A stretch of DNA of 43,206 bases from a virus: the IMG/VR virus record IMGVR_UViG_3300025000_000194, positions 1 through 43,206 of that record; one strand, given 5' to 3'. How positions within the stretch are numbered: the stretch's first letter is position 1; each line of letters opens with the position of its first letter. Shown one piece after another: positions 1-43,206 of the stretch. Both the position numbers and the translations under genes were made by a program. The notes beneath the pieces are model-generated. The model saw nothing but the letters and a program-made list of their open reading frames with translations. It was not told the origin of the DNA and searched no databases.

Positions 1-108
1 TTATTACAAGAGATTTCAACTATAAATAAAATAATTGATAACAGAATTGAAATAAGGATTTGGGATGAAAAGAATAATCGGGTTAAAGTTATTCAACCCA
101 AAGGATGA
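1..108 (+). CDS. 3' end of a small hypothetical gene (second allele)
   Basis: The frame starting at base 1 encodes 35 residues ending in a TGA at 106-108. It is the C-terminal part of the 49-residue protein encoded complete at 43003-43152. Residues after base 36 are identical in the two copies. Before that, seven base differences give three conservative amino acid changes and three silent ones. This pattern fits two natural alleles better than sequencing error. The gene is cut only by the linear representation of a circular genome. No known domain is recognised; the segment is rich in charged residues and looks like a short beta-strand-containing protein. Confidence 0.8.
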   Translation, partial: LLQEISTINKIIDNRIEIRIWDEKNNRVKVIQPKG

Positions 109-115
109 TAATTAT

Positions 116-145
116 TTGACTTCTAAATATAAATAATGATATATT
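116..145 (+). promoter_or_regulatory. Sigma-70-like promoter of the PcfJ-like gene
   Basis: TTGACT at 116-121 and TATATT at 140-145 are separated by 18 bp, about 30 bp upstream of the ATG at 175. The stretch from the -35 through the spacer recurs almost base for base on the minus strand at 37049-37078, where it precedes another operon, so this looks like a repeated phage promoter rather than a chance match. Confidence 0.65.
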
Positions 146-174
146 AGGATTAATTAATCTTTAACAAAATAATC

Positions 175-1746
175 ATGAATGATGAAATCATAAAGTATGC
201 TGAGGGATTGGGTGCTGATCAGAAAGTGATTGATTGGGTTGAATTACAGTTGTCCAAAAAAGAAGGGATTAATCAATCTGAAATAGAACATGTGATTGAT
301 TATTTGATTTCAGATAAAGGGCCTAAGAGGCTTGAACGAGCGACTTATTATCAGATGAAAAAGAAATCTGAATTATGGACAAAATCATTAGAGAAAAAAG
401 GGTTAGGTATTATTGAGGTTGAAAAAGATACTGAAGTTGTTTTAGATTTCAAGGATGGTTTCAGAATAGTAAAACTAATTGGTAAACCAGCTTATGAGAG
501 AGAGGGGTTTTTAATGAGGCATTGCGTTGCATCATATTTTGGTAATGGAAAAGAGATTTATTCTTTGAGAGATAAGGATAATATTCCACATTGCACAATC
601 GAGAAAGATCAACAAATTAAGGGTAAAGGGAATGGATCCATACACCCAAAATATATTGAATATGTTTGTAAATTTTTAGAATGGTCAGGGATGGAAGTTA
701 AAGATAATGAAATGAAAAATTTAGGATATATAAATGTTAATAAAATTAAAAAATATCTTCATAAGGATAATAAATTAATATTTAGCAAATATTGGTATAA
801 AGAAAATAAATTAAAAGATTTAGAGGGAAATGAATTTTTAAGTTTTGATTTATTAGATCAGATTGATTTAGTAAGTGGATATAAAGGAGGCGTAAAAATA
901 AATTTTGATTTGAATGTGTTTTTAAAATTATCAATCAATTTTTTATTTAAACAAATTAATAAATTAAGTTTATTTGAAAAAAATAAGATAGGTTCTAGTG
1001 GGAACTATGCGAAGATAGGTTCTAGTGGGGACTCTGCGCAGATAGGTTCTAGTGGGAACTATGCGAAGATAGGTTCTAGTGGGTACTCTGCGAAGATAGG
1101 TTCTAGTGGGTTCTCTGCGAAGATAGGTTCTAGTGGGAACTATGCGAAGATAGGTTCTAGTGGGAACTATGCGCAGATAGGTTCTGGTGGGGACTCTGCG
1201 CAGATAGGTTCTAGTGGGGACTCTGCGAAGATAGGTTCTAGTGGGGACTCTGCGAAGATAGGTTCTAGTGGGAACTATGCGCAGATAGGTTCTAGTGGGG
1301 ACTCTGCGAAGATAGGTTCTAGTGGGTACTCTGCGAAGATAGGTTCTAGTGGGTACTCTGCGAAGATAGGTTCTAGTGGGAACTCTGCGAAGATAGGTTC
1401 TAGTGGGAACTCTGCGCAGATAGGTTCTAGTGGGGACTCTGCGAAGATAGGTTCTAGTGGGAACTATGCGAAGATAGGTTCTAGTGGGGACTATGCGAAG
1501 ATAGGTTCTAGTGGGGACTCTGCGAAGATAGAAATAACAGGGGGAAATAATGTTTGTTCTGCTATTGGTATTAATTCTAAAATTAAATCAACAGCAGGTA
1601 ATTGGATTACATTGGCTGAATATGATGGAAAATTTAAACCCATTTGTGTAAAATCTGCTCAAATTGATGGTGATATTTTAAAAGCTGATATCTGGTATTA
1701 TTTAAAAAATGGAGAATTTGTAGAGGCTGAATTGAGCAAGGATTGA
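175..1746 (+). CDS. PcfJ-like protein with C-terminal nonapeptide repeats
   Basis: The protein has 523 residues. Residues about 60-190 resemble the PcfJ-like domain of plasmid and phage proteins: an MRHCVASY motif, an IYSLRD strand, then a TIE strand and QIKGKGN. The family's biochemical role is not settled. Residues 272-451 are 20 tandem copies of a nine-residue unit, IGSSG followed by variable position, S/Y, A and K/Q, which probably coil into a solenoid or beta-helix. A short globular tail of about 70 residues follows. The ATG at 175 lies about 30 bp below a clear promoter and has no Shine-Dalgarno sequence. A hairpin with a T-run follows the gene. It may be a binding or recognition protein; that is inference. 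Confidence 0.75.
   Translation: MNDEIIKYAEGLGADQKVIDWVELQLSKKEGINQSEIEHVIDYLISDKGPKRLERATYYQMKKKSELWTKSLEKKGLGIIEVEKDTEVVLDFKDGFRIVKLIGKPAYEREGFLMRHCVASYFGNGKEIYSLRDKDNIPHCTIEKDQQIKGKGNGSIHPKYIEYVCKFLEWSGMEVKDNEMKNLGYINVNKIKKYLHKDNKLIFSKYWYKENKLKDLEGNEFLSFDLLDQIDLVSGYKGGVKINFDLNVFLKLSINFLFKQINKLSLFEKNKIGSSGNYAKIGSSGDSAQIGSSGNYAKIGSSGYSAKIGSSGFSAKIGSSGNYAKIGSSGNYAQIGSGGDSAQIGSSGDSAKIGSSGDSAKIGSSGNYAQIGSSGDSAKIGSSGYSAKIGSSGYSAKIGSSGNSAKIGSSGNSAQIGSSGDSAKIGSSGNYAKIGSSGDYAKIGSSGDSAKIEITGGNNVCSAIGINSKIKSTAGNWITLAEYDGKFKPICVKSAQIDGDILKADIWYYLKNGEFVEAELSKD
988..1527 (+). repeat. 20 tandem 27-bp repeats inside the PcfJ-like gene
   Basis: Twenty exact-length 27-bp units start at ATA 988 and end before 1528. 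The first 15 bases are invariant except for one A-to-G change in unit 8. Variation is confined to three codons: codon 6 is AAC, GAC, TAC or TTC; codon 7 is TAT or TCT; codon 9 is AAG or CAG. The array stays in frame throughout and is coding sequence, not a CRISPR. Confidence 0.97.
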
Positions 1747-1807
1747 TTTTAAATTTGATTTATGGTAGTTTTAGTTAGTTTTTAGGAAGAATACGAAAGA
1801 AAGCTAG

Positions 1808-1836
1808 AATCTCCTGAGGTCATGGCAGGGGATTTT
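1808..1836 (+). terminator. Hairpin terminator after the PcfJ-like gene
   Basis: A nine-base-pair stem (1808-1816 with 1826-1834, one G-U pair) with a nine-base loop ends in a short T-run. It lies 60 bp after the stop codon, the expected place for intrinsic termination; the T-run is short. Confidence 0.5.
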
Positions 1837-1839
1837 AGT

Positions 1840-1868
1840 TTGAAAATATTTTTATTTTGTGCTATTTA
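1840..1868 (+). promoter_or_regulatory. Possible promoter of a small RNA
   Basis: TTGAAA at 1840-1845 and TATTTA at 1863-1868 have the ideal 17-bp spacing. The predicted start, near 1875, is exactly where the first hairpin of the downstream noncoding locus begins. The hexamers are not perfect and the region is AT-rich. Confidence 0.4.
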
Positions 1869-1874
1869 AAAAGA

Positions 1875-1948
1875 GTCTAAACCAGCTTGGCATAAGCAGT
1901 TTAGATCGATTAGTCCAGGTTTCCATAGAAGGTTTCCCTGGACTTTTT
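1875..1948 (+). ncRNA. Candidate small RNA with two hairpins
   Basis: Noncoding stretch between the PcfJ-like gene and a small membrane-protein gene. Hairpin 1 pairs 1876-1882 with 1899-1905 (7 bp) and has an inner GCTT/AAGC stem. Hairpin 2 pairs 1912-1919 with 1937-1944 (8 bp) and is followed by TTTTT, a classic intrinsic terminator. A promoter-like sequence sits immediately upstream. Promoter, structured body and terminator within 110 bp suggest an independent transcript of about 74 nt. No known RNA family is recognised; it could also simply be a terminator cluster. Confidence 0.45.
1912..1948 (+). terminator. Intrinsic terminator of the candidate small RNA
   Basis: The stem AGTCCAGG/CCTGGACT is closed by a 17-base loop and followed directly by a run of five T. 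It is among the strongest terminator-like signals in the window. Confidence 0.7.
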
Positions 1949-2025
1949 AGTTATTTTGTGTATACTAGAATCAGGGAATGTGAAATTAAGAAATCTTCAA
2001 ATTTTCAGTTTTAAGACGTTTAAAT

Positions 2026-2163
2026 ATGAAAAAGGTATCAACATACCACTCGACACATAAAAGCCCGTCCTACGGCATATTTTTGGGCAATGTGTTGATT
2101 TTAGTTGTGATGTTTGTGCCGCTTACAATATTTTTAATTAAATATCTAAATTGGGTACGATGA
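2026..2163 (+). CDS. Small single-pass membrane protein (45 aa)
   Basis: The ATG at 2026 opens a 45-codon frame. Residues about 17-40 form one hydrophobic segment ending in Lys and Tyr, so the product is probably a membrane peptide with a basic, Ser-rich N-terminus. The stop overlaps the ATG of the next gene as ATGA, which suggests translational coupling and supports a real gene. The middle of the frame (2051-2097) also forms a strong RNA hairpin: 8 bp plus 4 bp, with a small hairpin in the loop. The region may therefore be structured RNA as well as, or instead of, coding. No family is recognised. Confidence 0.45.
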   Translation: MKKVSTYHSTHKSPSYGIFLGNVLILVVMFVPLTIFLIKYLNWVR

Positions 2164-2333
2164 GAATCTCTGAATTAAAATTAAGTTATAATACGAGACG
2201 AGTACTGGAAAACGCTAACATTATTGATACTGAAGAATTAAAAAAATCCATCTTAGACGGTAGCATATTGAATCTAAAATGGATTGGTAGAGTTTCATTC
2301 AAAGAGATCGAGGATGCAATGAGAGAATTTTAG
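2160..2333 (+). CDS. Stand-alone RNA polymerase alpha-CTD-like protein
   Basis: The 57-residue product closely follows the pattern of the C-terminal domain of the RNA polymerase alpha subunit. It starts ISELKLSYNTRRVL (compare IEELxLSxRxxNxL), continues with NIIDTEEL, then a helix-hairpin-helix part LKWIGRVSFKEIEDAM where alpha-CTD has LGKKSLEEIKEAL. The domain normally binds UP-element DNA and transcription activators. A free phage copy could redirect or block activator contacts; that is inference. I chose ATG 2160, which overlaps the preceding stop, over TTG 2151. It ends one base before the convergent gene at 2335. Confidence 0.75.
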   Translation: MRISELKLSYNTRRVLENANIIDTEELKKSILDGSILNLKWIGRVSFKEIEDAMREF

Positions 2334-2334
2334 A

Positions 2335-2526
2335 TTATTTTCTTTTCGCCAGTTTTAGATTAATTTGTTCGATTATGTATCGTTCAATGAATGAGCAGAG
2401 ATAGGCTGACATTTTTCTAGGTTTGATTATTTTAAGGAAATCCTTTTTCAGTTGAATTGGACAACGAAAATTGATAATGGTTTTAGTGGATTTATAACGG
2501 GAATTTTCCTTTTTTAGATGAGACAT
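2335..2526 (-). CDS. Ribbon-helix-helix-like DNA-binding protein
   Basis: The 63-residue basic protein has a strand KTIINFRCP followed by two helices (QLKKDFLKII and SAYLCSFIERYIIEQ). This is the arrangement of small ribbon-helix-helix regulators of the Arc/CopG type. It would act as a dimer on DNA. It is the last gene of the minus-strand group that starts at 3488 and abuts the convergent alpha-CTD-like gene. Its target is unknown; the direct repeats at 3612-3642 upstream of its own operon are one candidate. Confidence 0.5.
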   Translation of the reverse strand: MSHLKKENSRYKSTKTIINFRCPIQLKKDFLKIIKPRKMSAYLCSFIERYIIEQINLKLAKRK

Positions 2527-2543
2527 ATTTTTTTAAAGTAAAA

Positions 2544-2777
2544 TTAGTAGAATAGAAATAGTTTCCTTTTTTCTTTTTTGAGAGAGTTTTCACGGTAACG
2601 GCATGAGTAACATTTACGCATAAATTGTTGAGTATGTTTATTTAATTTAAAAACTTTATCTCCACAAACTCGGCATCTGCCTTGGCCGATCATTTTTTTA
2701 GCATATCTTTTTACGCGTTGACTTGGAGTGAGTACCTTATAAACTTGAAACGTTATACCAAATAATTTGAATTTCAT
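2544..2777 (-). CDS. Small zinc-ribbon protein
   Basis: The protein has 77 residues. Two CxxC pairs, CRVC near residue 36 and CYSC near residue 56, flank a basic stretch and form a typical treble-clef or zinc-ribbon site. The rest is rich in Lys and Arg, as in nucleic-acid-binding proteins. The start codon is preceded by a pyrimidine-rich TTAACCTCCTACT leader, a variant of the box seen before several minus-strand genes here. The specific function is unknown. Confidence 0.6.
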   Translation of the reverse strand: MKFKLFGITFQVYKVLTPSQRVKRYAKKMIGQGRCRVCGDKVFKLNKHTQQFMRKCYSCRYRENSLKKEKRKLFLFY

Positions 2778-2834
2778 AGAGTAGGAGGTTAAGAAATTAT
2801 ATTTTAAAATGATCCACTAGAAGATTTTCAAGAA

Positions 2835-3020
2835 CTAATTTCTGTTTTTGTAGATTTTCATGGCTTCTGCGAATCCATCTCTATTAGCCTTCATTAAAGC
2901 AAGTTCAAGTAGTGCAATAATCACTTTGACTTGGTGTTTTGGTATAATATTTTCAATTTCCAAGGAATCGAAGAGCTCCTGAGTAGCATCGATAGCGGCT
3001 TGCTGTGAAGATTGATTCAT
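2835..3020 (-). CDS. Hypothetical small protein (61 aa)
   Basis: The product is mostly helical and acidic in the first half, with a conserved-looking ELALMKANRDGFAEAMKIY helix. Its N-terminus MNQSSQQAA resembles the MEHPSQQ start of the upstream WG-repeat protein. The start has the TTAAAATCTTCTA leader box shared by early genes. No family is recognised. Confidence 0.55.
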   Translation of the reverse strand: MNQSSQQAAIDATQELFDSLEIENIIPKHQVKVIIALLELALMKANRDGFAEAMKIYKNRN

Positions 3021-3038
3021 GTTAGAAGATTTTAAGAA

Positions 3039-3488
3039 TTAATTAAAAAATATTTCAATCATTTCTACACCTTTTCTGCCCCAAACTTTGTCATCATGGG
3101 AGTAACCAAGAAAATCATACTTAAAAGGAACCAGCACATCTCCATTTGAGTCCAACATTCCCCAATATCCACATTTTTTAGCTCTAATTGTGTCATTATA
3201 GGAGTAACCAAGCCAATCGTATTGAAAAGGTACTAATATCTCCCCACTTGAGGAATCCAACATCCCCCAATATTCCCCTTTCTTAGCTTTAACCTTGCCC
3301 TTATAGGAATAATCAATATTATCATACTCAGTGGGTACTAATACATTCCCATTTGAGTGGTTGACCATTCCGTACTTTCCCATTTTTTTTACTCTAACCT
3401 TGCCATCGTAGGGGTTTTCAAACCAATCATATTGATTACGCCAATCCTGGTCGGCCTTAGTAGTGATTTGTTGTGAAGGGTGTTCCAT
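3039..3488 (-). CDS. WG-repeat protein (149 aa)
   Basis: Three copies of a unit of about 35 residues contain the WG/YG repeat signature: W/Y-G-M-V/L, then NG, VLVP and YD. This repeat family forms beta-rich domains of unclear function in many bacteria and phages. It opens with a WRNQYDW segment, like the two paralogues at 37085 and 38217. It is the first gene of the operon expressed from the promoter at 3581-3609 and has a leader of about 85 nt related to that of another operon. A role in binding host proteins is possible but not shown. Confidence 0.75.
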   Translation of the reverse strand: MEHPSQQITTKADQDWRNQYDWFENPYDGKVRVKKMGKYGMVNHSNGNVLVPTEYDNIDYSYKGKVKAKKGEYWGMLDSSSGEILVPFQYDWLGYSYNDTIRAKKCGYWGMLDSNGDVLVPFKYDFLGYSHDDKVWGRKGVEMIEIFFN

Positions 3489-3574
3489 ATTAGAAGGTTT
3501 TAGACCGAGTGAATAGAGTTTGTTATCCTAGCGATAAATCCGTTTTGCCTATTGGCTGGATTTGCTATGAAGAC
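3489..3574 (-). promoter_or_regulatory. Structured 5' leader, copy A
   Basis: In transcript sense the leader forms AAATCC (complement of 3558-3563), one unpaired base, the hairpin GCC-AATA-GGC, five unpaired bases, then GGATTT (3536-3541). The boxes TATCGCTA and ACTCGGT follow, then a CTTCTA box beside the ATG. Copy B at 36958-37042 has the same boxes, the same 1x5 internal loop and the same length. Its outer stem is AAGCT/AGCTT instead, so pairing is kept while the sequence changes. This suggests a conserved RNA structure. Confidence 0.5.
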
Positions 3575-3580
3575 ATACCC

Positions 3581-3609
3581 ATTATGTCAAATTGTATATA
3601 CAAAGTCAA
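3581..3609 (-). promoter_or_regulatory. Sigma-70-like promoter of the WG/RHH operon
   Basis: On the minus strand TTGACT (complement of 3604-3609) and CATAAT (complement of 3581-3586) are 17 bp apart. Transcription would start near 3574, giving an 86-nt leader before the ATG at 3488. Confidence 0.7.
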
Positions 3610-3611
3610 TA

Positions 3612-3642
3612 AGAAATGTGTGTACAAATAGGAGAAATGTGT
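3612..3642. promoter_or_regulatory. Direct repeats between divergent promoters (operator candidate)
   Basis: AGAAATGTGT occurs at 3612-3621 and again at 3633-3642. The 21-bp spacing puts both copies on the same face of the helix. They lie between the -35 boxes of the two divergent promoters, the expected place for an operator controlling both. Confidence 0.5.
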
Positions 3643-3651
3643 TTATGGTAC

Positions 3652-3679
3652 TTGATTTTAGGGTAAAGTTGTGTATAAT
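3652..3679 (+). promoter_or_regulatory. Sigma-70-like promoter of the 3766 gene
   Basis: TTGATT at 3652-3657 and a consensus TATAAT at 3674-3679 are 16 bp apart, pointing at the gene at 3766. The leader would be about 80 nt. Confidence 0.6.
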
Positions 3680-3765
3680 TGGAGTGCTCTGTGAATGAAC
3701 CTCTAATATATTCTGTCAATCATCCAGCTGCTTTGATTTTAGAATAGTCTTAACTTTTAAATATA

Positions 3766-4110
3766 ATGGAAATTCGATATCAATTAGTTAATAGTTTAAT
3801 TATTAAAAAAATTTGTATTAATAAAGATGAAGTTGAAAAAAAATTAGGGAAACAATATATTGATATGATCACAAGTAATTATATAATAATTTACACATGT
3901 TATGGTTGTGGGACATGTGAAACTTGTAAAACAGAAAAAAAGAGGGATACTCTTAGAAAGAAACATGACAAAGCTTTTGAAAAATTAGCAAAATATAAAA
4001 ATAAATATTTCGTGGAATTTAATGATTCTTCAAATAAAAAACAACAAAAAGAGATCACGCAAAAACAATTCTTAGCTTATAATAAGATAGGAATATTTAT
4101 AAAGGAGTAG
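3766..4110 (+). CDS. Hypothetical cysteine-cluster protein (114 aa)
   Basis: Residues about 44-57 carry a dense cluster of five cysteines, CYGCGTCETC, that could bind zinc or another metal. A highly charged, Lys-rich helical part follows (residues about 58-100). The N-terminus is beta-rich. It is transcribed alone from its own promoter, divergently from the WG-repeat operon, and ends 13 bp before a long hairpin. No family is recognised. Position and size suggest an early regulator or host-takeover protein, which is inference. Confidence 0.6.
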   Translation: MEIRYQLVNSLIIKKICINKDEVEKKLGKQYIDMITSNYIIIYTCYGCGTCETCKTEKKRDTLRKKHDKAFEKLAKYKNKYFVEFNDSSNKKQQKEITQKQFLAYNKIGIFIKE

Positions 4111-4123
4111 TATTTTCACAATA

Positions 4124-4160
4124 TATAAAAGCCCTTGCAATTTCTGCGAGGACTTTTATA
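4124..4160. terminator. Long hairpin after the 3766 gene
   Basis: The 16-bp stem (4124-4139 with 4145-4160) has one mismatch and one G-U pair. Its outer half is A/T-only, so it could terminate in either direction. There is no separate T-run beyond the stem. Confidence 0.5.
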
Positions 4161-4471
4161 ATGTTGATAACCAAATCAATGACTAAAGGATACGGTAAAA
4201 AATTCTGAATGTCAAGTGGTTAGCCTAATTAAATAGGCTTCGTGGGACACATGAGATTAAACTCTTGATCCCAGACATCAATTCCAAGATGATCCCAGAG
4301 GCGATAATTTATAAATCGTTTCTTTTTTTTTGGGGGGGGGATTTTTTCTTTTTCTTCTTCTTTTACCCTTTTCTTCTTCTTTTTCTTTTAAACAAGTTCT
4401 TCCATTTCTTCTTGCTTTCTATTTCAATCATGGTATAAGAGAAATAACAGATCACTAGTCAATGTTATAAC
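4161..4471. other. Noncoding region before the terminase genes
   Basis: No open frame of note. From left to right it holds a hairpin AGCCTA/TAGGCT (4222-4239); a larger stem-loop closed by TGGGA/TCCCA (4243-4273); two copies of GATCCCAGA; a CGAT/ATCG hairpin; a run of nine T then nine G (4323-4340); and about 50 bases almost purely pyrimidine (4341-4389). It lies immediately upstream of the small-terminase-like gene, where many phages keep their packaging start site. A pac or cos role is inference. Confidence 0.5.
4412..4439 (+). promoter_or_regulatory. Candidate late promoter with extended -10
   Basis: TTGCTT at 4412-4417 and TATAAG at 4434-4439 are 16 bp apart, and the -10 is preceded by TGG, an extended -10. 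Transcription would start about 26 bp before the first packaging gene at 4472. Confidence 0.4.
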
Positions 4472-4765
4472 ATGCCATTTCAAAAAGGGAATACATTGTG
4501 GGTTGACTCACATAAATCTAAAAAAGAAAATCTTAATCGGATGAGTGAGGTATTCTTTTCAGTTATAGGTGACGGAGCCTTGGAGGAATACTCGAATAAG
4601 TTAGATAAACTTGCAAGAGGAGAAGAATTAAGTAAGGCTGAGCTAGAATTTATGAATAGGTTTGAGGGATGGAGGGAGTATAAATGGCCTAAACTTGAAA
4701 GAAAAGACATTAAAGGTGAGATCAAGAATGAATTATTAGTTAAAATTGAGCTAACTCATGAATAA
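4472..4765 (+). CDS. terS: Probable small terminase subunit
   Basis: The 97-residue protein lies directly upstream of the large terminase gene. The N-terminus FQKGNTLWVDSHKSKKENL is basic. The C-terminal part FMNRFEGWREYKWPKLERK resembles the segment before the end of several small terminase subunits, where a helix is followed by Y-x-x-P-K-L and a Gly-Glu strand. It would recognise the phage DNA and deliver it to the large subunit. It is shorter than many TerS proteins and lacks an obvious helix-turn-helix, so the call rests mainly on position and this motif. Confidence 0.55.
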   Translation: MPFQKGNTLWVDSHKSKKENLNRMSEVFFSVIGDGALEEYSNKLDKLARGEELSKAELEFMNRFEGWREYKWPKLERKDIKGEIKNELLVKIELTHE

Positions 4766-4840
4766 TTAAATTAAAACATAAGTGAATCGAATCGGTTGTG
4801 GGGGGAAAAGTTGCCTTTAACAGATTAAGTTTTCAAGCTC

Positions 4841-6982
4841 TTGACAGAATCAAACACAACTCAATTAAGTATCAAACTTCACAAGTATCAGACGAGGATT
4901 TTTGAGAGTACTTCCAGATTCAAAGCATTAATAGCAGGAGTTCAGAGTGGTAAAACGGTTTGCGGGGCTTTGTGGTTGGGGGTTCGAGCTTTGAGTATGC
5001 AAAATAAGAACCATCTTATAGCTGCACCTACTTATAAAATTCTATCTCAATCAACATTGCCGAAATTCTTTGAGTTATGGCCAACCTTATTAAAATACTA
5101 CAAAAAACAGGATGGTGTTATTGATCTCCCAGGTGGTGGAAAAATATTTATCAGATCAACGGAGAACCCTGTAGGGCTTGAAGGGATGACACTGAAGTCA
5201 GCTTGGCTTGATGAGGCTGGTCAGATGAAGTCGATGGCTTGGATTGTTCTACAAGCTAGACTTGCAATCGAGATGGGCGAGGCGATGCTCACAACTACAC
5301 CTTATTCAATGAATTGGGTGAGGAATGATTTTGTTAAACAGTTTGAATCAGGTAATAAAAGTTATGATGTTATCTCGTTCTCTTCGATTGATTCTCCGTA
5401 CTTTCCAAAAGAGGAGTACGAACGCATGAAACAAACTTTAAGTGAAGAGATGTTTGACATGCGATACCGTGGAATATTTAGAAAGTTTTCAGGATTAGTT
5501 TATCGTGACTTTGATCGCAATGTGCACGTCATTGATGTTAAGCTTAAACCTGGTTGGGCACTCTATAGATCAATCGACTGGGGCTATAATGATCCGTTTT
5601 GTTGTTTGTGGATTGCTGTCGATTTCGATTCAAATGTTTATATTTATCGTGAACATTATGAGGCAGAGCAACCAACGGACTATCATGCTGAAATGATTAA
5701 GGCACTAAGCTTTGGTGAGAAATACAAATGGAGTTTAGGTGACTCAGCTAATCCCCAAATGATCAAAGACATGATGGTTAAGGGGATTGAAGTGCAGGCC
5801 TGTATCAAAGGGCCTGGTTCAATTCAAGCTGGTATTGAGCAAGTTAGAAACTTTTTGCAAGTTAGAGCGAATGGGAAACCTAGATTGTTTGTTGATAAGA
5901 ATTGTATCAACACAATCGATGAGTTTGAAAACTATCGGTATCCAGAAGACAGTAGAGATGATAAGAATAAAAGTGATCTCCCAGAGGATTATTTCAACCA
6001 CGCATGTTTTACAAAAGATGTAAAGGTTTTAACAGATAATGGGGAAGTACCTATATATAAGATAAAAAAGGGGGATAGAGTTAGAACTCCATTTGGAGTT
6101 TCTAAAGTATTAGAATGTGGAAAAACTGGGCATTCAAAAGTTTTTAGATTTGGTAATGGGGGGATTACAGGTAGTCATAAGATTTTTACACAAAGAGGGC
6201 TTGTTAGGTTTGATGCTTTGCGATATAATGATTATGTATGCAAATTAAATCAGAGAAAATCATTATTGATGGGATCAGTTTCAGAAGGTATCCACAATCG
6301 AAGAAGATGGAGCTTAGAAAGTATTTTATGTGTTCTCAGACGGCTAAGACAGGCTATAGAACAGAACGACTACATCGATATATTTGGGGGAAATATAATG
6401 GTGAAATTCCTAAGGGTTATCATATTCATCATAAAGATAATAATTTTCTTAATAATGAATTGGATAATTTGGAATTGGTATCAACTAAAGAACATGCTCA
6501 AAGACACTACGAGGAGATGCTTCCGATTGCTAAGAAAAACATTGAATATGCTAGAAAATTTGCAAGCATCTGGCATGGTACCGAAGAAGGTATTAAATTC
6601 CATAAAAGGATTGGCAAAATGGCTTGGGAAAATAAAAAATATTACTCAAAAATTTGTGAGATCTGTGGAGAAGAATTTAAAACACCATTTCCAGAAAGAA
6701 CAAAGTATTGTCATCGAGGAAAGAGTCGGAATAATTGCAGACAGGCAGCACTTAGGAGAAGAAGAAGATGTTTACAATCTTAAAACTGAGTATGGAATGT
6801 ATTTTGCAAATGGTATATTAGTTTCAAATTGTGACTGCACAAGGTACTTTATCCATAAGTTTGCAACACCGAGAAAAGACAGCATAAAAAAACAAATCAG
6901 TGAGCCTTTATCTCCACGTGAGATTAGAATTAAGAACAGTAAAAAGGGTACGAATAGATTTTCTGATATGTATAAGATGTAA
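4841..6982 (+). CDS. terL: Large terminase subunit interrupted by an intein
   Basis: DNA-packaging ATPase-nuclease. The 713-codon frame gives 388 residues of N-extein, a 275-residue intein and 50 residues of C-extein; spliced length is 438, normal for TerL. Walker A is AGVQSGKT (residues 32-39) and Walker B is AWLDEAG with D124-E125. The RNase-H-like nuclease domain starts at SIDWGYNDP (D246) and continues with LGDSANP. The intein splits NHA from CDCTRY, the last acidic motif of the nuclease. The start is a TTG at 4841, chosen because no ATG precedes the Walker A; it has no Shine-Dalgarno sequence. Packaging should need protein splicing. Confidence 0.93.
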   Translation: MTESNTTQLSIKLHKYQTRIFESTSRFKALIAGVQSGKTVCGALWLGVRALSMQNKNHLIAAPTYKILSQSTLPKFFELWPTLLKYYKKQDGVIDLPGGGKIFIRSTENPVGLEGMTLKSAWLDEAGQMKSMAWIVLQARLAIEMGEAMLTTTPYSMNWVRNDFVKQFESGNKSYDVISFSSIDSPYFPKEEYERMKQTLSEEMFDMRYRGIFRKFSGLVYRDFDRNVHVIDVKLKPGWALYRSIDWGYNDPFCCLWIAVDFDSNVYIYREHYEAEQPTDYHAEMIKALSFGEKYKWSLGDSANPQMIKDMMVKGIEVQACIKGPGSIQAGIEQVRNFLQVRANGKPRLFVDKNCINTIDEFENYRYPEDSRDDKNKSDLPEDYFNHACFTKDVKVLTDNGEVPIYKIKKGDRVRTPFGVSKVLECGKTGHSKVFRFGNGGITGSHKIFTQRGLVRFDALRYNDYVCKLNQRKSLLMGSVSEGIHNRRRWSLESILCVLRRLRQAIEQNDYIDIFGGNIMVKFLRVIIFIIKIIIFLIMNWIIWNWYQLKNMLKDTTRRCFRLLRKTLNMLENLQASGMVPKKVLNSIKGLAKWLGKIKNITQKFVRSVEKNLKHHFQKEQSIVIEERVGIIADRQHLGEEEDVYNLKTEYGMYFANGILVSNCDCTRYFIHKFATPRKDSIKKQISEPLSPREIRIKNSKKGTNRFSDMYKM
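6005..6829 (+). other. Intein in TerL
   Basis: The intein begins with Cys (TGT 6005) and ends with VSN before a +1 Cys (TGT 6830). Block A is CFTKDVKVLTDNGEV with KKGDRV; block B is TGSHKIFTQRG, with the expected T-x-x-H. Blocks F and G are EEDVYNLKTEYGMYF and ANGILVSN. The penultimate His is Ser, which active inteins tolerate. The middle (about 6240-6755) is open in this frame, but its translation is an odd basic and very hydrophobic sequence unlike any endonuclease. The recognisable endonuclease is encoded there in another frame. Confidence 0.88.
6238..6783 (+). CDS. HNH homing endonuclease nested out of frame in the intein
   Basis: A 181-residue frame, shifted by one base from TerL, lies wholly inside the intein coding region. 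Residues about 45-90 carry a full HNH_3-type motif: HRYIWGKYNGEIPKGYHIHH, then KDNNFLNNELDNLELVST and EHAQRH. A C-terminal zinc site follows (CEICGEEF, then C, C and a basic tail). Free-standing phage and group I intron endonucleases look like this. The ATG at 6238 is internal to the intein gene. Translation would need internal initiation or a frameshift. The enzyme probably cuts intein-free terL alleles and so spreads the element; that function is inferred from the family. Confidence 0.85.
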   Translation: MQIKSEKIIIDGISFRRYPQSKKMELRKYFMCSQTAKTGYRTERLHRYIWGKYNGEIPKGYHIHHKDNNFLNNELDNLELVSTKEHAQRHYEEMLPIAKKNIEYARKFASIWHGTEEGIKFHKRIGKMAWENKKYYSKICEICGEEFKTPFPERTKYCHRGKSRNNCRQAALRRRRRCLQS

Positions 6983-7040
6983 AAATCTATTGTGTTTTAT
7001 TTTAGGGATGTTATAAAGTTAATATAAAGTATTAATTCAA

Positions 7041-7069
7041 GACAAGGGGAACGCATGGTCTATGCCCCT
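7041..7069 (+). promoter_or_regulatory. Hairpin over the portal start codon
   Basis: AGGG (7045-7048) pairs with CCCT (7066-7069) and GCAT (7053-7056) with ATGC (7062-7065), which puts the ATG inside the stem. The 14-base 5' part GACAAGGGGAACGC recurs with one change at 9251-9264 in another structured element. It may limit portal translation. Confidence 0.35.
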
Positions 7070-9014
7070 GAATCAATACAAATCAACAACTACAAAAGAA
7101 TATAATCCTAAGAAAGCTGAACGCGATCGTCGGGATTTTTTAGAAAACAGAATTAATGAGCTTAAGGATTGGAGAAAGAATGAGGTATCAAATAATGTTG
7201 AAGGAGTGTCGATTGAGAGTATTTGGAGAAAAGCAGATCGATTGTATCCACCTCATGAATATGCGAATCAGAATCTAAGGAATTGGCAATCAAAAGTATC
7301 TCAACCTTTAGGGTATGTTAAGTTGCAAACAGCTTTGTCATTGATGATCGATCAGAACCCAGCAATCCAGTTGATGCCTAACTCAGATCAATTCGAGAAA
7401 AAAGTTAAATTATTTGAGGGGCTTTACAATTTGAGTTGGGAGGCAGGAGACGGTAAGCAAGAACTCAGAAAGTTTTTGTTTAATATTGGTAAATATGGAT
7501 GGGGATGTGGGCGTACTTATTACCGTAAAGATACTAGAACGATTAAGGAATTAAAAAATTATGATCCTGAATCAGGTGAGACATCTTATGAAGAGAAAGT
7601 TATTAAAGATTTTGATGATGTGTATTTTGAGAATATGAATGTTTATGATGTCTGGATTGACCCACACAATAAACCAAATAATAGATTGAGCACGAATGAT
7701 TGGTGCTATAGAAAAGTTTACGATGAGGCTGAATTCAAACAGAAATTTCCAGTTAAAAAATATCCGAATGCTAAATATGTGCGTGCAGGGAACAATCAAA
7801 AGCAGAACTCAGATGAACACGCAGTTGTTTTTAAAGGTGATAAGCATGAAATTGAATTATATTTTTATGAGAATAAGATTGATGATGAATTTATGATTTA
7901 TGATGCAGGGAATCGAGTACTACTTTTAGACTCAGTTTTACCTTATAAACACAAGAAATTAAGTTTAGTGCAAGGAATATGGACTCTGAGAAGTTCTGAA
8001 AGCCCATTTGGAATTGGATTAATGGAAATCATTGAGCCTAAACAAGAATTATTAGATAGAATAGTAAATATGCGTATGGATCAGGTCATGTTGATGGTCC
8101 ATAAGATGTTAATATATGGAGGTAGTGATGATATTAATGCTGAGGATTTTGAGACTGAACCAGGGAAAGCGTTTAAAGTATTTGATACTAATAATTTTAA
8201 GTTTTTAGAGATGCCAGGGCCAGGTCAAGAGAGTTACAAAGAGGAAGAGATGATTCGCGACTCACTTGATGAGGATACGGGAATTACAAAGACTCTTTCA
8301 GGAACTCCAATAGGTAAAACAGCCTTTGAGGCTTCGATCAATCGCGAATCAGGATTGAGAAGAATGAAAATCCCATTAGACAATTTAGAATATTCTTTGA
8401 CTGAAGAGGCAAAGCTGCGGATTGCTTTAATTCAACAATGCTATGCTAATCCTCAAGATTTAGTTCTATTAACAGATCAAAAAGACATTGATGTAGCCAT
8501 GCAGGAGATGGCAAAAATGGGCGATAAATGGAATCAAATTTATGCAGAGGATAAAGAGACAAAGAATATTTATAAAAAACAGTTCCGTACAGTTAGGTTG
8601 CCACTTAGTAAGACTCCAGATGGAGAAGTGGAATTTACAGGTAAGGAAAAGAGTTTTGAAATTACTCCTGAGGATGTACGATTCGAGGGAGATGTTAAAA
8701 TTATTGCGATGAGCACTATTCCAGTTAGTAAGGCATTACAACAAAAGCAGAAACTTGATTTATTTAATATTGTTGCGAAATTGCCTGATACTGATATAAA
8801 TAAGGCAGAAACTCAGATTGTGAAGATATTCGATGAGGATCCGGATGATTGGATGAAGACACAGGATGAATTATTAAAAGAACAAATGCTCGCTCGTGGT
8901 ATGCAACAAAATGCTCAACCACAAGGGATAGGTGGTCCTCAATCAGTAGTTCCACAAGGCCAAGTAGGTGCAGGTATAAATCAATTAATTTCAAATACGA
9001 ATGAAGCTATCTAA
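7062..9014 (+). CDS. Portal protein
   Basis: The 650-residue protein directly follows TerL and precedes the scaffold and coat genes, the standard place for the portal, the ring through which DNA is packaged and ejected. The order ADRLYPPHEYANQNL, LQTALSLMIDQNP, GKYGWGCGRTYY, NVYDVWIDP, then a long helix after SSESPFGIGLMEIIEPKQEL, fits portals of podovirus-like and metagenomic phages. Its length is in the usual range for short-tailed phages. The C-terminus is Gln/Gly-rich and flexible. The last 14 bp overlap the next gene. Confidence 0.85.
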   Translation: MPLNQYKSTTTKEYNPKKAERDRRDFLENRINELKDWRKNEVSNNVEGVSIESIWRKADRLYPPHEYANQNLRNWQSKVSQPLGYVKLQTALSLMIDQNPAIQLMPNSDQFEKKVKLFEGLYNLSWEAGDGKQELRKFLFNIGKYGWGCGRTYYRKDTRTIKELKNYDPESGETSYEEKVIKDFDDVYFENMNVYDVWIDPHNKPNNRLSTNDWCYRKVYDEAEFKQKFPVKKYPNAKYVRAGNNQKQNSDEHAVVFKGDKHEIELYFYENKIDDEFMIYDAGNRVLLLDSVLPYKHKKLSLVQGIWTLRSSESPFGIGLMEIIEPKQELLDRIVNMRMDQVMLMVHKMLIYGGSDDINAEDFETEPGKAFKVFDTNNFKFLEMPGPGQESYKEEEMIRDSLDEDTGITKTLSGTPIGKTAFEASINRESGLRRMKIPLDNLEYSLTEEAKLRIALIQQCYANPQDLVLLTDQKDIDVAMQEMAKMGDKWNQIYAEDKETKNIYKKQFRTVRLPLSKTPDGEVEFTGKEKSFEITPEDVRFEGDVKIIAMSTIPVSKALQQKQKLDLFNIVAKLPDTDINKAETQIVKIFDEDPDDWMKTQDELLKEQMLARGMQQNAQPQGIGGPQSVVPQGQVGAGINQLISNTNEAI

Positions 9015-9228
9015 AGATGAGAAAGATTATTTAAAAGAAACAATCCATACTAACGGATGGAAACTAATTATAGAATTAGCAAAAGAAATGCAATCAGGAT
9101 ATAAAAATGATATTAGAATGGGAGAAGATATGCAGAAGACAGGGTTAAATACGGCAATTATGTTGAGTAAGGGAATGGGTATTGCAGAGTTATTCAGAAA
9201 AGTTGAAAGTTTAGTAAGTGGTGAGTAA
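9001..9228 (+). CDS. Small helical protein after the portal (75 aa)
   Basis: The gene begins inside the last codons of the portal gene, so it is probably translated by coupling. The product is a small charged helical protein (KDEKDYLKETIHTNGWKLI, then LAKEMQSGYKNDI). No family is recognised. By position it may be a small virion or head-assembly factor. Confidence 0.6.
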   Translation: MKLSKDEKDYLKETIHTNGWKLIIELAKEMQSGYKNDIRMGEDMQKTGLNTAIMLSKGMGIAELFRKVESLVSGE

Positions 9229-9239
9229 TGATCTTTGAA

Positions 9240-9326
9240 AAAACAGTTTAGACAAGGGTAACGCTTTTAAGGAGTCTTATTAGACTCTAAGCAGATGTTA
9301 AACATTACCCTTGTCTCATCTGTTTT
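9240..9326 (+). ncRNA. Long nested stem-loop RNA between portal and scaffold genes
   Basis: Five nested helices: AAAACAG/CTGTTTT (9240-9246 with 9320-9326), a perfect 12-bp helix (9250-9261 with 9305-9316), GCTT/AAGC (9263-9266 with 9289-9292) and GAGTCT/AGACTC (9272-9277 with 9282-9287). A terminator follows 9 bp later. A second GAGTCT at 9327-9332 could compete for the same AGACTC. It may be a processed spacer that separates portal from coat expression, or an independent small RNA. A weak promoter-like pair lies at 9203-9231. Confidence 0.55.
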
Positions 9327-9335
9327 GAGTCTTAT

Positions 9336-9362
9336 GAGACCCCTTAATTGGGGTCTTTTTTA
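9336..9362 (+). terminator. Intrinsic terminator before the scaffold gene
   Basis: AGACCCC (9337-9343) and GGGGTCT (9350-9356) form a GC-rich stem with a six-base loop, followed by a T-run. Downstream, 9363-9436 holds one small hairpin, CGAGG/CCTCG (9388-9404), before the scaffold ATG. Confidence 0.8.
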
Positions 9363-9436
9363 TTTTATTAATATCCAAAATCCTTTGCGAGGCACGAAAC
9401 CTCGGTAAAAACGGGTGGGATTAGGAACAACACACT

Positions 9437-10207
9437 ATGGTTAAACAAGCTACAAATGACGGTAATGTTGCTGAGAATGTTACTCAGCCATCTGATTCGT
9501 CAACAGAAGAACAACAAACAGTTACATCGGAATCAGCTGTTAGTGAAGATACTCAAGCCGAGACCGAGGTAAATGGAGTTGAGGAAACTCCTAAGGTAGA
9601 AGAAAAGGAAAAATTTATTCCTAGAGACCGATTCGATAAGGTTAACGAAGAAAAGAATCTACTCAAGAAGCAAATTGAGGAAATGAATACTTTGAAACGT
9701 TCAACAACTATCGAACCGACGGAATCTCAATCGACTACTGAATTAACGCCTGAGGAACAACAGGCAAGGGAGGCTCTTTCAAAAATGGGGTATCTACACA
9801 AAGATGATCTGGAGAAATATTTAAGACCGATTTATGAAGAGAAGAAAACTGAAAAGTTAAATCGGTTTTATGAGAGACATCCAGACATGGTTTCTCAATC
9901 TGATCCTGACAACATACGTTGGAACCAAATGGCAAAACATTTTAATAAGTTCAACCCTAAAACAACGTCATTTGATGAAATATTAGAGAAATCCTATGAA
10001 TGGGCATTCCCAAGATCGAATGAATATTTAAAACAAGAAGCCGTTAATGAAGTATTAATCAATAATAAAAAAGTTGAAGAAGCTTCATTGGGTAGTGGTG
10101 GTGGTACTACATCACAAAAAGCAAGTCCAAAACTTTCTCAAGATCAATTAAAAATCGCACAGAAATTTAATATGACTCCTGAGGAATATGAGAAGTACTC
10201 AAATTAG
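9437..10207 (+). CDS. Probable capsid scaffold protein
   Basis: The 256-residue protein sits between portal and coat genes. The N-terminal 60 residues are acidic and disordered (Glu, Thr, Val-rich). A predicted coiled coil with KFIPRDRFDKVNEEKNLLKK follows, and the C-terminus has a helical LSQDQLKIAQKFNMTPEEYE motif. This composition is typical of scaffolds that guide coat assembly and then leave the procapsid. The RFDKVNEE element is common in such proteins. No protease domain is seen. Confidence 0.75.
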   Translation: MVKQATNDGNVAENVTQPSDSSTEEQQTVTSESAVSEDTQAETEVNGVEETPKVEEKEKFIPRDRFDKVNEEKNLLKKQIEEMNTLKRSTTIEPTESQSTTELTPEEQQAREALSKMGYLHKDDLEKYLRPIYEEKKTEKLNRFYERHPDMVSQSDPDNIRWNQMAKHFNKFNPKTTSFDEILEKSYEWAFPRSNEYLKQEAVNEVLINNKKVEEASLGSGGGTTSQKASPKLSQDQLKIAQKFNMTPEEYEKYSN

Positions 10208-10230
10208 TTTTATTTTTTAATTTTAATTTT

Positions 10231-10773
10231 ATGGCAGGAATGAAATTCGTTAAATACGAAGGTGCTGCCCCAAAAAATGCACATAGAGATGTTATTATCA
10301 AGAATAGCCAGACACTTACTGTTGGCGATGTTGTTAAGTATGATTCTGGTTTTTCTGCATTGGTTGGTGCTACTTATCGTTCACTTGGTTTAGTTGAAGG
10401 TTTTGTTACTTTAAAAGGGACTCCATTAGAGGCTGCCCTTTCGTCTGAATATGATGGTACTTACACAACTGGTAGTACTGGAGTTGGTACATATATTGCG
10501 ACATCAGATAATCAGACAGATAAAAAGGTTATGGCTCGTGTTCGTTTGTTCCAACCTGGTATGGTTTTGAGTTCACCTCTTGACGCGACCATTAATACAA
10601 CAACTGGCTCAGGTCTTTCAGGTTACTATATGGATGTGCCTGCTTCGTCTGACCAATTAGATGAAAGCACAAGTTTGACAACGGTTGGGCAGTTTATGGG
10701 GCTTGGGCAAGACCCAGTTCTAGGTGGGAATAATGTTTATTGTACTCCTGTTGAGTTTGTAGGTATTGCTTAA
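10231..10773 (+). CDS. Probable capsid decoration or minor head protein
   Basis: The 180-residue protein lies just upstream of the coat gene. Beta-rich, with MKFVKYEGAAPKNAHRDVII, then QTLTVGDVVKY and SLGLVEGFVTLKG. The QTLTVGDVV segment with later Gly-rich strands resembles small decoration or cement proteins that bind the outer capsid. It has a late-type T-rich leader (TTTTTAATTTTAATTTT before ATG) and no Shine-Dalgarno sequence. Assignment is by position and fold type only. Confidence 0.6.
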   Translation: MAGMKFVKYEGAAPKNAHRDVIIKNSQTLTVGDVVKYDSGFSALVGATYRSLGLVEGFVTLKGTPLEAALSSEYDGTYTTGSTGVGTYIATSDNQTDKKVMARVRLFQPGMVLSSPLDATINTTTGSGLSGYYMDVPASSDQLDESTSLTTVGQFMGLGQDPVLGGNNVYCTPVEFVGIA

Positions 10774-10804
10774 GTGTTTTAATATATTTTAATTTTTAAT
10801 TTTT

Positions 10805-11767
10805 ATGTCTACTACAGCTAATTGGGGTAATCTCATTGCCCCTGGGCTAAGAAAAGTTATGGTTGATGAATTCAACCGATACACGCCACGCTATCCTAGT
10901 TTATTTAAGGTAAATAAATCTTCTCGTGCTTATGAAGATGATGTTGCTGTCGTTGGCCTTGGTAAACTTGAAGAGACTACAGAATCCGGAAGTGTTTCTT
11001 CGGAAGATATGCTTCAAGGATACAAAACTCGATACAATCATAAAATCTTCCGTAAGAGAGTTGATGTATCTCGTGAGGCCTTCGATGACGATCAATATAA
11101 TGTTTTAAGTAAGCGTTCTGCTGCTTTGGGTAAGGCTGCATCACGTACTTACGATTACTATGCCATGGGGGATATGTTCCGGAATGCTTTTAATACAGCC
11201 AAAACAAGCTATGGGGATAATTTACCCCTTGCTTCAACGCTACACACAAGTACTTTTGGCAGCTCAACTCAATCAAATGCTAGTTCAACAGGTGTTGTAT
11301 TGAGTGAGCCTAATTTGAATACTGCATTGCTTGCAGTTCGTGAAGTAACAGACGATAAAGGTGAATTGATTGATTTTATGGATGCTAAACCTATTTTGAT
11401 GGTTTCTCCATATTATAAGAAAACTGCACTTGAAATTGTTGGTAGTAAGTATCGTTCACAGACTGCTGATAACGATATGAACTACTATTTCGAGAATGAA
11501 CAGATTGATGTCATGGTAAATCCTTGGATGTCTGCTAAATCAACAAATTCAACAATAGGTGCAGGTACAGATCTTTATTGGTTTGTTATTTTAAAGGGTG
11601 AACATGATTTGAATTTCTTTATGCGTGTTCCATTTGAAACTGAAGCTGAGACGGTAAAAGACACCCAGACTCTTTCTATCTACGGATATACAAGATTTTC
11701 CTATGGATGGAGTGATTGGAGGGGTGTTTGGGGGTCAAAAGGTGATGCCGCTGCTTATTCTAGCTAA
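10805..11767 (+). CDS. Major capsid protein
   Basis: The 320-residue protein follows scaffold and decoration genes. It has the features of HK97-fold coat proteins of the Mu gpT-like group: VVGLGKLEETTESGSVSSED, the strand KIFRKRVDVSREAFDDDQYN, the long spine helix LSKRSAALGKAASRTYDYY, and the P-loop-like KPILMVSPYYK later on. Hundreds of copies would form the shell. The late-type T-rich leader suggests strong translation in this host. A structured 3' hairpin follows. Confidence 0.88.
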   Translation: MSTTANWGNLIAPGLRKVMVDEFNRYTPRYPSLFKVNKSSRAYEDDVAVVGLGKLEETTESGSVSSEDMLQGYKTRYNHKIFRKRVDVSREAFDDDQYNVLSKRSAALGKAASRTYDYYAMGDMFRNAFNTAKTSYGDNLPLASTLHTSTFGSSTQSNASSTGVVLSEPNLNTALLAVREVTDDKGELIDFMDAKPILMVSPYYKKTALEIVGSKYRSQTADNDMNYYFENEQIDVMVNPWMSAKSTNSTIGAGTDLYWFVILKGEHDLNFFMRVPFETEAETVKDTQTLSIYGYTRFSYGWSDWRGVWGSKGDAAAYSS

Positions 11768-11775
11768 AGATTTAT

Positions 11776-11846
11776 AGACTCCCGTGTTGACGTTGCGTTG
11801 TTTCATCGCAATAGGAAAGCCTTAACAGGTTATATAGCGGGAGTCT
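11776..11846 (+). terminator. Branched hairpin after the coat gene
   Basis: AGACTCCCG (11776-11784) pairs perfectly with CGGGAGTCT (11838-11846). Inside are the hairpin TTGCG/CGCAA (11793-11797 with 11807-11811) and a possible TGTT/AACA pairing. Only a weak CTCTCTT tail follows, so it may protect the coat mRNA's 3' end or reduce downstream expression rather than fully terminate. Confidence 0.5.
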
Positions 11847-11876
11847 CTCTTGAAACATTTAACTTTTATTTATTTT

Positions 11877-14504
11877 ATGGGAAATACACATTTTCTTTCA
11901 AATGTAAATACCCCAAAATTACAACTTACTTCTGCTTCGACTGACCCTACAGCAGAAGGAGAAGTAACATACGTAAACGGAACTGGGTTCCGTGCGTATG
12001 GTGAGACTGGAGTATTTACCATTCCAACTTCAAGTGGTGGTGGTAGTGGAGTTGGTGATCTCGATGGGGTTTATAGTAACGGCCAATCAATTACGATTGA
12101 TGAAGGGCCGATTACTCTCACGGATGCCACAACGGGTGCGTTAAATACGTTAGCTTTTGTTAAAAGTGGTGCAGGTACTGGAAATATTATTGATGCCGTT
12201 GTAAACACTACCTTCACTGGCAATGTTATTGATATTGATTTGAATGCTGGTGTTGGTTCTAAGGCTATTTACCTTGATGGTGGTGGGGGGACACGTACTG
12301 CTGACATTTTTGATATAAAATTCGATGGTGATGGGAATGCAGATGCTATGTATGTAGCCTCTACAAACACTGGTAGTGGTTCAGTCCTTGATATTGACAT
12401 GAATGGTACTCTAATGGGTGAAGTTATTAATATCGACATGAATGCCGCTGTCGGAGCTAAGGCAATCTATTTAGATTGTGGAGCTGGTACTCGTACAGCA
12501 GATTTAATTGATATAAAATTCGATGGTGACGGGAATACCGATGTCTTATCAGTTGTCTCTACAAACACAGGGTCTGGTTCTGTGGTTGATATTAATATGG
12601 ATGGCACCCTTACAGGTGAAGTTGTCAATATTGATATGAATGCCGCAGTAGGAGCCAAGGCGATCTACATTGACAACGGAGCTGGTACTCGTACTGCTGA
12701 TTTGATCGAAGTAAAACATGATGGTGATGGCAATACGGATGTATTTTATGTTGTTGCTACAAACACAGGCACTGGAGCCATTTTTGATATTGATATGAAT
12801 GGTAATGGTTCAGGTGCTGGCGTATTTAATATTGATATGGATGCTGCGTTGGGTGCAGAAGTTATGAATATTGACGCTGGTGCTGGTATAAGGACTGCAA
12901 ATCTATTCGCAATCACTCATGATGGTGCTGGTAATGTCGATGTTTTCCAAATTGACGATTCAAATACAGGTTCAGGTTCTGTATTTGATATCAATATGAC
13001 TGGAGCTACGGCAACTGGTGCTGTAATGAATGTTGATATGGATGCTGCAGTTGCTAGACCTTTTCTAACTTTGGATTATGGTGCTGGTACTCGTACCGAA
13101 GATATGTGTCAAGTCACTTTTGATGGTGATGGTACTGCTCCATTCTGGGATATTAACATCACAAATACAGGGGCAGGAGGCACTTCGGATTATTGGGATA
13201 TTGATGTAACCAGTGTTTTTACTGGTTCAATTCTTGATGTTACTTATGGTGCTGGTGGTACTGCTACGGCGGCTACTATTAGTCTTGATATGACAGTAGC
13301 GGTTGCGGCTCCTTCGTTGGCAATCACATTGGCTGGCGCTCGAACAGATGACTGTATCCAAATTGACGATGCCTCAACAGGTGCTGGCGCTAGGTCGATT
13401 TTCGACATTAATACAACCGGAACCGGTACATATGCAGTTTTGGATATTAGTCAAGGGAATACAGCTGTTAATGTTTCTCCAATAGTTATCACACGTGGTA
13501 GTGGGGCAAATGCCGCTGCTGCAATCTTGGTAAATGATGCAGGAACGAGTTCTGCTGGTGTAATTGACATCAATGTATCTGGTATTGCTACGACTGCTCA
13601 TGTGCTTGACATTACTTATTCTGCGGCGGCTACTAACGATGCTATTGCTATTACTATGGCTGATAATGTGGCTGGGTCTGCATTAACAATCGATGCCGCA
13701 GGTACAAGAACGGATGACGTTATTAAGCTTGAAATCACGGATGCTGGCGCTGCAATGGTATTCGATGTAAACATCGATGCCGCAGGTTCTGGTAATTTCA
13801 TGGATGTAACCTATGCTACTGACGCTCATACAGGTAATGCGTTTGATATCAATATGGGTACAAACGTTGCTGGTATGGCCATTTCTGTTGATTCTGCTGC
13901 TACTGGTACTTCCGATGAAGGTTCAGCCCTTAACGTTACACATAGTGGTAATTTAGCTGCTGGAGCTGATTTAATTAGACTTGATTCTACTGGTTCTCCT
14001 TCTTCTACTTCAAATTTGCTTTCAGTTATACAAAGGACTGGAGCTGGAACAGCTGGAGCTTATGCTGTTCATATTTCTGCTACTGGAGCAAATGTAGAAG
14101 CTCTTAAGGTGGATGATGGTATGGTTGTTGTTGATGAAGGATTACAGGTTGGGACATACGCTGCAACATCTACTAATGATGGATTGACAACAGGTTTGAT
14201 TCCATCTGGGACTTCAATGGTTATTGTTACATCAGGTGGTTCCGCAAATGATATCGTAACGTTACCTACAGCTGTTGTTGGGCATGTAATCAGATTATAT
14301 ATTGGGGCGACAGGGTGTGAGGTTAGGACGCCAGCTGCAAGTAATAACACAATCAATGGTGTCGATTGTGATGGTGCTAATGAAGCTGCAATCCCTGCAA
14401 CGACTCTTTGTACATTTACTTGTGTGGCTACAGCTACATGGATACTTGAAGCTGTCGATGAATTAGGTGCAGTTATCACGGCTATAGTTCCGGATGCTGT
14501 TTAA
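11877..14504 (+). CDS. Repeat-built head fibre-like structural protein
   Basis: The 875-residue protein follows the coat gene. Most of it consists of units of about 66 residues such as DIDMNGTLTGEVVNIDMNAA followed by VGAKAIYLD, GAGTRTADLI and FDGDGN, decaying towards the C-terminus into shorter DI/DA strands. Such strands usually stack into a beta-helix or fibre. The last 120 residues form a globular part (VIRLYIGATGCEV, with several Cys). I place the start at ATG 11877, because a T-rich leader like those of the neighbours precedes it; the TTG at 11850 is less likely. Probably a head fibre or decoration. Confidence 0.7.
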   Translation: MGNTHFLSNVNTPKLQLTSASTDPTAEGEVTYVNGTGFRAYGETGVFTIPTSSGGGSGVGDLDGVYSNGQSITIDEGPITLTDATTGALNTLAFVKSGAGTGNIIDAVVNTTFTGNVIDIDLNAGVGSKAIYLDGGGGTRTADIFDIKFDGDGNADAMYVASTNTGSGSVLDIDMNGTLMGEVINIDMNAAVGAKAIYLDCGAGTRTADLIDIKFDGDGNTDVLSVVSTNTGSGSVVDINMDGTLTGEVVNIDMNAAVGAKAIYIDNGAGTRTADLIEVKHDGDGNTDVFYVVATNTGTGAIFDIDMNGNGSGAGVFNIDMDAALGAEVMNIDAGAGIRTANLFAITHDGAGNVDVFQIDDSNTGSGSVFDINMTGATATGAVMNVDMDAAVARPFLTLDYGAGTRTEDMCQVTFDGDGTAPFWDINITNTGAGGTSDYWDIDVTSVFTGSILDVTYGAGGTATAATISLDMTVAVAAPSLAITLAGARTDDCIQIDDASTGAGARSIFDINTTGTGTYAVLDISQGNTAVNVSPIVITRGSGANAAAAILVNDAGTSSAGVIDINVSGIATTAHVLDITYSAAATNDAIAITMADNVAGSALTIDAAGTRTDDVIKLEITDAGAAMVFDVNIDAAGSGNFMDVTYATDAHTGNAFDINMGTNVAGMAISVDSAATGTSDEGSALNVTHSGNLAAGADLIRLDSTGSPSSTSNLLSVIQRTGAGTAGAYAVHISATGANVEALKVDDGMVVVDEGLQVGTYAATSTNDGLTTGLIPSGTSMVIVTSGGSANDIVTLPTAVVGHVIRLYIGATGCEVRTPAASNNTINGVDCDGANEAAIPATTLCTFTCVATATWILEAVDELGAVITAIVPDAV

Positions 14505-14545
14505 TCAGATTTAATTAACTTTTTATTTTTTAACCCTTTTATCCT

Positions 14546-14794
14546 ATGACCGACGACTTAAAGTCTAAACTCGAAGCACGCAAAAGTGCAGTTGAGAAAG
14601 AATTTGAGACGCTAACAGAGAAAGATAAAACTCTCTCTGAGCAGATCAAATTAGCTCAACAGCAACGTTCAGCTATCCGAGACAGACAATTACAGTTAAG
14701 AGGTGAGTTTAAACAGTTGGGTGAACTTCTCCTAGATGGAGAAGAAAAGAAAGCAATCCCAGTTGAAACTGCGGTTGTGAAATCTAAAAAATAG
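14546..14794 (+). CDS. Small coiled-coil protein (82 aa)
   Basis: Almost entirely helical and charged: KLEARKSAVEKEFETLTEKD then LSEQIKLAQQQRSAIRDRQL. The heptad pattern indicates a parallel coiled coil. The family is common in metagenomic phages after coat genes. It may act as an assembly chaperone or small virion part. Confidence 0.65.
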   Translation: MTDDLKSKLEARKSAVEKEFETLTEKDKTLSEQIKLAQQQRSAIRDRQLQLRGEFKQLGELLLDGEEKKAIPVETAVVKSKK

Positions 14795-14801
14795 GTTTCC
14801 A

Positions 14802-14825
14802 CTCCCCCTGATTTTTCATGGGGAG
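14802..14825 (+). terminator. Hairpin between 14794 and 14854
   Basis: CTCCCC (14802-14807) pairs with GGGGAG (14820-14825) around a 12-base loop. A T-rich run follows about ten bases later, so termination would be partial at best. Confidence 0.4.
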
Positions 14826-14853
14826 AATGAAGTTTATTTTTTAAAAAATCATT

Positions 14854-15216
14854 ATGTTCATCAAGAATCCTACGGGAACTGCATCGATTAAAGGTTTTAA
14901 TTATAGAACTAATTTAATGAATGTCGGGTGTGGTGAGGTCGTAGAAGTAAACGAAGAAATGGGTAAAGCTTTATTACAAACTTTTGGGTTTCTTCTTGAA
15001 GTAAAATCGGCTGAAAGCAGCAAAGTTAAGTCTGTATCTGTACCAGAACCTGAAACAGAAGTTCTGAAACAAGAACAATCTGATTTAGAAACCGGAGAAG
15101 AATTACCGACTAATTTCATGCAACTTAAAGCTTATGCAAAAAGTAAAGGGATGGATGTTACTAAGGAAACTAAAAAAGAAGAAATTATTAAGGCATTACA
15201 GGCCTTATCAAAATAG
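14854..15216 (+). CDS. Virion-associated protein with HeH/SAP-like C-terminus
   Basis: The protein has 120 residues. The N-terminal half (FIKNPTGTASIKGFNY, then GCGEVVEVNEEMGKALLQTF) is a compact beta-alpha domain found in phage head regions. An acidic Pro/Glu linker leads to the C-terminal motif MQLKAYAKSKGMDVTKETKK with EEIIKALQAL. That is a helix-extended-loop-helix (HeH/SAP-like) element often seen in head proteins and transcription-related factors. It may bind nucleic acid or tether the protein. Confidence 0.6.
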   Translation: MFIKNPTGTASIKGFNYRTNLMNVGCGEVVEVNEEMGKALLQTFGFLLEVKSAESSKVKSVSVPEPETEVLKQEQSDLETGEELPTNFMQLKAYAKSKGMDVTKETKKEEIIKALQALSK

Positions 15217-15242
15217 ATTTTTATATCATAAAATAACTCTGT

Positions 15243-17021
15243 ATGGCAACGAACGTTCGAACGGAATCAGAGGACAACATCTTTGTTTATGACCCTTCTA
15301 AGGTTGGGTATGAGACAACGATGTTAAGCGCATTATCTGGTACACCAGCGATTAGCTCATCTAAATTAAGATTGACTTCGGCTGGTGTCCAAACATGGGA
15401 TGATTTTCAATTTGGAAAACTCACCATGGTTTTGAATATCCCAACCACTCCAAGCGGGACTGAAGCTAAAAAATGGGGATTTGTTTCAAGTGGATTTACT
15501 ACTCGCGGGTCTTCATACTTTGAAATTGCTGCGACTGTTTTCACTTGTGTTTCCTATGATGATAACGGGACAGCAACGACAACCACTGTGACTTGGGTAT
15601 CAGGATGGGAAAATGCAGCAACTGAATATAGGATCGAATGGACTCCTATGAATGTTAAATTTTTTATTGCTGATACTTGCGTCGCTTCTCATTCTGTATC
15701 TGCTGGTCATCATGTTGGGATTACACCACAATCTGTTTATATCTCAAATTCAGATGCAGATAATGTTGATTTGAGTTATTTTGTTTTGACTGATCTAGGA
15801 AAACATATTAAAGCAGGTCAGAAAATAGATGTTGAAATTTCAACTGGTACTGGTGCTACAGATTTGGGAAAAGCAGAAGATGCCGTACATAGTAGTGGAG
15901 ATGTTGGAGTTATGAGTCTTACGGTGCGTCAAAATACGGCAGTCGCACTTGGGACAACTGATGGAGACTATCAGCCGTTAATTACCGATACGAATGGTCG
16001 GTTACATGTACTAGATCAAAATTCGTCTTCAATTAAAACATCTGTTGAACTTATAGATGACGCAGTAGCGACACTTGGGACAACAACTTATTTAGAAGCT
16101 ACAACTAAAGGTTTAATTATTGGAGCAGTTAGAAATGATACATTGGATTCTTTAGCGAATACCACGAATGAAATAACCCCATTGCAAGTTAATTCCGTAG
16201 GTGCTTTATATGTTGATGTAACCAATATTATCCCTGGGACAGCTTCGGATTCTTTAGGGAAGGCAGAAGATGCTGTGCATGGTAGTGGAGATGTTGGGGT
16301 TATGGGACTTACAGTACGTCAAGACACGGCCGCTGCACTTGGGACAACTGACGGAGATTATCAACCATTAATTACTAACGATACTGGCCGTTTGCATGTT
16401 AGGGATGAATATAGCCTTGCTATTAAAGATACATTAGAATATATCGATGATGTTGTTTATATTGACGATGCAGATTGGACAGATTCAACATCTAAACATG
16501 TTTTAGTTGGTGGTCTTTATCAATCATCTCCGCAAACCGTAACTGATGGAGACGTTGCACCTTTTGAAATCGATGTAAATGGTAGATTAATAACTAACTT
16601 AGGGACTAAACTTGACGGTGTTAATGATGAGGTTGCATCAATTCCAAGACCTTCTGCTGCTACAACGAATGCCTTGAGTAATGATACTTCTGCGGCTTTA
16701 GAGGCAAGTACTATTTCTAGTGCTGCGGCTGCTAATTTTTATAAAGCTTATGGGTTTATTGATTCTACGGCTGCTTCCGGAACTTATTTTATTTTAACTT
16801 TAAATGCGGCAAGTGTCCCTGGAAATGGTGCAGTGACTCATTTGATTGCTCCTGTTCCAGTAGTTCACACAACTGGAACTCCTTCTACATTCAATATAAG
16901 AACTGACGGGGACATTCCCGTGGCGGCTTCAACTGGCATTGTTTTAGTATGTTCAACAACGAATGTAACTCTAACAATCGCAGGTAGTATCATGTTTTCG
17001 ACTTCTGAATTTAAAGCTTAA
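15243..17021 (+). CDS. Large beta-rich structural protein (592 aa)
   Basis: The N-terminal 190 residues form a lectin-like beta region (LSALSGTPAISSSKLRLTS, then WGFVSSGFTTRGSSYFEI and VYISNSDADNVDLSYFVL). Two copies of a motif follow: LGKAEDAVH, GDVGVM, LTVRQ and LGTTDGDYQPLIT with GRLHV. This motif recurs in structural proteins of many environmental phages. The C-terminus has a beta-sandwich (YKAYGFIDSTAASGTYFILT). It is probably a surface fibre or adhesin. No enzymatic residues are apparent. Confidence 0.65.
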   Translation: MATNVRTESEDNIFVYDPSKVGYETTMLSALSGTPAISSSKLRLTSAGVQTWDDFQFGKLTMVLNIPTTPSGTEAKKWGFVSSGFTTRGSSYFEIAATVFTCVSYDDNGTATTTTVTWVSGWENAATEYRIEWTPMNVKFFIADTCVASHSVSAGHHVGITPQSVYISNSDADNVDLSYFVLTDLGKHIKAGQKIDVEISTGTGATDLGKAEDAVHSSGDVGVMSLTVRQNTAVALGTTDGDYQPLITDTNGRLHVLDQNSSSIKTSVELIDDAVATLGTTTYLEATTKGLIIGAVRNDTLDSLANTTNEITPLQVNSVGALYVDVTNIIPGTASDSLGKAEDAVHGSGDVGVMGLTVRQDTAAALGTTDGDYQPLITNDTGRLHVRDEYSLAIKDTLEYIDDVVYIDDADWTDSTSKHVLVGGLYQSSPQTVTDGDVAPFEIDVNGRLITNLGTKLDGVNDEVASIPRPSAATTNALSNDTSAALEASTISSAAAANFYKAYGFIDSTAASGTYFILTLNAASVPGNGAVTHLIAPVPVVHTTGTPSTFNIRTDGDIPVAASTGIVLVCSTTNVTLTIAGSIMFSTSEFKA

Positions 17022-17039
17022 TTCTTAAAAATTTAATAT

Positions 17040-17480
17040 ATGCACGGACAAACAGGATTAATTATAAAACCTACAGATACAAGGCTAACATCTAAAGCCT
17101 ATGCAGATTTAACAGGGTTTGATACTGCAACGGCGTTTACCGTCACAGGAGTTGTTGAAGTATTGGTTTATGCAGTAGTTGGGGCAACAGCAATTCAATC
17201 TACATCAGGCACTACAACCTTAGAAGTTGGAGTCTCTGGTAGTACTGCGCTTTTAATAGCTCAAACAACTATCGACAATTCTGATTTTGGAGCTAATACG
17301 GTCTGGATTGACAACAATCCGGATGTTACTTATAAAGCAAAACCAACAACAAAATATATTCTTGGGAATGGGAATGATATTGTTTTGACTCGTAGCGCGG
17401 ATGACATCACCCAAGGAACATTGACTATTTATGTTGAATGGATTCCTAAATCTAGCGACGGCAATGTTGTCGCTGCTTAA
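17040..17480 (+). CDS. Hypothetical beta-rich structural protein (146 aa)
   Basis: The product is all beta, with the strands EVLVYAVVGATAIQ, TLEVGVSGSTALLI and TLTIYVEWIPKS. It lies in a run of virion genes with 18-26 bp gaps and the T-rich late leader. A small head or fibre subunit is likely; no specific family is recognised. Confidence 0.6.
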   Translation: MHGQTGLIIKPTDTRLTSKAYADLTGFDTATAFTVTGVVEVLVYAVVGATAIQSTSGTTTLEVGVSGSTALLIAQTTIDNSDFGANTVWIDNNPDVTYKAKPTTKYILGNGNDIVLTRSADDITQGTLTIYVEWIPKSSDGNVVAA

Positions 17481-17505
17481 TTTTATTTTTTAATTTTTAT
17501 AATTT

Positions 17506-17754
17506 ATGACAGCAACATTCACAATTCTCAATGGAGAACATAATAATCAAGAAACTTTTCAGGTAAGTGGAGTTAGTAAGAACAAAAAGAAACTATGGGT
17601 TAAACTAGAAACTGATCGGAACGGAGGCCATAGCATCGATCAATATTATGAATTGGAACATTTTCAACAAAATACAGAAGAAGATAAAACCATAGAAAAT
17701 TCTGTATTGCAGAATATGGCTAATGAATGGGAACAAAACAATTTTCCTTTATAA
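17506..17754 (+). CDS. Hypothetical small structural protein (82 aa)
   Basis: An N-terminal beta hairpin (FTILNGEHNNQETFQVSG) and a second one (KKKLWVKLETDRNGG) are followed by an acidic helical tail. It lies in the virion gene run and has a late-type leader. No family is recognised. Confidence 0.55.
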   Translation: MTATFTILNGEHNNQETFQVSGVSKNKKKLWVKLETDRNGGHSIDQYYELEHFQQNTEEDKTIENSVLQNMANEWEQNNFPL

Positions 17755-17763
17755 TTTCAAAAT

Positions 17764-18498
17764 ATGCCTAGAACTACAGCATCAAATCGCATTATTACAA
17801 GAAACCAGTCTTATTCTTTATTTACAACTGTTAATACATCATATTTAAAGACTAATTATGCAATAAACCCTAGCAATACTATTTTTTCAATCGGTATATG
17901 GGTTTTATTGAGGGCTAGTGTTAATTTGCCGACTTTATTGGCTCAATTATCAGGCAGCGGCACTGGTAGAGCTTATTTATATTGGCCAACAGTTCCAGGT
18001 GTTATCACTACAGTATTAGACGGTACAGCGATTGCAGGAACAAAGAAATTTACGCAAAATAAGTGGTATTTCATTGGTATCTCATCTAATTTTAATATTC
18101 CAAATGTAAGTGTTTATTATGGAGAAAATGGAGCAATCACTCAAGATATTAACGCACCTGTAGCACCTTCTTCAAATGACGGTAATTTGATTATTTTAAA
18201 TAATCGAATTTTATCAAATAAGTTAGATGGGTTCACAACGGAATATCGTATATTTACAGGAGTTGCATTTTCCGCGGCTGAATGGCTTTCTTATTATCGA
18301 GACAATTCTTTTAGCCGTACTGGTTTACAACAAGAATTATTATTTAGTGAAGGGACAGGGACTACAGTTGCAGATACTTCGGGGAATGGAATGAATGCAA
18401 CTTTTAATAATACTCCACAATGGTCAGGAGTAACATTTAGTAAATTAAAAACGGCTGCAGTCGGGAGAACTAATGCAGTTGGTAGAGTAACAGTTTAA
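17764..18498 (+). CDS. LamG/concanavalin-like structural protein
   Basis: The 244-residue protein has the order of strands of a LamG-type jelly roll: FSIGIWVLLRAS, YLYWPTVPGVITTVLDG, KWYFIGISSNF, NLIILNNRILSNKLDGFTTE and the closing YRIFTGVAFSAAEW. It ends in LLFSEGTGTTVADTSGNG, a motif often seen in such domains. They bind carbohydrate or protein ligands on virion surfaces. It is likely a minor fibre or adhesin. Confidence 0.65.
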   Translation: MPRTTASNRIITRNQSYSLFTTVNTSYLKTNYAINPSNTIFSIGIWVLLRASVNLPTLLAQLSGSGTGRAYLYWPTVPGVITTVLDGTAIAGTKKFTQNKWYFIGISSNFNIPNVSVYYGENGAITQDINAPVAPSSNDGNLIILNNRILSNKLDGFTTEYRIFTGVAFSAAEWLSYYRDNSFSRTGLQQELLFSEGTGTTVADTSGNGMNATFNNTPQWSGVTFSKLKTAAVGRTNAVGRVTV

Positions 18499-18517
18499 AT
18501 TTATAATTTCATAAAAT

Positions 18518-19906
18518 ATGGCAACTGAAAAGCCACAAATACTACAGGTAAAACATAACATCGTTAGGGTTGATTTACCTTTTATTGAGGAATCTGATAG
18601 AACTTATTTAACAGCTGATGTTGCCGCAGCTGGTGTAACCTTAACAGTTTTAGATAATACAGGATTGGCTAACAATGATTATCTCCCAATCGGGTATCCT
18701 GGTGATGAAAAAACAGAAATCGTTAAAATAGGCGCTGCGGTAACTAGAGGAACCTCAATAACTGTTGGAGCGTTAGTTTTTGCTCATTCTAAAAAAGAAC
18801 CAGTATCACTAATAAGATATAACCAGGTTGCTTTATATGGGCATGCAACATCAACATCAACATCACCAACTGCGATTGGTTCAGCGGTAGATTTGGATGT
18901 TTCCCGTGGATTTAATGATATTGTGGCAAGTACGACCTATGCTTACTATTACGCAAGATATTATAATGCTCAAACAACAACTTATTCTCAATATTCTACC
19001 GCAGTTGCCGCTACAGGACTAGGGAGGAATACAGCGCGTAAAATGATGGATTATGCCTTAAAAGAGACAAATACTAAACTTGAAAGCTTCGAAGGGTTGA
19101 CAAGAGATTATTTAATGGAATGCTTAAATGATTGGCAGGATGAAGTATCTTTACAGAAACGTAAATGGAGTTGGCTTAAAACTAATAATGAAGCTTCGTC
19201 AATTACCTTAGTCCAAGATCAACAAGAATATACACTACCAACGGATATCCAAAACAACGATTCAAATGAGTCGATTGATCTATTGAGAATTGGTACACAG
19301 ACAACATTAAAATATTTATCACCTGATGACTTCTTGGTTAAAGTAGGTGATTCAGGAAAGACTTTCTTAGCATCAGATGTGGCCTTGGCTGCTACAACAA
19401 TTACGGTTGATAATGATAACGATTTAACGGATAGTGGATCAATAAATATTCAAGGAGATGAAATTGAATATACTTCTAAGAGTGCTAACGTCTTATCAGG
19501 AGTAACTGGGATAACTGCAACACATACTACAGATGACGAGGTATGGCAAGGCGCTGATACTGGACTCCCTATTTATTATACAATTCGTGGTGGGAAATTA
19601 CATGTTTGGCCACTACCAAACAGTAGCTATGCAGGGATGAGTATTTATATGGATTATTATTCCACGATTACTGATTTGACTGAAGATGCCTCAACTACAT
19701 CTGTTCCGTTTTACAATTCAGCACATTATTATTTAATGTGGAAGATAGAGATTAAAAAAGGTGATCCAAATAAAATGGCTGATAATTATGAAGCTAGGTT
19801 TAGACAAATTCTCAAAGAAGGGTTAGCTAAAGAAACTCCTTCACAACAAAGAAATTTCAGACCATCAGATTCAAATACTAATATTACTTCTTATTACGAT
19901 GACTAG
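18518..19906 (+). CDS. Head-tail adaptor-like protein with inserted beta domains
   Basis: The protein has 462 residues. The N-terminal third is Ig- or Fn3-like (AAAGVTLTVLDNTGLANNDY, PTAIGSAVDLD). The middle holds ARKMMDYALKETNTKLESFE and then YLMECLNDWQDEV, with KRKWSWL and QDQQEYTLPTD. This resembles the helical core of adaptor/gatekeeper (T7 gp11-like) proteins below the portal. A second small beta domain (TITVDNDNDLTDSGSINIQG) is inserted before LHVWPLPNSSYAG. It overlaps the next gene by 8 bp. Confidence 0.65.
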   Translation: MATEKPQILQVKHNIVRVDLPFIEESDRTYLTADVAAAGVTLTVLDNTGLANNDYLPIGYPGDEKTEIVKIGAAVTRGTSITVGALVFAHSKKEPVSLIRYNQVALYGHATSTSTSPTAIGSAVDLDVSRGFNDIVASTTYAYYYARYYNAQTTTYSQYSTAVAATGLGRNTARKMMDYALKETNTKLESFEGLTRDYLMECLNDWQDEVSLQKRKWSWLKTNNEASSITLVQDQQEYTLPTDIQNNDSNESIDLLRIGTQTTLKYLSPDDFLVKVGDSGKTFLASDVALAATTITVDNDNDLTDSGSINIQGDEIEYTSKSANVLSGVTGITATHTTDDEVWQGADTGLPIYYTIRGGKLHVWPLPNSSYAGMSIYMDYYSTITDLTEDASTTSVPFYNSAHYYLMWKIEIKKGDPNKMADNYEARFRQILKEGLAKETPSQQRNFRPSDSNTNITSYYDD

Positions 19907-21353
19907 AATACCCTTTATCGAGTTTAGTGGTGGTATGCAACGAAGAACATCTCGTCTGCTTAAACGTGACAATGAATGTGATATAATTGTAAACTTCCAT
20001 GGTGATAAAATTGGTGCTAGAACAAAACGTTTAGGGTATTCTCAAGTTGGAGACACACTACAAGCTAATAAATCTGTTCTTGGCCAGCATGGATATTACG
20101 TAAAAGCTGGTACGGATTATCATTTAGCAACAATAAATAATTCTGCTGCAACTCAGTCAGTATTAAAATATAATAATGCGGGGACTTGGACAGATATTAC
20201 TGGTGCAACAACATTACCAGCCAGCGTTAAGTCAGAATTTGCTACGTTCATTGATTATGCTTTTATAGTTGGCGGTAGAACGATGACAACTGGGTCTTTG
20301 ACTGGTACTACCTATTCGACTACAACTAATGTCACAAACGCACCTAAAGCCAAATATTGCATAGTCTATAAAGACAGGCTTTATTTATTAAATTGCAATA
20401 CTGCGGCAACTAATTTCCCCTCAAGATTCTATTATTCTTCTTTACCAACCGGGGCGCCATTGGCTATCACTTGGAATGTCACCGAAGGTACTGGAGATTA
20501 TGAGGCTGTTGATGAAGATGATGGAGAAGAATTAATGGGTGGGACTGTAAACGGTAATAATTTGATTTTGTTTAAAGAAACATCCATGCACGCATGGAAT
20601 AATTCCGCATTGTGGCAAATTGACGCTGTTGGATGTGCATCTCATCGATCAATTCAGACAGTCGGTGCAATAACTTATTTTCTTGGTCAGACGGATGAGG
20701 GTTATAGTTTGCGTGTTTATGCTGGCGGTATTTCAAAGCCTATTTCTGGACGTATACAGGATATATTTGATGGGTTAACTTATGCTCAAGCATCTGGATC
20801 ATTTTCGGCACATGATTCAGATCATTATTATCTTTATGTTGGGGATTTAACAATCGATGGGGAAACGTTTACAAATTGTGAAGTGGTTTACAAATTTTCA
20901 ACAGGAGAATTCTGGATTAATTCATTTTATGATAATTTTACCTGTTATACTTCTATGCGTAGTTCAAATTTGCGTAGGATTTATGCAGGATGTGCAGATG
21001 GAGAAATTATGCAACGTGCACGCACAAGAGATGCAGTTTATTCAGATGATACTTTTGCAATCAATGGTTATTTAAAAACTCGTAGATATGATTTACAATT
21101 ACCTGAACAGCAAAAAGGTATTAGTAAAATTCATGTTTTATGTGATGAACCACAGGGGATGCTAGTTAATGTTAAGTTAGATAATCAAAATAGGATTGAA
21201 AAAGGGAGGAAAGTTTATAAGGAAGTTAGTTCTTTTGATATGAATGCGACTCCTGGATATGATTTCCAGGTAGAAATTTCAGAAAGTTCAACGAATCCAC
21301 CATGCTCATTCTTGGGTTTTGTTGTAGAACTTAAACAAGAAAGTAAAAAATGA
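19899..21353 (+). CDS. Tail nozzle or DNA-stabilisation-like protein
   Basis: The protein has 484 residues. It begins IPFIEFSGGMQRRTSRLLKR and continues GARTKRLGYSQVGD, features common to the beta-propeller stabilisation/nozzle proteins of podoviruses (P22 gp10 and related). The middle has YCIVYKDRLYLLN and NNLILFKETSMHAW. It would close the end of the short tail. It overlaps both neighbours (8 bp and ATGA), consistent with co-translation of a tail module. Confidence 0.7.
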   Translation: MTRIPFIEFSGGMQRRTSRLLKRDNECDIIVNFHGDKIGARTKRLGYSQVGDTLQANKSVLGQHGYYVKAGTDYHLATINNSAATQSVLKYNNAGTWTDITGATTLPASVKSEFATFIDYAFIVGGRTMTTGSLTGTTYSTTTNVTNAPKAKYCIVYKDRLYLLNCNTAATNFPSRFYYSSLPTGAPLAITWNVTEGTGDYEAVDEDDGEELMGGTVNGNNLILFKETSMHAWNNSALWQIDAVGCASHRSIQTVGAITYFLGQTDEGYSLRVYAGGISKPISGRIQDIFDGLTYAQASGSFSAHDSDHYYLYVGDLTIDGETFTNCEVVYKFSTGEFWINSFYDNFTCYTSMRSSNLRRIYAGCADGEIMQRARTRDAVYSDDTFAINGYLKTRRYDLQLPEQQKGISKIHVLCDEPQGMLVNVKLDNQNRIEKGRKVYKEVSSFDMNATPGYDFQVEISESSTNPPCSFLGFVVELKQESKK

Positions 21354-24097
21354 GTGATTATTTAGAATTAGGGTTTGATTACAATATTGAGAAAAGAGAT
21401 TTATCTGAAAGCTCTGCTTACTCAAGCCTTGATTCCGAGTTATCATCTGTAAGTGGGTTTTATGCTGGGGCTGCGGCAAGTGGTATCCCAACTGGGAGCA
21501 TATCATTATCACAAACAACAATTGATACTCTGGTTTTTAATCAAGCAATAAAGTTCGGTAAAACTGATTTTACTGACACAATAGCAGGAGGGATTCTTGG
21601 CTTTAATGGCAAAGATGAACAATTTGTTTTGGGTGATTCGTCGAGTCACATGGATTGGAATTATACTACTGCGGATTTTTTAACTATCACGAATGCTGCT
21701 ATTTCGGGTACTTTAACCGCTAGTAATATTCACATCCCCGATATCAACACTACTGCTAATTCTTTTCATGCAGAATCTGATGGGGATACTTGGTGGGGAT
21801 GTACTCAAACTAATTGGACAGCAAACCATGAGAACGCCAACGCTTATATATTAAATACCGGAGAAGCAAAATTTAAAAATGTTACTTTATCAACAAATGT
21901 AACCTTATCAGGATTACAATCTGGCTCTGAAATAGGGATACAAGGCTGGCAGTCAACATTAATATTCTCAGCTACTGATAGTGACACGGTTGCATGGACG
22001 GCTGGTGCGATAACCTTACTTGATGGAACTGTTTACACAATTTCAGGCGGGAATACTGGGAATATGGCTGCATTGACTTATATTTATTTAGCTATTGCAA
22101 CGTCAACTACAGTTTTACAAACAACAACCACGGCTACAAATGCTGTAGGTTCAGGTAAAATCTTGGTTGCAGTAGCTCAAAATAATACAGAAGTTACAAA
22201 GGATGCTACATTCCAAGCATTCGGTGGATCAGGAGGTATAGGAACCTTTATCACAGCTGATAATATCGCCGCAGACACAATCACGGCTAATGAGATTGCT
22301 GCAAATACTATCACCGGCACAGAAATCTTAACAATGAGTATATCAGGTAAGACTTGCTTATTTGATACAGGTACAGTTGGAGGATGGACAATGAGTTCTG
22401 GATTATTAACTGCTGCTAATACACGAAGTAAAATAATCCATGCTTGCGAAGCTTATGATAGTTCAATTTATGGGTCTTGGATGGTTGGTACTGGGGACAC
22501 GGTGAATTTAATAACTGATACTTCTGTATTTAAGTATCATGGTAGCTCTGTTTCATTCGATGTTGATGTGTCAGCATCTATTAATGATTATTCAAGGATT
22601 GATTTCAATCCTTCTCCAGCGATAGATTTATCTGCTTATGAAGATACTGGTAAAATGAGATTATGGATTTATATTCCCAGTGTAACAAATTTTACTTCGG
22701 TACGTTTGTTTTGGGGGACGGATGGGGGTAATTCTTGGAATAAAACTGTAACTACGCAAAAAGATGGTAGCTCATTTGAAAATGGATGGAATTTGATCGA
22801 ATTTGACTGGGCAACAGCATCTATAACGGGCACTCCAAATGCCGCTGATATCACTTTTTTTTACATAAGGGTTAATTATACTTCTTCATATACAGATCAA
22901 ACTGGATTTAGAGTTAATGATTTCCGTATTTTCTCAGCTACACAAGGAGAAATTCAAACAAGTTCTACTTTATATGATACTGGTGGAATGCTTTTAAATT
23001 CAGCTGGTTTATATGGATTTAATAGTTCTGGCCAGGGTTCCATAGGATTAGATGCTGATAATGGAAATTTTTATTTTTTAAATAGTGCGGGATCAGGGAT
23101 AAAGGGTGATTCAAACTCAATACAAGTAATGGGTTCTCTTTTAAATGTAGGTGATGGCTCCGACGGAGCATTGAATGTAACATCTGGGACAACAACCATC
23201 GACTTAGGAAGTGTTGATGTCGTAGTTAAAAACTACACCTCAATTAATGTTTCAAGCGGTGCAACATTAGCCTTTTCAAATCCTGGGACGAATGGGACTT
23301 TGATTGTTTTGAAATCTCAAGGAAATATCACTGTTGCAGGGACTATTAATGCAAGTGGTATGGGTGGGGCTGGAGGAACTGGTGGAGTATCCCCATTAGG
23401 TGACGGTACAGATGGTGCACGGGGGAATACAATATTGGCTCAATTTTCTCAAGGTAATGGTGGACAGGCGTCGACGGCAACAAATACAACTTCTGCAACT
23501 GTAGAAAACATTTTTGGGTTATCAGCAGGAATTATAAAAATTGGATGCGGTTCTGGTGGTGGTGCAGGTGGTGGTGGTTCTACAGATGCGAACGATGGAG
23601 ACGGTGGTGCAGGTGGACGTGGTGGCGGAGGGTTAGCTATTTTATGTGGTGGGTATTACAATTTTACAGGCACTATTAATGTAAGTGGTGTTAATGGAAC
23701 CAGTGGGCAAGCATATCAAGCCGCTAACCGTGCAGGAGGTGGTGGCGGCGGCGGTGGTGCATCTGGAACTATTTTTGTTGCATATAATAAATTAACCGCA
23801 AATACTGGGACATATACAATGAATGGTGGTAATGGCGCAGCAGGTGGTAATGGGAATACGGTTATAGGCCCTGGTGGTGGGGCAGGAGGTGCAGCTGGTA
23901 ATAATCGTCAATCTGGCGGGTATGGTGGTGGTGGTGGTATTGGTGGTGCCCCCGCAGCTGGCAGCGCTGGTGCAAATGGGCAAGGTACTGGAGGCACAGC
24001 AGGCGCGGCTGGAGCCGGCGCTGGTAATGGAGGTGGCGGAGGAGGAGGTGGCGCAGGAGGAGACAAGATTATTGCAGCCTTAAATCAATTATTTTAA
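21350..24097 (+). CDS. Tail fibre or tip with Gly-rich C-terminus
   Basis: The 915-residue protein starts at the ATGA overlap. Residues about 95-330 carry host-specificity features, including DTITANEIAANTITGTEI. A beta-sandwich region (about 380-540) includes SRIDFNPSPAIDLSAYE and LRLWI-type strands. The last 260 residues are dominated by poly-Gly blocks separated by short strands (GTINASGMGGAGGTGG, GGGGGGGGASGTIFVAY). This pattern occurs in receptor-binding adhesins that pack as polyglycine II helices. It is a good candidate for the receptor-binding protein. Confidence 0.75.
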   Translation: MSDYLELGFDYNIEKRDLSESSAYSSLDSELSSVSGFYAGAAASGIPTGSISLSQTTIDTLVFNQAIKFGKTDFTDTIAGGILGFNGKDEQFVLGDSSSHMDWNYTTADFLTITNAAISGTLTASNIHIPDINTTANSFHAESDGDTWWGCTQTNWTANHENANAYILNTGEAKFKNVTLSTNVTLSGLQSGSEIGIQGWQSTLIFSATDSDTVAWTAGAITLLDGTVYTISGGNTGNMAALTYIYLAIATSTTVLQTTTTATNAVGSGKILVAVAQNNTEVTKDATFQAFGGSGGIGTFITADNIAADTITANEIAANTITGTEILTMSISGKTCLFDTGTVGGWTMSSGLLTAANTRSKIIHACEAYDSSIYGSWMVGTGDTVNLITDTSVFKYHGSSVSFDVDVSASINDYSRIDFNPSPAIDLSAYEDTGKMRLWIYIPSVTNFTSVRLFWGTDGGNSWNKTVTTQKDGSSFENGWNLIEFDWATASITGTPNAADITFFYIRVNYTSSYTDQTGFRVNDFRIFSATQGEIQTSSTLYDTGGMLLNSAGLYGFNSSGQGSIGLDADNGNFYFLNSAGSGIKGDSNSIQVMGSLLNVGDGSDGALNVTSGTTTIDLGSVDVVVKNYTSINVSSGATLAFSNPGTNGTLIVLKSQGNITVAGTINASGMGGAGGTGGVSPLGDGTDGARGNTILAQFSQGNGGQASTATNTTSATVENIFGLSAGIIKIGCGSGGGAGGGGSTDANDGDGGAGGRGGGGLAILCGGYYNFTGTINVSGVNGTSGQAYQAANRAGGGGGGGGASGTIFVAYNKLTANTGTYTMNGGNGAAGGNGNTVIGPGGGAGGAAGNNRQSGGYGGGGGIGGAPAAGSAGANGQGTGGTAGAAGAGAGNGGGGGGGGAGGDKIIAALNQLF

Positions 24098-24113
24098 TAA
24101 TAACTTTAAATAA

Positions 24114-24428
24114 ATGTCACAATATCCTTTAAGAATAAAACTAAAAAAAAATTCATTAAATTTCCATGAAGGCGCTCAGTTTGGGTTAAAAATCATTCAA
24201 ATTAATGGATTAAAACAATATCTCTATATTGAATCAGAAACTGGGGCTATAATAAGTGCTGATTTATACTATACAAATAAAGAAGTTTTTGATGATATTT
24301 CCCCATCTATCGGTTATTATAAAGATGAGGTAGGTGAAGAAAAAATAATTGAATATTTTGAAGGAGATGAATATATTGAAAAATTAAAAAATAATGACAA
24401 TTTTTATACTGAATCTAAAAATCAATAA
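24114..24428 (+). CDS. Hypothetical protein after the tail fibre gene (104 aa)
   Basis: The product is acidic with a beta-rich first half (GLKIIQINGLKQYLYIESET) and an acidic Tyr-rich end (EYFEGDEYIEKL). The position directly after a fibre gene suits a fibre assembly factor, but nothing in the sequence proves this. No family is recognised. Confidence 0.5.
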   Translation: MSQYPLRIKLKKNSLNFHEGAQFGLKIIQINGLKQYLYIESETGAIISADLYYTNKEVFDDISPSIGYYKDEVGEEKIIEYFEGDEYIEKLKNNDNFYTESKNQ

Positions 24429-24430
24429 TT

Positions 24431-26014
24431 ATGTCAACAAATTACCAACAATCAGCTTCTCAGTACCTAAAAAGTAAAGGTATAACTATGGATGTTAGAC
24501 AAGTTGTTGACCGAGAACTTTTAGACAATATTAGTGATATTGTGGGTGCTCTCTCAAGAGGAGATAAAACAAAACTAAATGAAGAAGAATTAAATAAATC
24601 ATTTTTAAAAGCTAGAACGGCACTTGCTAATTTTGGTAGTATTGTTAGTAGTGATCGGGTTAAAACTTATAATGAACTTAGAAATCGTCTAATAAATGAG
24701 TTCGGTTTAAATATAGAAGTACCTGAACTTTCAGCAGATGAAATAAAAACGGAACAAGAACTTTTCCCATCAATGACAAGTAATGGAACAGGACAGCCTA
24801 AAATTTCAAGTGAAGATTTGAATACTTTTAAAAATATTGATTCAGCTTATCAATCTTGGAAATCAACACAAAATGAACAAGATAGATTAAAAAGTTTAGA
24901 TACCATATCCACAGAGCCAATGGCTAAGGTAAAAACATCAAGTGAAGCAATTAAAACTAAATTAAAATTTACTGCAAGTGATTCAACAAAAGTTTTAGTT
25001 AAAAATAAGCAAACTGGTGAGCAACGAATGGTTTCTAAAGGTAGCCCATTAATAGGAAGTGTTTATGAGATAGTCCCTATTCAAGAAGGAGGGACAGGAG
25101 ATGGGATTAAACAAACAAATAATGTTAGCGAAAATGGAACAGGTAATGGGATTAAACAACTTATTACAGAAAATAATTCATCAAATACTACAAATGAAAC
25201 ACCATCAGGATATACACCAACTGGTGATCCGGTTTTTGATGCAATGATGGAGATAGTTATCCCATTAATTGAGCAAGAATATGGAGTAGATCAGCCACCT
25301 AGTGAGCTTACAGATGAACAATTAGCTAATATTGCAACCAAAGCGGAAGAACGATTCGGTCCTTATTATAAAGAACTCGAACGGCAAGCTTTAGAAGATT
25401 TTAATTATGAAAAAGCTGGGCTTGAAACTTCTTCAACAAGACAAAAAGAGGATTTTGTTAATCAATTAAAGGTTGGACAACAAGGTATTGAAGATCAAAT
25501 TTTGCAATTACAAACTGAAAAAACACGAGTTGAAGAAAATAAAACAAAAGCAGCGACACTTGAAGCCCGTAATTATGAACAAGCAGTTACAGATTCTCAA
25601 AATTATCTTGCTAATGTCGGACTCAGTCGTGGCGGGACTCGTGGTAAGACTGAATCAAAACTTGCAACACAAACATCAGAAAATCAAGCTAATATTGAAC
25701 AATCAGCCAAACGTAGCCAAGAAGAAATTGAAAGAGCTAGACAACAATCACTTCAAGGATTTGAACAACAATATGGATTATCCAACCTACCTACGGGAAT
25801 ATCTTATACAAGCCCTTATGATAATTTACAGGGATATTTACCAACAACTTATACAAGGGGGCAACAAGATATTTCAACAACTCAAGATCGGTTATCTAGT
25901 CTTTATGGTAGGGGGCAAACAGCGCTTGAAAATCAAAAATATGCTGACATTTTATCTCAAAAGGAATCAGAAAGAGCAAAAATGCTTGATTATTATTCTC
26001 AATTATATTCTTAA
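24431..26014 (+). CDS. Helical internal virion protein (527 aa)
   Basis: The protein is rich in Gln, Glu, Lys and Ser. The N-terminal domain is helical (VVDRELLDNISDIVGALSRG). A Thr/Asn-rich linker with two GDGIKQTNN-like copies follows (about 217-250), then PVFDAMMEIVIPLIEQEYG. The last 200 residues form long coiled coils (KVGQQGIEDQILQLQTEKTR) ending in a disordered tail. Its place between fibre genes and the giant 27198 gene suggests an ejection or internal virion protein. Confidence 0.55.
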   Translation: MSTNYQQSASQYLKSKGITMDVRQVVDRELLDNISDIVGALSRGDKTKLNEEELNKSFLKARTALANFGSIVSSDRVKTYNELRNRLINEFGLNIEVPELSADEIKTEQELFPSMTSNGTGQPKISSEDLNTFKNIDSAYQSWKSTQNEQDRLKSLDTISTEPMAKVKTSSEAIKTKLKFTASDSTKVLVKNKQTGEQRMVSKGSPLIGSVYEIVPIQEGGTGDGIKQTNNVSENGTGNGIKQLITENNSSNTTNETPSGYTPTGDPVFDAMMEIVIPLIEQEYGVDQPPSELTDEQLANIATKAEERFGPYYKELERQALEDFNYEKAGLETSSTRQKEDFVNQLKVGQQGIEDQILQLQTEKTRVEENKTKAATLEARNYEQAVTDSQNYLANVGLSRGGTRGKTESKLATQTSENQANIEQSAKRSQEEIERARQQSLQGFEQQYGLSNLPTGISYTSPYDNLQGYLPTTYTRGQQDISTTQDRLSSLYGRGQTALENQKYADILSQKESERAKMLDYYSQLYS

Positions 26015-26025
26015 AAAAACAATTA

Positions 26026-27198
26026 ATGGCTACAAATACACGTGAATTATCATTATATCAACAATATAAACAGGGATTGCTTACTCAAGATGAATATGCT
26101 AGACAACTACAATTAAGAAATTTAGGGAATATCTCAGAAACTAAACGAACATTACCACAAGAGACGCAATATCAGACTGCGGTTTATAATCAAGCTAGTA
26201 GTGATGTAGGTAAATATTCTAGCCCAACGACATTTGGGCAGAAATTAAAAGAAGCGATTCAAACAGCGATGGGGCAGGCTGGTGGGACTAAACTTATGGA
26301 AGAACGTAAAAACTTACGTGCTCAATTATTTGCAGCTCCTGATACGATGTATGCTCAAGAATCAGGGTTAACTAATTTATCTCCTGCTGAACAAAACCGT
26401 ATTATTGCACTCCGTGAGGGAGGATTGATGGGGCAGCTAGAAAATCTTGATTATGCCATTAACCAACGAGGACAGACTGCTAATGATCTTCTAGGTACTG
26501 GATTGGGGATTTACGATGAACAAAGGACTGAAGCGCAAAGGCAGGCTGACATGGCTGCACAACGTTTAGCATCAATTCAGCAATCTCAATCTGCACAGCA
26601 ACAAGCCTTACAAGATTATTATTCTTCACTTGGATATTCAATAAATCCTCAAACGGGAGATTTATCTCGTAATCTTGAAGGGTTAGGATTTGATTTAAAG
26701 AGTGGAGGAGGCGCAGTAAGTGCAAATGTTACACAAGATGATGTTACACAAGATGATGCTGGCTTTTTAAAGTTATTAGCTGAACAAGCTTCTTCTGGTA
26801 AAATAACAGATATGCAAGCATTCCAACAAATTGAGGACTCTTATAAAAATTCAGCTACACGTAATCCTAACTTGATTAGCCAATTAAAATATTTATATCA
26901 GCAGGCTAGACAAGAATTAGCACCTAAAATACCAGAATATACAGGGCAAGGATTGGATTATTTAGGTGAATTATTGAATGTAGGTGAATCTAGTAAAAAT
27001 TATAATGCTTTTAATCTTAATATCCCTACAGAACAAAATATTTCTAGTTTATCTAAAGACGAGATTCTAGCAGGAGTAATTGGTTCAGATACTACAGATG
27101 TACGTAATCAAAAAATGAATGATTATTATGGTGGGCAAAGGGGAATTCAACTATTGCCCACTTTAGACTCTGTTTATAATTATATATTTGGAAATTAA
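26026..27198 (+). CDS. Gln-rich virion protein (390 aa)
   Basis: It opens with a helical repeat region (ELSLYQQYKQGLLTQDEYAR, ending LQLRNLG), then coiled coils with many Gln (QRQADMAAQRLASIQQSQSA). A helical C-terminus contains SKDEILAGVIGSDTTDVRNQ. It resembles the preceding protein in composition and is probably another ejection or internal virion protein. It ends one base into the start codon of the next gene. Confidence 0.55.
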   Translation: MATNTRELSLYQQYKQGLLTQDEYARQLQLRNLGNISETKRTLPQETQYQTAVYNQASSDVGKYSSPTTFGQKLKEAIQTAMGQAGGTKLMEERKNLRAQLFAAPDTMYAQESGLTNLSPAEQNRIIALREGGLMGQLENLDYAINQRGQTANDLLGTGLGIYDEQRTEAQRQADMAAQRLASIQQSQSAQQQALQDYYSSLGYSINPQTGDLSRNLEGLGFDLKSGGGAVSANVTQDDVTQDDAGFLKLLAEQASSGKITDMQAFQQIEDSYKNSATRNPNLISQLKYLYQQARQELAPKIPEYTGQGLDYLGELLNVGESSKNYNAFNLNIPTEQNISSLSKDEILAGVIGSDTTDVRNQKMNDYYGGQRGIQLLPTLDSVYNYIFGN

Positions 27199-30100
27199 TG
27201 TCTACAATTTTAAACATATTATCATTAATAGGTAAGAATGTTGCAAAGAACCATGAGGTTCAGGATTTTTTAAAAAATCTTAATACTGTAACGCAACCTA
27301 TTCAAAAAGATTTTAAATCTGCATTTAATCAATATATGCAGCAACAAAATCAAGCTAAGACAAATACCACTATAAATTTAAGTGAATTAAGAAATTTATT
27401 TACTGAAAATAAACCTGCTATACCTTACGATGAATATTTACCAGAAGTTCCAACCCCATCTCAAGTAGGAAAAGGATTATTATCAATTTTAAATTTACCA
27501 ACGCAAATAGGTACTGGTGCAATAACTTCATTAAAAGGTGCTTTAAATTTGCCTGTTACAACTTCTTCCACACCTGACAAATATAATAAAGATATTTTAT
27601 CTAGTTTAGGATTAATAAAAAATCAACCTATTTTGTTAAAAGATATTTTGTCTAGGAATGAACAAATATCAATGCCGCAAAAAACTGATTTAATTAATCG
27701 AGCTAAAACCAGATTTGTAACTGGTTTTACAGGTAAAGAATCTATTTCTAAGAACCCATATATTTCTGAACCAGCAAGTATGCTGGCTGGATTAGCTGTG
27801 TTGAATTCTCCTAGATTAGTATCGTATGCTTCTGAAAAACTATTGCCTTCTGTTTTAGAAAAATTCTTACTTGAAAAGAAATTGATTCCTATTGAACAAT
27901 TAAAAGCATCTCAAGTGGGGGCTCCTGGTTCAACACAAGAAGCTACTGATTTTCTTAAAACTTTAACAGGGGCAGAACGAAAAGCTTATTTGATTGGGGA
28001 TAAAAAAGCAATTATAAAAGTTAAGCGTAATCTTATTGAAGACATAAAATCATTTAGTAATCAAATTATAAATGATTCTAAAGTATTCAATAATATGAAA
28101 GGCTCATTAGAGAGTGAATTGATTAGATATTCACCAAATGAATTACAGCAATTTTTAACAAATGTTAAAAGTACTGCGGCTTTTATTAAAATACCATTAA
28201 TTAAACAAGAGCAAGGGTTGACTAAAATACAACAAGAATTACCTATACCTCAACTAAGTTTACCTAAACCTATACCTCAACTAAGTTTACCTAAACCTAT
28301 ACCTCAACTAAGTTTACCTAAACCTAAAAAATTAATACAAAAAGAAAATAGAATATTTAAAGCATTAAACCCTAAAATTAATGTATTACCTAAAAATTTA
28401 AAACCTATTAGGTTATTTGAGAATATATCAAAAACAGCAACAACTCAAACTGTAACGAATGAACAGCAAGCATTAATAAATATTTTAAAATCAGATTTAA
28501 AACTGGGGCCAATTCAACTTAAAAAATTAGCTAAATCTTATACTGGAATTGATACTATTCAAGATATTACTAAACCAGAAGCAAGTGATTTTATTAAAAT
28601 ATTACAACAAATAAAACCAGGGAAATTAGGCAAACCATATTCAATCCCCAAAACTAAAGCATTAATTACTCAAGAGCAAGCATTAAAAACGTATAATGAA
28701 ATAGGTGTAGGTAGTCAAATACAAAGCCCAGAACGTGTTTTTAAAAGAATTGGGGCAACACAAGAAATAGCAAATCCTGTTGTAACTGTATTGGAAAAGA
28801 TGAGAGATAATATCGCAAATAAAGAAACATTAGTTAGAAAATGGCAAGATACAGTAGGCGCAAAAAAAAGGTTCAACAAAAAAAATAATAAATTACAATC
28901 TCGAAGAATTTTTGATGCAATTAATGATCCGCAAAATGCACAATTAATTCCTAAACAAAAAGAATTACAAGTTATTGATGATATTAAATCTCTATTAAAT
29001 GATTATGCTGATAAGCTTGATGAATCTTTAATAAAGCAAGGCTTACCTATCATAAATCGTAAAACTAATTACATAACTAATTTAATTCAGGAAGATGTTA
29101 AATTAGCGATAAAAGAAAAAAAACCGATAGACAGTTCTTTGCTTGCTATCCTAGATCAAATAACTCCTAAACAAATTTACGATCCTTTCTTGCAACGTCG
29201 CACTGGTGGTATGCCAATTCAAAGAGATATTTGGAAAGCTTTAAATGCTTATATATCCATGACAGAAAAAAAATTAGCTTTGGATCCTGTATTAAAGCAA
29301 ATAGCTCCTTTTATAAAATTACTCCCTCCAAACGCACAGAAATATACAAAATGGTGGATTTCAAATATTTTGGGTAGGCCTGCTGAATTGGATAGGTTGG
29401 TTGATGCTACTCTAAATTCATTTTTAAGTGTTTTAGGAAAAAAGAAAATTTCAATACCAGCTGATTTTAAAAAGGGTTTAAATGAAATGGAATTAGAAAT
29501 ACAAAGATTTTCAGTTAATAAGGCAGCAACAAAAAGTGTAGATACACTTAAAAAATATAATTATTTTAGTTTTATTGCATCAAATTTCAGAACAATGATT
29601 GTCAATCTTACACAACCTGTTGGTTCGATCGCTAATCAGCCAGGGATAATTAAACCAATTATTAATCAATCTTATGGATATTTAAAAGTATTCCAGAATA
29701 TATTTACTCAAAAGGGATGGGATAAAATGAAAGAATTAGGTATTTTAACGGATGTTAAAAAAGTTATTGATAGCGAGATGTCAGTCGATAAGGGGTCTTT
29801 AGGTGATTTATTAATGTGGAACATGAAACTTTCTGAATTTGTTAATCGAGTTTCAACAACTTATGCAGGTAAAAAGTCATATACTAATTTATTAAAAAAA
29901 GAAGGAATTAATTTAACTGAACAAGAAGGGATAGCATTAGGACGAGAATTTTCAAATATGGTTAATTTTAAATATAATATTGAACAGAAACCTAAACTTT
30001 TTTCTAATCCTATTGGTAGTTTATATTATCAATATTCTAGTTTTGCATTAAAACATGCAGAATTATTAGAGCAAATGGCCAAAAATTTAGGTAACAAAAA

Positions 30101-30488
30101 TCTAGTTCCTGACTTTGTTAATGCGGCAAGAAATGGAAAGGCAGTAGAATTTTTGAGAAATCAAGGTGCGCCTGTTAGAACCAGTTTATTAAAATATATT
30201 TTATATGCAGCTGTAACCAGTACAGCATTCTCATTAATAGGGATTAATTTTTGGGAGATGTTTTTTAAGGGTTTTATACCTAACCAATTTACAAAAATAC
30301 CAGAATTATTATCAGCAATAGCTCAAAGTGATTATTATTTAATAAAGCAGGCGGTTGGTGATATATTGACACCACCAAGTCTATCTAAAGGGTTAAAGGG
30401 TTTAATCCCTTTACAAACACAAGGGAAGCGTATAGTAAGAGCTACTTCTTTATCTCAACTTTTAGGCTTAACTCCTTTACAAAAATAA
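27198..30488 (+). CDS. Large internal virion or DNA-ejection protein
   Basis: The 1096-residue protein is the largest in the window. After a helical N-terminus come a Pro-rich linker (three copies of PIPQLSLPK, residues about 349-375) and then a long helical region with RRIFDAINDPQNAQLIPKQK and YISMTEKKLALDPVLKQIAP. It then has NYFSFIASNFRTMIVNLTQP and near the C-terminus a hydrophobic segment (YILYAAVTSTAFSLIGINFW). This layout is that of large ejection proteins that leave the head and cross the envelope. No transglycosylase motif is clear. Confidence 0.6.
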   Translation: MSTILNILSLIGKNVAKNHEVQDFLKNLNTVTQPIQKDFKSAFNQYMQQQNQAKTNTTINLSELRNLFTENKPAIPYDEYLPEVPTPSQVGKGLLSILNLPTQIGTGAITSLKGALNLPVTTSSTPDKYNKDILSSLGLIKNQPILLKDILSRNEQISMPQKTDLINRAKTRFVTGFTGKESISKNPYISEPASMLAGLAVLNSPRLVSYASEKLLPSVLEKFLLEKKLIPIEQLKASQVGAPGSTQEATDFLKTLTGAERKAYLIGDKKAIIKVKRNLIEDIKSFSNQIINDSKVFNNMKGSLESELIRYSPNELQQFLTNVKSTAAFIKIPLIKQEQGLTKIQQELPIPQLSLPKPIPQLSLPKPIPQLSLPKPKKLIQKENRIFKALNPKINVLPKNLKPIRLFENISKTATTQTVTNEQQALINILKSDLKLGPIQLKKLAKSYTGIDTIQDITKPEASDFIKILQQIKPGKLGKPYSIPKTKALITQEQALKTYNEIGVGSQIQSPERVFKRIGATQEIANPVVTVLEKMRDNIANKETLVRKWQDTVGAKKRFNKKNNKLQSRRIFDAINDPQNAQLIPKQKELQVIDDIKSLLNDYADKLDESLIKQGLPIINRKTNYITNLIQEDVKLAIKEKKPIDSSLLAILDQITPKQIYDPFLQRRTGGMPIQRDIWKALNAYISMTEKKLALDPVLKQIAPFIKLLPPNAQKYTKWWISNILGRPAELDRLVDATLNSFLSVLGKKKISIPADFKKGLNEMELEIQRFSVNKAATKSVDTLKKYNYFSFIASNFRTMIVNLTQPVGSIANQPGIIKPIINQSYGYLKVFQNIFTQKGWDKMKELGILTDVKKVIDSEMSVDKGSLGDLLMWNMKLSEFVNRVSTTYAGKKSYTNLLKKEGINLTEQEGIALGREFSNMVNFKYNIEQKPKLFSNPIGSLYYQYSSFALKHAELLEQMAKNLGNKNLVPDFVNAARNGKAVEFLRNQGAPVRTSLLKYILYAAVTSTAFSLIGINFWEMFFKGFIPNQFTKIPELLSAIAQSDYYLIKQAVGDILTPPSLSKGLKGLIPLQTQGKRIVRATSLSQLLGLTPLQK
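28242..28322 (+). repeat. Three exact 27-bp repeats (PIPQLSLPK)
   Basis: Three identical 27-base units encode the nine-residue unit PIPQLSLPK in a Pro-rich linker. Base identity between units indicates recent expansion. Confidence 0.9.
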
Positions 30489-30491
30489 TAT

Positions 30492-30746
30492 ATGCCTACA
30501 AATAAAAAAGGTTATATGGGGAATTACTACTTAAAGCATAAATCAAAATTCAATAATCCACAAGAGACAGCTAAACGAGCTGAACGGAATAAAGCTAGAC
30601 GAATGATGATTAAAGCAGGGAAAGTAAGAGTAGGGGACGGGAAAGATGTAGATCATAAAAAACCACTTCGATCTGGTGGTAAGACAACAAAATCAAATTT
30701 ACGGGTTATTTCTCGTAAATCTAATCGCGCCAGAAATGGCAAATAA
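30492..30746 (+). CDS. Small HNH-type protein
   Basis: The 84-residue basic protein has DVDHKKPLRSGGKTTKSNLR, the D-x-D-H-x-x-P-L, G-G and N-L spacing of small phage HNH endonucleases, with a basic NRARNGK tail. Free-standing phage HNH proteins of this size often assist packaging or are homing enzymes. Here it follows the ejection genes rather than terminase, so the role is open. Confidence 0.7.
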   Translation: MPTNKKGYMGNYYLKHKSKFNNPQETAKRAERNKARRMMIKAGKVRVGDGKDVDHKKPLRSGGKTTKSNLRVISRKSNRARNGK

Positions 30747-30766
30747 ATTATTCTTAATCCTAAAAA

Positions 30767-30913
30767 ATGGTTAAACGTTCAACTCATATGAAGAAAGGCA
30801 TGAAAGTAGGCAGTAAGGCAAAGACTAATATATTTATGGCAGCAAATCAGGGAATGAAGAATGCTGTAAAAGGTGCTCGTAGGCTAAATAATTATTTACG
30901 CAAAAAAAAATGA
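30767..30913 (+). CDS. Very basic small protein (48 aa)
   Basis: The ATG at 30767 opens 48 codons ending in a TGA that overlaps the ATG of the next gene. The product is Lys/Arg-rich (MKKGMKVGSKAKTNIF, then GARRLNNYLRKKK), probably helical and nucleic-acid or membrane binding. Gene order and the ATGA overlap support a real gene. No family is recognised. Confidence 0.55.
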   Translation: MVKRSTHMKKGMKVGSKAKTNIFMAANQGMKNAVKGARRLNNYLRKKK

Positions 30914-31221
30914 GTATAGACTTTGAAAAGGAAAATATACAACGAATCAATAAAACACTTGCAGAACATTCTCAAGATATTACCTTTTTGAAACAATCAT
31001 TTTCAAAATACGATGTTCAAATACAGGCTATCATTGATGCCCTAAAGCGTCTCGATGATTCTTTAAATAAAGCAGTTGATCGTATTGAAGACAAGTTTGT
31101 TACTAAAGATAAATTTGATTCTATAATGTCAGACGGTAAATACCAAAAATTGTGGTGGGGGCTTATTGGTGCCATAATAAGTTTTGTTTCAATTAGCTGT
31201 TTAGGCTATTTAACTTTTTAA
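30910..31221 (+). CDS. Holin-like or membrane-anchored coiled-coil protein
   Basis: The 103-residue protein has a coiled coil over residues about 1-75 (QIQAIIDALKRLDDSLNKAV) and one C-terminal membrane segment (WWGLIGAIISFVSISCLGYL). This is the layout of XhlA-like lysis partners. The lysin gene follows 8 bp later, which supports a lysis role. Confidence 0.6.
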   Translation: MSIDFEKENIQRINKTLAEHSQDITFLKQSFSKYDVQIQAIIDALKRLDDSLNKAVDRIEDKFVTKDKFDSIMSDGKYQKLWWGLIGAIISFVSISCLGYLTF

Positions 31222-31229
31222 CATAAACT

Positions 31230-31820
31230 ATGACTTATTTTCCAGGTACAATCGGGGCTTGGGGTTTCCAGGCAAAGGCTTCAATTTATGACCCAGTAAA
31301 AGGGCATACAGGAACCGACTATATGATGAAATCAGGGACAGCTTTAACTTGCCCAGTTGATGGTATTGTGAAAAAGCAATTATCTCAAAATGAAATGGGT
31401 AACACTCTTTACATTCAAGACAATAGCGGAAATATCCATGTATTCGCTCATTTAAGCGAGTTTAAGTGTAAGGTGGGCTCTAAGGTCATTAAAAATAATC
31501 TAATCGCTCTATCAGGCAGTAGTGGCAAGTATGGAAGTCCGGCACACTTACATTATGAAATAATTTCAAAGACTCCGGAACCAGGGAATGAATTTATGAC
31601 ACGATCTTTAGCTGGGTACAATGGATATAACATTGATCCAGAAATATTTCTTAAATCACAAACTATGCCAACAACTGAATATCTTTCGGATTGGGCTAAA
31701 AGTGCTAAAGAGAATATGGTAAAAATTGGTGTAACAGACGGTAAAGACCCACAAAAAGCAGTAACACGAGAAGAATGCTGGGTTATGTTAGATCGATTAC
31801 TTACTTATATTGTTAAATAA
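31230..31820 (+). CDS. M23 peptidase endolysin with SLH-like C-terminus
   Basis: Peptidoglycan endopeptidase of 196 residues. The LytM/M23 zinc ligands are visible: H26 and D30 in HTGTDY and H108 in HLHYE, with H74 in FAHL and H106 as likely catalytic residues. Residues about 155-190 (WAKSAKENMVKIGVTDGK, then AVTREECWVMLDRL) match the core of an S-layer homology repeat, including the TREE-type motif. SLH repeats bind secondary cell-wall polymers. No signal peptide is present, so export would depend on a holin. Confidence 0.88.
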   Translation: MTYFPGTIGAWGFQAKASIYDPVKGHTGTDYMMKSGTALTCPVDGIVKKQLSQNEMGNTLYIQDNSGNIHVFAHLSEFKCKVGSKVIKNNLIALSGSSGKYGSPAHLHYEIISKTPEPGNEFMTRSLAGYNGYNIDPEIFLKSQTMPTTEYLSDWAKSAKENMVKIGVTDGKDPQKAVTREECWVMLDRLLTYIVK

Positions 31821-31826
31821 ATAGTT

Positions 31827-32105
31827 ATGTTTAAAAATTTCAAACTATATTTTGAAAAAAGAGGATGGGATGATGAGATAAGGAGCTTTTTTAAAAATTT
31901 TCTTCATATAAGTTTAATTTTAATGGCTTCTTTTTTAACACAATTTGCTCAAGATGTAGCTTCGGGGGAAATACATACCATTGAAGATTGGCGCATTGCG
32001 TTAATAGGTTTAATAGCTGTCTTTGGGCGTTCAATCCCTTCGGTTATTTTAACCTCTATTAATCCGGTTTTATTCCCACCTACAACATCCAAAAATAATT
32101 TATAA
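31827..32105 (+). CDS. Holin
   Basis: The 92-residue protein has an amphipathic N-terminus and two hydrophobic segments, HISLILMASFLTQFAQDV (about 27-45) and IALIGLIAVFGRSIPSVILT (about 57-77). The gene sits 6 bp after the lysin gene. Size, topology and position fit a class II-like holin that forms the lysis pore. Confidence 0.65.
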   Translation: MFKNFKLYFEKRGWDDEIRSFFKNFLHISLILMASFLTQFAQDVASGEIHTIEDWRIALIGLIAVFGRSIPSVILTSINPVLFPPTTSKNNL

Positions 32106-32115
32106 ATATATCCAT

Positions 32116-32247
32116 TTGGATACTTTAAAATTCTGGGTAAAATTTATCTTATCAATCTTATGGATATACGGGCAATGGGTATTTTTATTTTTAGGTATAT
32201 ATCTTTTTTTAGATATATTGTACACTTTATTTACTTATCCTAATTAG
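32116..32247 (+). CDS. Small membrane peptide with TTG start
   Basis: A 43-codon frame from TTG 32116 encodes an almost wholly hydrophobic peptide (VKFILSILWIYGQWVFLFLG, then IYLFLDILYTLF). It lies in the lysis cluster between the holin and the next gene, and ends 2 bp before that gene's ATG. TerL also appears to start with TTG. It could be a second holin or a regulator of lysis. Confidence 0.45.
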   Translation: MDTLKFWVKFILSILWIYGQWVFLFLGIYLFLDILYTLFTYPN

Positions 32248-32249
32248 TT

Positions 32250-32546
32250 ATGGATGATCTTGAATATTTACCTTTTAACGGAGAAATAAAACCAGGTAAG
32301 GAATTAAATCTAATTACAGATAATATTTTAGAATATGGTTTTGAAACTGGTGATAACGAAGATGGTATACAAAATCAATTAAGATTACTCCATTTTATTA
32401 TTTCTCAAGCAGAAAAAAGAGAGATAAGGGTAACTTATGAAGAAATGCAACGATTAAAGAAATGGGAAATTAAACTTACAAATTGTAATCAAGTTAAAAT
32501 AGTTACAAAATACGACCATGATGCTGTAATGGGATTACTTGAATAA
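32250..32546 (+). CDS. Hypothetical protein (98 aa)
   Basis: The acidic, mostly helical protein has a central helix NQLRLLHFIISQAEKREIRV. The gene is compactly placed after the lysis cluster with a short AT-rich leader. No family is recognised. Confidence 0.55.
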   Translation: MDDLEYLPFNGEIKPGKELNLITDNILEYGFETGDNEDGIQNQLRLLHFIISQAEKREIRVTYEEMQRLKKWEIKLTNCNQVKIVTKYDHDAVMGLLE

Positions 32547-32558
32547 TTACCATAATTT

Positions 32559-32744
32559 ATGATTAATATCATTCCACAAAATATAAACCAACTTCTTGAC
32601 ACACTAAATGCTGGATTTATTAAATTAGTTAAAGATAAAAACGATAAACAATATTTCGCTTATAACCCTAAGTATGTTAAGTTCAGCTTAAAAGAATACG
32701 ATAATCCAAAAGAGCTTGAAAACTGTATCCTTCGATTAAGATAG
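32559..32744 (+). CDS. Hypothetical protein (61 aa)
   Basis: Short protein with NINQLLDTLNAGFIKLVKDK and a basic middle. It is the last plus-strand gene of the late region and overlaps the convergent RusA gene by 9 bp. No terminator hairpin is seen at this junction, so transcripts from both sides may run into each other. Confidence 0.5.
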   Translation: MINIIPQNINQLLDTLNAGFIKLVKDKNDKQYFAYNPKYVKFSLKEYDNPKELENCILRLR

Positions 32745-33149
32745 TTCATCAATCTCAATTTCAACTCGTGGATTGTCGGAATAGTATTTATAAATATGTT
32801 CTTCGACGATCTGGCTATCATCGTGCCATATAATTAGATTTAAGGCATCTTCAACGCATTTTAGGATATTTGATACGTCTGGCTTCTTTGTTGGCCTTAA
32901 AACTAATTCTCGTGCCATTTTTGCCATTTGCTTGTTCATTGACTTTAAAATAGGAAAAAATATGTTAAGTTTTAAAACAATAGCCCCTAATAGTAAAGTT
33001 TTAGGTTTATATTTCTTTGCTTCTAATTTTATCAATGTTTCATAATCTACTGTATTTTTTGGTGTATATACGATTGGGAAACTACCACGCATTGAAAATT
33101 TTGGCCTTCCCTTCCCAATGGGTTTACCTAAAACTATAAATTTTATCAT
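32736..33149 (-). CDS. rusA: RusA-type Holliday junction resolvase
   Basis: The 137-residue protein has the RusA layout: an N-terminal IVLGKPIGKGRPKF strand-turn with Gly and basic residues, and the catalytic motif KKPDVSNILKCVEDALN with DDSQIVEEH (conserved Asp residues coordinate Mg). The enzyme cuts four-way DNA junctions during recombination or packaging. It is the last gene of the minus-strand early region. Its length is typical of the family (about 120-140). Confidence 0.88.
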   Translation of the reverse strand: MIKFIVLGKPIGKGRPKFSMRGSFPIVYTPKNTVDYETLIKLEAKKYKPKTLLLGAIVLKLNIFFPILKSMNKQMAKMARELVLRPTKKPDVSNILKCVEDALNLIIWHDDSQIVEEHIYKYYSDNPRVEIEIDELS

Positions 33150-33151
33150 TA

Positions 33152-33316
33152 TTAATGGTTTAAATTGATTCCATTTTTTTTACAATACTCTTTATAATTT
33201 TTAGGGATTACTCTTTCTTTTATTTTACAACTACATTCATATTTTGAACTAAACAATTTACCACATTGCTTGCAAACATCTTGTAAATTAGGATTATTAA
33301 TAACTAAATCATTCAT
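33152..33316 (-). CDS. Small zinc-ribbon-like protein (54 aa)
   Basis: The 54-codon frame starts at an ATG overlapping the TGA of the upstream gene and ends 2 bp before the RusA start. It contains CKQCG, then CSC and a final C in the 'KEYCKKNG' segment, a possible zinc site, and a Lys-rich C-terminus. Coupled start and tight spacing support it. No family is recognised. Confidence 0.6.
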   Translation of the reverse strand: MNDLVINNPNLQDVCKQCGKLFSSKYECSCKIKERVIPKNYKEYCKKNGINLNH

Positions 33317-33567
33317 GCTTCACCTGGTTTAATGGGTAAAAGATTATTATTTGAGATTGATGTGGGGTACATCTTAGACATAGTTACGTTAGTTCGTTGG
33401 CCTGTGGCTCGTGTAATAGAGGTAATTATTAACAGCCCTCCGTGGTAAACGATGAGATCACCTACATTTTCCTTTCCGAGTTCTTGCTTGCCTAAAGTAT
33501 CAGAATTTATGATAATTCCTTGATAATACTGATCGATTGACTCCGGTGTTGGTTGGTATTCAGGCAT
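33313..33567 (-). CDS. Hypothetical beta-rich protein (84 aa)
   Basis: It starts at ATG 33567 (MPEYQPTPESIDQY), just downstream of the end of the previous gene, rather than at the upstream TTG 33588. The product has strands GIIINSDTLG and VGDLIVYHGGLLIITSITRA, which suggest a small beta-barrel or SH3-like fold. The adjoining genes overlap at both ends. No family is recognised. Confidence 0.55.
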   Translation of the reverse strand: MPEYQPTPESIDQYYQGIIINSDTLGKQELGKENVGDLIVYHGGLLIITSITRATGQRTNVTMSKMYPTSISNNNLLPIKPGEA

Positions 33568-33709
33568 TTTTTTGATTAAATGATTCAACTGTAGATTTAT
33601 TGGGGTTCAAAATCATTTCACTCAAAATATTCTTTACTTCTTCTTCATCTAGCGGTAGTTCTCCCCATGCTGCCAATAAATCTAAATAATGGTCTTGTAA
33701 TGTCTTCAT
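33560..33709 (-). CDS. Hypothetical acidic helical protein (49 aa)
   Basis: A 49-codon frame links two annotated neighbours by overlaps at both ends: ATGA with the 33706 gene upstream, and 8 bp with the next gene. The product is acidic and helical (LQDHYLDLLAAWGELPLDEE). This chain of overlapping starts and stops is strong evidence of a real, co-translated gene. No family is recognised. Confidence 0.6.
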   Translation of the reverse strand: MKTLQDHYLDLLAAWGELPLDEEEVKNILSEMILNPNKSTVESFNQKNA

Positions 33710-34050
33710 TTGTGTGGTGGGAAAAGAGATAAAAGAAAGGAAAAAAGCTCATTAGCGTATTTATTATGATCTTCATGTAAATCTCTACCAATGCTTTTAT
33801 AGATTTCTTGTAAAGATTTTGTGAACCCACACCACATCCACAATTCTACAAGTTTGTCAAGACATTCAAATTCATAATTGTTTTTAGTTTTCAATTCTAT
33901 TGATAATATTTTAAGAATATTACCGATAAATAATGAATGTCTTGGTATTTTGTCATTATTATAACAATCACATCCAAACATCAAACTTTTATCCCCAAGT
34001 CTATCGATCAACTCCTCAATCTCCTGTTTTGTGGGTTGTATTTGAGTCAT
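33706..34050 (-). CDS. Hypothetical helical protein (114 aa)
   Basis: Helical protein with FGCDCYNNDKIPRHSLFIGN in the middle and a second helical half with LDKLVELWMWCGFTKSLQEI. Cys and Trp are over-represented for its size. It starts 2 bp after the stop of the zinc-site protein at 34053-34202. No family is recognised. Confidence 0.6.
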   Translation of the reverse strand: MTQIQPTKQEIEELIDRLGDKSLMFGCDCYNNDKIPRHSLFIGNILKILSIELKTKNNYEFECLDKLVELWMWCGFTKSLQEIYKSIGRDLHEDHNKYANELFSFLLSLFPPHK

Positions 34051-34052
34051 TA

Positions 34053-34202
34053 TTATTGGTTATTTTCTTTTGGCATATCTTCTGCTGCTAACTGTAAGAC
34101 CCCATAATTGGGGCACTCAGGATAAGTGCAAATTACAAGACTATCAATTTCTTCTATAGTTCTTAATTTACATTCACGATGACATTGGTTACAAGTTTTC
34201 AT
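34053..34202 (-). CDS. Small zinc-site protein (49 aa)
   Basis: The 49-codon frame has CNQCHREC near the N-terminus and CTYPEC near residue 25, a plausible four-Cys zinc site. It ends 2 bp before the start of the next gene. Upstream, 34203-34318 has no clear gene, only a short frame with a weak TTG start. No family is recognised. Confidence 0.6.
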   Translation of the reverse strand: MKTCNQCHRECKLRTIEEIDSLVICTYPECPNYGVLQLAAEDMPKENNQ

Positions 34203-34318
34203 TGTGAGGTGGGTTATTTAGTGAATATTTTTCTCTATAAACGTTCCGTCTTTTGTTACCCATATTTTATCTTCTTTCAATGAATAGTAATGTAATGAAT
34301 AAAAATTTCTTCATAGTT

Positions 34319-34651
34319 TTATTTGTTATAATAATAAGTTACATTATAAAGCCATGTGCCTGGCGAATCGTTCCCAACGTAAGAAACTGCTTGGCTAATT
34401 GTAGGAAATCCACCATAGTTTTTAACCCATAACTTTTTAAAATATTCATAACTTTCTTCTTTAGAATTAAATCTTCTTGGATACCTGTTTCCTTGTGCAT
34501 CCCAAGCCATTATACCATGGCAATTATTATATTTCCCTGTCCCTGTGGTGCAATCTTTAGTTTCAGCCATTGCAACTGCATAGGCTAATTTATCTAAATC
34601 GAGGGCCTCACTAGCCTGGCTTGAAGGATTTATTTTAGTAGGAGTCTTCAA
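34319..34651 (-). CDS. Lysozyme-like domain, frame continuous with upstream gene after a -1 shift
   Basis: Residues about 19-105 look like a lysozyme-superfamily domain: LAYAVAMAETKDC (E as possible catalytic acid), NNCHGIMAWD, FNSKEESYEYFKKLW and WLYNVTYYY. The only start in frame is TTG 34651. The same frame is open for a further 12 codons upstream and reads LESPSQSVETDSDL, a natural-looking linker. A -1 slip on the T5 run at the end of the upstream gene (34689-34693) would join the two into one 241-residue membrane-anchored protein. It may be a split or programmed-frameshift gene. Confidence 0.6.
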   Translation of the reverse strand: MKTPTKINPSSQASEALDLDKLAYAVAMAETKDCTTGTGKYNNCHGIMAWDAQGNRYPRRFNSKEESYEYFKKLWVKNYGGFPTISQAVSYVGNDSPGTWLYNVTYYYNK

Positions 34652-34686
34652 GTCAGAGTCAGTTTCAACACTTTGACTAGGTGATT

Positions 34687-35043
34687 CTAAAAACTCATGT
34701 CTTCACATATCCATTGAGTCTTTTTTCTAAGCTCGTCTTCTCGTTCAGGTTCATATCCATTAGTTACTTTATATTGTGCGATTGTTTTCTCCCACTCACA
34801 ACGTGATAAAAACGCTTGTCGATTGGATTCAATAGCCTTTAACATTGTTGCCTTGGCTAATTCTTCTGTTTTAAGTGAGTTTTTATAAGAAGAACTCATT
34901 TGCAGTAAAACTTTATCTTCACTATTAGCACCGACATTGAGCGGTGATCCTAGGAGTCCCCATATACATAGAAACCCTAGAATAATGACTGAAGATATAA
35001 TCAGAATTTTCTGATTTTTGGTGATAGAAGTTGTTGTTTCCAT
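34687..35043 (-). CDS. Membrane-anchored protein, N-terminal half of a possible frameshift fusion
   Basis: The 118-residue protein has an N-terminal membrane segment (KILIISSVIILGFLCIWGLL, about 13-32) and a helical Glu/Lys-rich extracytoplasmic part with two cysteines (SRCEWEKTIAQYKV and WICEDMSF). It ends AGT TTT TAG; the lysozyme-like frame begins in the -1 frame at the same T-run. Alone it would be a membrane protein of unknown role; fused it would display a muramidase-like domain outside the membrane. Upstream lies the CTTCTA leader box and the SPFH gene. Confidence 0.6.
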   Translation of the reverse strand: METTTSITKNQKILIISSVIILGFLCIWGLLGSPLNVGANSEDKVLLQMSSSYKNSLKTEELAKATMLKAIESNRQAFLSRCEWEKTIAQYKVTNGYEPEREDELRKKTQWICEDMSF

Positions 35044-35071
35044 ATAGATAGAAGGTTTTTAAAAAATAAAA

Positions 35072-35887
35072 TTACTGATTAATATTTATAAAAGGTACAG
35101 ATGAATTAGGCATCATATAAACTGGCAATACCCCATTCCATTTTTCAACAGATTTTAATTCAACATAGGCATCTCCACCTTGATTTTGGATTGCTTCTGC
35201 TTTAATACGAATTGTCTCTGCTTCTGCTTTTGCAGTAACTATGGTTTGTTGTGCTTGATATTCTATTTGAGATAATCTATTTTTTTCTGCTAAAGCATTC
35301 TGTTCGGCAGTCACTTTCTCTTCAATGGCACGCTCAAACGAATCTGAGAATTTAAAATCAGTAATTGATACACTATCAACAATAAATCCGTAAGGTTCAA
35401 TTCGTTCCTTTAATGCTAAAGTCATTGCATCTTTAACTGCTGCTCTTTGCGTGATTAATTCCTCTGCTGTATATTTTGCTGTTGCTGCTTTAACTGATTC
35501 CTTAATTGAAGGGTCAATAAAGTTTTTAATCTCTTCCCTTCTAAATTGTTGGTAAATATCATTAACTTTTATTGAATCAAGATGATAATTTAATGCTATT
35601 TCAGCGGTAACACTTTGTAAATCCTTTGAAGCAGCCCCAATCGTAGAAATATATTTTTGTACAGTAATGTCCATTATTTTTATTGATTCCACGTAAGGCC
35701 ATATAGTATGGAATCCTTCATCTAAAATTCTATTTTGTATAGCACCAGCACGAATAACTACCCCACGTTCTCCTGGAGATACAATTTCTATCGTAGCAAA
35801 AAATGTGATTATCCCTAAAAAGAATGGTATTAAGAATAATACTAATGATTTAGTATTTAATTCTTGAGTTTTTTCATTGTAAAACAT
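35072..35887 (-). CDS. SPFH/prohibitin-like membrane protein
   Basis: The 271-residue protein has an N-terminal membrane anchor (LVLFLIPFFLGIITFFATIE, about 15-34). It continues into the SPFH core: VSPGERGVVIRAGAI, EGFHTIWPYVESIKIMDI, and SITDFKFSDSFERAIEEKV. A long alanine/glutamate coiled coil follows (QTIVTAKAEAETIRIKAEAI). Prohibitins form large rings that organise membranes and control membrane proteases. Phage copies are uncommon outside large phages. It lies next to the membrane-anchored lysozyme-like gene, suggesting a membrane-modifying early module. Confidence 0.85.
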   Translation of the reverse strand: MFYNEKTQELNTKSLVLFLIPFFLGIITFFATIEIVSPGERGVVIRAGAIQNRILDEGFHTIWPYVESIKIMDITVQKYISTIGAASKDLQSVTAEIALNYHLDSIKVNDIYQQFRREEIKNFIDPSIKESVKAATAKYTAEELITQRAAVKDAMTLALKERIEPYGFIVDSVSITDFKFSDSFERAIEEKVTAEQNALAEKNRLSQIEYQAQQTIVTAKAEAETIRIKAEAIQNQGGDAYVELKSVEKWNGVLPVYMMPNSSVPFININQ

Positions 35888-35912
35888 TTGTATATTGTTA
35901 AATATAAATAAA

Positions 35913-36005
35913 TTATTTTTTTGTATTTTTTATCTTATATCCTATCCCTATTTTTACTCCTATTAATAAACCTAAAATAAATAATAGAAACAAAGCAAAT
36001 ATCAT
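35913..36005 (-). CDS. Possible membrane microprotein (30 aa)
   Basis: A 30-codon frame encodes MIFALFLLFILGLLIGVKIG and a short Lys-rich end, a typical single-pass microprotein. It lies between the ankyrin-repeat and SPFH genes. It is too short to prove coding, and the region is very AT-rich. Confidence 0.35.
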   Translation of the reverse strand: MIFALFLLFILGLLIGVKIGIGYKIKNTKK

Positions 36006-36061
36006 AAATAAATTTTTAAGAAATAGAATAAATTATTTTAATAAGGGTTAAAAAGTAAGAA

Positions 36062-36661
36062 TTATTTTGAGTATTTTCCCATAATGTCAGTGATATACTT
36101 TACAACCTCAAGGTTGCCTCCTTTCTGCACCGCAAGTTGAAGAAGATTCCTGCCATTAACCAACGCCATCGGGTCAACTCCAAGTTCTTTTAAGTACTTT
36201 ACAACCTCAAGGTTGCCTCCTTCCTGCACCGCAAGATGAAGAAGATTCCTGCCATTAACCAACGCCATCGGGTCAATCCCAAGTTCCTTCAAGTACTTTA
36301 CAACCTCAAGGTTGCCTCCATCCTGAACCGCAAGATGAAGAAGATTCCAGCCATCAGCCAACGCCATCGGGTCAACTCCAAGTTCTTTCAAGTACTTTAC
36401 AACCTCAAGGTTGCCTCCTTTCTGCACCGCAAGATGAAGAAGATTCCAGCCATCAGCCAACGCCATCGGGTCAACTCCAAGTTCTTTTAAGTACTTTACA
36501 ACCTCAAGGTTGCCTCCATCCTGCACCGCAAGTTGAAGAAGATTCCTGCCATTAACCAACGCCATGGGGTCAATCCCAAGTTCCTTCAAGTACTTTACAA
36601 CCTCAAGGAGCACACCCCCAGTTTCTGCTAGCCAAGAATAAAATTCATTTTTAGATTTCAT
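36062..36661 (-). CDS. Ankyrin-repeat protein
   Basis: The 199-residue protein has five full 33-residue ankyrin units and a partial sixth. A unit reads GGNLEVVKYLKELG, DPMALxxGxNLL and LAVQ. Only a few positions vary: I/V, V/A, N/D, R/W, Q/H and D/K/E. Ankyrin repeats bind other proteins, and varying residues on a fixed frame is typical of binding surfaces. No membrane segment or enzymatic domain is attached. It may target a host protein. Confidence 0.8.
   Translation of the reverse strand: MKSKNEFYSWLAETGGVLLEVVKYLKELGIDPMALVNGRNLLQLAVQDGGNLEVVKYLKELGVDPMALADGWNLLHLAVQKGGNLEVVKYLKELGVDPMALADGWNLLHLAVQDGGNLEVVKYLKELGIDPMALVNGRNLLHLAVQEGGNLEVVKYLKELGVDPMALVNGRNLLQLAVQKGGNLEVVKYITDIMGKYSK
36062..36661 (-). 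repeat. 99-bp tandem repeats in the ankyrin gene
   Basis: Five units of 99 bp are almost identical at base level, and two-state differences are shuffled among them in different combinations. This is the pattern left by recombination or gene conversion between repeats. Confidence 0.85.
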
Positions 36662-36674
36662 ATAGTTTTATTTG

Positions 36675-36839
36675 TTATGGATTAATTTTAAAAGGATATT
36701 TCATAGATTTTCTCAATTCTTCTGCGGCTTCTTTAATCTGCTTAAAGCTATCTAACAATATTTTACATGCAATCTCCCCTTGTTTGATTGATTCTGTAAT
36801 TGGTACAAAGCCTGGATCAACTTCAATTGGTTTTGTCAT
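36675..36839 (-). CDS. Hypothetical helical protein (54 aa)
   Basis: The frame of 54 codons starts inside the end of the upstream gene. The product begins TKPIEVDPGFVPITESIKQ and continues with an amphipathic helix ILLDSFKQIKEAAEELRKSM. Tight coupling to both neighbours supports it. No family is recognised. Confidence 0.55.
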   Translation of the reverse strand: MTKPIEVDPGFVPITESIKQGEIACKILLDSFKQIKEAAEELRKSMKYPFKINP

Positions 36840-36957
36840 TTTGTTGATTTGTTAGATTATAAGAAAATATCTCCAAAATTTCATCTCTGCTTAGTTCCTC
36901 TCCACCATGCCGCCTGTGTTCCTGATAACGTTCATTGATAGTACTCATGTATGACAT
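36823..36957 (-). CDS. Hypothetical small protein, first gene of an operon (44 aa)
   Basis: The frame of 44 codons starts at an ATG directly downstream of the CTTCTA box of leader copy B. The product is charged (MSTINERYQEHRRHGGEE, LSRDEILEIF). Its TGA lies within the first codons of the next gene. The shared leader and promoter identify it as the first gene of its operon. No family is recognised. Confidence 0.6.
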   Translation of the reverse strand: MSYMSTINERYQEHRRHGGEELSRDEILEIFSYNLTNQQNDKTN

Positions 36958-37042
36958 ATAGAAGATTTTAAGGATATTTTACCGAGTAGACTAGGTAGCG
37001 ATAAAGCTATTGTGCCTAATGGCGAGCTTGGCTGTCTTGTCT
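36958..37042 (-). promoter_or_regulatory. Structured 5' leader, copy B
   Basis: Transcript sense: AAGCT (complement of 37025-37029), one unpaired base, GCC-ATTA-GGC, five unpaired bases, AGCTT (complement of 37004-37008), then TATCGCTA, ACTCGGT (complement of 36981-36987) and a CTTCTA box next to the ATG. Length is about 85 nt. See copy A at 3489-3574 for the compensating stem changes. Confidence 0.5.
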
Positions 37043-37048
37043 AACTAT

Positions 37049-37078
37049 AGAATATCATTATTTGTATTTAGAAGTCAA
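37049..37078 (-). promoter_or_regulatory. Second copy of the repeated promoter
   Basis: On the minus strand TTGACT (complement of 37073-37078) and TATTCT (complement of 37049-37054) are 18 bp apart. The box and spacer nearly match the promoter at 116-145, one base differing in the spacer. It drives the operon beginning at 36957. Confidence 0.65.
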
Positions 37079-37084
37079 TAGATT

Positions 37085-37525
37085 TTAATTAAAAGATATT
37101 TCAAACTCCTTACCATCCTTCTTAGCCCAAGCCTTACCCTCCTGGGAGTTACCAATATAATCATACTCAAAGGGAACCAACACAGTCCCATTTAAAGAGT
37201 CTACCATACCGTACTTACCCCCTTTCCTAGCCCTAGCCTTACCCTCCTGAGAGTAACCAATCCAATCATACTCAAAGGGAACAAGTATATTCCCATTAGA
37301 AGAGTCTACCATACCGTACTTATCCCCTTTCTCAGCCCAAGCCTTACCCTCCTGGAAGTCACCAATATAATCATACTCAAAGGGAACCAACACAGTTCCA
37401 TTAGAAGAGTCTACCATACCGTACTTACCCCCCTTACTAGCCCTAGCCTTACCCTCCTGGGAGTTACCAATATTATCATATTGATCACGCCAATTAGTAG
37501 GGAGTTCCTTAATAGTGACTTTCAT
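37085..37525 (-). CDS. WG-repeat protein (146 aa)
   Basis: It starts MKVTIKELPTNWRDQYD and continues with WG units: KYGMVDSSNGTVLVPFEYD, then IG and QEGKAWAEKG. The units are nearly identical in DNA sequence. It shares its N-terminus with the 38217 protein and its fold with the 3039 protein, so all three are paralogues. Variable positions lie in the W/R, E/K and SSNG parts. Function unknown; many such repeats mediate protein binding. Confidence 0.75.
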   Translation of the reverse strand: MKVTIKELPTNWRDQYDNIGNSQEGKARASKGGKYGMVDSSNGTVLVPFEYDYIGDFQEGKAWAEKGDKYGMVDSSNGNILVPFEYDWIGYSQEGKARARKGGKYGMVDSLNGTVLVPFEYDYIGNSQEGKAWAKKDGKEFEISFN

Positions 37526-37544
37526 AGGTAATGGTGGTTAAAGA

Positions 37545-37808
37545 TTATTTCAAAAAGGAGTTAAGTGTCAAATTCGGCTCAATCTTTTTTAAAAGATCAA
37601 TCAACCTAAGCAAGATTTCATGATCTATCTTTTTTATATATCCTCGTTCAGTTTGGATAAGCCACGCCTTGGGCTTATCTAATTGAGTTGCTATATCTAC
37701 GGCTCTATATGGTTCATTTTTCCCTGTTAGAAGTTTATTTTTAACCATACACTGCCTGCGCCAATATGAGATTTTTGCCCCGATGCCTGAATATGAAATT
37801 GAGGTCAT
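37545..37808 (-). CDS. XRE-type helix-turn-helix regulator
   Basis: The 87-residue basic protein carries a Cro/cI-like helix-turn-helix at about residues 34-75 (YRAVDIATQLDKPKAWLIQT followed by ERGYIKK and LLRLIDLLKK). It is compact enough to be a whole repressor or activator. It lies inside the early minus-strand operon, so it probably controls a promoter of the phage. Target not evident. Confidence 0.65.
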   Translation of the reverse strand: MTSISYSGIGAKISYWRRQCMVKNKLLTGKNEPYRAVDIATQLDKPKAWLIQTERGYIKKIDHEILLRLIDLLKKIEPNLTLNSFLK

Positions 37809-37826
37809 AAGTTTTTATATTAAGAA

Positions 37827-38201
37827 TTAAAATGGTAAATCAGTTGGGATGTTTTCAAACGGATCAATTTCTTGAGGTTTTACTTTGACTGTAGAATCTT
37901 GTTGATTAGTTTGTTCAGGTTTCCATATTTCAAACTTACTCCAAAAGTATCCTCCTGTTTTATAACTTCCCAAATTAGAACGTGCTCCACAATCTATACA
38001 TGTTCTTTTAATATATATAAATTCTCCGTCATCTGTTTTGGCTCTATTTGAATCCCAAACAATATTCTTGCTTTTACATAACGAACACTCGTCGGGTTGA
38101 GTAAAAATAAACGCTTGTGACAATGCTTTCTTTTCATCTGAGTTTTCTATTTCTATTTCCATAATAGAAGACTCAAACTTTTTAGTGACTTTCAATTTCA
38201 T
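37827..38201 (-). CDS. Zinc-ribbon protein with SSB-like acidic tail
   Basis: The 124-residue protein has a beta-rich N-terminus (KLKVTKKFESSIMEIEI), a four-Cys zinc ribbon (CSLCKSKN and CIDCGARS) and a C-terminus that ends DPFENIPTDLPF. That acidic tip with terminal DLPF is the hallmark of single-stranded DNA-binding proteins, which use it to recruit repair and replication enzymes. The zinc ribbon replaces the usual OB-fold signature. It is likely the phage's ssDNA-binding or recruiting protein, next to the PD-(D/E)XK nuclease. Confidence 0.65.
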   Translation of the reverse strand: MKLKVTKKFESSIMEIEIENSDEKKALSQAFIFTQPDECSLCKSKNIVWDSNRAKTDDGEFIYIKRTCIDCGARSNLGSYKTGGYFWSKFEIWKPEQTNQQDSTVKVKPQEIDPFENIPTDLPF

Positions 38202-38216
38202 ATAGAAATTAGTTAA

Positions 38217-38450
38217 TTAATTAAAAGATATTTCAAATTTCTTCTTCCCCTTACTAACCCAAGCCTTACCCTCCTGGGATTTACCCATACTATCATACTC
38301 AATGGGAACCAAAACAGTCCCATTTGAAGAGTCTACAATACCCCACTTACCATCCTTTTCAACCCAAGACTTTCCCTCTAAATTGGTTACACAAATATAA
38401 TCATACTGATCTCTCCAGCTAGCAGGGAGTTCCTTAATAGTGACTTTCAT
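38217..38450 (-). CDS. Short WG-repeat protein (77 aa)
   Basis: It begins MKVTIKELPASWRDQYD, the same start as the 37085 protein, so I use ATG 38450 instead of an upstream ATG. It has one complete WG unit (KWGIVDSSNGTVLVP with IEYDSMGKSQEGKAW). It is a shortened paralogue or a unit donor for recombination. It lies between the nuclease gene and the SSB-like gene. Confidence 0.7.
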   Translation of the reverse strand: MKVTIKELPASWRDQYDYICVTNLEGKSWVEKDGKWGIVDSSNGTVLVPIEYDSMGKSQEGKAWVSKGKKKFEISFN

Positions 38451-38475
38451 AGTTTGCAGTTGGTTAAAAAATAAA

Positions 38476-39345
38476 TTACCAAGTAGTATAACCTTTTGTA
38501 GCTTCCGCAATTTTATTGAGTTCGGATTGAGAATATCCTAGTGATTGTCCTAATTTAGCAATAATTTTATTTTTATAGCGTGAATATTGTACTTGCCAAT
38601 CTCCAAGAACTGCCTTATTCGATCTAGCATTAGCAATTTGATATTTAGGTAGACCTTTCCAATCAATTTTATCAAGATCATATTTATAAACAAATTCACA
38701 AGGTGGTTCAATATCTTTTGAAATGTAATCATCATGAATGCGCTTAAATCTTCTAAATGTATCCATAAGATTAAATTCAATATCATGACATCTAAAAACT
38801 GATCCTTCGCGTTCCAAAACGAATTGATAAATACCATCAATCACGAATGGTTTATCTTGTTTAAAATGAACATAAAACAGAATCCCTTTATTAGCCTTAA
38901 TGCTTGTCATATAAAAGGCTAATTGTTTTAGATAAGATAGTTTGGGTTTACATTGTTCAATTTCTTGTTTTTGATAATTCCCGTAACTCGTTTTAACCTC
39001 AATCGGAGTTTCAACACCATCAATATTTAATATTCCATCCATGTATCCAGTAACCCTAATTCCCTCCCAGTCGATCTCAACTCTATGTTGATCTCCGTCT
39101 TTAGGTTCGACTAATATTCCCATGTCTCTAAACGAATCAATCACCCTAACCTCAACCATCTTTCTAACTTCAAGTGCGAATTTATCATGTGGCGAATCAG
39201 GATTAGTTTCTTTTTCTCCTTTCCACTTCCAAAAGATCTCTATTTGATCTGTTTCTGATTCGGTGCACCAGAATGAATCTTTAGGATGGTGTTCTTCTTT
39301 TTCTTTTAGAATGTGTTTTTGGATTTCAGTTACTAGATTAATCAT
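38476..39345 (-). CDS. PD-(D/E)XK nuclease, RecB/Cas4-like
   Basis: The 289-residue protein has the nuclease core: GYMDGILNIDGVETPIEVKT contains the D-x(n)-E-V-K triad, and YLKQLAFYM is the Q-x-x-x-Y motif of the RecB/Cas4 family. The enzyme class cuts ssDNA or DNA ends in recombination. It is the first gene downstream of the divergent promoter at 39386-39437, with a CTTCTA box. No Fe-S cysteine cluster is seen, so it is not Cas4 itself. It may process ends for recombination with the SSB-like protein. Confidence 0.8.
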   Translation of the reverse strand: MINLVTEIQKHILKEKEEHHPKDSFWCTESETDQIEIFWKWKGEKETNPDSPHDKFALEVRKMVEVRVIDSFRDMGILVEPKDGDQHRVEIDWEGIRVTGYMDGILNIDGVETPIEVKTSYGNYQKQEIEQCKPKLSYLKQLAFYMTSIKANKGILFYVHFKQDKPFVIDGIYQFVLEREGSVFRCHDIEFNLMDTFRRFKRIHDDYISKDIEPPCEFVYKYDLDKIDWKGLPKYQIANARSNKAVLGDWQVQYSRYKNKIIAKLGQSLGYSQSELNKIAEATKGYTTW

Positions 39346-39385
39346 ACTTAGAAGGTTTTTAGTTAGTAATTAAAAGATTATTTTT

Positions 39386-39437
39386 ATCATACACTAGAAA
39401 ATAAATACTTGCAAGTAAAATATAAAAAGAGTATAGT
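39386..39437. promoter_or_regulatory. Divergent promoters sharing one palindromic -35
   Basis: TTGCAA at 39409-39414 is its own complement and lies in the perfect palindrome TACTTGCAAGTA (39406-39417). To the right, a 17-bp spacer leads to TATAGT (39432-39437) for the LexA-like gene. To the left, a 17-bp spacer leads to TATGAT (39386-39391) for the nuclease operon. A dimeric repressor at the palindrome would shut both promoters at once. Confidence 0.65.
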
Positions 39438-39469
39438 AAAAAGTGTTCAATTATTCCCTGTTTTTTATT

Positions 39470-39697
39470 ATGATCTCTTTTAAGCAAAAACAGCTATTAG
39501 AATTTATACAATGGTCTATCAATAACCTAGATCGACCACCAACTTATAGAGAAATGGCAAATCATCTTGAAGTTTCATCAGACAATTCAATCTATAAACA
39601 TATTAAAAAGCTTGAACAATTAGGGTATATTTGTAGGGAATATGGGGATGGTGGCAGAGCACTTACTAAATCAATTCAAATTATTAAAATAACTTAA
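39470..39697 (+). CDS. LexA-type winged-helix regulator without protease
   Basis: It starts at ATG 39470 (MISFKQKQLLEFIQW), because transcription from the promoter begins near 39444; the ATG at 39443 would leave almost no leader. The 75-residue product matches the N-terminal DNA-binding domain of LexA: PPTYREMANHLEVSS, then IYKHIKKLEQLGYI and the wing. The protease domain is missing, so it cannot cleave itself. Its likely operator is the palindrome in the divergent promoter immediately upstream. Confidence 0.75.
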   Translation: MISFKQKQLLEFIQWSINNLDRPPTYREMANHLEVSSDNSIYKHIKKLEQLGYICREYGDGGRALTKSIQIIKIT

Positions 39698-39699
39698 CT

Positions 39700-40050
39700 A
39701 TGGATATAATCTTAATTCAGCAACATCTTACTAAACTTTACAATGAACTCAACCATGTAGACGAGAAAGGGAACCTTGATAATGTTTATACTAAAGAAGC
39801 AAACGCTAAAATCACGTTTAAATCACTTGAGAGGCAAGAGAAAAATGTTTTGGCACATTGTATCCTTGAAATAAAAGAAGGGGCGCAAAACTCAAAAGAA
39901 GCCAAAGCACGCACTACTGAAGAATGGCTCATGTTTTGTGATGGATTGAAAGATGCGGAATCTGAATTTCTAAAGGCCTCAGCGCTAGTTAAAGGGTTTG
40001 ACACTAAATTTGAAATACTTCGATCACTTAATAAGGATTATAAAATTTAA
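39700..40050 (+). CDS. Hypothetical phage protein (116 aa)
   Basis: Helical, charged protein with LTKLYNELNHVDEKGNL, FKSLERQEKNVLAHCI and GLKDAESEFLKASALV. It follows the LexA-like gene by 2 bp, so it belongs to the same transcript. The repeated heptad pattern suggests a dimer. Similar helical proteins occur near phage recombination or replication genes; function unknown. Confidence 0.6.
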   Translation: MDIILIQQHLTKLYNELNHVDEKGNLDNVYTKEANAKITFKSLERQEKNVLAHCILEIKEGAQNSKEAKARTTEEWLMFCDGLKDAESEFLKASALVKGFDTKFEILRSLNKDYKI

Positions 40051-40059
40051 CCAACCTCT

Positions 40060-40224
40060 ATGAAAACTCTACCCCCTAAGTATGTCAAAAGGGCTAAGAT
40101 GTGGTGCGTAACCACACTAGATGAATTTTCCGTAGATCATAAAGGAAATAAGAAAAACCAAAAAATAGAATGGTTTAGTGATTATGTAACTGCCTTTAGA
40201 AAATATACTGTGCCTGTAAATTGA
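40060..40224 (+). CDS. Hypothetical small basic protein (54 aa)
   Basis: A frame of 54 codons starts 9 bp after the previous gene: KTLPPKYVKRAKMWCVTTLD, then DHKGNKKNQKIEWF. Basic and Trp-rich. It is co-transcribed with the LexA-like gene. No family is recognised. Confidence 0.55.
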   Translation: MKTLPPKYVKRAKMWCVTTLDEFSVDHKGNKKNQKIEWFSDYVTAFRKYTVPVN

Positions 40225-40297
40225 ATTAACAAGAAAGGATGGTTTCTAGGTAATTTGAATATACAAGTATGCCGGAAATTCCAGCTAACTAGTTTTA

Positions 40298-40325
40298 TTG
40301 ACTTTTAGTTTTAAAAGAGTATGCT
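40298..40325 (+). promoter_or_regulatory. Promoter of the replication operon
   Basis: TTGACT at 40298-40303 and TATGCT at 40320-40325 are 16 bp apart. Transcription would start near 40332, ten bases before the structured RNA element. The rest of 40225-40297 holds no gene, only a GGAAATTCC inverted repeat at 40274-40282. Confidence 0.65.
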
Positions 40326-40331
40326 GTGGGT

Positions 40332-40442
40332 AGAAAGTTAATTGCGACTCACATTATGGAACACAAATTTTTATTTATAAAGAGGGGTTACTCAAACATA
40401 TTGAGTCGCAAGCAAAATGTGTTCCTTGAGTAATCCCTTTTT
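40332..40442 (+). ncRNA. Leader RNA with three crossing helices
   Basis: Three inverted repeats lie in the order A-B-C-A'-B'-C'. A (40342-40351) pairs perfectly with A' (40402-40411), B (40358-40365) with B' (40418-40425), and C (40379-40395) with C' (40426-40442) over 17 bp with wobble pairs. The gaps A-B and A'-B' are both 6 nt. A-A' and B-B' form an H-type pseudoknot whose 3' strands sit in the loop of C-C', a terminator-like hairpin with a T-rich end. This may be an attenuator of the replication genes, or a short independent RNA. Confidence 0.6.
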
Positions 40443-40456
40443 GTTAATAATTTTTT

Positions 40457-41290
40457 ATGTATACAACAATAATCCATCCTATAAGGAAATCTCTTTGTTT
40501 ATCCATTGAAGAATATGTTTTATTAGATACAATTTACCATCTATCGCACAATGACAAATACAATGGATGGTGTGTTGCAACTAAAAATTATCTTGGGGAT
40601 GTATGTGATCTTAAAAGAAGTAGAACCTATGAAATAATTAAAACTCTTGAAAAAAAAGGATTAATTCAAAGAGACAATAAAACAGGTTTTTTAAAAACAA
40701 TGGATGTTTGGAATGAAATGATCGCTAATAAATCCGATTGGATAATTGGATTTTCTGGTAAAGAATCTCAATTTATTAGTGCCAATTTAGTACAACAAAA
40801 ATTACAGATTAGCACATCTCTTAATCCACGAAATGAACCTATAGTCCAGGAATCGGACATTCATAGTCCAGAAAGTGGACACAATATATATATAGATAAT
40901 AAGAATAATAGTAAACTATTACAGACACCGTCTGAAAAAGTTGAATATGGGAATCCGAAAGTAAACCATGTCTTGTTGCTTTTACTCACACTGACTGGTA
41001 GAGAAGATTTCAAAGAGAGTAGGCAATATCAGCGTATTTTCGGGAAACACATAGCAAGCCTTATGGAAAAGATAGGTGAGGCAGAATTAAAAAAGCGGGT
41101 TGCCGATATTCTTTCAGATTCATTTAAGGCTAAAAATTGCGGTAGTCTAAAATATCTTTACGGGGAATTAAAGGCGGTGCAAGTTATTGATCCAAACAAG
41201 CGTGGCAAAGATGAGTCTTACGAGGATTTTTTGGTTAGAACAGGCGTCTTACCTCCTAAAAAAACACAGAATGTCGAAAGAATTGATTAG
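40457..41290 (+). CDS. Replication initiator-like winged-helix protein
   Basis: The 277-residue protein has a winged helix near residues 40-75 (NYLGDVCDLKRSRTYEIIKT, LEKKGLIQRD), as in replisome organisers. A disordered linker leads to a helical C-terminal domain (RIFGKHIASLMEKIGEAELK). It directly precedes the primase-helicase gene and overlaps it by 20 bp. It probably binds the origin and loads the helicase. The origin itself is not identified. Confidence 0.65.
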   Translation: MYTTIIHPIRKSLCLSIEEYVLLDTIYHLSHNDKYNGWCVATKNYLGDVCDLKRSRTYEIIKTLEKKGLIQRDNKTGFLKTMDVWNEMIANKSDWIIGFSGKESQFISANLVQQKLQISTSLNPRNEPIVQESDIHSPESGHNIYIDNKNNSKLLQTPSEKVEYGNPKVNHVLLLLLTLTGREDFKESRQYQRIFGKHIASLMEKIGEAELKKRVADILSDSFKAKNCGSLKYLYGELKAVQVIDPNKRGKDESYEDFLVRTGVLPPKKTQNVERID

Positions 41291-43001
41291 TAATTTTCTG
41301 AGTCATTTCCCGAATTATTATCTGCAAACATTTGATGACAAGGCCGTCGATAAGAGTTTGACAAGATACGGCACGCCACAGGAATTTTGTTTTGATGAAT
41401 TGATAAACTTAAACAAGCGCGGTGCTGGGATTTTTTTCACTCCTAACAGATTCCCAAAGATCAGACGCAAAGAAGAATGTGCTGGTGTGAATGCTTGGAT
41501 CCTCGAAATGGATTATGAAAAAGCAGAGCAATGGAAAAAGCTTATGGAATGCCCCATAAGCCCGTCAATTATTATTGAAACTAGAAAATCTTATCATTGC
41601 TACTGGTTGGCAAAAGATGGGACAGTAGAAAATTATGATCGTATCACGAGGGGGTTGATTCAATATTTTAATGGTGATCCTGCTTGTAAAGATATTTCTA
41701 GGGTTTTTCGTATTCCGTGGTTTTTTCATAACAAACAAGAGCCGTTTTTAGTTAAGCCAATTTTAGAGGATTATGATTCAATTTATACTGAAGAAGAGAT
41801 GATGAAATGGTATCCGTATGAGGAGAAAAAGGTTGTTTTAAATAACAATGATTTTTGGGATTATGTTAGTAAATTAAATAATCGACAAATGATACAGAGG
41901 CTTTCAGGGGGGCAGATGGTTAATGGTGAAATTTTTACATTTCGTAAAAGATCAACTGGCGGGGATTATATCGATGTAAATAATAAGCCAGCAGATGCTT
42001 GGATTGATGAAAAAGGTTTTATCGGTTCAGGTAAAGGGGGTGGACCTACTTTTATACAATGGCTTGAGTTTTATGGCCACAGCAAAGGAGAGATAGCAAA
42101 ATGGGTAAAAGATTATTGTAAAGATTTGATTCCTACTGATGTTTTATTGAAAATGCCAAAAGTTTATTCGGATGATTTGATTGCTTCTGATTTAAAAAAT
42201 AATATTTTTGAGATAGTAAGTAGGAAAGTATATTTAACTTGGGGGCTTGCCTCGCTCGATCGGCTTTTTTCTCCACTTGAGCGAAGTCGATATATCGTTT
42301 TAGTGGGAGAGACAGGTGTTGGGAAAACAGCATGGGCATTTCAAACAGCATTGAGAAACGCAGAAACAGGCAAACGAGTTTTATATTTATCGCTTGAAAT
42401 GAGCAATTCAGCATTGGTTTTGAGATATGTCAGGGCTAAAATGGGTATAAAACCGATGGAATGGAGAGATAGGAAATTTGATATTAATGAGCTTAATCGT
42501 AGAATTGACAGATTGCCAAAAACTTTATTCATGAAACAAATAGATACTCAAAACACGGAAATTAATCTTGATTTGATTAATAAGATTATCATTGATGGCA
42601 AATATGATATGGTTTTTATTGATAATTTTGGATTTATTGAGGCACGAGGTGAATCAGTTAATGAGCAGATGCGCAAAGTTTCACGAGGTATGGTTGATTT
42701 AAAAAACAAAACAAACACAACAATCTTTGCACTTCATCATTTTAGAAAGGGAACTGACAAATCACAAGTTAGAAGAAGTTTGGATTCGATTTTAGGATCA
42801 AGTAAAATTGCCCATGATGTTGATTTTGTTCTTCAAGTTTATCGGGATTTGAATATTGATGAAGATTCTATTGAATCTAAAAAGTCTGAATTTATAGTTT
42901 CAATAACAAAAGATCGTGATTGGGGTGGTTCAGCTTATTCAACAGTTTATTATAAAAACGGTGAATTTTATTCAAACTATGAAGACCTACAAAAAACATA
43001 A
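41271..43001 (+). CDS. Primase-helicase (PrimPol-like plus DnaB-like)
   Basis: The 576-residue protein starts at ATG 41271. The N-terminal part resembles RepB/PrimPol-type primases: ILEMDYEKAEQW and IIIETRKSYHCYWLA with the conserved H-x-Y-W, then SRVFRIPWFFH. The C-terminal half is a DnaB-like SF4 helicase with Walker A GETGVGKT (about 345-352), YLSLEMS, Walker B MVFIDNFGF (about 447) and a later LHHFRKG. It unwinds the fork and makes primers. The first putative metal motif is E-M-D rather than D-x-D. Confidence 0.85.
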   Translation: MSKELISNFLSHFPNYYLQTFDDKAVDKSLTRYGTPQEFCFDELINLNKRGAGIFFTPNRFPKIRRKEECAGVNAWILEMDYEKAEQWKKLMECPISPSIIIETRKSYHCYWLAKDGTVENYDRITRGLIQYFNGDPACKDISRVFRIPWFFHNKQEPFLVKPILEDYDSIYTEEEMMKWYPYEEKKVVLNNNDFWDYVSKLNNRQMIQRLSGGQMVNGEIFTFRKRSTGGDYIDVNNKPADAWIDEKGFIGSGKGGGPTFIQWLEFYGHSKGEIAKWVKDYCKDLIPTDVLLKMPKVYSDDLIASDLKNNIFEIVSRKVYLTWGLASLDRLFSPLERSRYIVLVGETGVGKTAWAFQTALRNAETGKRVLYLSLEMSNSALVLRYVRAKMGIKPMEWRDRKFDINELNRRIDRLPKTLFMKQIDTQNTEINLDLINKIIIDGKYDMVFIDNFGFIEARGESVNEQMRKVSRGMVDLKNKTNTTIFALHHFRKGTDKSQVRRSLDSILGSSKIAHDVDFVLQVYRDLNIDEDSIESKKSEFIVSITKDRDWGGSAYSTVYYKNGEFYSNYEDLQKT

Positions 43002-43002
43002 T

Positions 43003-43152
43003 ATGATTTTTTATGATGTTGATATCGATGAGGCTACAATTGAATTATTATCAGAAATATCAACTGTAAATAAATTAATCGATAACAGAATTGAAATAAG
43101 GATTTGGGATGAAAAGAATAATCGGGTTAAAGTTATTCAACCCAAAGGATGA
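43003..43152 (+). CDS. Hypothetical small protein (49 aa), complete copy
   Basis: It starts at ATG 43003, one base after the helicase stop, rather than at a frame-overlapping ATG inside the helicase gene. The product (MIFYDVDIDEATIELLSE, then NRIEIRIWDEKNNRVKVIQP) is a charged alpha-beta peptide. The circular junction passes through its 3' end, and a second allele of its C-terminus is at 1-108. Seven bases after the stop begins the promoter for the PcfJ-like gene. Confidence 0.7.
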   Translation: MIFYDVDIDEATIELLSEISTVNKLIDNRIEIRIWDEKNNRVKVIQPKG

Positions 43153-43206
43153 TAATTATTTGACTTCTAAATATAAATAATGATATATTAGGATTAATTA
43201 ATCTTT
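43045..43206. repeat. Terminal overlap, right copy (circular closure)
   Basis: Right-hand partner of bases 1-162. It holds the end of the last plus-strand gene and the promoter that, in the circle, drives the PcfJ-like gene at 175. Confidence 0.9.
43160..43189 (+). promoter_or_regulatory. Right-hand copy of the PcfJ-gene promoter
   Basis: It is the same sequence as 116-145, counted twice because the circular sequence overlaps itself. In the circle there is one copy. Confidence 0.6.

Follow-up and report, generated by a model that had tools for sequence, protein, structure and literature searches.

The TerL gene of a virus in IMG/VR (record IMGVR_UViG_3300025000_000194, positions 1 to 43,206; this whole stretch of 43,206 nucleotides is referred to as the window) very probably carries a mobile intein at its nuclease active-site motif, with the homing HNH endonuclease encoded as a complete gene overprinted in another frame of the intein linker. 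More than 200 related phage sequences share this layout, in which an out-of-frame HNH gene is nested in the intein; as a way of building mobile protein-splicing elements it has been overlooked.

The terL open reading frame (4841 to 6982, plus strand) encodes 713 amino acids with Terminase_6N and Terminase_3C domains, and it runs across the intein without an internal stop, as a sequence-only reading of this DNA had noted. The intein itself (6005 to 6829, plus strand; 275 amino acids) corresponds to residues 389 to 663 of the TerL product and is inserted in the nuclease motif between NHA and C..RY; the spliced TerL is predicted to have about 438 amino acids. Its sequence has the position-1 nucleophile (Cys1), T-x-x-H motif, terminal Asn (Asn275) and +1 Cys (codon at 6830) of an intein, and Cys1, the final Asn and the T-x-x-H of block B do not vary among aligned relatives. 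Block B reads T-G-S-H (6167 to 6178, plus strand), with T55 and H58 invariant in 27 to 30 inteins. The C-terminal splicing block, EDVYNLKTEYGMYFANGILVSN (6767 to 6829, plus strand), scores above the cut-off of NCBIfam intein_Cterm (17.6 versus 15.6). The penultimate intein residue is Ser in the window and His, the usual residue, in many relatives.

The nested HNH gene (6238 to 6783, plus strand; 181 amino acids) lies in the -1 frame relative to TerL and matches HNH_3 (PF13392; E = 1.6e-15, 56.9 bits versus a curated cut-off of 24.8). In its own frame a TGA precedes the ATG by two codons, and the stop codon of the gene falls inside the C-terminal splicing block; the third reading frame over the same DNA has 26 stops. 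Pfam matches divide by frame: one gives the terminase domains plus a Hint match below the cut-off, the other HNH_3. The product has the complete HNH motif and zinc site attributed to it earlier from the sequence: H62, H64, H65, N72, N73, N77 and H86 in the motif region (6367 to 6498, plus strand) are invariant, as are zinc-ligand cysteines C140 and C143, while C158 and C167 are nearly so (6655 to 6738, plus strand, for all four). Elsewhere in the window, a 190-amino-acid open reading frame (25473 to 26045, plus strand) overlaps one of 527 amino acids (24431 to 26014) in another frame, and neither has a Pfam match.

Structure prediction with AlphaFold gave pLDDT values of 84 to 96 for intein residues 1 to 80 and 93 to 95 for residues 251 to 275, with the linker mostly at 41 to 83, whereas the HNH product of the same DNA was modeled confidently throughout (mean pLDDT, 92.7). 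In these models the ends of the window intein form a Hint fold; the top Foldseek matches were the gp41-1 and DnaB inteins, and gp41-1 was also the nearest solved intein (E = 1.5e-20). The solved structure nearest to the HNH product is I-HmuI, which belongs, like other phage HNH_3 homing endonucleases, to the same Pfam family but is encoded in a group I intron, whereas the window HNH is nested in an intein and has a C-terminal zinc site.

Canonical large inteins contain an in-frame endonuclease, either LAGLIDADG or, as in the Synechocystis GyrB intein, HNH. The window intein resembles them in that its Hint domain is interrupted at the usual endonuclease position, but its HNH is in the -1 frame rather than with the splicing domain, which places the endonuclease outside the spliced protein. 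Fractured genes with split inteins (gp41-1, NrdJ-1) were reportedly described by Dassa et al. in 2009, and gp41-1 is known to be of that kind. The same HNH family occurs in fractured TerL genes at 26 related loci; in the window and in 223 loci, however, the intein is a single chain in one open frame, and the endonuclease is overprinted on it instead of standing between two open reading frames.

An arrangement of this kind could be produced by a sequencing or assembly indel that masks an ordinary in-frame endonuclease. A second IMG/VR contig (L001, IMGVR_UViG_3300009285_000830) is identical to the window over 8.2 kb except for one 21-bp indel near 4323, about 1.7 kb upstream of the intein-HNH region and upstream of a small-terminase-like open reading frame. 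The 21 bp missing from L001 (a T run followed by about nine G, at 4319 to 4345 of the window) may be a sequencing or assembly artifact, and this suspicious homopolymer stretch is what speaks for error. Because the second contig is identical at the nested locus, a base error there is unlikely; two compensating errors would be required, and the arrangement recurs in 223 relatives, which come from many samples and include isolate genomes. There is no stop in the TerL frame, which the sequence-only reading had named as one outcome that would undo its proposal, and the relatives already refute assembly error, to which we assign a vanishingly small probability.

The linker frame might also be open by chance, with HNH a fossil or an unrelated gene. 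This frame reads HNH codon positions 2 and 3 and then the next position 1; it contains a stop only where an HNH codon NTA precedes an A or a G, or NTG precedes an A. For a hydrophilic protein such a frame is naturally stop-poor. When the synonymous codons of the window HNH were permuted, a null that is conservative because codon usage itself may be adapted, the TerL frame stayed open in 1.8% of draws; when codons were drawn from the third-base composition, it did so in 0.035%. The earlier estimate of below one in a thousand therefore holds under the second null and fails under the first, and openness at the window locus, judged by its sequence alone, is suggestive rather than decisive. The 1.8% is the point in favor of chance. 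Against it, the linker is open in 223 of the 241 loci that have both splicing blocks in one frame, none of these loci has just one stop, and HNH codon third positions are the most variable. Chance is excluded once the relatives are pooled, and we consider this explanation extremely improbable.

Substitutions among relatives support an overprinted gene under selection. Across some 70 pairs of nested loci that are related to each other, 47 to 58% of changes before and after HNH were at intein codon position 3, while inside HNH 50 to 53% were at HNH codon position 3, which corresponds to intein position 2 or 1; this comparison is descriptive rather than a formal dN/dS, and some pairs are near-duplicates. 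Within the overlap the pattern thus follows the HNH frame, and on either side of it that of the intein. The concentration of changes at HNH position 3 within the overlap indicates that the HNH protein is under purifying selection. For the linker peptide, these sequences apparently carry no sign of purifying selection beyond the absence of stops. Together with the lack of stops in 223 loci, the substitutions across the family indicate that stops are selected against, in agreement with the suggestion that the linker frame is kept open.

Relatives came from scanning IMG/VR and GTDB genomes with profiles and from a search of phage genomes, which together yielded 274 loci with a related HNH. Splicing-block profiles were run in every frame, with no requirement for openness, and both blocks were found around HNH in 249 loci. 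In 223 of these a single frame holds both blocks and stays open across HNH, with HNH out of frame; the intein frame is +1 of HNH in 174 and +2 in 49. The other 26 are fractured, with the intein in two open reading frames and a separate HNH: 18 have a shared block frame with at least two stops, and 8 have blocks in differing frames. Not one of the 249 flanked loci has HNH in the intein frame, a result that concerns this HNH family rather than all TerL inteins, as the scans were selected on the HNH motif, and none with a shared frame has exactly one stop. Locus counts include near-copies; clustering at 70% left 148 representatives, 123 of them nested. The 25 split or free representatives have a mean of 5.7 stops versus 5.4 to 5.6 expected, which indicates that the null is calibrated, and the nested ones have none. 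The same nesting, for which the sequence-only reading had recommended testing homologous TerL inteins, was found at 223 loci in two phases, supporting its idea of a separately encoded homing gene inside an intein frame that is kept open.

Among 53 diverse nested open reading frames, 50 match PF14890 (Intein_splicing), and all 53 inteins have Cys1 and the terminal Asn. Their remaining domains belong to terminase families, with Terminase_6N found in 36 and Terminase_3 in 31 (overlapping sets). One of the 53 (L074, 2156 to 4261) is a DegT/DnrJ/EryC1 aminotransferase gene rather than a terminase, with the same nested intein-HNH design. The TerL open reading frames of L070 (443 to 3769) and L068 (491 to 3817) are 1,109 amino acids long, which leaves room for a second intein, and in L070 a weak match to LAGLIDADG lies near residue 263, in addition to the nested HNH intein. 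The GenBank annotations of Highwayman, TJE1 and LS06-2018-MD07 lack the nested HNH gene.

In the 26 fractured loci, IntN stops just past the HNH start, HNH follows, and IntC lies in another open reading frame that overlaps the HNH end. Nested and fractured forms are intermixed on a tree built from 139 HNH rows; at least nine changes are required for the split label, of which well-supported branches force three, and three changes for phase 2, of which one is forced. By this phylogeny, the two forms interconvert, and the tree, which is unrooted and weakly resolved, gives no direction. No in-frame ancestor of the HNH family was seen among the 249 flanked loci. The proposal that the window intein is an intermediate survives in its link to fractured genes, as the same HNH family occurs, interleaved, in 26 split TerL inteins; its implication of rarity does not, as nesting is the prevailing state in this family.

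The nested gene has candidate start signals of its own. In fractured HNH genes the Shine-Dalgarno sites are strong (mean, -8.3 kcal/mol versus -2.5 at control ATGs), and about a third of nested HNH genes have such a site, the phase-2 class being without. An extended -10 element (TGnTAnnnT) 6 to 9 nt before the ATG was found in 31 of 119 nested representatives, versus 4.6 expected from synonymous recoding of the intein, and in 7 of 32 versus 1.3 expected after clustering at 45%; the enrichment also stands if the start is taken to be the first ATG that follows the upstream stop. Where the chosen start of a nested gene has a Shine-Dalgarno site, no extended -10 lies at a gap of 6 to 9 nt; with all candidate starts considered, the two signals co-occur at one locus only. 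In several loci (L036, L045, L245 and L055) TTGACA lies 16 to 18 nt upstream of the extended -10, and a gap of 6 would place the predicted transcript start at the HNH ATG. These patterns suggest that a promoter inside the intein yields a leaderless or near-leaderless HNH message in part of the family. In L074 the extended -10 of the nested HNH is perfect, at a gap of exactly 6 nt from the ATG.

In the window, a sigma70-type promoter-like element (TTGTTA-17-TATAAT; 6201 to 6229, plus strand) lies 8 nt before the HNH ATG and is without the TG. It outscores most synonymous recodings (p about 0.05) and is not above chance density in this AT-rich stretch; its candidacy as a promoter is weak in the window and draws mainly on the family-wide enrichment. 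Neither a Shine-Dalgarno site nor an extended -10 was found in 49 nested representatives, a class that is A-rich before the ATG (0.45 versus 0.40 under the null). Examples with an A-rich stretch upstream of the HNH start are L067, L072, L063, L007 and L054, and some relatives come from Bacteroides genomes or a human fecal sample. Hosts that do not rely on Shine-Dalgarno initiation are possible.

Programmed ribosomal frameshifting would place the endonuclease within the reading of TerL as an intein-HNH fusion, and the commoner phase does have HNH in the -1 frame, the usual bacterial direction. Yet slippery heptamers are unenriched where a shift could occur (9 of 103 loci versus 7.7 expected), the two phases would need opposite shifts, and most nested genes have an ATG at a homologous place a few codons past a stop in their own frame; we regard frameshifting as very unlikely. 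Removal of the insert as a group I intron, with the open frame incidental, has in its favor that phage group I introns commonly hold HNH genes. The Hint fold is intact, though, and the splicing residues are invariant; moreover, Rfam at gathering thresholds has no match in the window, and this route seems to us exceedingly improbable.

We return to an intein with an overprinted homing gene. A ribosome on terL would read through to give TerL together with the Hint splicing domain and a linker of roughly 180 residues, and the intein, to judge from its motifs and fold, would splice out of this precursor. The HNH protein would be translated from its own start codon, probably by means of a Shine-Dalgarno site in some relatives and, in others, from a leaderless or near-leaderless mRNA with the start 6 to 9 nt past the extended -10. 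Sequence comparison points to selection that holds the HNH protein sequence and bars stops in the linker frame, and a broken linker frame could give a fractured gene, in which a free-standing HNH separates the two halves of a split intein. Whether all of this amounts to a widespread phage intein lineage whose overprinted homing gene has its own expression signals (in part a sigma70-type promoter, with mRNA from at or next to the HNH ATG), and whose members pass repeatedly between nested and fractured forms, with breakage of the linker frame as a route to split inteins, we judge to be evenly balanced.

A close published case dates from 2025, when an out-of-frame HNH was described in a non-intein insertion of phage DNA methylases (ShiLan domain, Pacc40 gp60) (PMC11855218). 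There, too, HNH lies in another frame of an insertion that is open in the host frame, and homing was proposed; the authors, who detected neither a splicing domain nor a ribosome-binding site, suggested leaderless initiation (PMC11855218). They take the ShiLan insert to be retained in the protein, whereas the window insert has splicing blocks, catalytic residues and a Hint fold, which sets it apart from that type; and translation of the hidden gene was left unexplained there, whereas start signals were found here for many members. For overlapping frames as frequent in actinobacteriophages, PMC11855218 cites a preprint by Gosselin, Arsenault and Gogarten (bioRxiv 10.1101/2025.01.02.630785) and Gorbalenya 1998; both concern non-canonical inteins and, going by how they are cited, may describe the arrangement. 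Outside these two works, our literature search returned no account of an out-of-frame HNH inside true inteins, and priority is uncertain.

A search for endonucleases in the intein's own frame only would score nested inteins as endonuclease-free. The family parts splicing from homing within one stretch of DNA, and its naturally overprinted gene pairs, in two phases, are material for studies of overlapping-gene evolution. How hidden HNH genes get translated, a question raised in print, receives a testable answer from the family, and through its mixture of nested with fractured forms the origin of split inteins, which are widely used tools, can be tested directly.

Mobility was traced in a relative rather than in the window intein. 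In Acinetobacter phage Highwayman, the nested intein is an exact 981-bp insertion, and at least 12 relatives have intein-free TerL genes 93 to 99.5% identical to Highwayman's. Compared with Acba_21, all 15 mismatches, which include the +1 Leu to Cys change, lie at -163 to +12 of the insertion, and the remainder of the 1,311-bp stretch is identical; compared with WCHABP12, all 33 mismatches lie at -310 to +29. This pattern in the flanks looks like the co-conversion expected of double-strand-break repair, and it is consistent with an HNH that would cut intein-free terL, after which repair would copy in the intein together with its nested gene; this one insertion with its conversion tract is the case we infer it from. 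Acba_21 and WCHABP12 were used as empty-site partners in place of Acinetobacter phage BP10 (L093), whose TerL is too diverged (27% over 201 amino acids). BP10 TerL is without an intein, and a free-standing HNH gene (2998 to 3639), 51% identical to Highwayman's nested HNH, adjoins the terminase small-subunit gene of that phage.

Follow-up and report, generated by a model that had tools for sequence, protein, structure and literature searches.

Overlapping divergent promoters are already known, and the published examples that we found either share a -10 element or use two distinct, overlapping -35 elements. The bidirectional promoters of E. coli and Salmonella are pseudo-symmetric and accept RNA polymerase in either orientation, one at a time (PMC12825309, PMC10268837), much as would the promoter pair described here. 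They differ from it in that the -10 element is shared and the starts are typically 10-23 bp apart, whereas the pair in our window shares the -35 element and has predicted starts about 65 bp apart. In E. coli, there is no competition between the two directions at basal activity, and repression appears once one side has been activated (PMC12825309). In the UmuDAb/ddrR system of Acinetobacter, a single inverted repeat, the binding site of the repressor, is overlapped by the -35 elements of the two promoters, and co-repression of both genes has been proposed (PMC7273328). As in our case, a gene for a LexA/UmuD-like regulator is divergent from a partner gene (PMC7273328). However, the two -35 elements of UmuDAb/ddrR are different sequences (TTGACG and TTGAAT) instead of one self-complementary hexamer, its regulator has a peptidase-type domain, and the system belongs to a chromosomal DNA-damage response. 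The excerpted account of mycobacteriophage BPs (PMC4557955) describes another similar arrangement, in which the divergent phage promoters Prep and PR are accompanied by a small repressor and by an operator that is a palindrome of 12 bp. In these excerpts, the operator is placed inside PR, between its -10 and -35 elements, and serves a lysogeny switch, and a shared -35 element is not described.

The window, that is the whole stretch of DNA analysed, comes from an uncultivated phage; the record has a length of 43,206 bp and 35% GC. A divergent gap of 124 bp (80% AT) yielded two promoters in a consensus scan, TTGCAA-17-TATAGT on the plus strand (39409-39437) and TTGCAA-17-TATGAT on the minus strand (39414-39386). 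The self-complementary hexamer TTGCAA (39409..39414) is common to both as the predicted -35 element. The rightward -10 element TATAGT (39432..39437, plus strand) and the leftward -10 element TATGAT (39386..39391, minus strand) are each 17 bp away, within the 16-18 bp that define overlapping divergent promoters with a shared -35. The preliminary description had placed TTGCAA inside TACTTGCAAGTA, 17 bp from a "good" -10 on either side. Coordinates, sequences and spacers proved accurate. Both -10 elements match TATAAT at five of six positions and TTGCAA matches TTGACA at four of six on either strand, so that the full promoters reach 9/12. They lack a TGn extension and are acceptable rather than strong, as judged by a sigma70-type consensus that may not be that of the host. 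The distance from each -10 to the start codon of its presumed gene is 32-40 bp, with predicted transcription starts at about 39379 (minus strand) and about 39444 (plus strand), and the gap contains no further site of at least 9/12 upstream of either gene. We infer that the pair forms a pseudo-symmetric sigma70-type bidirectional promoter. It falls outside the bidirectional promoters of Warman and Grainger, which share a -10 element, as its -10 elements are separate and 40 bp apart; exclusive binding would be alike.

Neither promoter is notable alone, because sites at the 9/12 threshold are as frequent in shuffled DNA (7.9 expected) as in the surrounding 1.7-kb region (8 found); it is their coincidence that is rare. 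An exhaustive scan detected a single shared self-complementary -35 in the whole 43-kb window, compared with an average of 0.03 per shuffled window. When the 124-bp gap itself was shuffled, the arrangement arose in 0.2% of cases, and in 0.025% with 17/17 spacing. It was present in 0/34 other natural divergent gaps sampled.

The shared hexamer is contained in a perfect 12-bp palindrome, TACTTGCAAGTA (39406..39417), which is a candidate operator. Around the same centre (39411/39412), 39381-39395 and 39428-39442 form two outer arms that are complementary at 12/15 positions in addition to the inner 6/6, resulting in an imperfect dyad of 62 bp (39381..39442) that spans both promoters. This dyad had been missed before, and the site is more symmetric than originally claimed. 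The palindrome alone is weak evidence; some 12-bp palindrome occurs in 7.6% of gap shuffles. A palindrome with co-centred outer arms (at least 12/15) occurs in 0.02%, a measure that is not independent of the promoter rarity because the two -10 elements make up part of the outer symmetry. There is no second copy of TACTTGCAAGTA in the window, and LexA-like genes were not found near any of the 45 exact matches that other viral contigs contain to the palindrome combined with the rightward -10. Both observations weaken the idea of a widespread LexA-like operator, and a conserved operator consisting of palindrome and -10 was rejected on account of the latter. Another inverted repeat of 19 nt (39424-39442/39462-39480, 79% complementary) extends over the start codon of the LexA-like gene as well as the rightward -10 element and is a possible alternative operator.

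The rightward unit begins with a gene (39470..39697, plus strand) for a 75-aa protein. The proposal that this neighbour is LexA-like is borne out by a LexA DNA-binding domain (PF01726, 6.8e-12) and by an AlphaFold model that matches the LexA-DNA complexes 3jso/3jsp best in Foldseek (pLDDT 82 from a single sequence; 59-64 for the other four models). The match to TIGR00498 is confined to positions 6-62 of 203 and scores 40 bits, against a cut-off of 111. The N-terminal winged-helix DNA-binding domain of LexA repressors is present, while their C-terminal S24 self-cleaving peptidase/dimerisation domain is absent from this short protein. LexA DNA-binding domains in isolation dimerise poorly. The ATG at 39470 is favoured as start codon over a GTG at 39443, since transcription itself is predicted to start at that GTG (about 39444). 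As in autoregulated divergent operators of the UmuDAb/ddrR type, the regulator gene comes first on its side. It is followed by a gene for a 116-aa protein without Pfam or PHROG match (39700..40050, plus strand) and, past a gap of 406 bp, by genes for a DnaD-like loader and a primase/DnaB helicase (40457 and 41187). A replication side, as originally described, is present in the form of rightward helicase-loader-like and primase/helicase genes, but the 406-bp gap carries a promoter-like site of its own (TTGACT-16-TATGCT, 40298..40325, plus strand) upstream of the helicase-loader-like gene, so that the replication genes may not need the shared promoter. The preliminary description spoke of a nuclease on the other side, and the leftward unit does start with one, which is Cas4-like (38476..39345, minus strand). 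This 289-aa Cas4/RecB-like protein matches the phage Cas4-like exonuclease families phrog_1706 (5.5e-12) and phrog_1990 (2.3e-6), and GYMDG, EVK and QLAFY motifs were recognized by reading the sequence.

Several other features of the window were recorded. Shine-Dalgarno sites are not evident at start codons anywhere in the window; genes are instead preceded by leaders rich in AT (TTTTTAATTTTTATG) or in pyrimidines (AACCTTCTA-N-ATG). The missing sites suggest an unusual host from a lineage without Shine-Dalgarno-led initiation. The large terminase ORF (4841-6982) contains a Hint-type (intein-like) insertion, and an HNH-like ORF overlaps it in another frame (6238-6783). Two ORFs are strongly repetitive: the product of one (36062-36661) has ankyrin-like repeats (GGNLEVVKYLKELG...), and that of the other (175-1746) has hexapeptide-like GSSG.YAKI repeats. 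There are also three related WG-repeat-like proteins (KYGMVDSSNGTVLVPFEYD; 3039-3488, 37085-37525 and 38217-38510), two of which are encoded downstream of the nuclease gene, as part of the leftward unit. A window-specific extended -10 motif (GWGTATRNT) was over-represented (13 versus 5.6) and was set aside, as coding copies in the WG repeats inflate the count.

DNA similar to the 38.5-43 kb region was not found among annotated phages, and two queries of genome contigs returned no relatives. A search of viral contigs with the nuclease, the regulator and the helicase yielded relatives only in L002 and L003 (nuclease), in L004, an unrelated phage with a LexA-like ORF, and in L005, a contig of 5 kb that carries a helicase and is too short to include the corresponding gap. 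None of the four contains a divergent gap like that of the window. In L003, whose nuclease is 64% identical to that of the window, the genes upstream are co-directional, and the record contains no LexA-like gene. The nearest relative of the nuclease thus occurs without the shared -35 arrangement and without the regulator. Two protein matches (H21 and H22) were discarded: they look like host-type full-length LexA genes and have no shared -35 upstream.

The promoter geometry, on the other hand, recurs with other proteins. The pattern ATNATA-N17-TTGCAA-N17-TATNAT was scanned over 2.9 million viral contigs, and a single control spacing with identical boxes and composition but 13-bp spacers was scanned in parallel. 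The true spacing gave at least 120 sites, the control 63 in all. Divergent gaps, as determined by simple gene calling, accounted for 34 of 120 true sites among the matches listed and 2 of 63 control sites (p=2e-5), and for 26 of 94 unique true sites among the matches listed and 2 of 46 unique control sites (p=7e-4); these p-values overstate independence because members of one module family share kinship. Among the matches listed, 24 of the 94 unique true sites have a 50-59-aa RHH_3 protein nearby, as opposed to 0/46 for the control, and 15 of these 24 are also near a GIY-YIG, HNH or TnpB-type nuclease. No such nuclease is found near any of the 46 unique control sites. Further small proteins flanking pattern sites match RHH_5 or Arc models.

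Examples of such modules are RHH opposite TnpB (L117), GIY-YIG (L124) and HNH (L105). They resemble our locus in the shared TTGCAA -35, the 17/17 spacing, a small DNA-binding protein opposite a nuclease and nearby start codons. They differ in that the regulator is a ribbon-helix-helix protein, the nuclease is a selfish element and the -10 elements are TATAAT or close to it, while the window combines a LexA-type protein with a Cas4-like nuclease. With its winged-helix regulator and Cas4-like enzyme, the window does not belong to the RHH_3/selfish-nuclease modules and has the promoter geometry alone in common with them. A sample independent of the pattern was obtained by picking RHH_3 homologs by protein similarity. 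It contained the exact shared -35 site in Paraclostridium and Sarcina plasmids (L244 and L247), a form whose left -10 is weaker, read by eye (L246), and a near variant (L243). In L242, a Streptococcus phage in which RHH lies opposite an HNH endonuclease, the -35 elements are adjacent, not shared. The shared self-complementary -35, with its predicted divergent promoters, recurs in modules of phages and plasmids that include a small DNA-binding protein; our window represents a related instance in which the proteins are different.

Inspection of L054-L173 also revealed a recurring phage module in which RHH_3 is divergent from a nuclease (e.g., L117, L124, L105, L112, L072, L096 and L133). It consists of a 50-59-aa RHH_3 protein, a GIY-YIG, HNH or TnpB nuclease, a shared TTGCAA -35 and -10 elements that are TATAAT or close. 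Operator-like palindromes (AGTCCTTGGACT, ACTACAAGTAGT) overlap the promoter in these modules. No relevant literature was found on phage pairs of a small repressor and either TnpB or a homing endonuclease, which is limited evidence for novelty as most subscription journals were outside the coverage.

The most likely reading, to which we give about an even chance, is that of a promoter pair with a shared -35 that admits one polymerase at a time and is co-repressed by the LexA-like protein. TTGCAA would act as the -35 element for both -10 elements, 17 bp to either side. Sigma region 4 would take the hexamer in one orientation only, so that polymerase would occupy one promoter at a time; two polymerases at once on one shared -35 are implausible. 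Once made, the 39470 protein may bind as a dimer in or over the 12-bp palindrome and shut both promoters together, a block that the preliminary description had also proposed, which would limit the nuclease unit as well as its own. The outcome would be a node of co-repression with built-in mutual exclusion and not a bistable toggle. This reading is favoured by the exact and rare geometry, the dyad over the promoter pair, the LexA DNA-binding domain and the UmuDAb/ddrR precedent (PMC7273328). It gains further from the enrichment of the geometry in viral contigs and from the occurrence of the site in the protein-based sample (L244, L247). It is weakened by promoters of only 9/12, an assumed sigma factor, the single-copy palindrome, and the co-directional genes and missing LexA-like gene in L003. 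The pairing of recurrent cases elsewhere with RHH instead of LexA-type proteins and the poor dimerisation of isolated LexA domains weaken it further.

Co-repression has to be weighed against the possibility that the promoter pair is real and mutually exclusive while the LexA-like protein acts elsewhere, the palindrome merely reflecting the self-complementary -35. As TTGCAA is itself palindromic, only three extra base pairs per side need explaining, and the frequency of palindromes in shuffles, the single copy and the lack of LexA-like genes near matches elsewhere all fit. On the other hand, a small DNA-binding protein heading a divergent unit is a common autoregulatory layout, and the identical promoter geometry adjoins small DNA-binding proteins elsewhere. 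We consider action at another site unlikely, though a serious competitor. We rate it as rather improbable that chance produced the arrangement and that one or both promoters are unused. AT-rich intergenic DNA is rich in promoter-like hexamers, such sites are no more numerous here than in shuffles, and each scores 9/12 against a consensus that may not apply to the host. Chance is nevertheless hard to reconcile with the rarity of the shared arrangement in shuffles, above all at 17/17 spacing, and with a site that sits in the one gap of the region needing two divergent promoters, the 34 other natural divergent gaps sampled lacking the feature.

The preliminary description went further and saw a compact genetic switch between the nuclease/early operon and the replication side. 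As a toggle, this would make the two directions alternative states, with the winner set by polymerase competition and the LexA-like protein. The geometry would force exclusive occupancy, and activation of one direction of an E. coli bidirectional promoter represses the other (PMC12825309). Yet a repressor on the shared centre would block both sides, which is incompatible with a toggle, neither of the two first products is an evident repressor of the other, and a separate promoter-like site at 40298 precedes the replication genes. A toggle is very improbable. The switch was overstated, as the sequence does not imply one; co-repression is the better fit, since the closest regulated analogue, UmuDAb/ddrR, is proposed to be co-repressed (PMC7273328) and bidirectional promoters of E. 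coli showed no competition at basal activity (PMC12825309).

A single self-complementary -35 turns exclusion into geometry, and the shared element offers a clean system for studying polymerase exclusion. More interesting than the window itself are the counts in viral contigs, in which the design is over-represented and tied to gene pairs of a small repressor and a nuclease. The pattern is useful for spotting autoregulated selfish nucleases in unannotated phages. We tentatively propose, as a possibility that is less likely than not, that the TTGCAA -35 with 17/17 spacing is a selected and reused control part of phages and plasmids. It would combine a tiny autorepressor (RHH or LexA-type) with a DNA-cutting enzyme, and one operator and one -35 would hold both genes off together, thereby limiting the nuclease.

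Follow-up and report, generated by a model that had tools for sequence, protein, structure and literature searches.

The virus record IMGVR_UViG_3300025000_000194, analysed here over its full length of 43,206 bases (hereafter, the window), contains packaging, portal, and head genes and thus belongs to a tailed phage. The first 162 bases (1-162) are identical to the last 162 (43045-43206) at 155 positions; therefore, the genome is close to complete, either circular or terminally redundant, and its two ends derive from slightly different strains. The sign of the GC skew flips near 39-40 kb, and the direction of the genes also changes there. Between the end of a small open reading frame at 40224 and a replication initiator gene at 40457, no open reading frame of at least 40 amino acids was listed, and this gap holds a sigma-70-like promoter and three crossing helices. 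With the primase-helicase encoded after the initiator, two relatives were found in IMG/VR, L002 (60% protein identity to the window) and L003 (58%; IMGVR_UViG_3300038315_001181). The features of the locus are as follows.

40298-40325, + strand: sigma-70-like promoter TTGACT-16-TATGCT, 9 of 12 to the consensus; TTGACTTTT and the spacing are kept in L003 (795-822)
40329-40341, + strand: short 5' leader before helix A, with the putative start site in the GGGTAGAAAGTTAA region; GGGYAGA and TTAA are kept in L003
40342-40351, + strand: helix A, 5' arm TTGCGACTCA, pairing with A' in 10 bp, all Watson-Crick
40352-40357, + strand: linker A-B, 6 nt, CATTAT (CATTTT in L003)
40358-40365, + strand: helix B, 5' arm GGAACACA, pairing with B' in 8 bp, all Watson-Crick
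40366-40378, + strand: linker B-C, 13 nt, T-rich; TTTTATTTA is common with L003
40379-40395, + strand: helix C, 5' arm, 17 bp with C', two of them G.U
40396-40401, + strand: linker C-A', 6 nt
40402-40411, + strand: helix A, 3' arm (A') TGAGTCGCAA
40412-40417, + strand: linker A'-B', 6 nt, GCAAAA (ACAAAA in L003)
40418-40425, + strand: helix B, 3' arm (B') TGTGTTCC
40426-40442, + strand: helix C, 3' arm (C'), with T5 at its end, directly adjoining B' (gap 0)
40446-40450, + strand: AATAA (helix D), which can pair with TTATT at 40371-40375 and so lengthen C; L003 has the same possibility
40457-41290, + strand: DnaD/O-like replication initiator, first gene of the operon (PHROG 186, 345, 270)
40841-40881 (tract region to 40920), + strand: two 19-nt iteron-like repeats and then an AT-rich tract, inside the initiator gene
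41253-43001, + strand: primase-helicase (DnaB_C, RepB_primase), common to the window, L002, and L003 with 58-60% identity

The original prediction, made from the letters of the window, had described three inverted repeats, arranged as A-B-C-A'-B'-C', whose helices measure 10, 8, and 17 bp. This layout is present at 40342-40442 (a span of 101 nt), and the coordinates of the arms confirm that every helix crosses the other two and that the gaps A-B and A'-B' are both 6 nt long. In its longest uninterrupted form, helix C has 19 bp (40377-40395/40426-40444). A layout detector was defined by the order of the arms, their minimum lengths, and loose limits on the gaps, with a score equal to the paired bases minus the G.U pairs. 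On both strands of the window it gave three matches, of which this site scored 34 (+ strand) and the others 18 and 23, and in 10,326,234 bases of first-order Markov sequence derived from the window it gave 215 matches, the best scoring 27. Furthermore, when the partners were slid by 1-4 bases, only 13-18 of the 35 pairs were formed, against 35 of 35 in register. Thus, the layout is not a chance alignment.

The iteron-like repeats have a spacing of 22 nt, and similar arrays lie inside the initiator genes of L002 and L003; TRF found no repeats in the window, where only two iteron copies exist. Since these repeats lie inside the initiator genes, we infer an origin of the lambda O type within the gene, approximately 400 bp downstream of the crossing helices. 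The element itself was also considered as the origin and rejected, because all three phages have their iteron-like repeats within the initiator gene.

Elsewhere in the window, ankyrin-repeat and WG-repeat proteins are encoded on the - strand (36062-36661 and 37085-37525), an unusual cargo for a phage, and a second short WG-like open reading frame was noticed by eye at 38217-38510. The product of 175-1746 is a collagen-like tail fibre protein, with 51% identity over 56% of its length to a protein of Edwardsiella phage GF-2 and 68% identity over 41% to one of Bacteroides phage BF1-TP2.

Comparison with a related phage

L002 (5,240 bases) begins inside its initiator gene and thus cannot show the element. 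In L003, an unbiased inverted-repeat search upstream of the initiator found three pairs in the same crossing order at 839-942: A of 10 bp, B of 9 bp, and C of 15 positions with one mismatch (an alternative drawing makes C one base longer). Accordingly, the same fold is carried by the one relative of one that is able to show it, and the element is known from two sequences. The linkers A-B and A'-B' are 6 nt in both phages and near-identical in their letters, while the letters of the helices differ, a pattern that speaks for a single fixed fold rather than for alternative states; the linker C-A', with 6 nt in the window, has 7 nt in L003 (896-902).

The columns of the helices were aligned by hand. 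When the shared TTGCG served to align A and the 3' end to align B, 18 of the 32 shared columns had changed on both sides and still pair (3 in A, 4 in B, and 11 in C), 2 had changed on one side, 11 were unchanged, and 1 was broken; this count is limited to the nine columns of A that are shared and leaves out two on its flanks. When A and B were aligned at the linkers instead, the two-sided changes, counted manually from the aligned rows, were 23 of 33. Covariation between the window and its one homologue hence amounts to 18-23 of 32-33 pairs, with one pair broken. In L003, 33 of 34 pairs were formed in register and 9-18 of 34 when the partners were slid by up to 4 bases. The original prediction was to be given up if related phages kept the promoter and the gene without compensating changes; the opposite was found, with two-sided changes in A, B, and C of L003. 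By score alone L003 does not rise above the background: it reaches 25, as the mismatch interrupts its C helix, and a coding stretch in the distant relative L005 also scores 25 (46 sequences loaded, of which 45 were scanned, 400,733 bases). The match in L003 counts because of its homologous place and the shared linkers.

Across the two sequences there are six wobble pairs, all of them G.U when the + strand is read and none when the - strand is read; the one further non-Watson-Crick pair is T-C. Together with the position of the + strand promoter, whose distance to the element is the same in both phages (TTGACT-16-TAAGAT at 795-822 in L003), this indicates that the molecule is probably a + strand RNA and neither a DNA cruciform nor an antisense RNA. 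The good promoter claimed upstream of the element is plausible, but by the scan alone such sites are near chance (13 in 2.3 kb, against 10.2 in shuffled sequences), and its weight therefore comes from L003. With this promoter, also kept in L003, the predicted placement between a promoter and the initiator gene is supported for a structured RNA. The element may lie at the start of an early transcript, given the putative promoter located by consensus and conservation. Between the RNA and the gene, there are only weak promoter sites (9 of 12) that overlap the start of the gene (40444-40473 in the window and 1137-1164 in L003), and the operon is thus probably read through the element. We are confident that the element is a conserved structured RNA of the + strand; its layout, strand, and conservation with compensating changes are supported by the two sequences.

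No relative of the initiator protein was found among the viral contigs or phage genomes searched. Scans of viral contigs with the helicase gave L002 and L003 as the only close relatives and L004, L005, L006, and L045 as distant ones (23-31% identity); two scans of genome contigs gave no relatives, comparison of the DNA with phage genomes gave no match, and against phages and plasmids the helicase had only weak matches, which, among the matches listed, were to the helicase part. Two scans with DNA patterns returned 12 and 23 stretches, one in each being the contig of L003 itself. The 11 other stretches of the first scan contained no further copy, as judged by eye. Among the 22 others tested from the second scan, two (L031 and L042) gave a loose crossing pair, 7-8 bp long, that we attribute to chance, and the remaining stretches contained no further copy.

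The region of L003 around the RNA (1-1142) is more than 1 kb almost without open reading frames. Two further folds in this contig are weakly supported, at 676-768 (z -1.7) and 965-1118 (z -2.1); the latter looks like a tRNA-Leu by eye, but ARAGORN found no tRNA there. The terminase of L003 (3509-6925) is interrupted by apparently two inteins (Intein_splicing, LAGLIDADG_3 in two stretches, and Hom_end), and the gene order in this region is unlike that of the window. The large terminase subunit of the window (4841-6982) combines Terminase_6N and Terminase_3C with a stretch resembling Hint (PF13403, E 6e-4, below its cutoff), and it is probable that it contains an intein. Apparently, the replication module is common to the two phages and the packaging genes are not.

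Folding of the three helices

The coexistence of the helices was examined with a coarse three-dimensional model with one bead per nucleotide, right-handed A-form helices, excluded volume, and helices zipped in order, which includes no real RNA energies. In this model, all helices were formed in 31 of 32 runs for the window in the order A, B, C, in 32 of 32 when C was zipped first, and in 32 of 32 for L003 in the order A, B, C. The energies of the separate helices A, B, and C are -15.0, -10.6, and -22.2 kcal/mol in the window and -12.7, -12.6, and -22.8 kcal/mol in L003. Probably all three helices are present together in the cell. However, the hairpin of C plus D, which ranks first among the nested folds of both phages, is itself stable (the nested minimum free energy fold of 40320-40460 has -43 kcal/mol), so the crossing fold may not dominate. 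Variants of the model with C of 17 bp and of 19 bp were fully formed in 16 of 16 runs each, and those with C plus D in 16 of 16 when this helix was last and in 13 of 16 when it was first. The linker B-C barely suffices for C of 17 bp (mean 6.3 A per nt) and is overstretched, at 7.5 A, with C plus D (25 bp); thus, the crossing fold and the longest C hairpin compete. The D pairs are formed by conserved, AT-only sequence without covariation.

A terminator-like hairpin had also been predicted at C. In the window, C consists of an A-tract, a stem, and U5, and a T6 run comes after C plus D, as in an intrinsic terminator. However, in L003 C' is followed by AAUUUUAAAUAAGG with no U run, so that the likeness is specific to the phage of the window, and a stem with a U run kept in relatives, as expected of an intrinsic terminator, was not found. 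Moreover, the loop of C is 30 nt long and is engaged by the upstream A and B; terminator scans of the window and L003, which cover loops of 3-8 nt, found none. The attenuator suggested by the original prediction, in its classic form with mutually exclusive helices, does not fit, since no nucleotide is common to any two of A, B, and C, and the three can coexist in the coarse model.

A few of the fully formed runs were knotted (3 of 31 for the window in the order A, B, C, 3 of 32 with C first, and 1 of 32 for L003), and in an earlier model with weak handedness, 2 of 8 were. Thus, with right-handed helices enforced, the layout can be adopted without a knot. Every helix approaches or exceeds one turn, so that true knots may occur in a minority of the molecules.

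Possible functions

Our favoured reading, with a rough probability of 0.36, takes the element as a 5' leader of the replication operon, rigid and folded during transcription, whose target in cis would be either the transcript itself or RNA polymerase. It is favoured because the module heads the operon in both phages, the linkers are kept while the helices drift, and no good promoter follows. The transcript of the operon would begin with an RNA module of approximately 100 nt, read from the + strand. As the RNA leaves the polymerase, A' would pair with A, B' with B, and then directly C' with C, and the resulting compact fold of three mutually crossing helices would be tied by the 6-nt linkers. 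This rigid body might then act in cis, most likely by contacting the elongating RNA polymerase and controlling pausing or termination, as HK022 put does, or alternatively by contacting an RNA-binding protein of the phage or the host, and would set the read-through into the initiator and primase-helicase genes. Here we infer the simultaneous formation of the helices in the cell, the transcription start, the action in cis, and the polymerase as the target. Action in cis at the head of the operon has a chance somewhat below even, and RNA polymerase as the target is doubtful, the comparison with put covering position and the notion of a nascent RNA free of protein. Control of a single ribosome site is unlikely, because C' and the start codon are 14 nt apart in the window and 200 nt in L003, and the initiators are not alike (28% identity of the window protein to that of L002 and 20% to that of L003).

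The unconserved distance to the gene would also suit a free small RNA, which is the main rival, although we think it unlikely. Such an RNA would start near 40330, mostly end at 40442-40455, and act in trans on a host or phage target as a pseudoknotted molecule of approximately 115 nt. It would have its own promoter, its end could be provided by the A-tract, stem, and U5 of C in the window or by C plus D and T6, and linkers kept in length and sequence while helices vary are expected of free-standing structured RNAs. However, the missing U run in L003 and the terminator scan, limited to loops of 3-8 nt where the loop here has 30, speak against release, and complete termination would leave the replication operon without a clear promoter. 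Another possibility, appreciably less probable, is that the knot-like fold stabilises the replication mRNA by blocking 5'-end-dependent decay or a 5'-3' exonuclease. The fold begins approximately 12 nt from the putative transcription start, and compact multi-crossing RNAs can resist exonucleases, as is established for the flaviviral xrRNAs, but a plain 5' hairpin would suffice for this purpose, with neither three crossing helices nor fixed linkers. A switch is slightly less probable still: the early fold of A, B, and C would be undone once D' (AATAA) is made and C zips to approximately 25 bp, or a ligand or a protein would choose the state. The competition for the linker B-C in the coarse model and the rank of C plus D as the best nested fold in both phages agree with it. 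Nevertheless, A, B, and C share no nucleotides, unlike the helices of a classic attenuator, D shows no covariation, and L003 has no U run.

Readings in which the repeats do not act as a + strand RNA are much less probable. As an operator or part of an origin, the DNA itself would be read as inverted repeats upstream of the replication initiator gene, with an AT-rich core and half sites like GACTCA/TTGAGT recurring in A and C. This is very unlikely, since a protein site would conserve its letters, which here change in a compensating manner, and the wobbles are G.U on one strand only; the iterons, moreover, lie approximately 400 bp away inside the initiator gene. The antisense-type copy control of replication mentioned in the original prediction is disfavoured as well and slightly less probable still. 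The element precedes a replication gene and contains a promoter-like site on the minus strand in each phage, but these sites occur at chance frequency and are not aligned between the phages, the six G.U pairs of six fit the + strand, and a single crossing fold is not the anatomy of loop-loop antisense RNAs.

Relation to known RNAs

The original prediction knew no named RNA family with this layout. In agreement, Rfam 15 gave no match at the gathering score in the window or L003 (the best weak matches, with E values of 0.08 and 0.12, were far below gathering), and a limited literature search found no paper describing this RNA. With its fold kept in the distantly related L003 in largely different letters, the element is probably a real, so far unnamed RNA. 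The crossing pattern was first seen by eye and then survived the comparative test; such RNAs may be overlooked by standard scans, because nested folding tools cannot draw crossings and covariance models cannot store them. The element is short and has no protein part, and it can be made in vitro, so that the order of folding, the presence of all helices together, resistance to exonucleases, antitermination, and even knotting are open to direct test.

Both the window and L003 have, as a sequence layout, exactly the crossing order of the ABCABC pseudoknots, described in PMC3390330 as 'pseudotrefoil' (genus 1, subclass 1C). Few catalogued RNAs have three helices that all cross one another: 51 of the 1939 structures studied there belong to this class. 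The mean span given for the class is 74 nt (PMC3390330), against 101 nt and helices of 10, 8, and 17 bp here; the likeness is one of shape class only and implies no homology. According to PMC5381007, knotting is possible in pseudoknots that have two helices of approximately 11 bp or more; the element nearly reaches this with A (10 bp) and C (17 bp), and our model makes knots the exception. The occurrence of knotted RNA in nature is described as an open question (PMC5381007, PMC11218946), for which a knotted minority of this RNA, if true, would be a natural candidate.

Among simpler leaders, an H-type pseudoknot resembles the element in that A and B together, and C with either of them, form an H-type crossing pair. 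However, here a third long helix crosses both, and the loop of 36 nt between A and B includes the 5' arm of C. Lambda OOP is a small RNA next to an O-type initiator gene with internal iterons, and it is antisense to genes. Both OOP and the present element adjoin an O-type initiator with iterons inside, whereas this element lies on the coding strand.

The nearest system in presumed role and position is put of phage HK022. The putL and putR RNAs are described in PMC9378689 as nascent, structured, protein-free phage RNAs of approximately 70 nt with two stem-loops, at the start of an early transcript, putL being just downstream of its promoter. What defines put in function is protein-free antitermination by way of the zinc-binding domain of the RNA polymerase beta' subunit. 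Compared by description only, the likeness is in the presumed position at the start of the transcript and the presumed role. The element is not a member of put, which has two stem-loops and 70 nt (PMC9378689), against three crossing helices and 101 nt here. It seems rather unlikely that the element represents a new architecture of phage regulatory RNA, in which three long crossing helices would fold during transcription into a rigid body that acts protein-free on RNA polymerase at the head of the replication operon.
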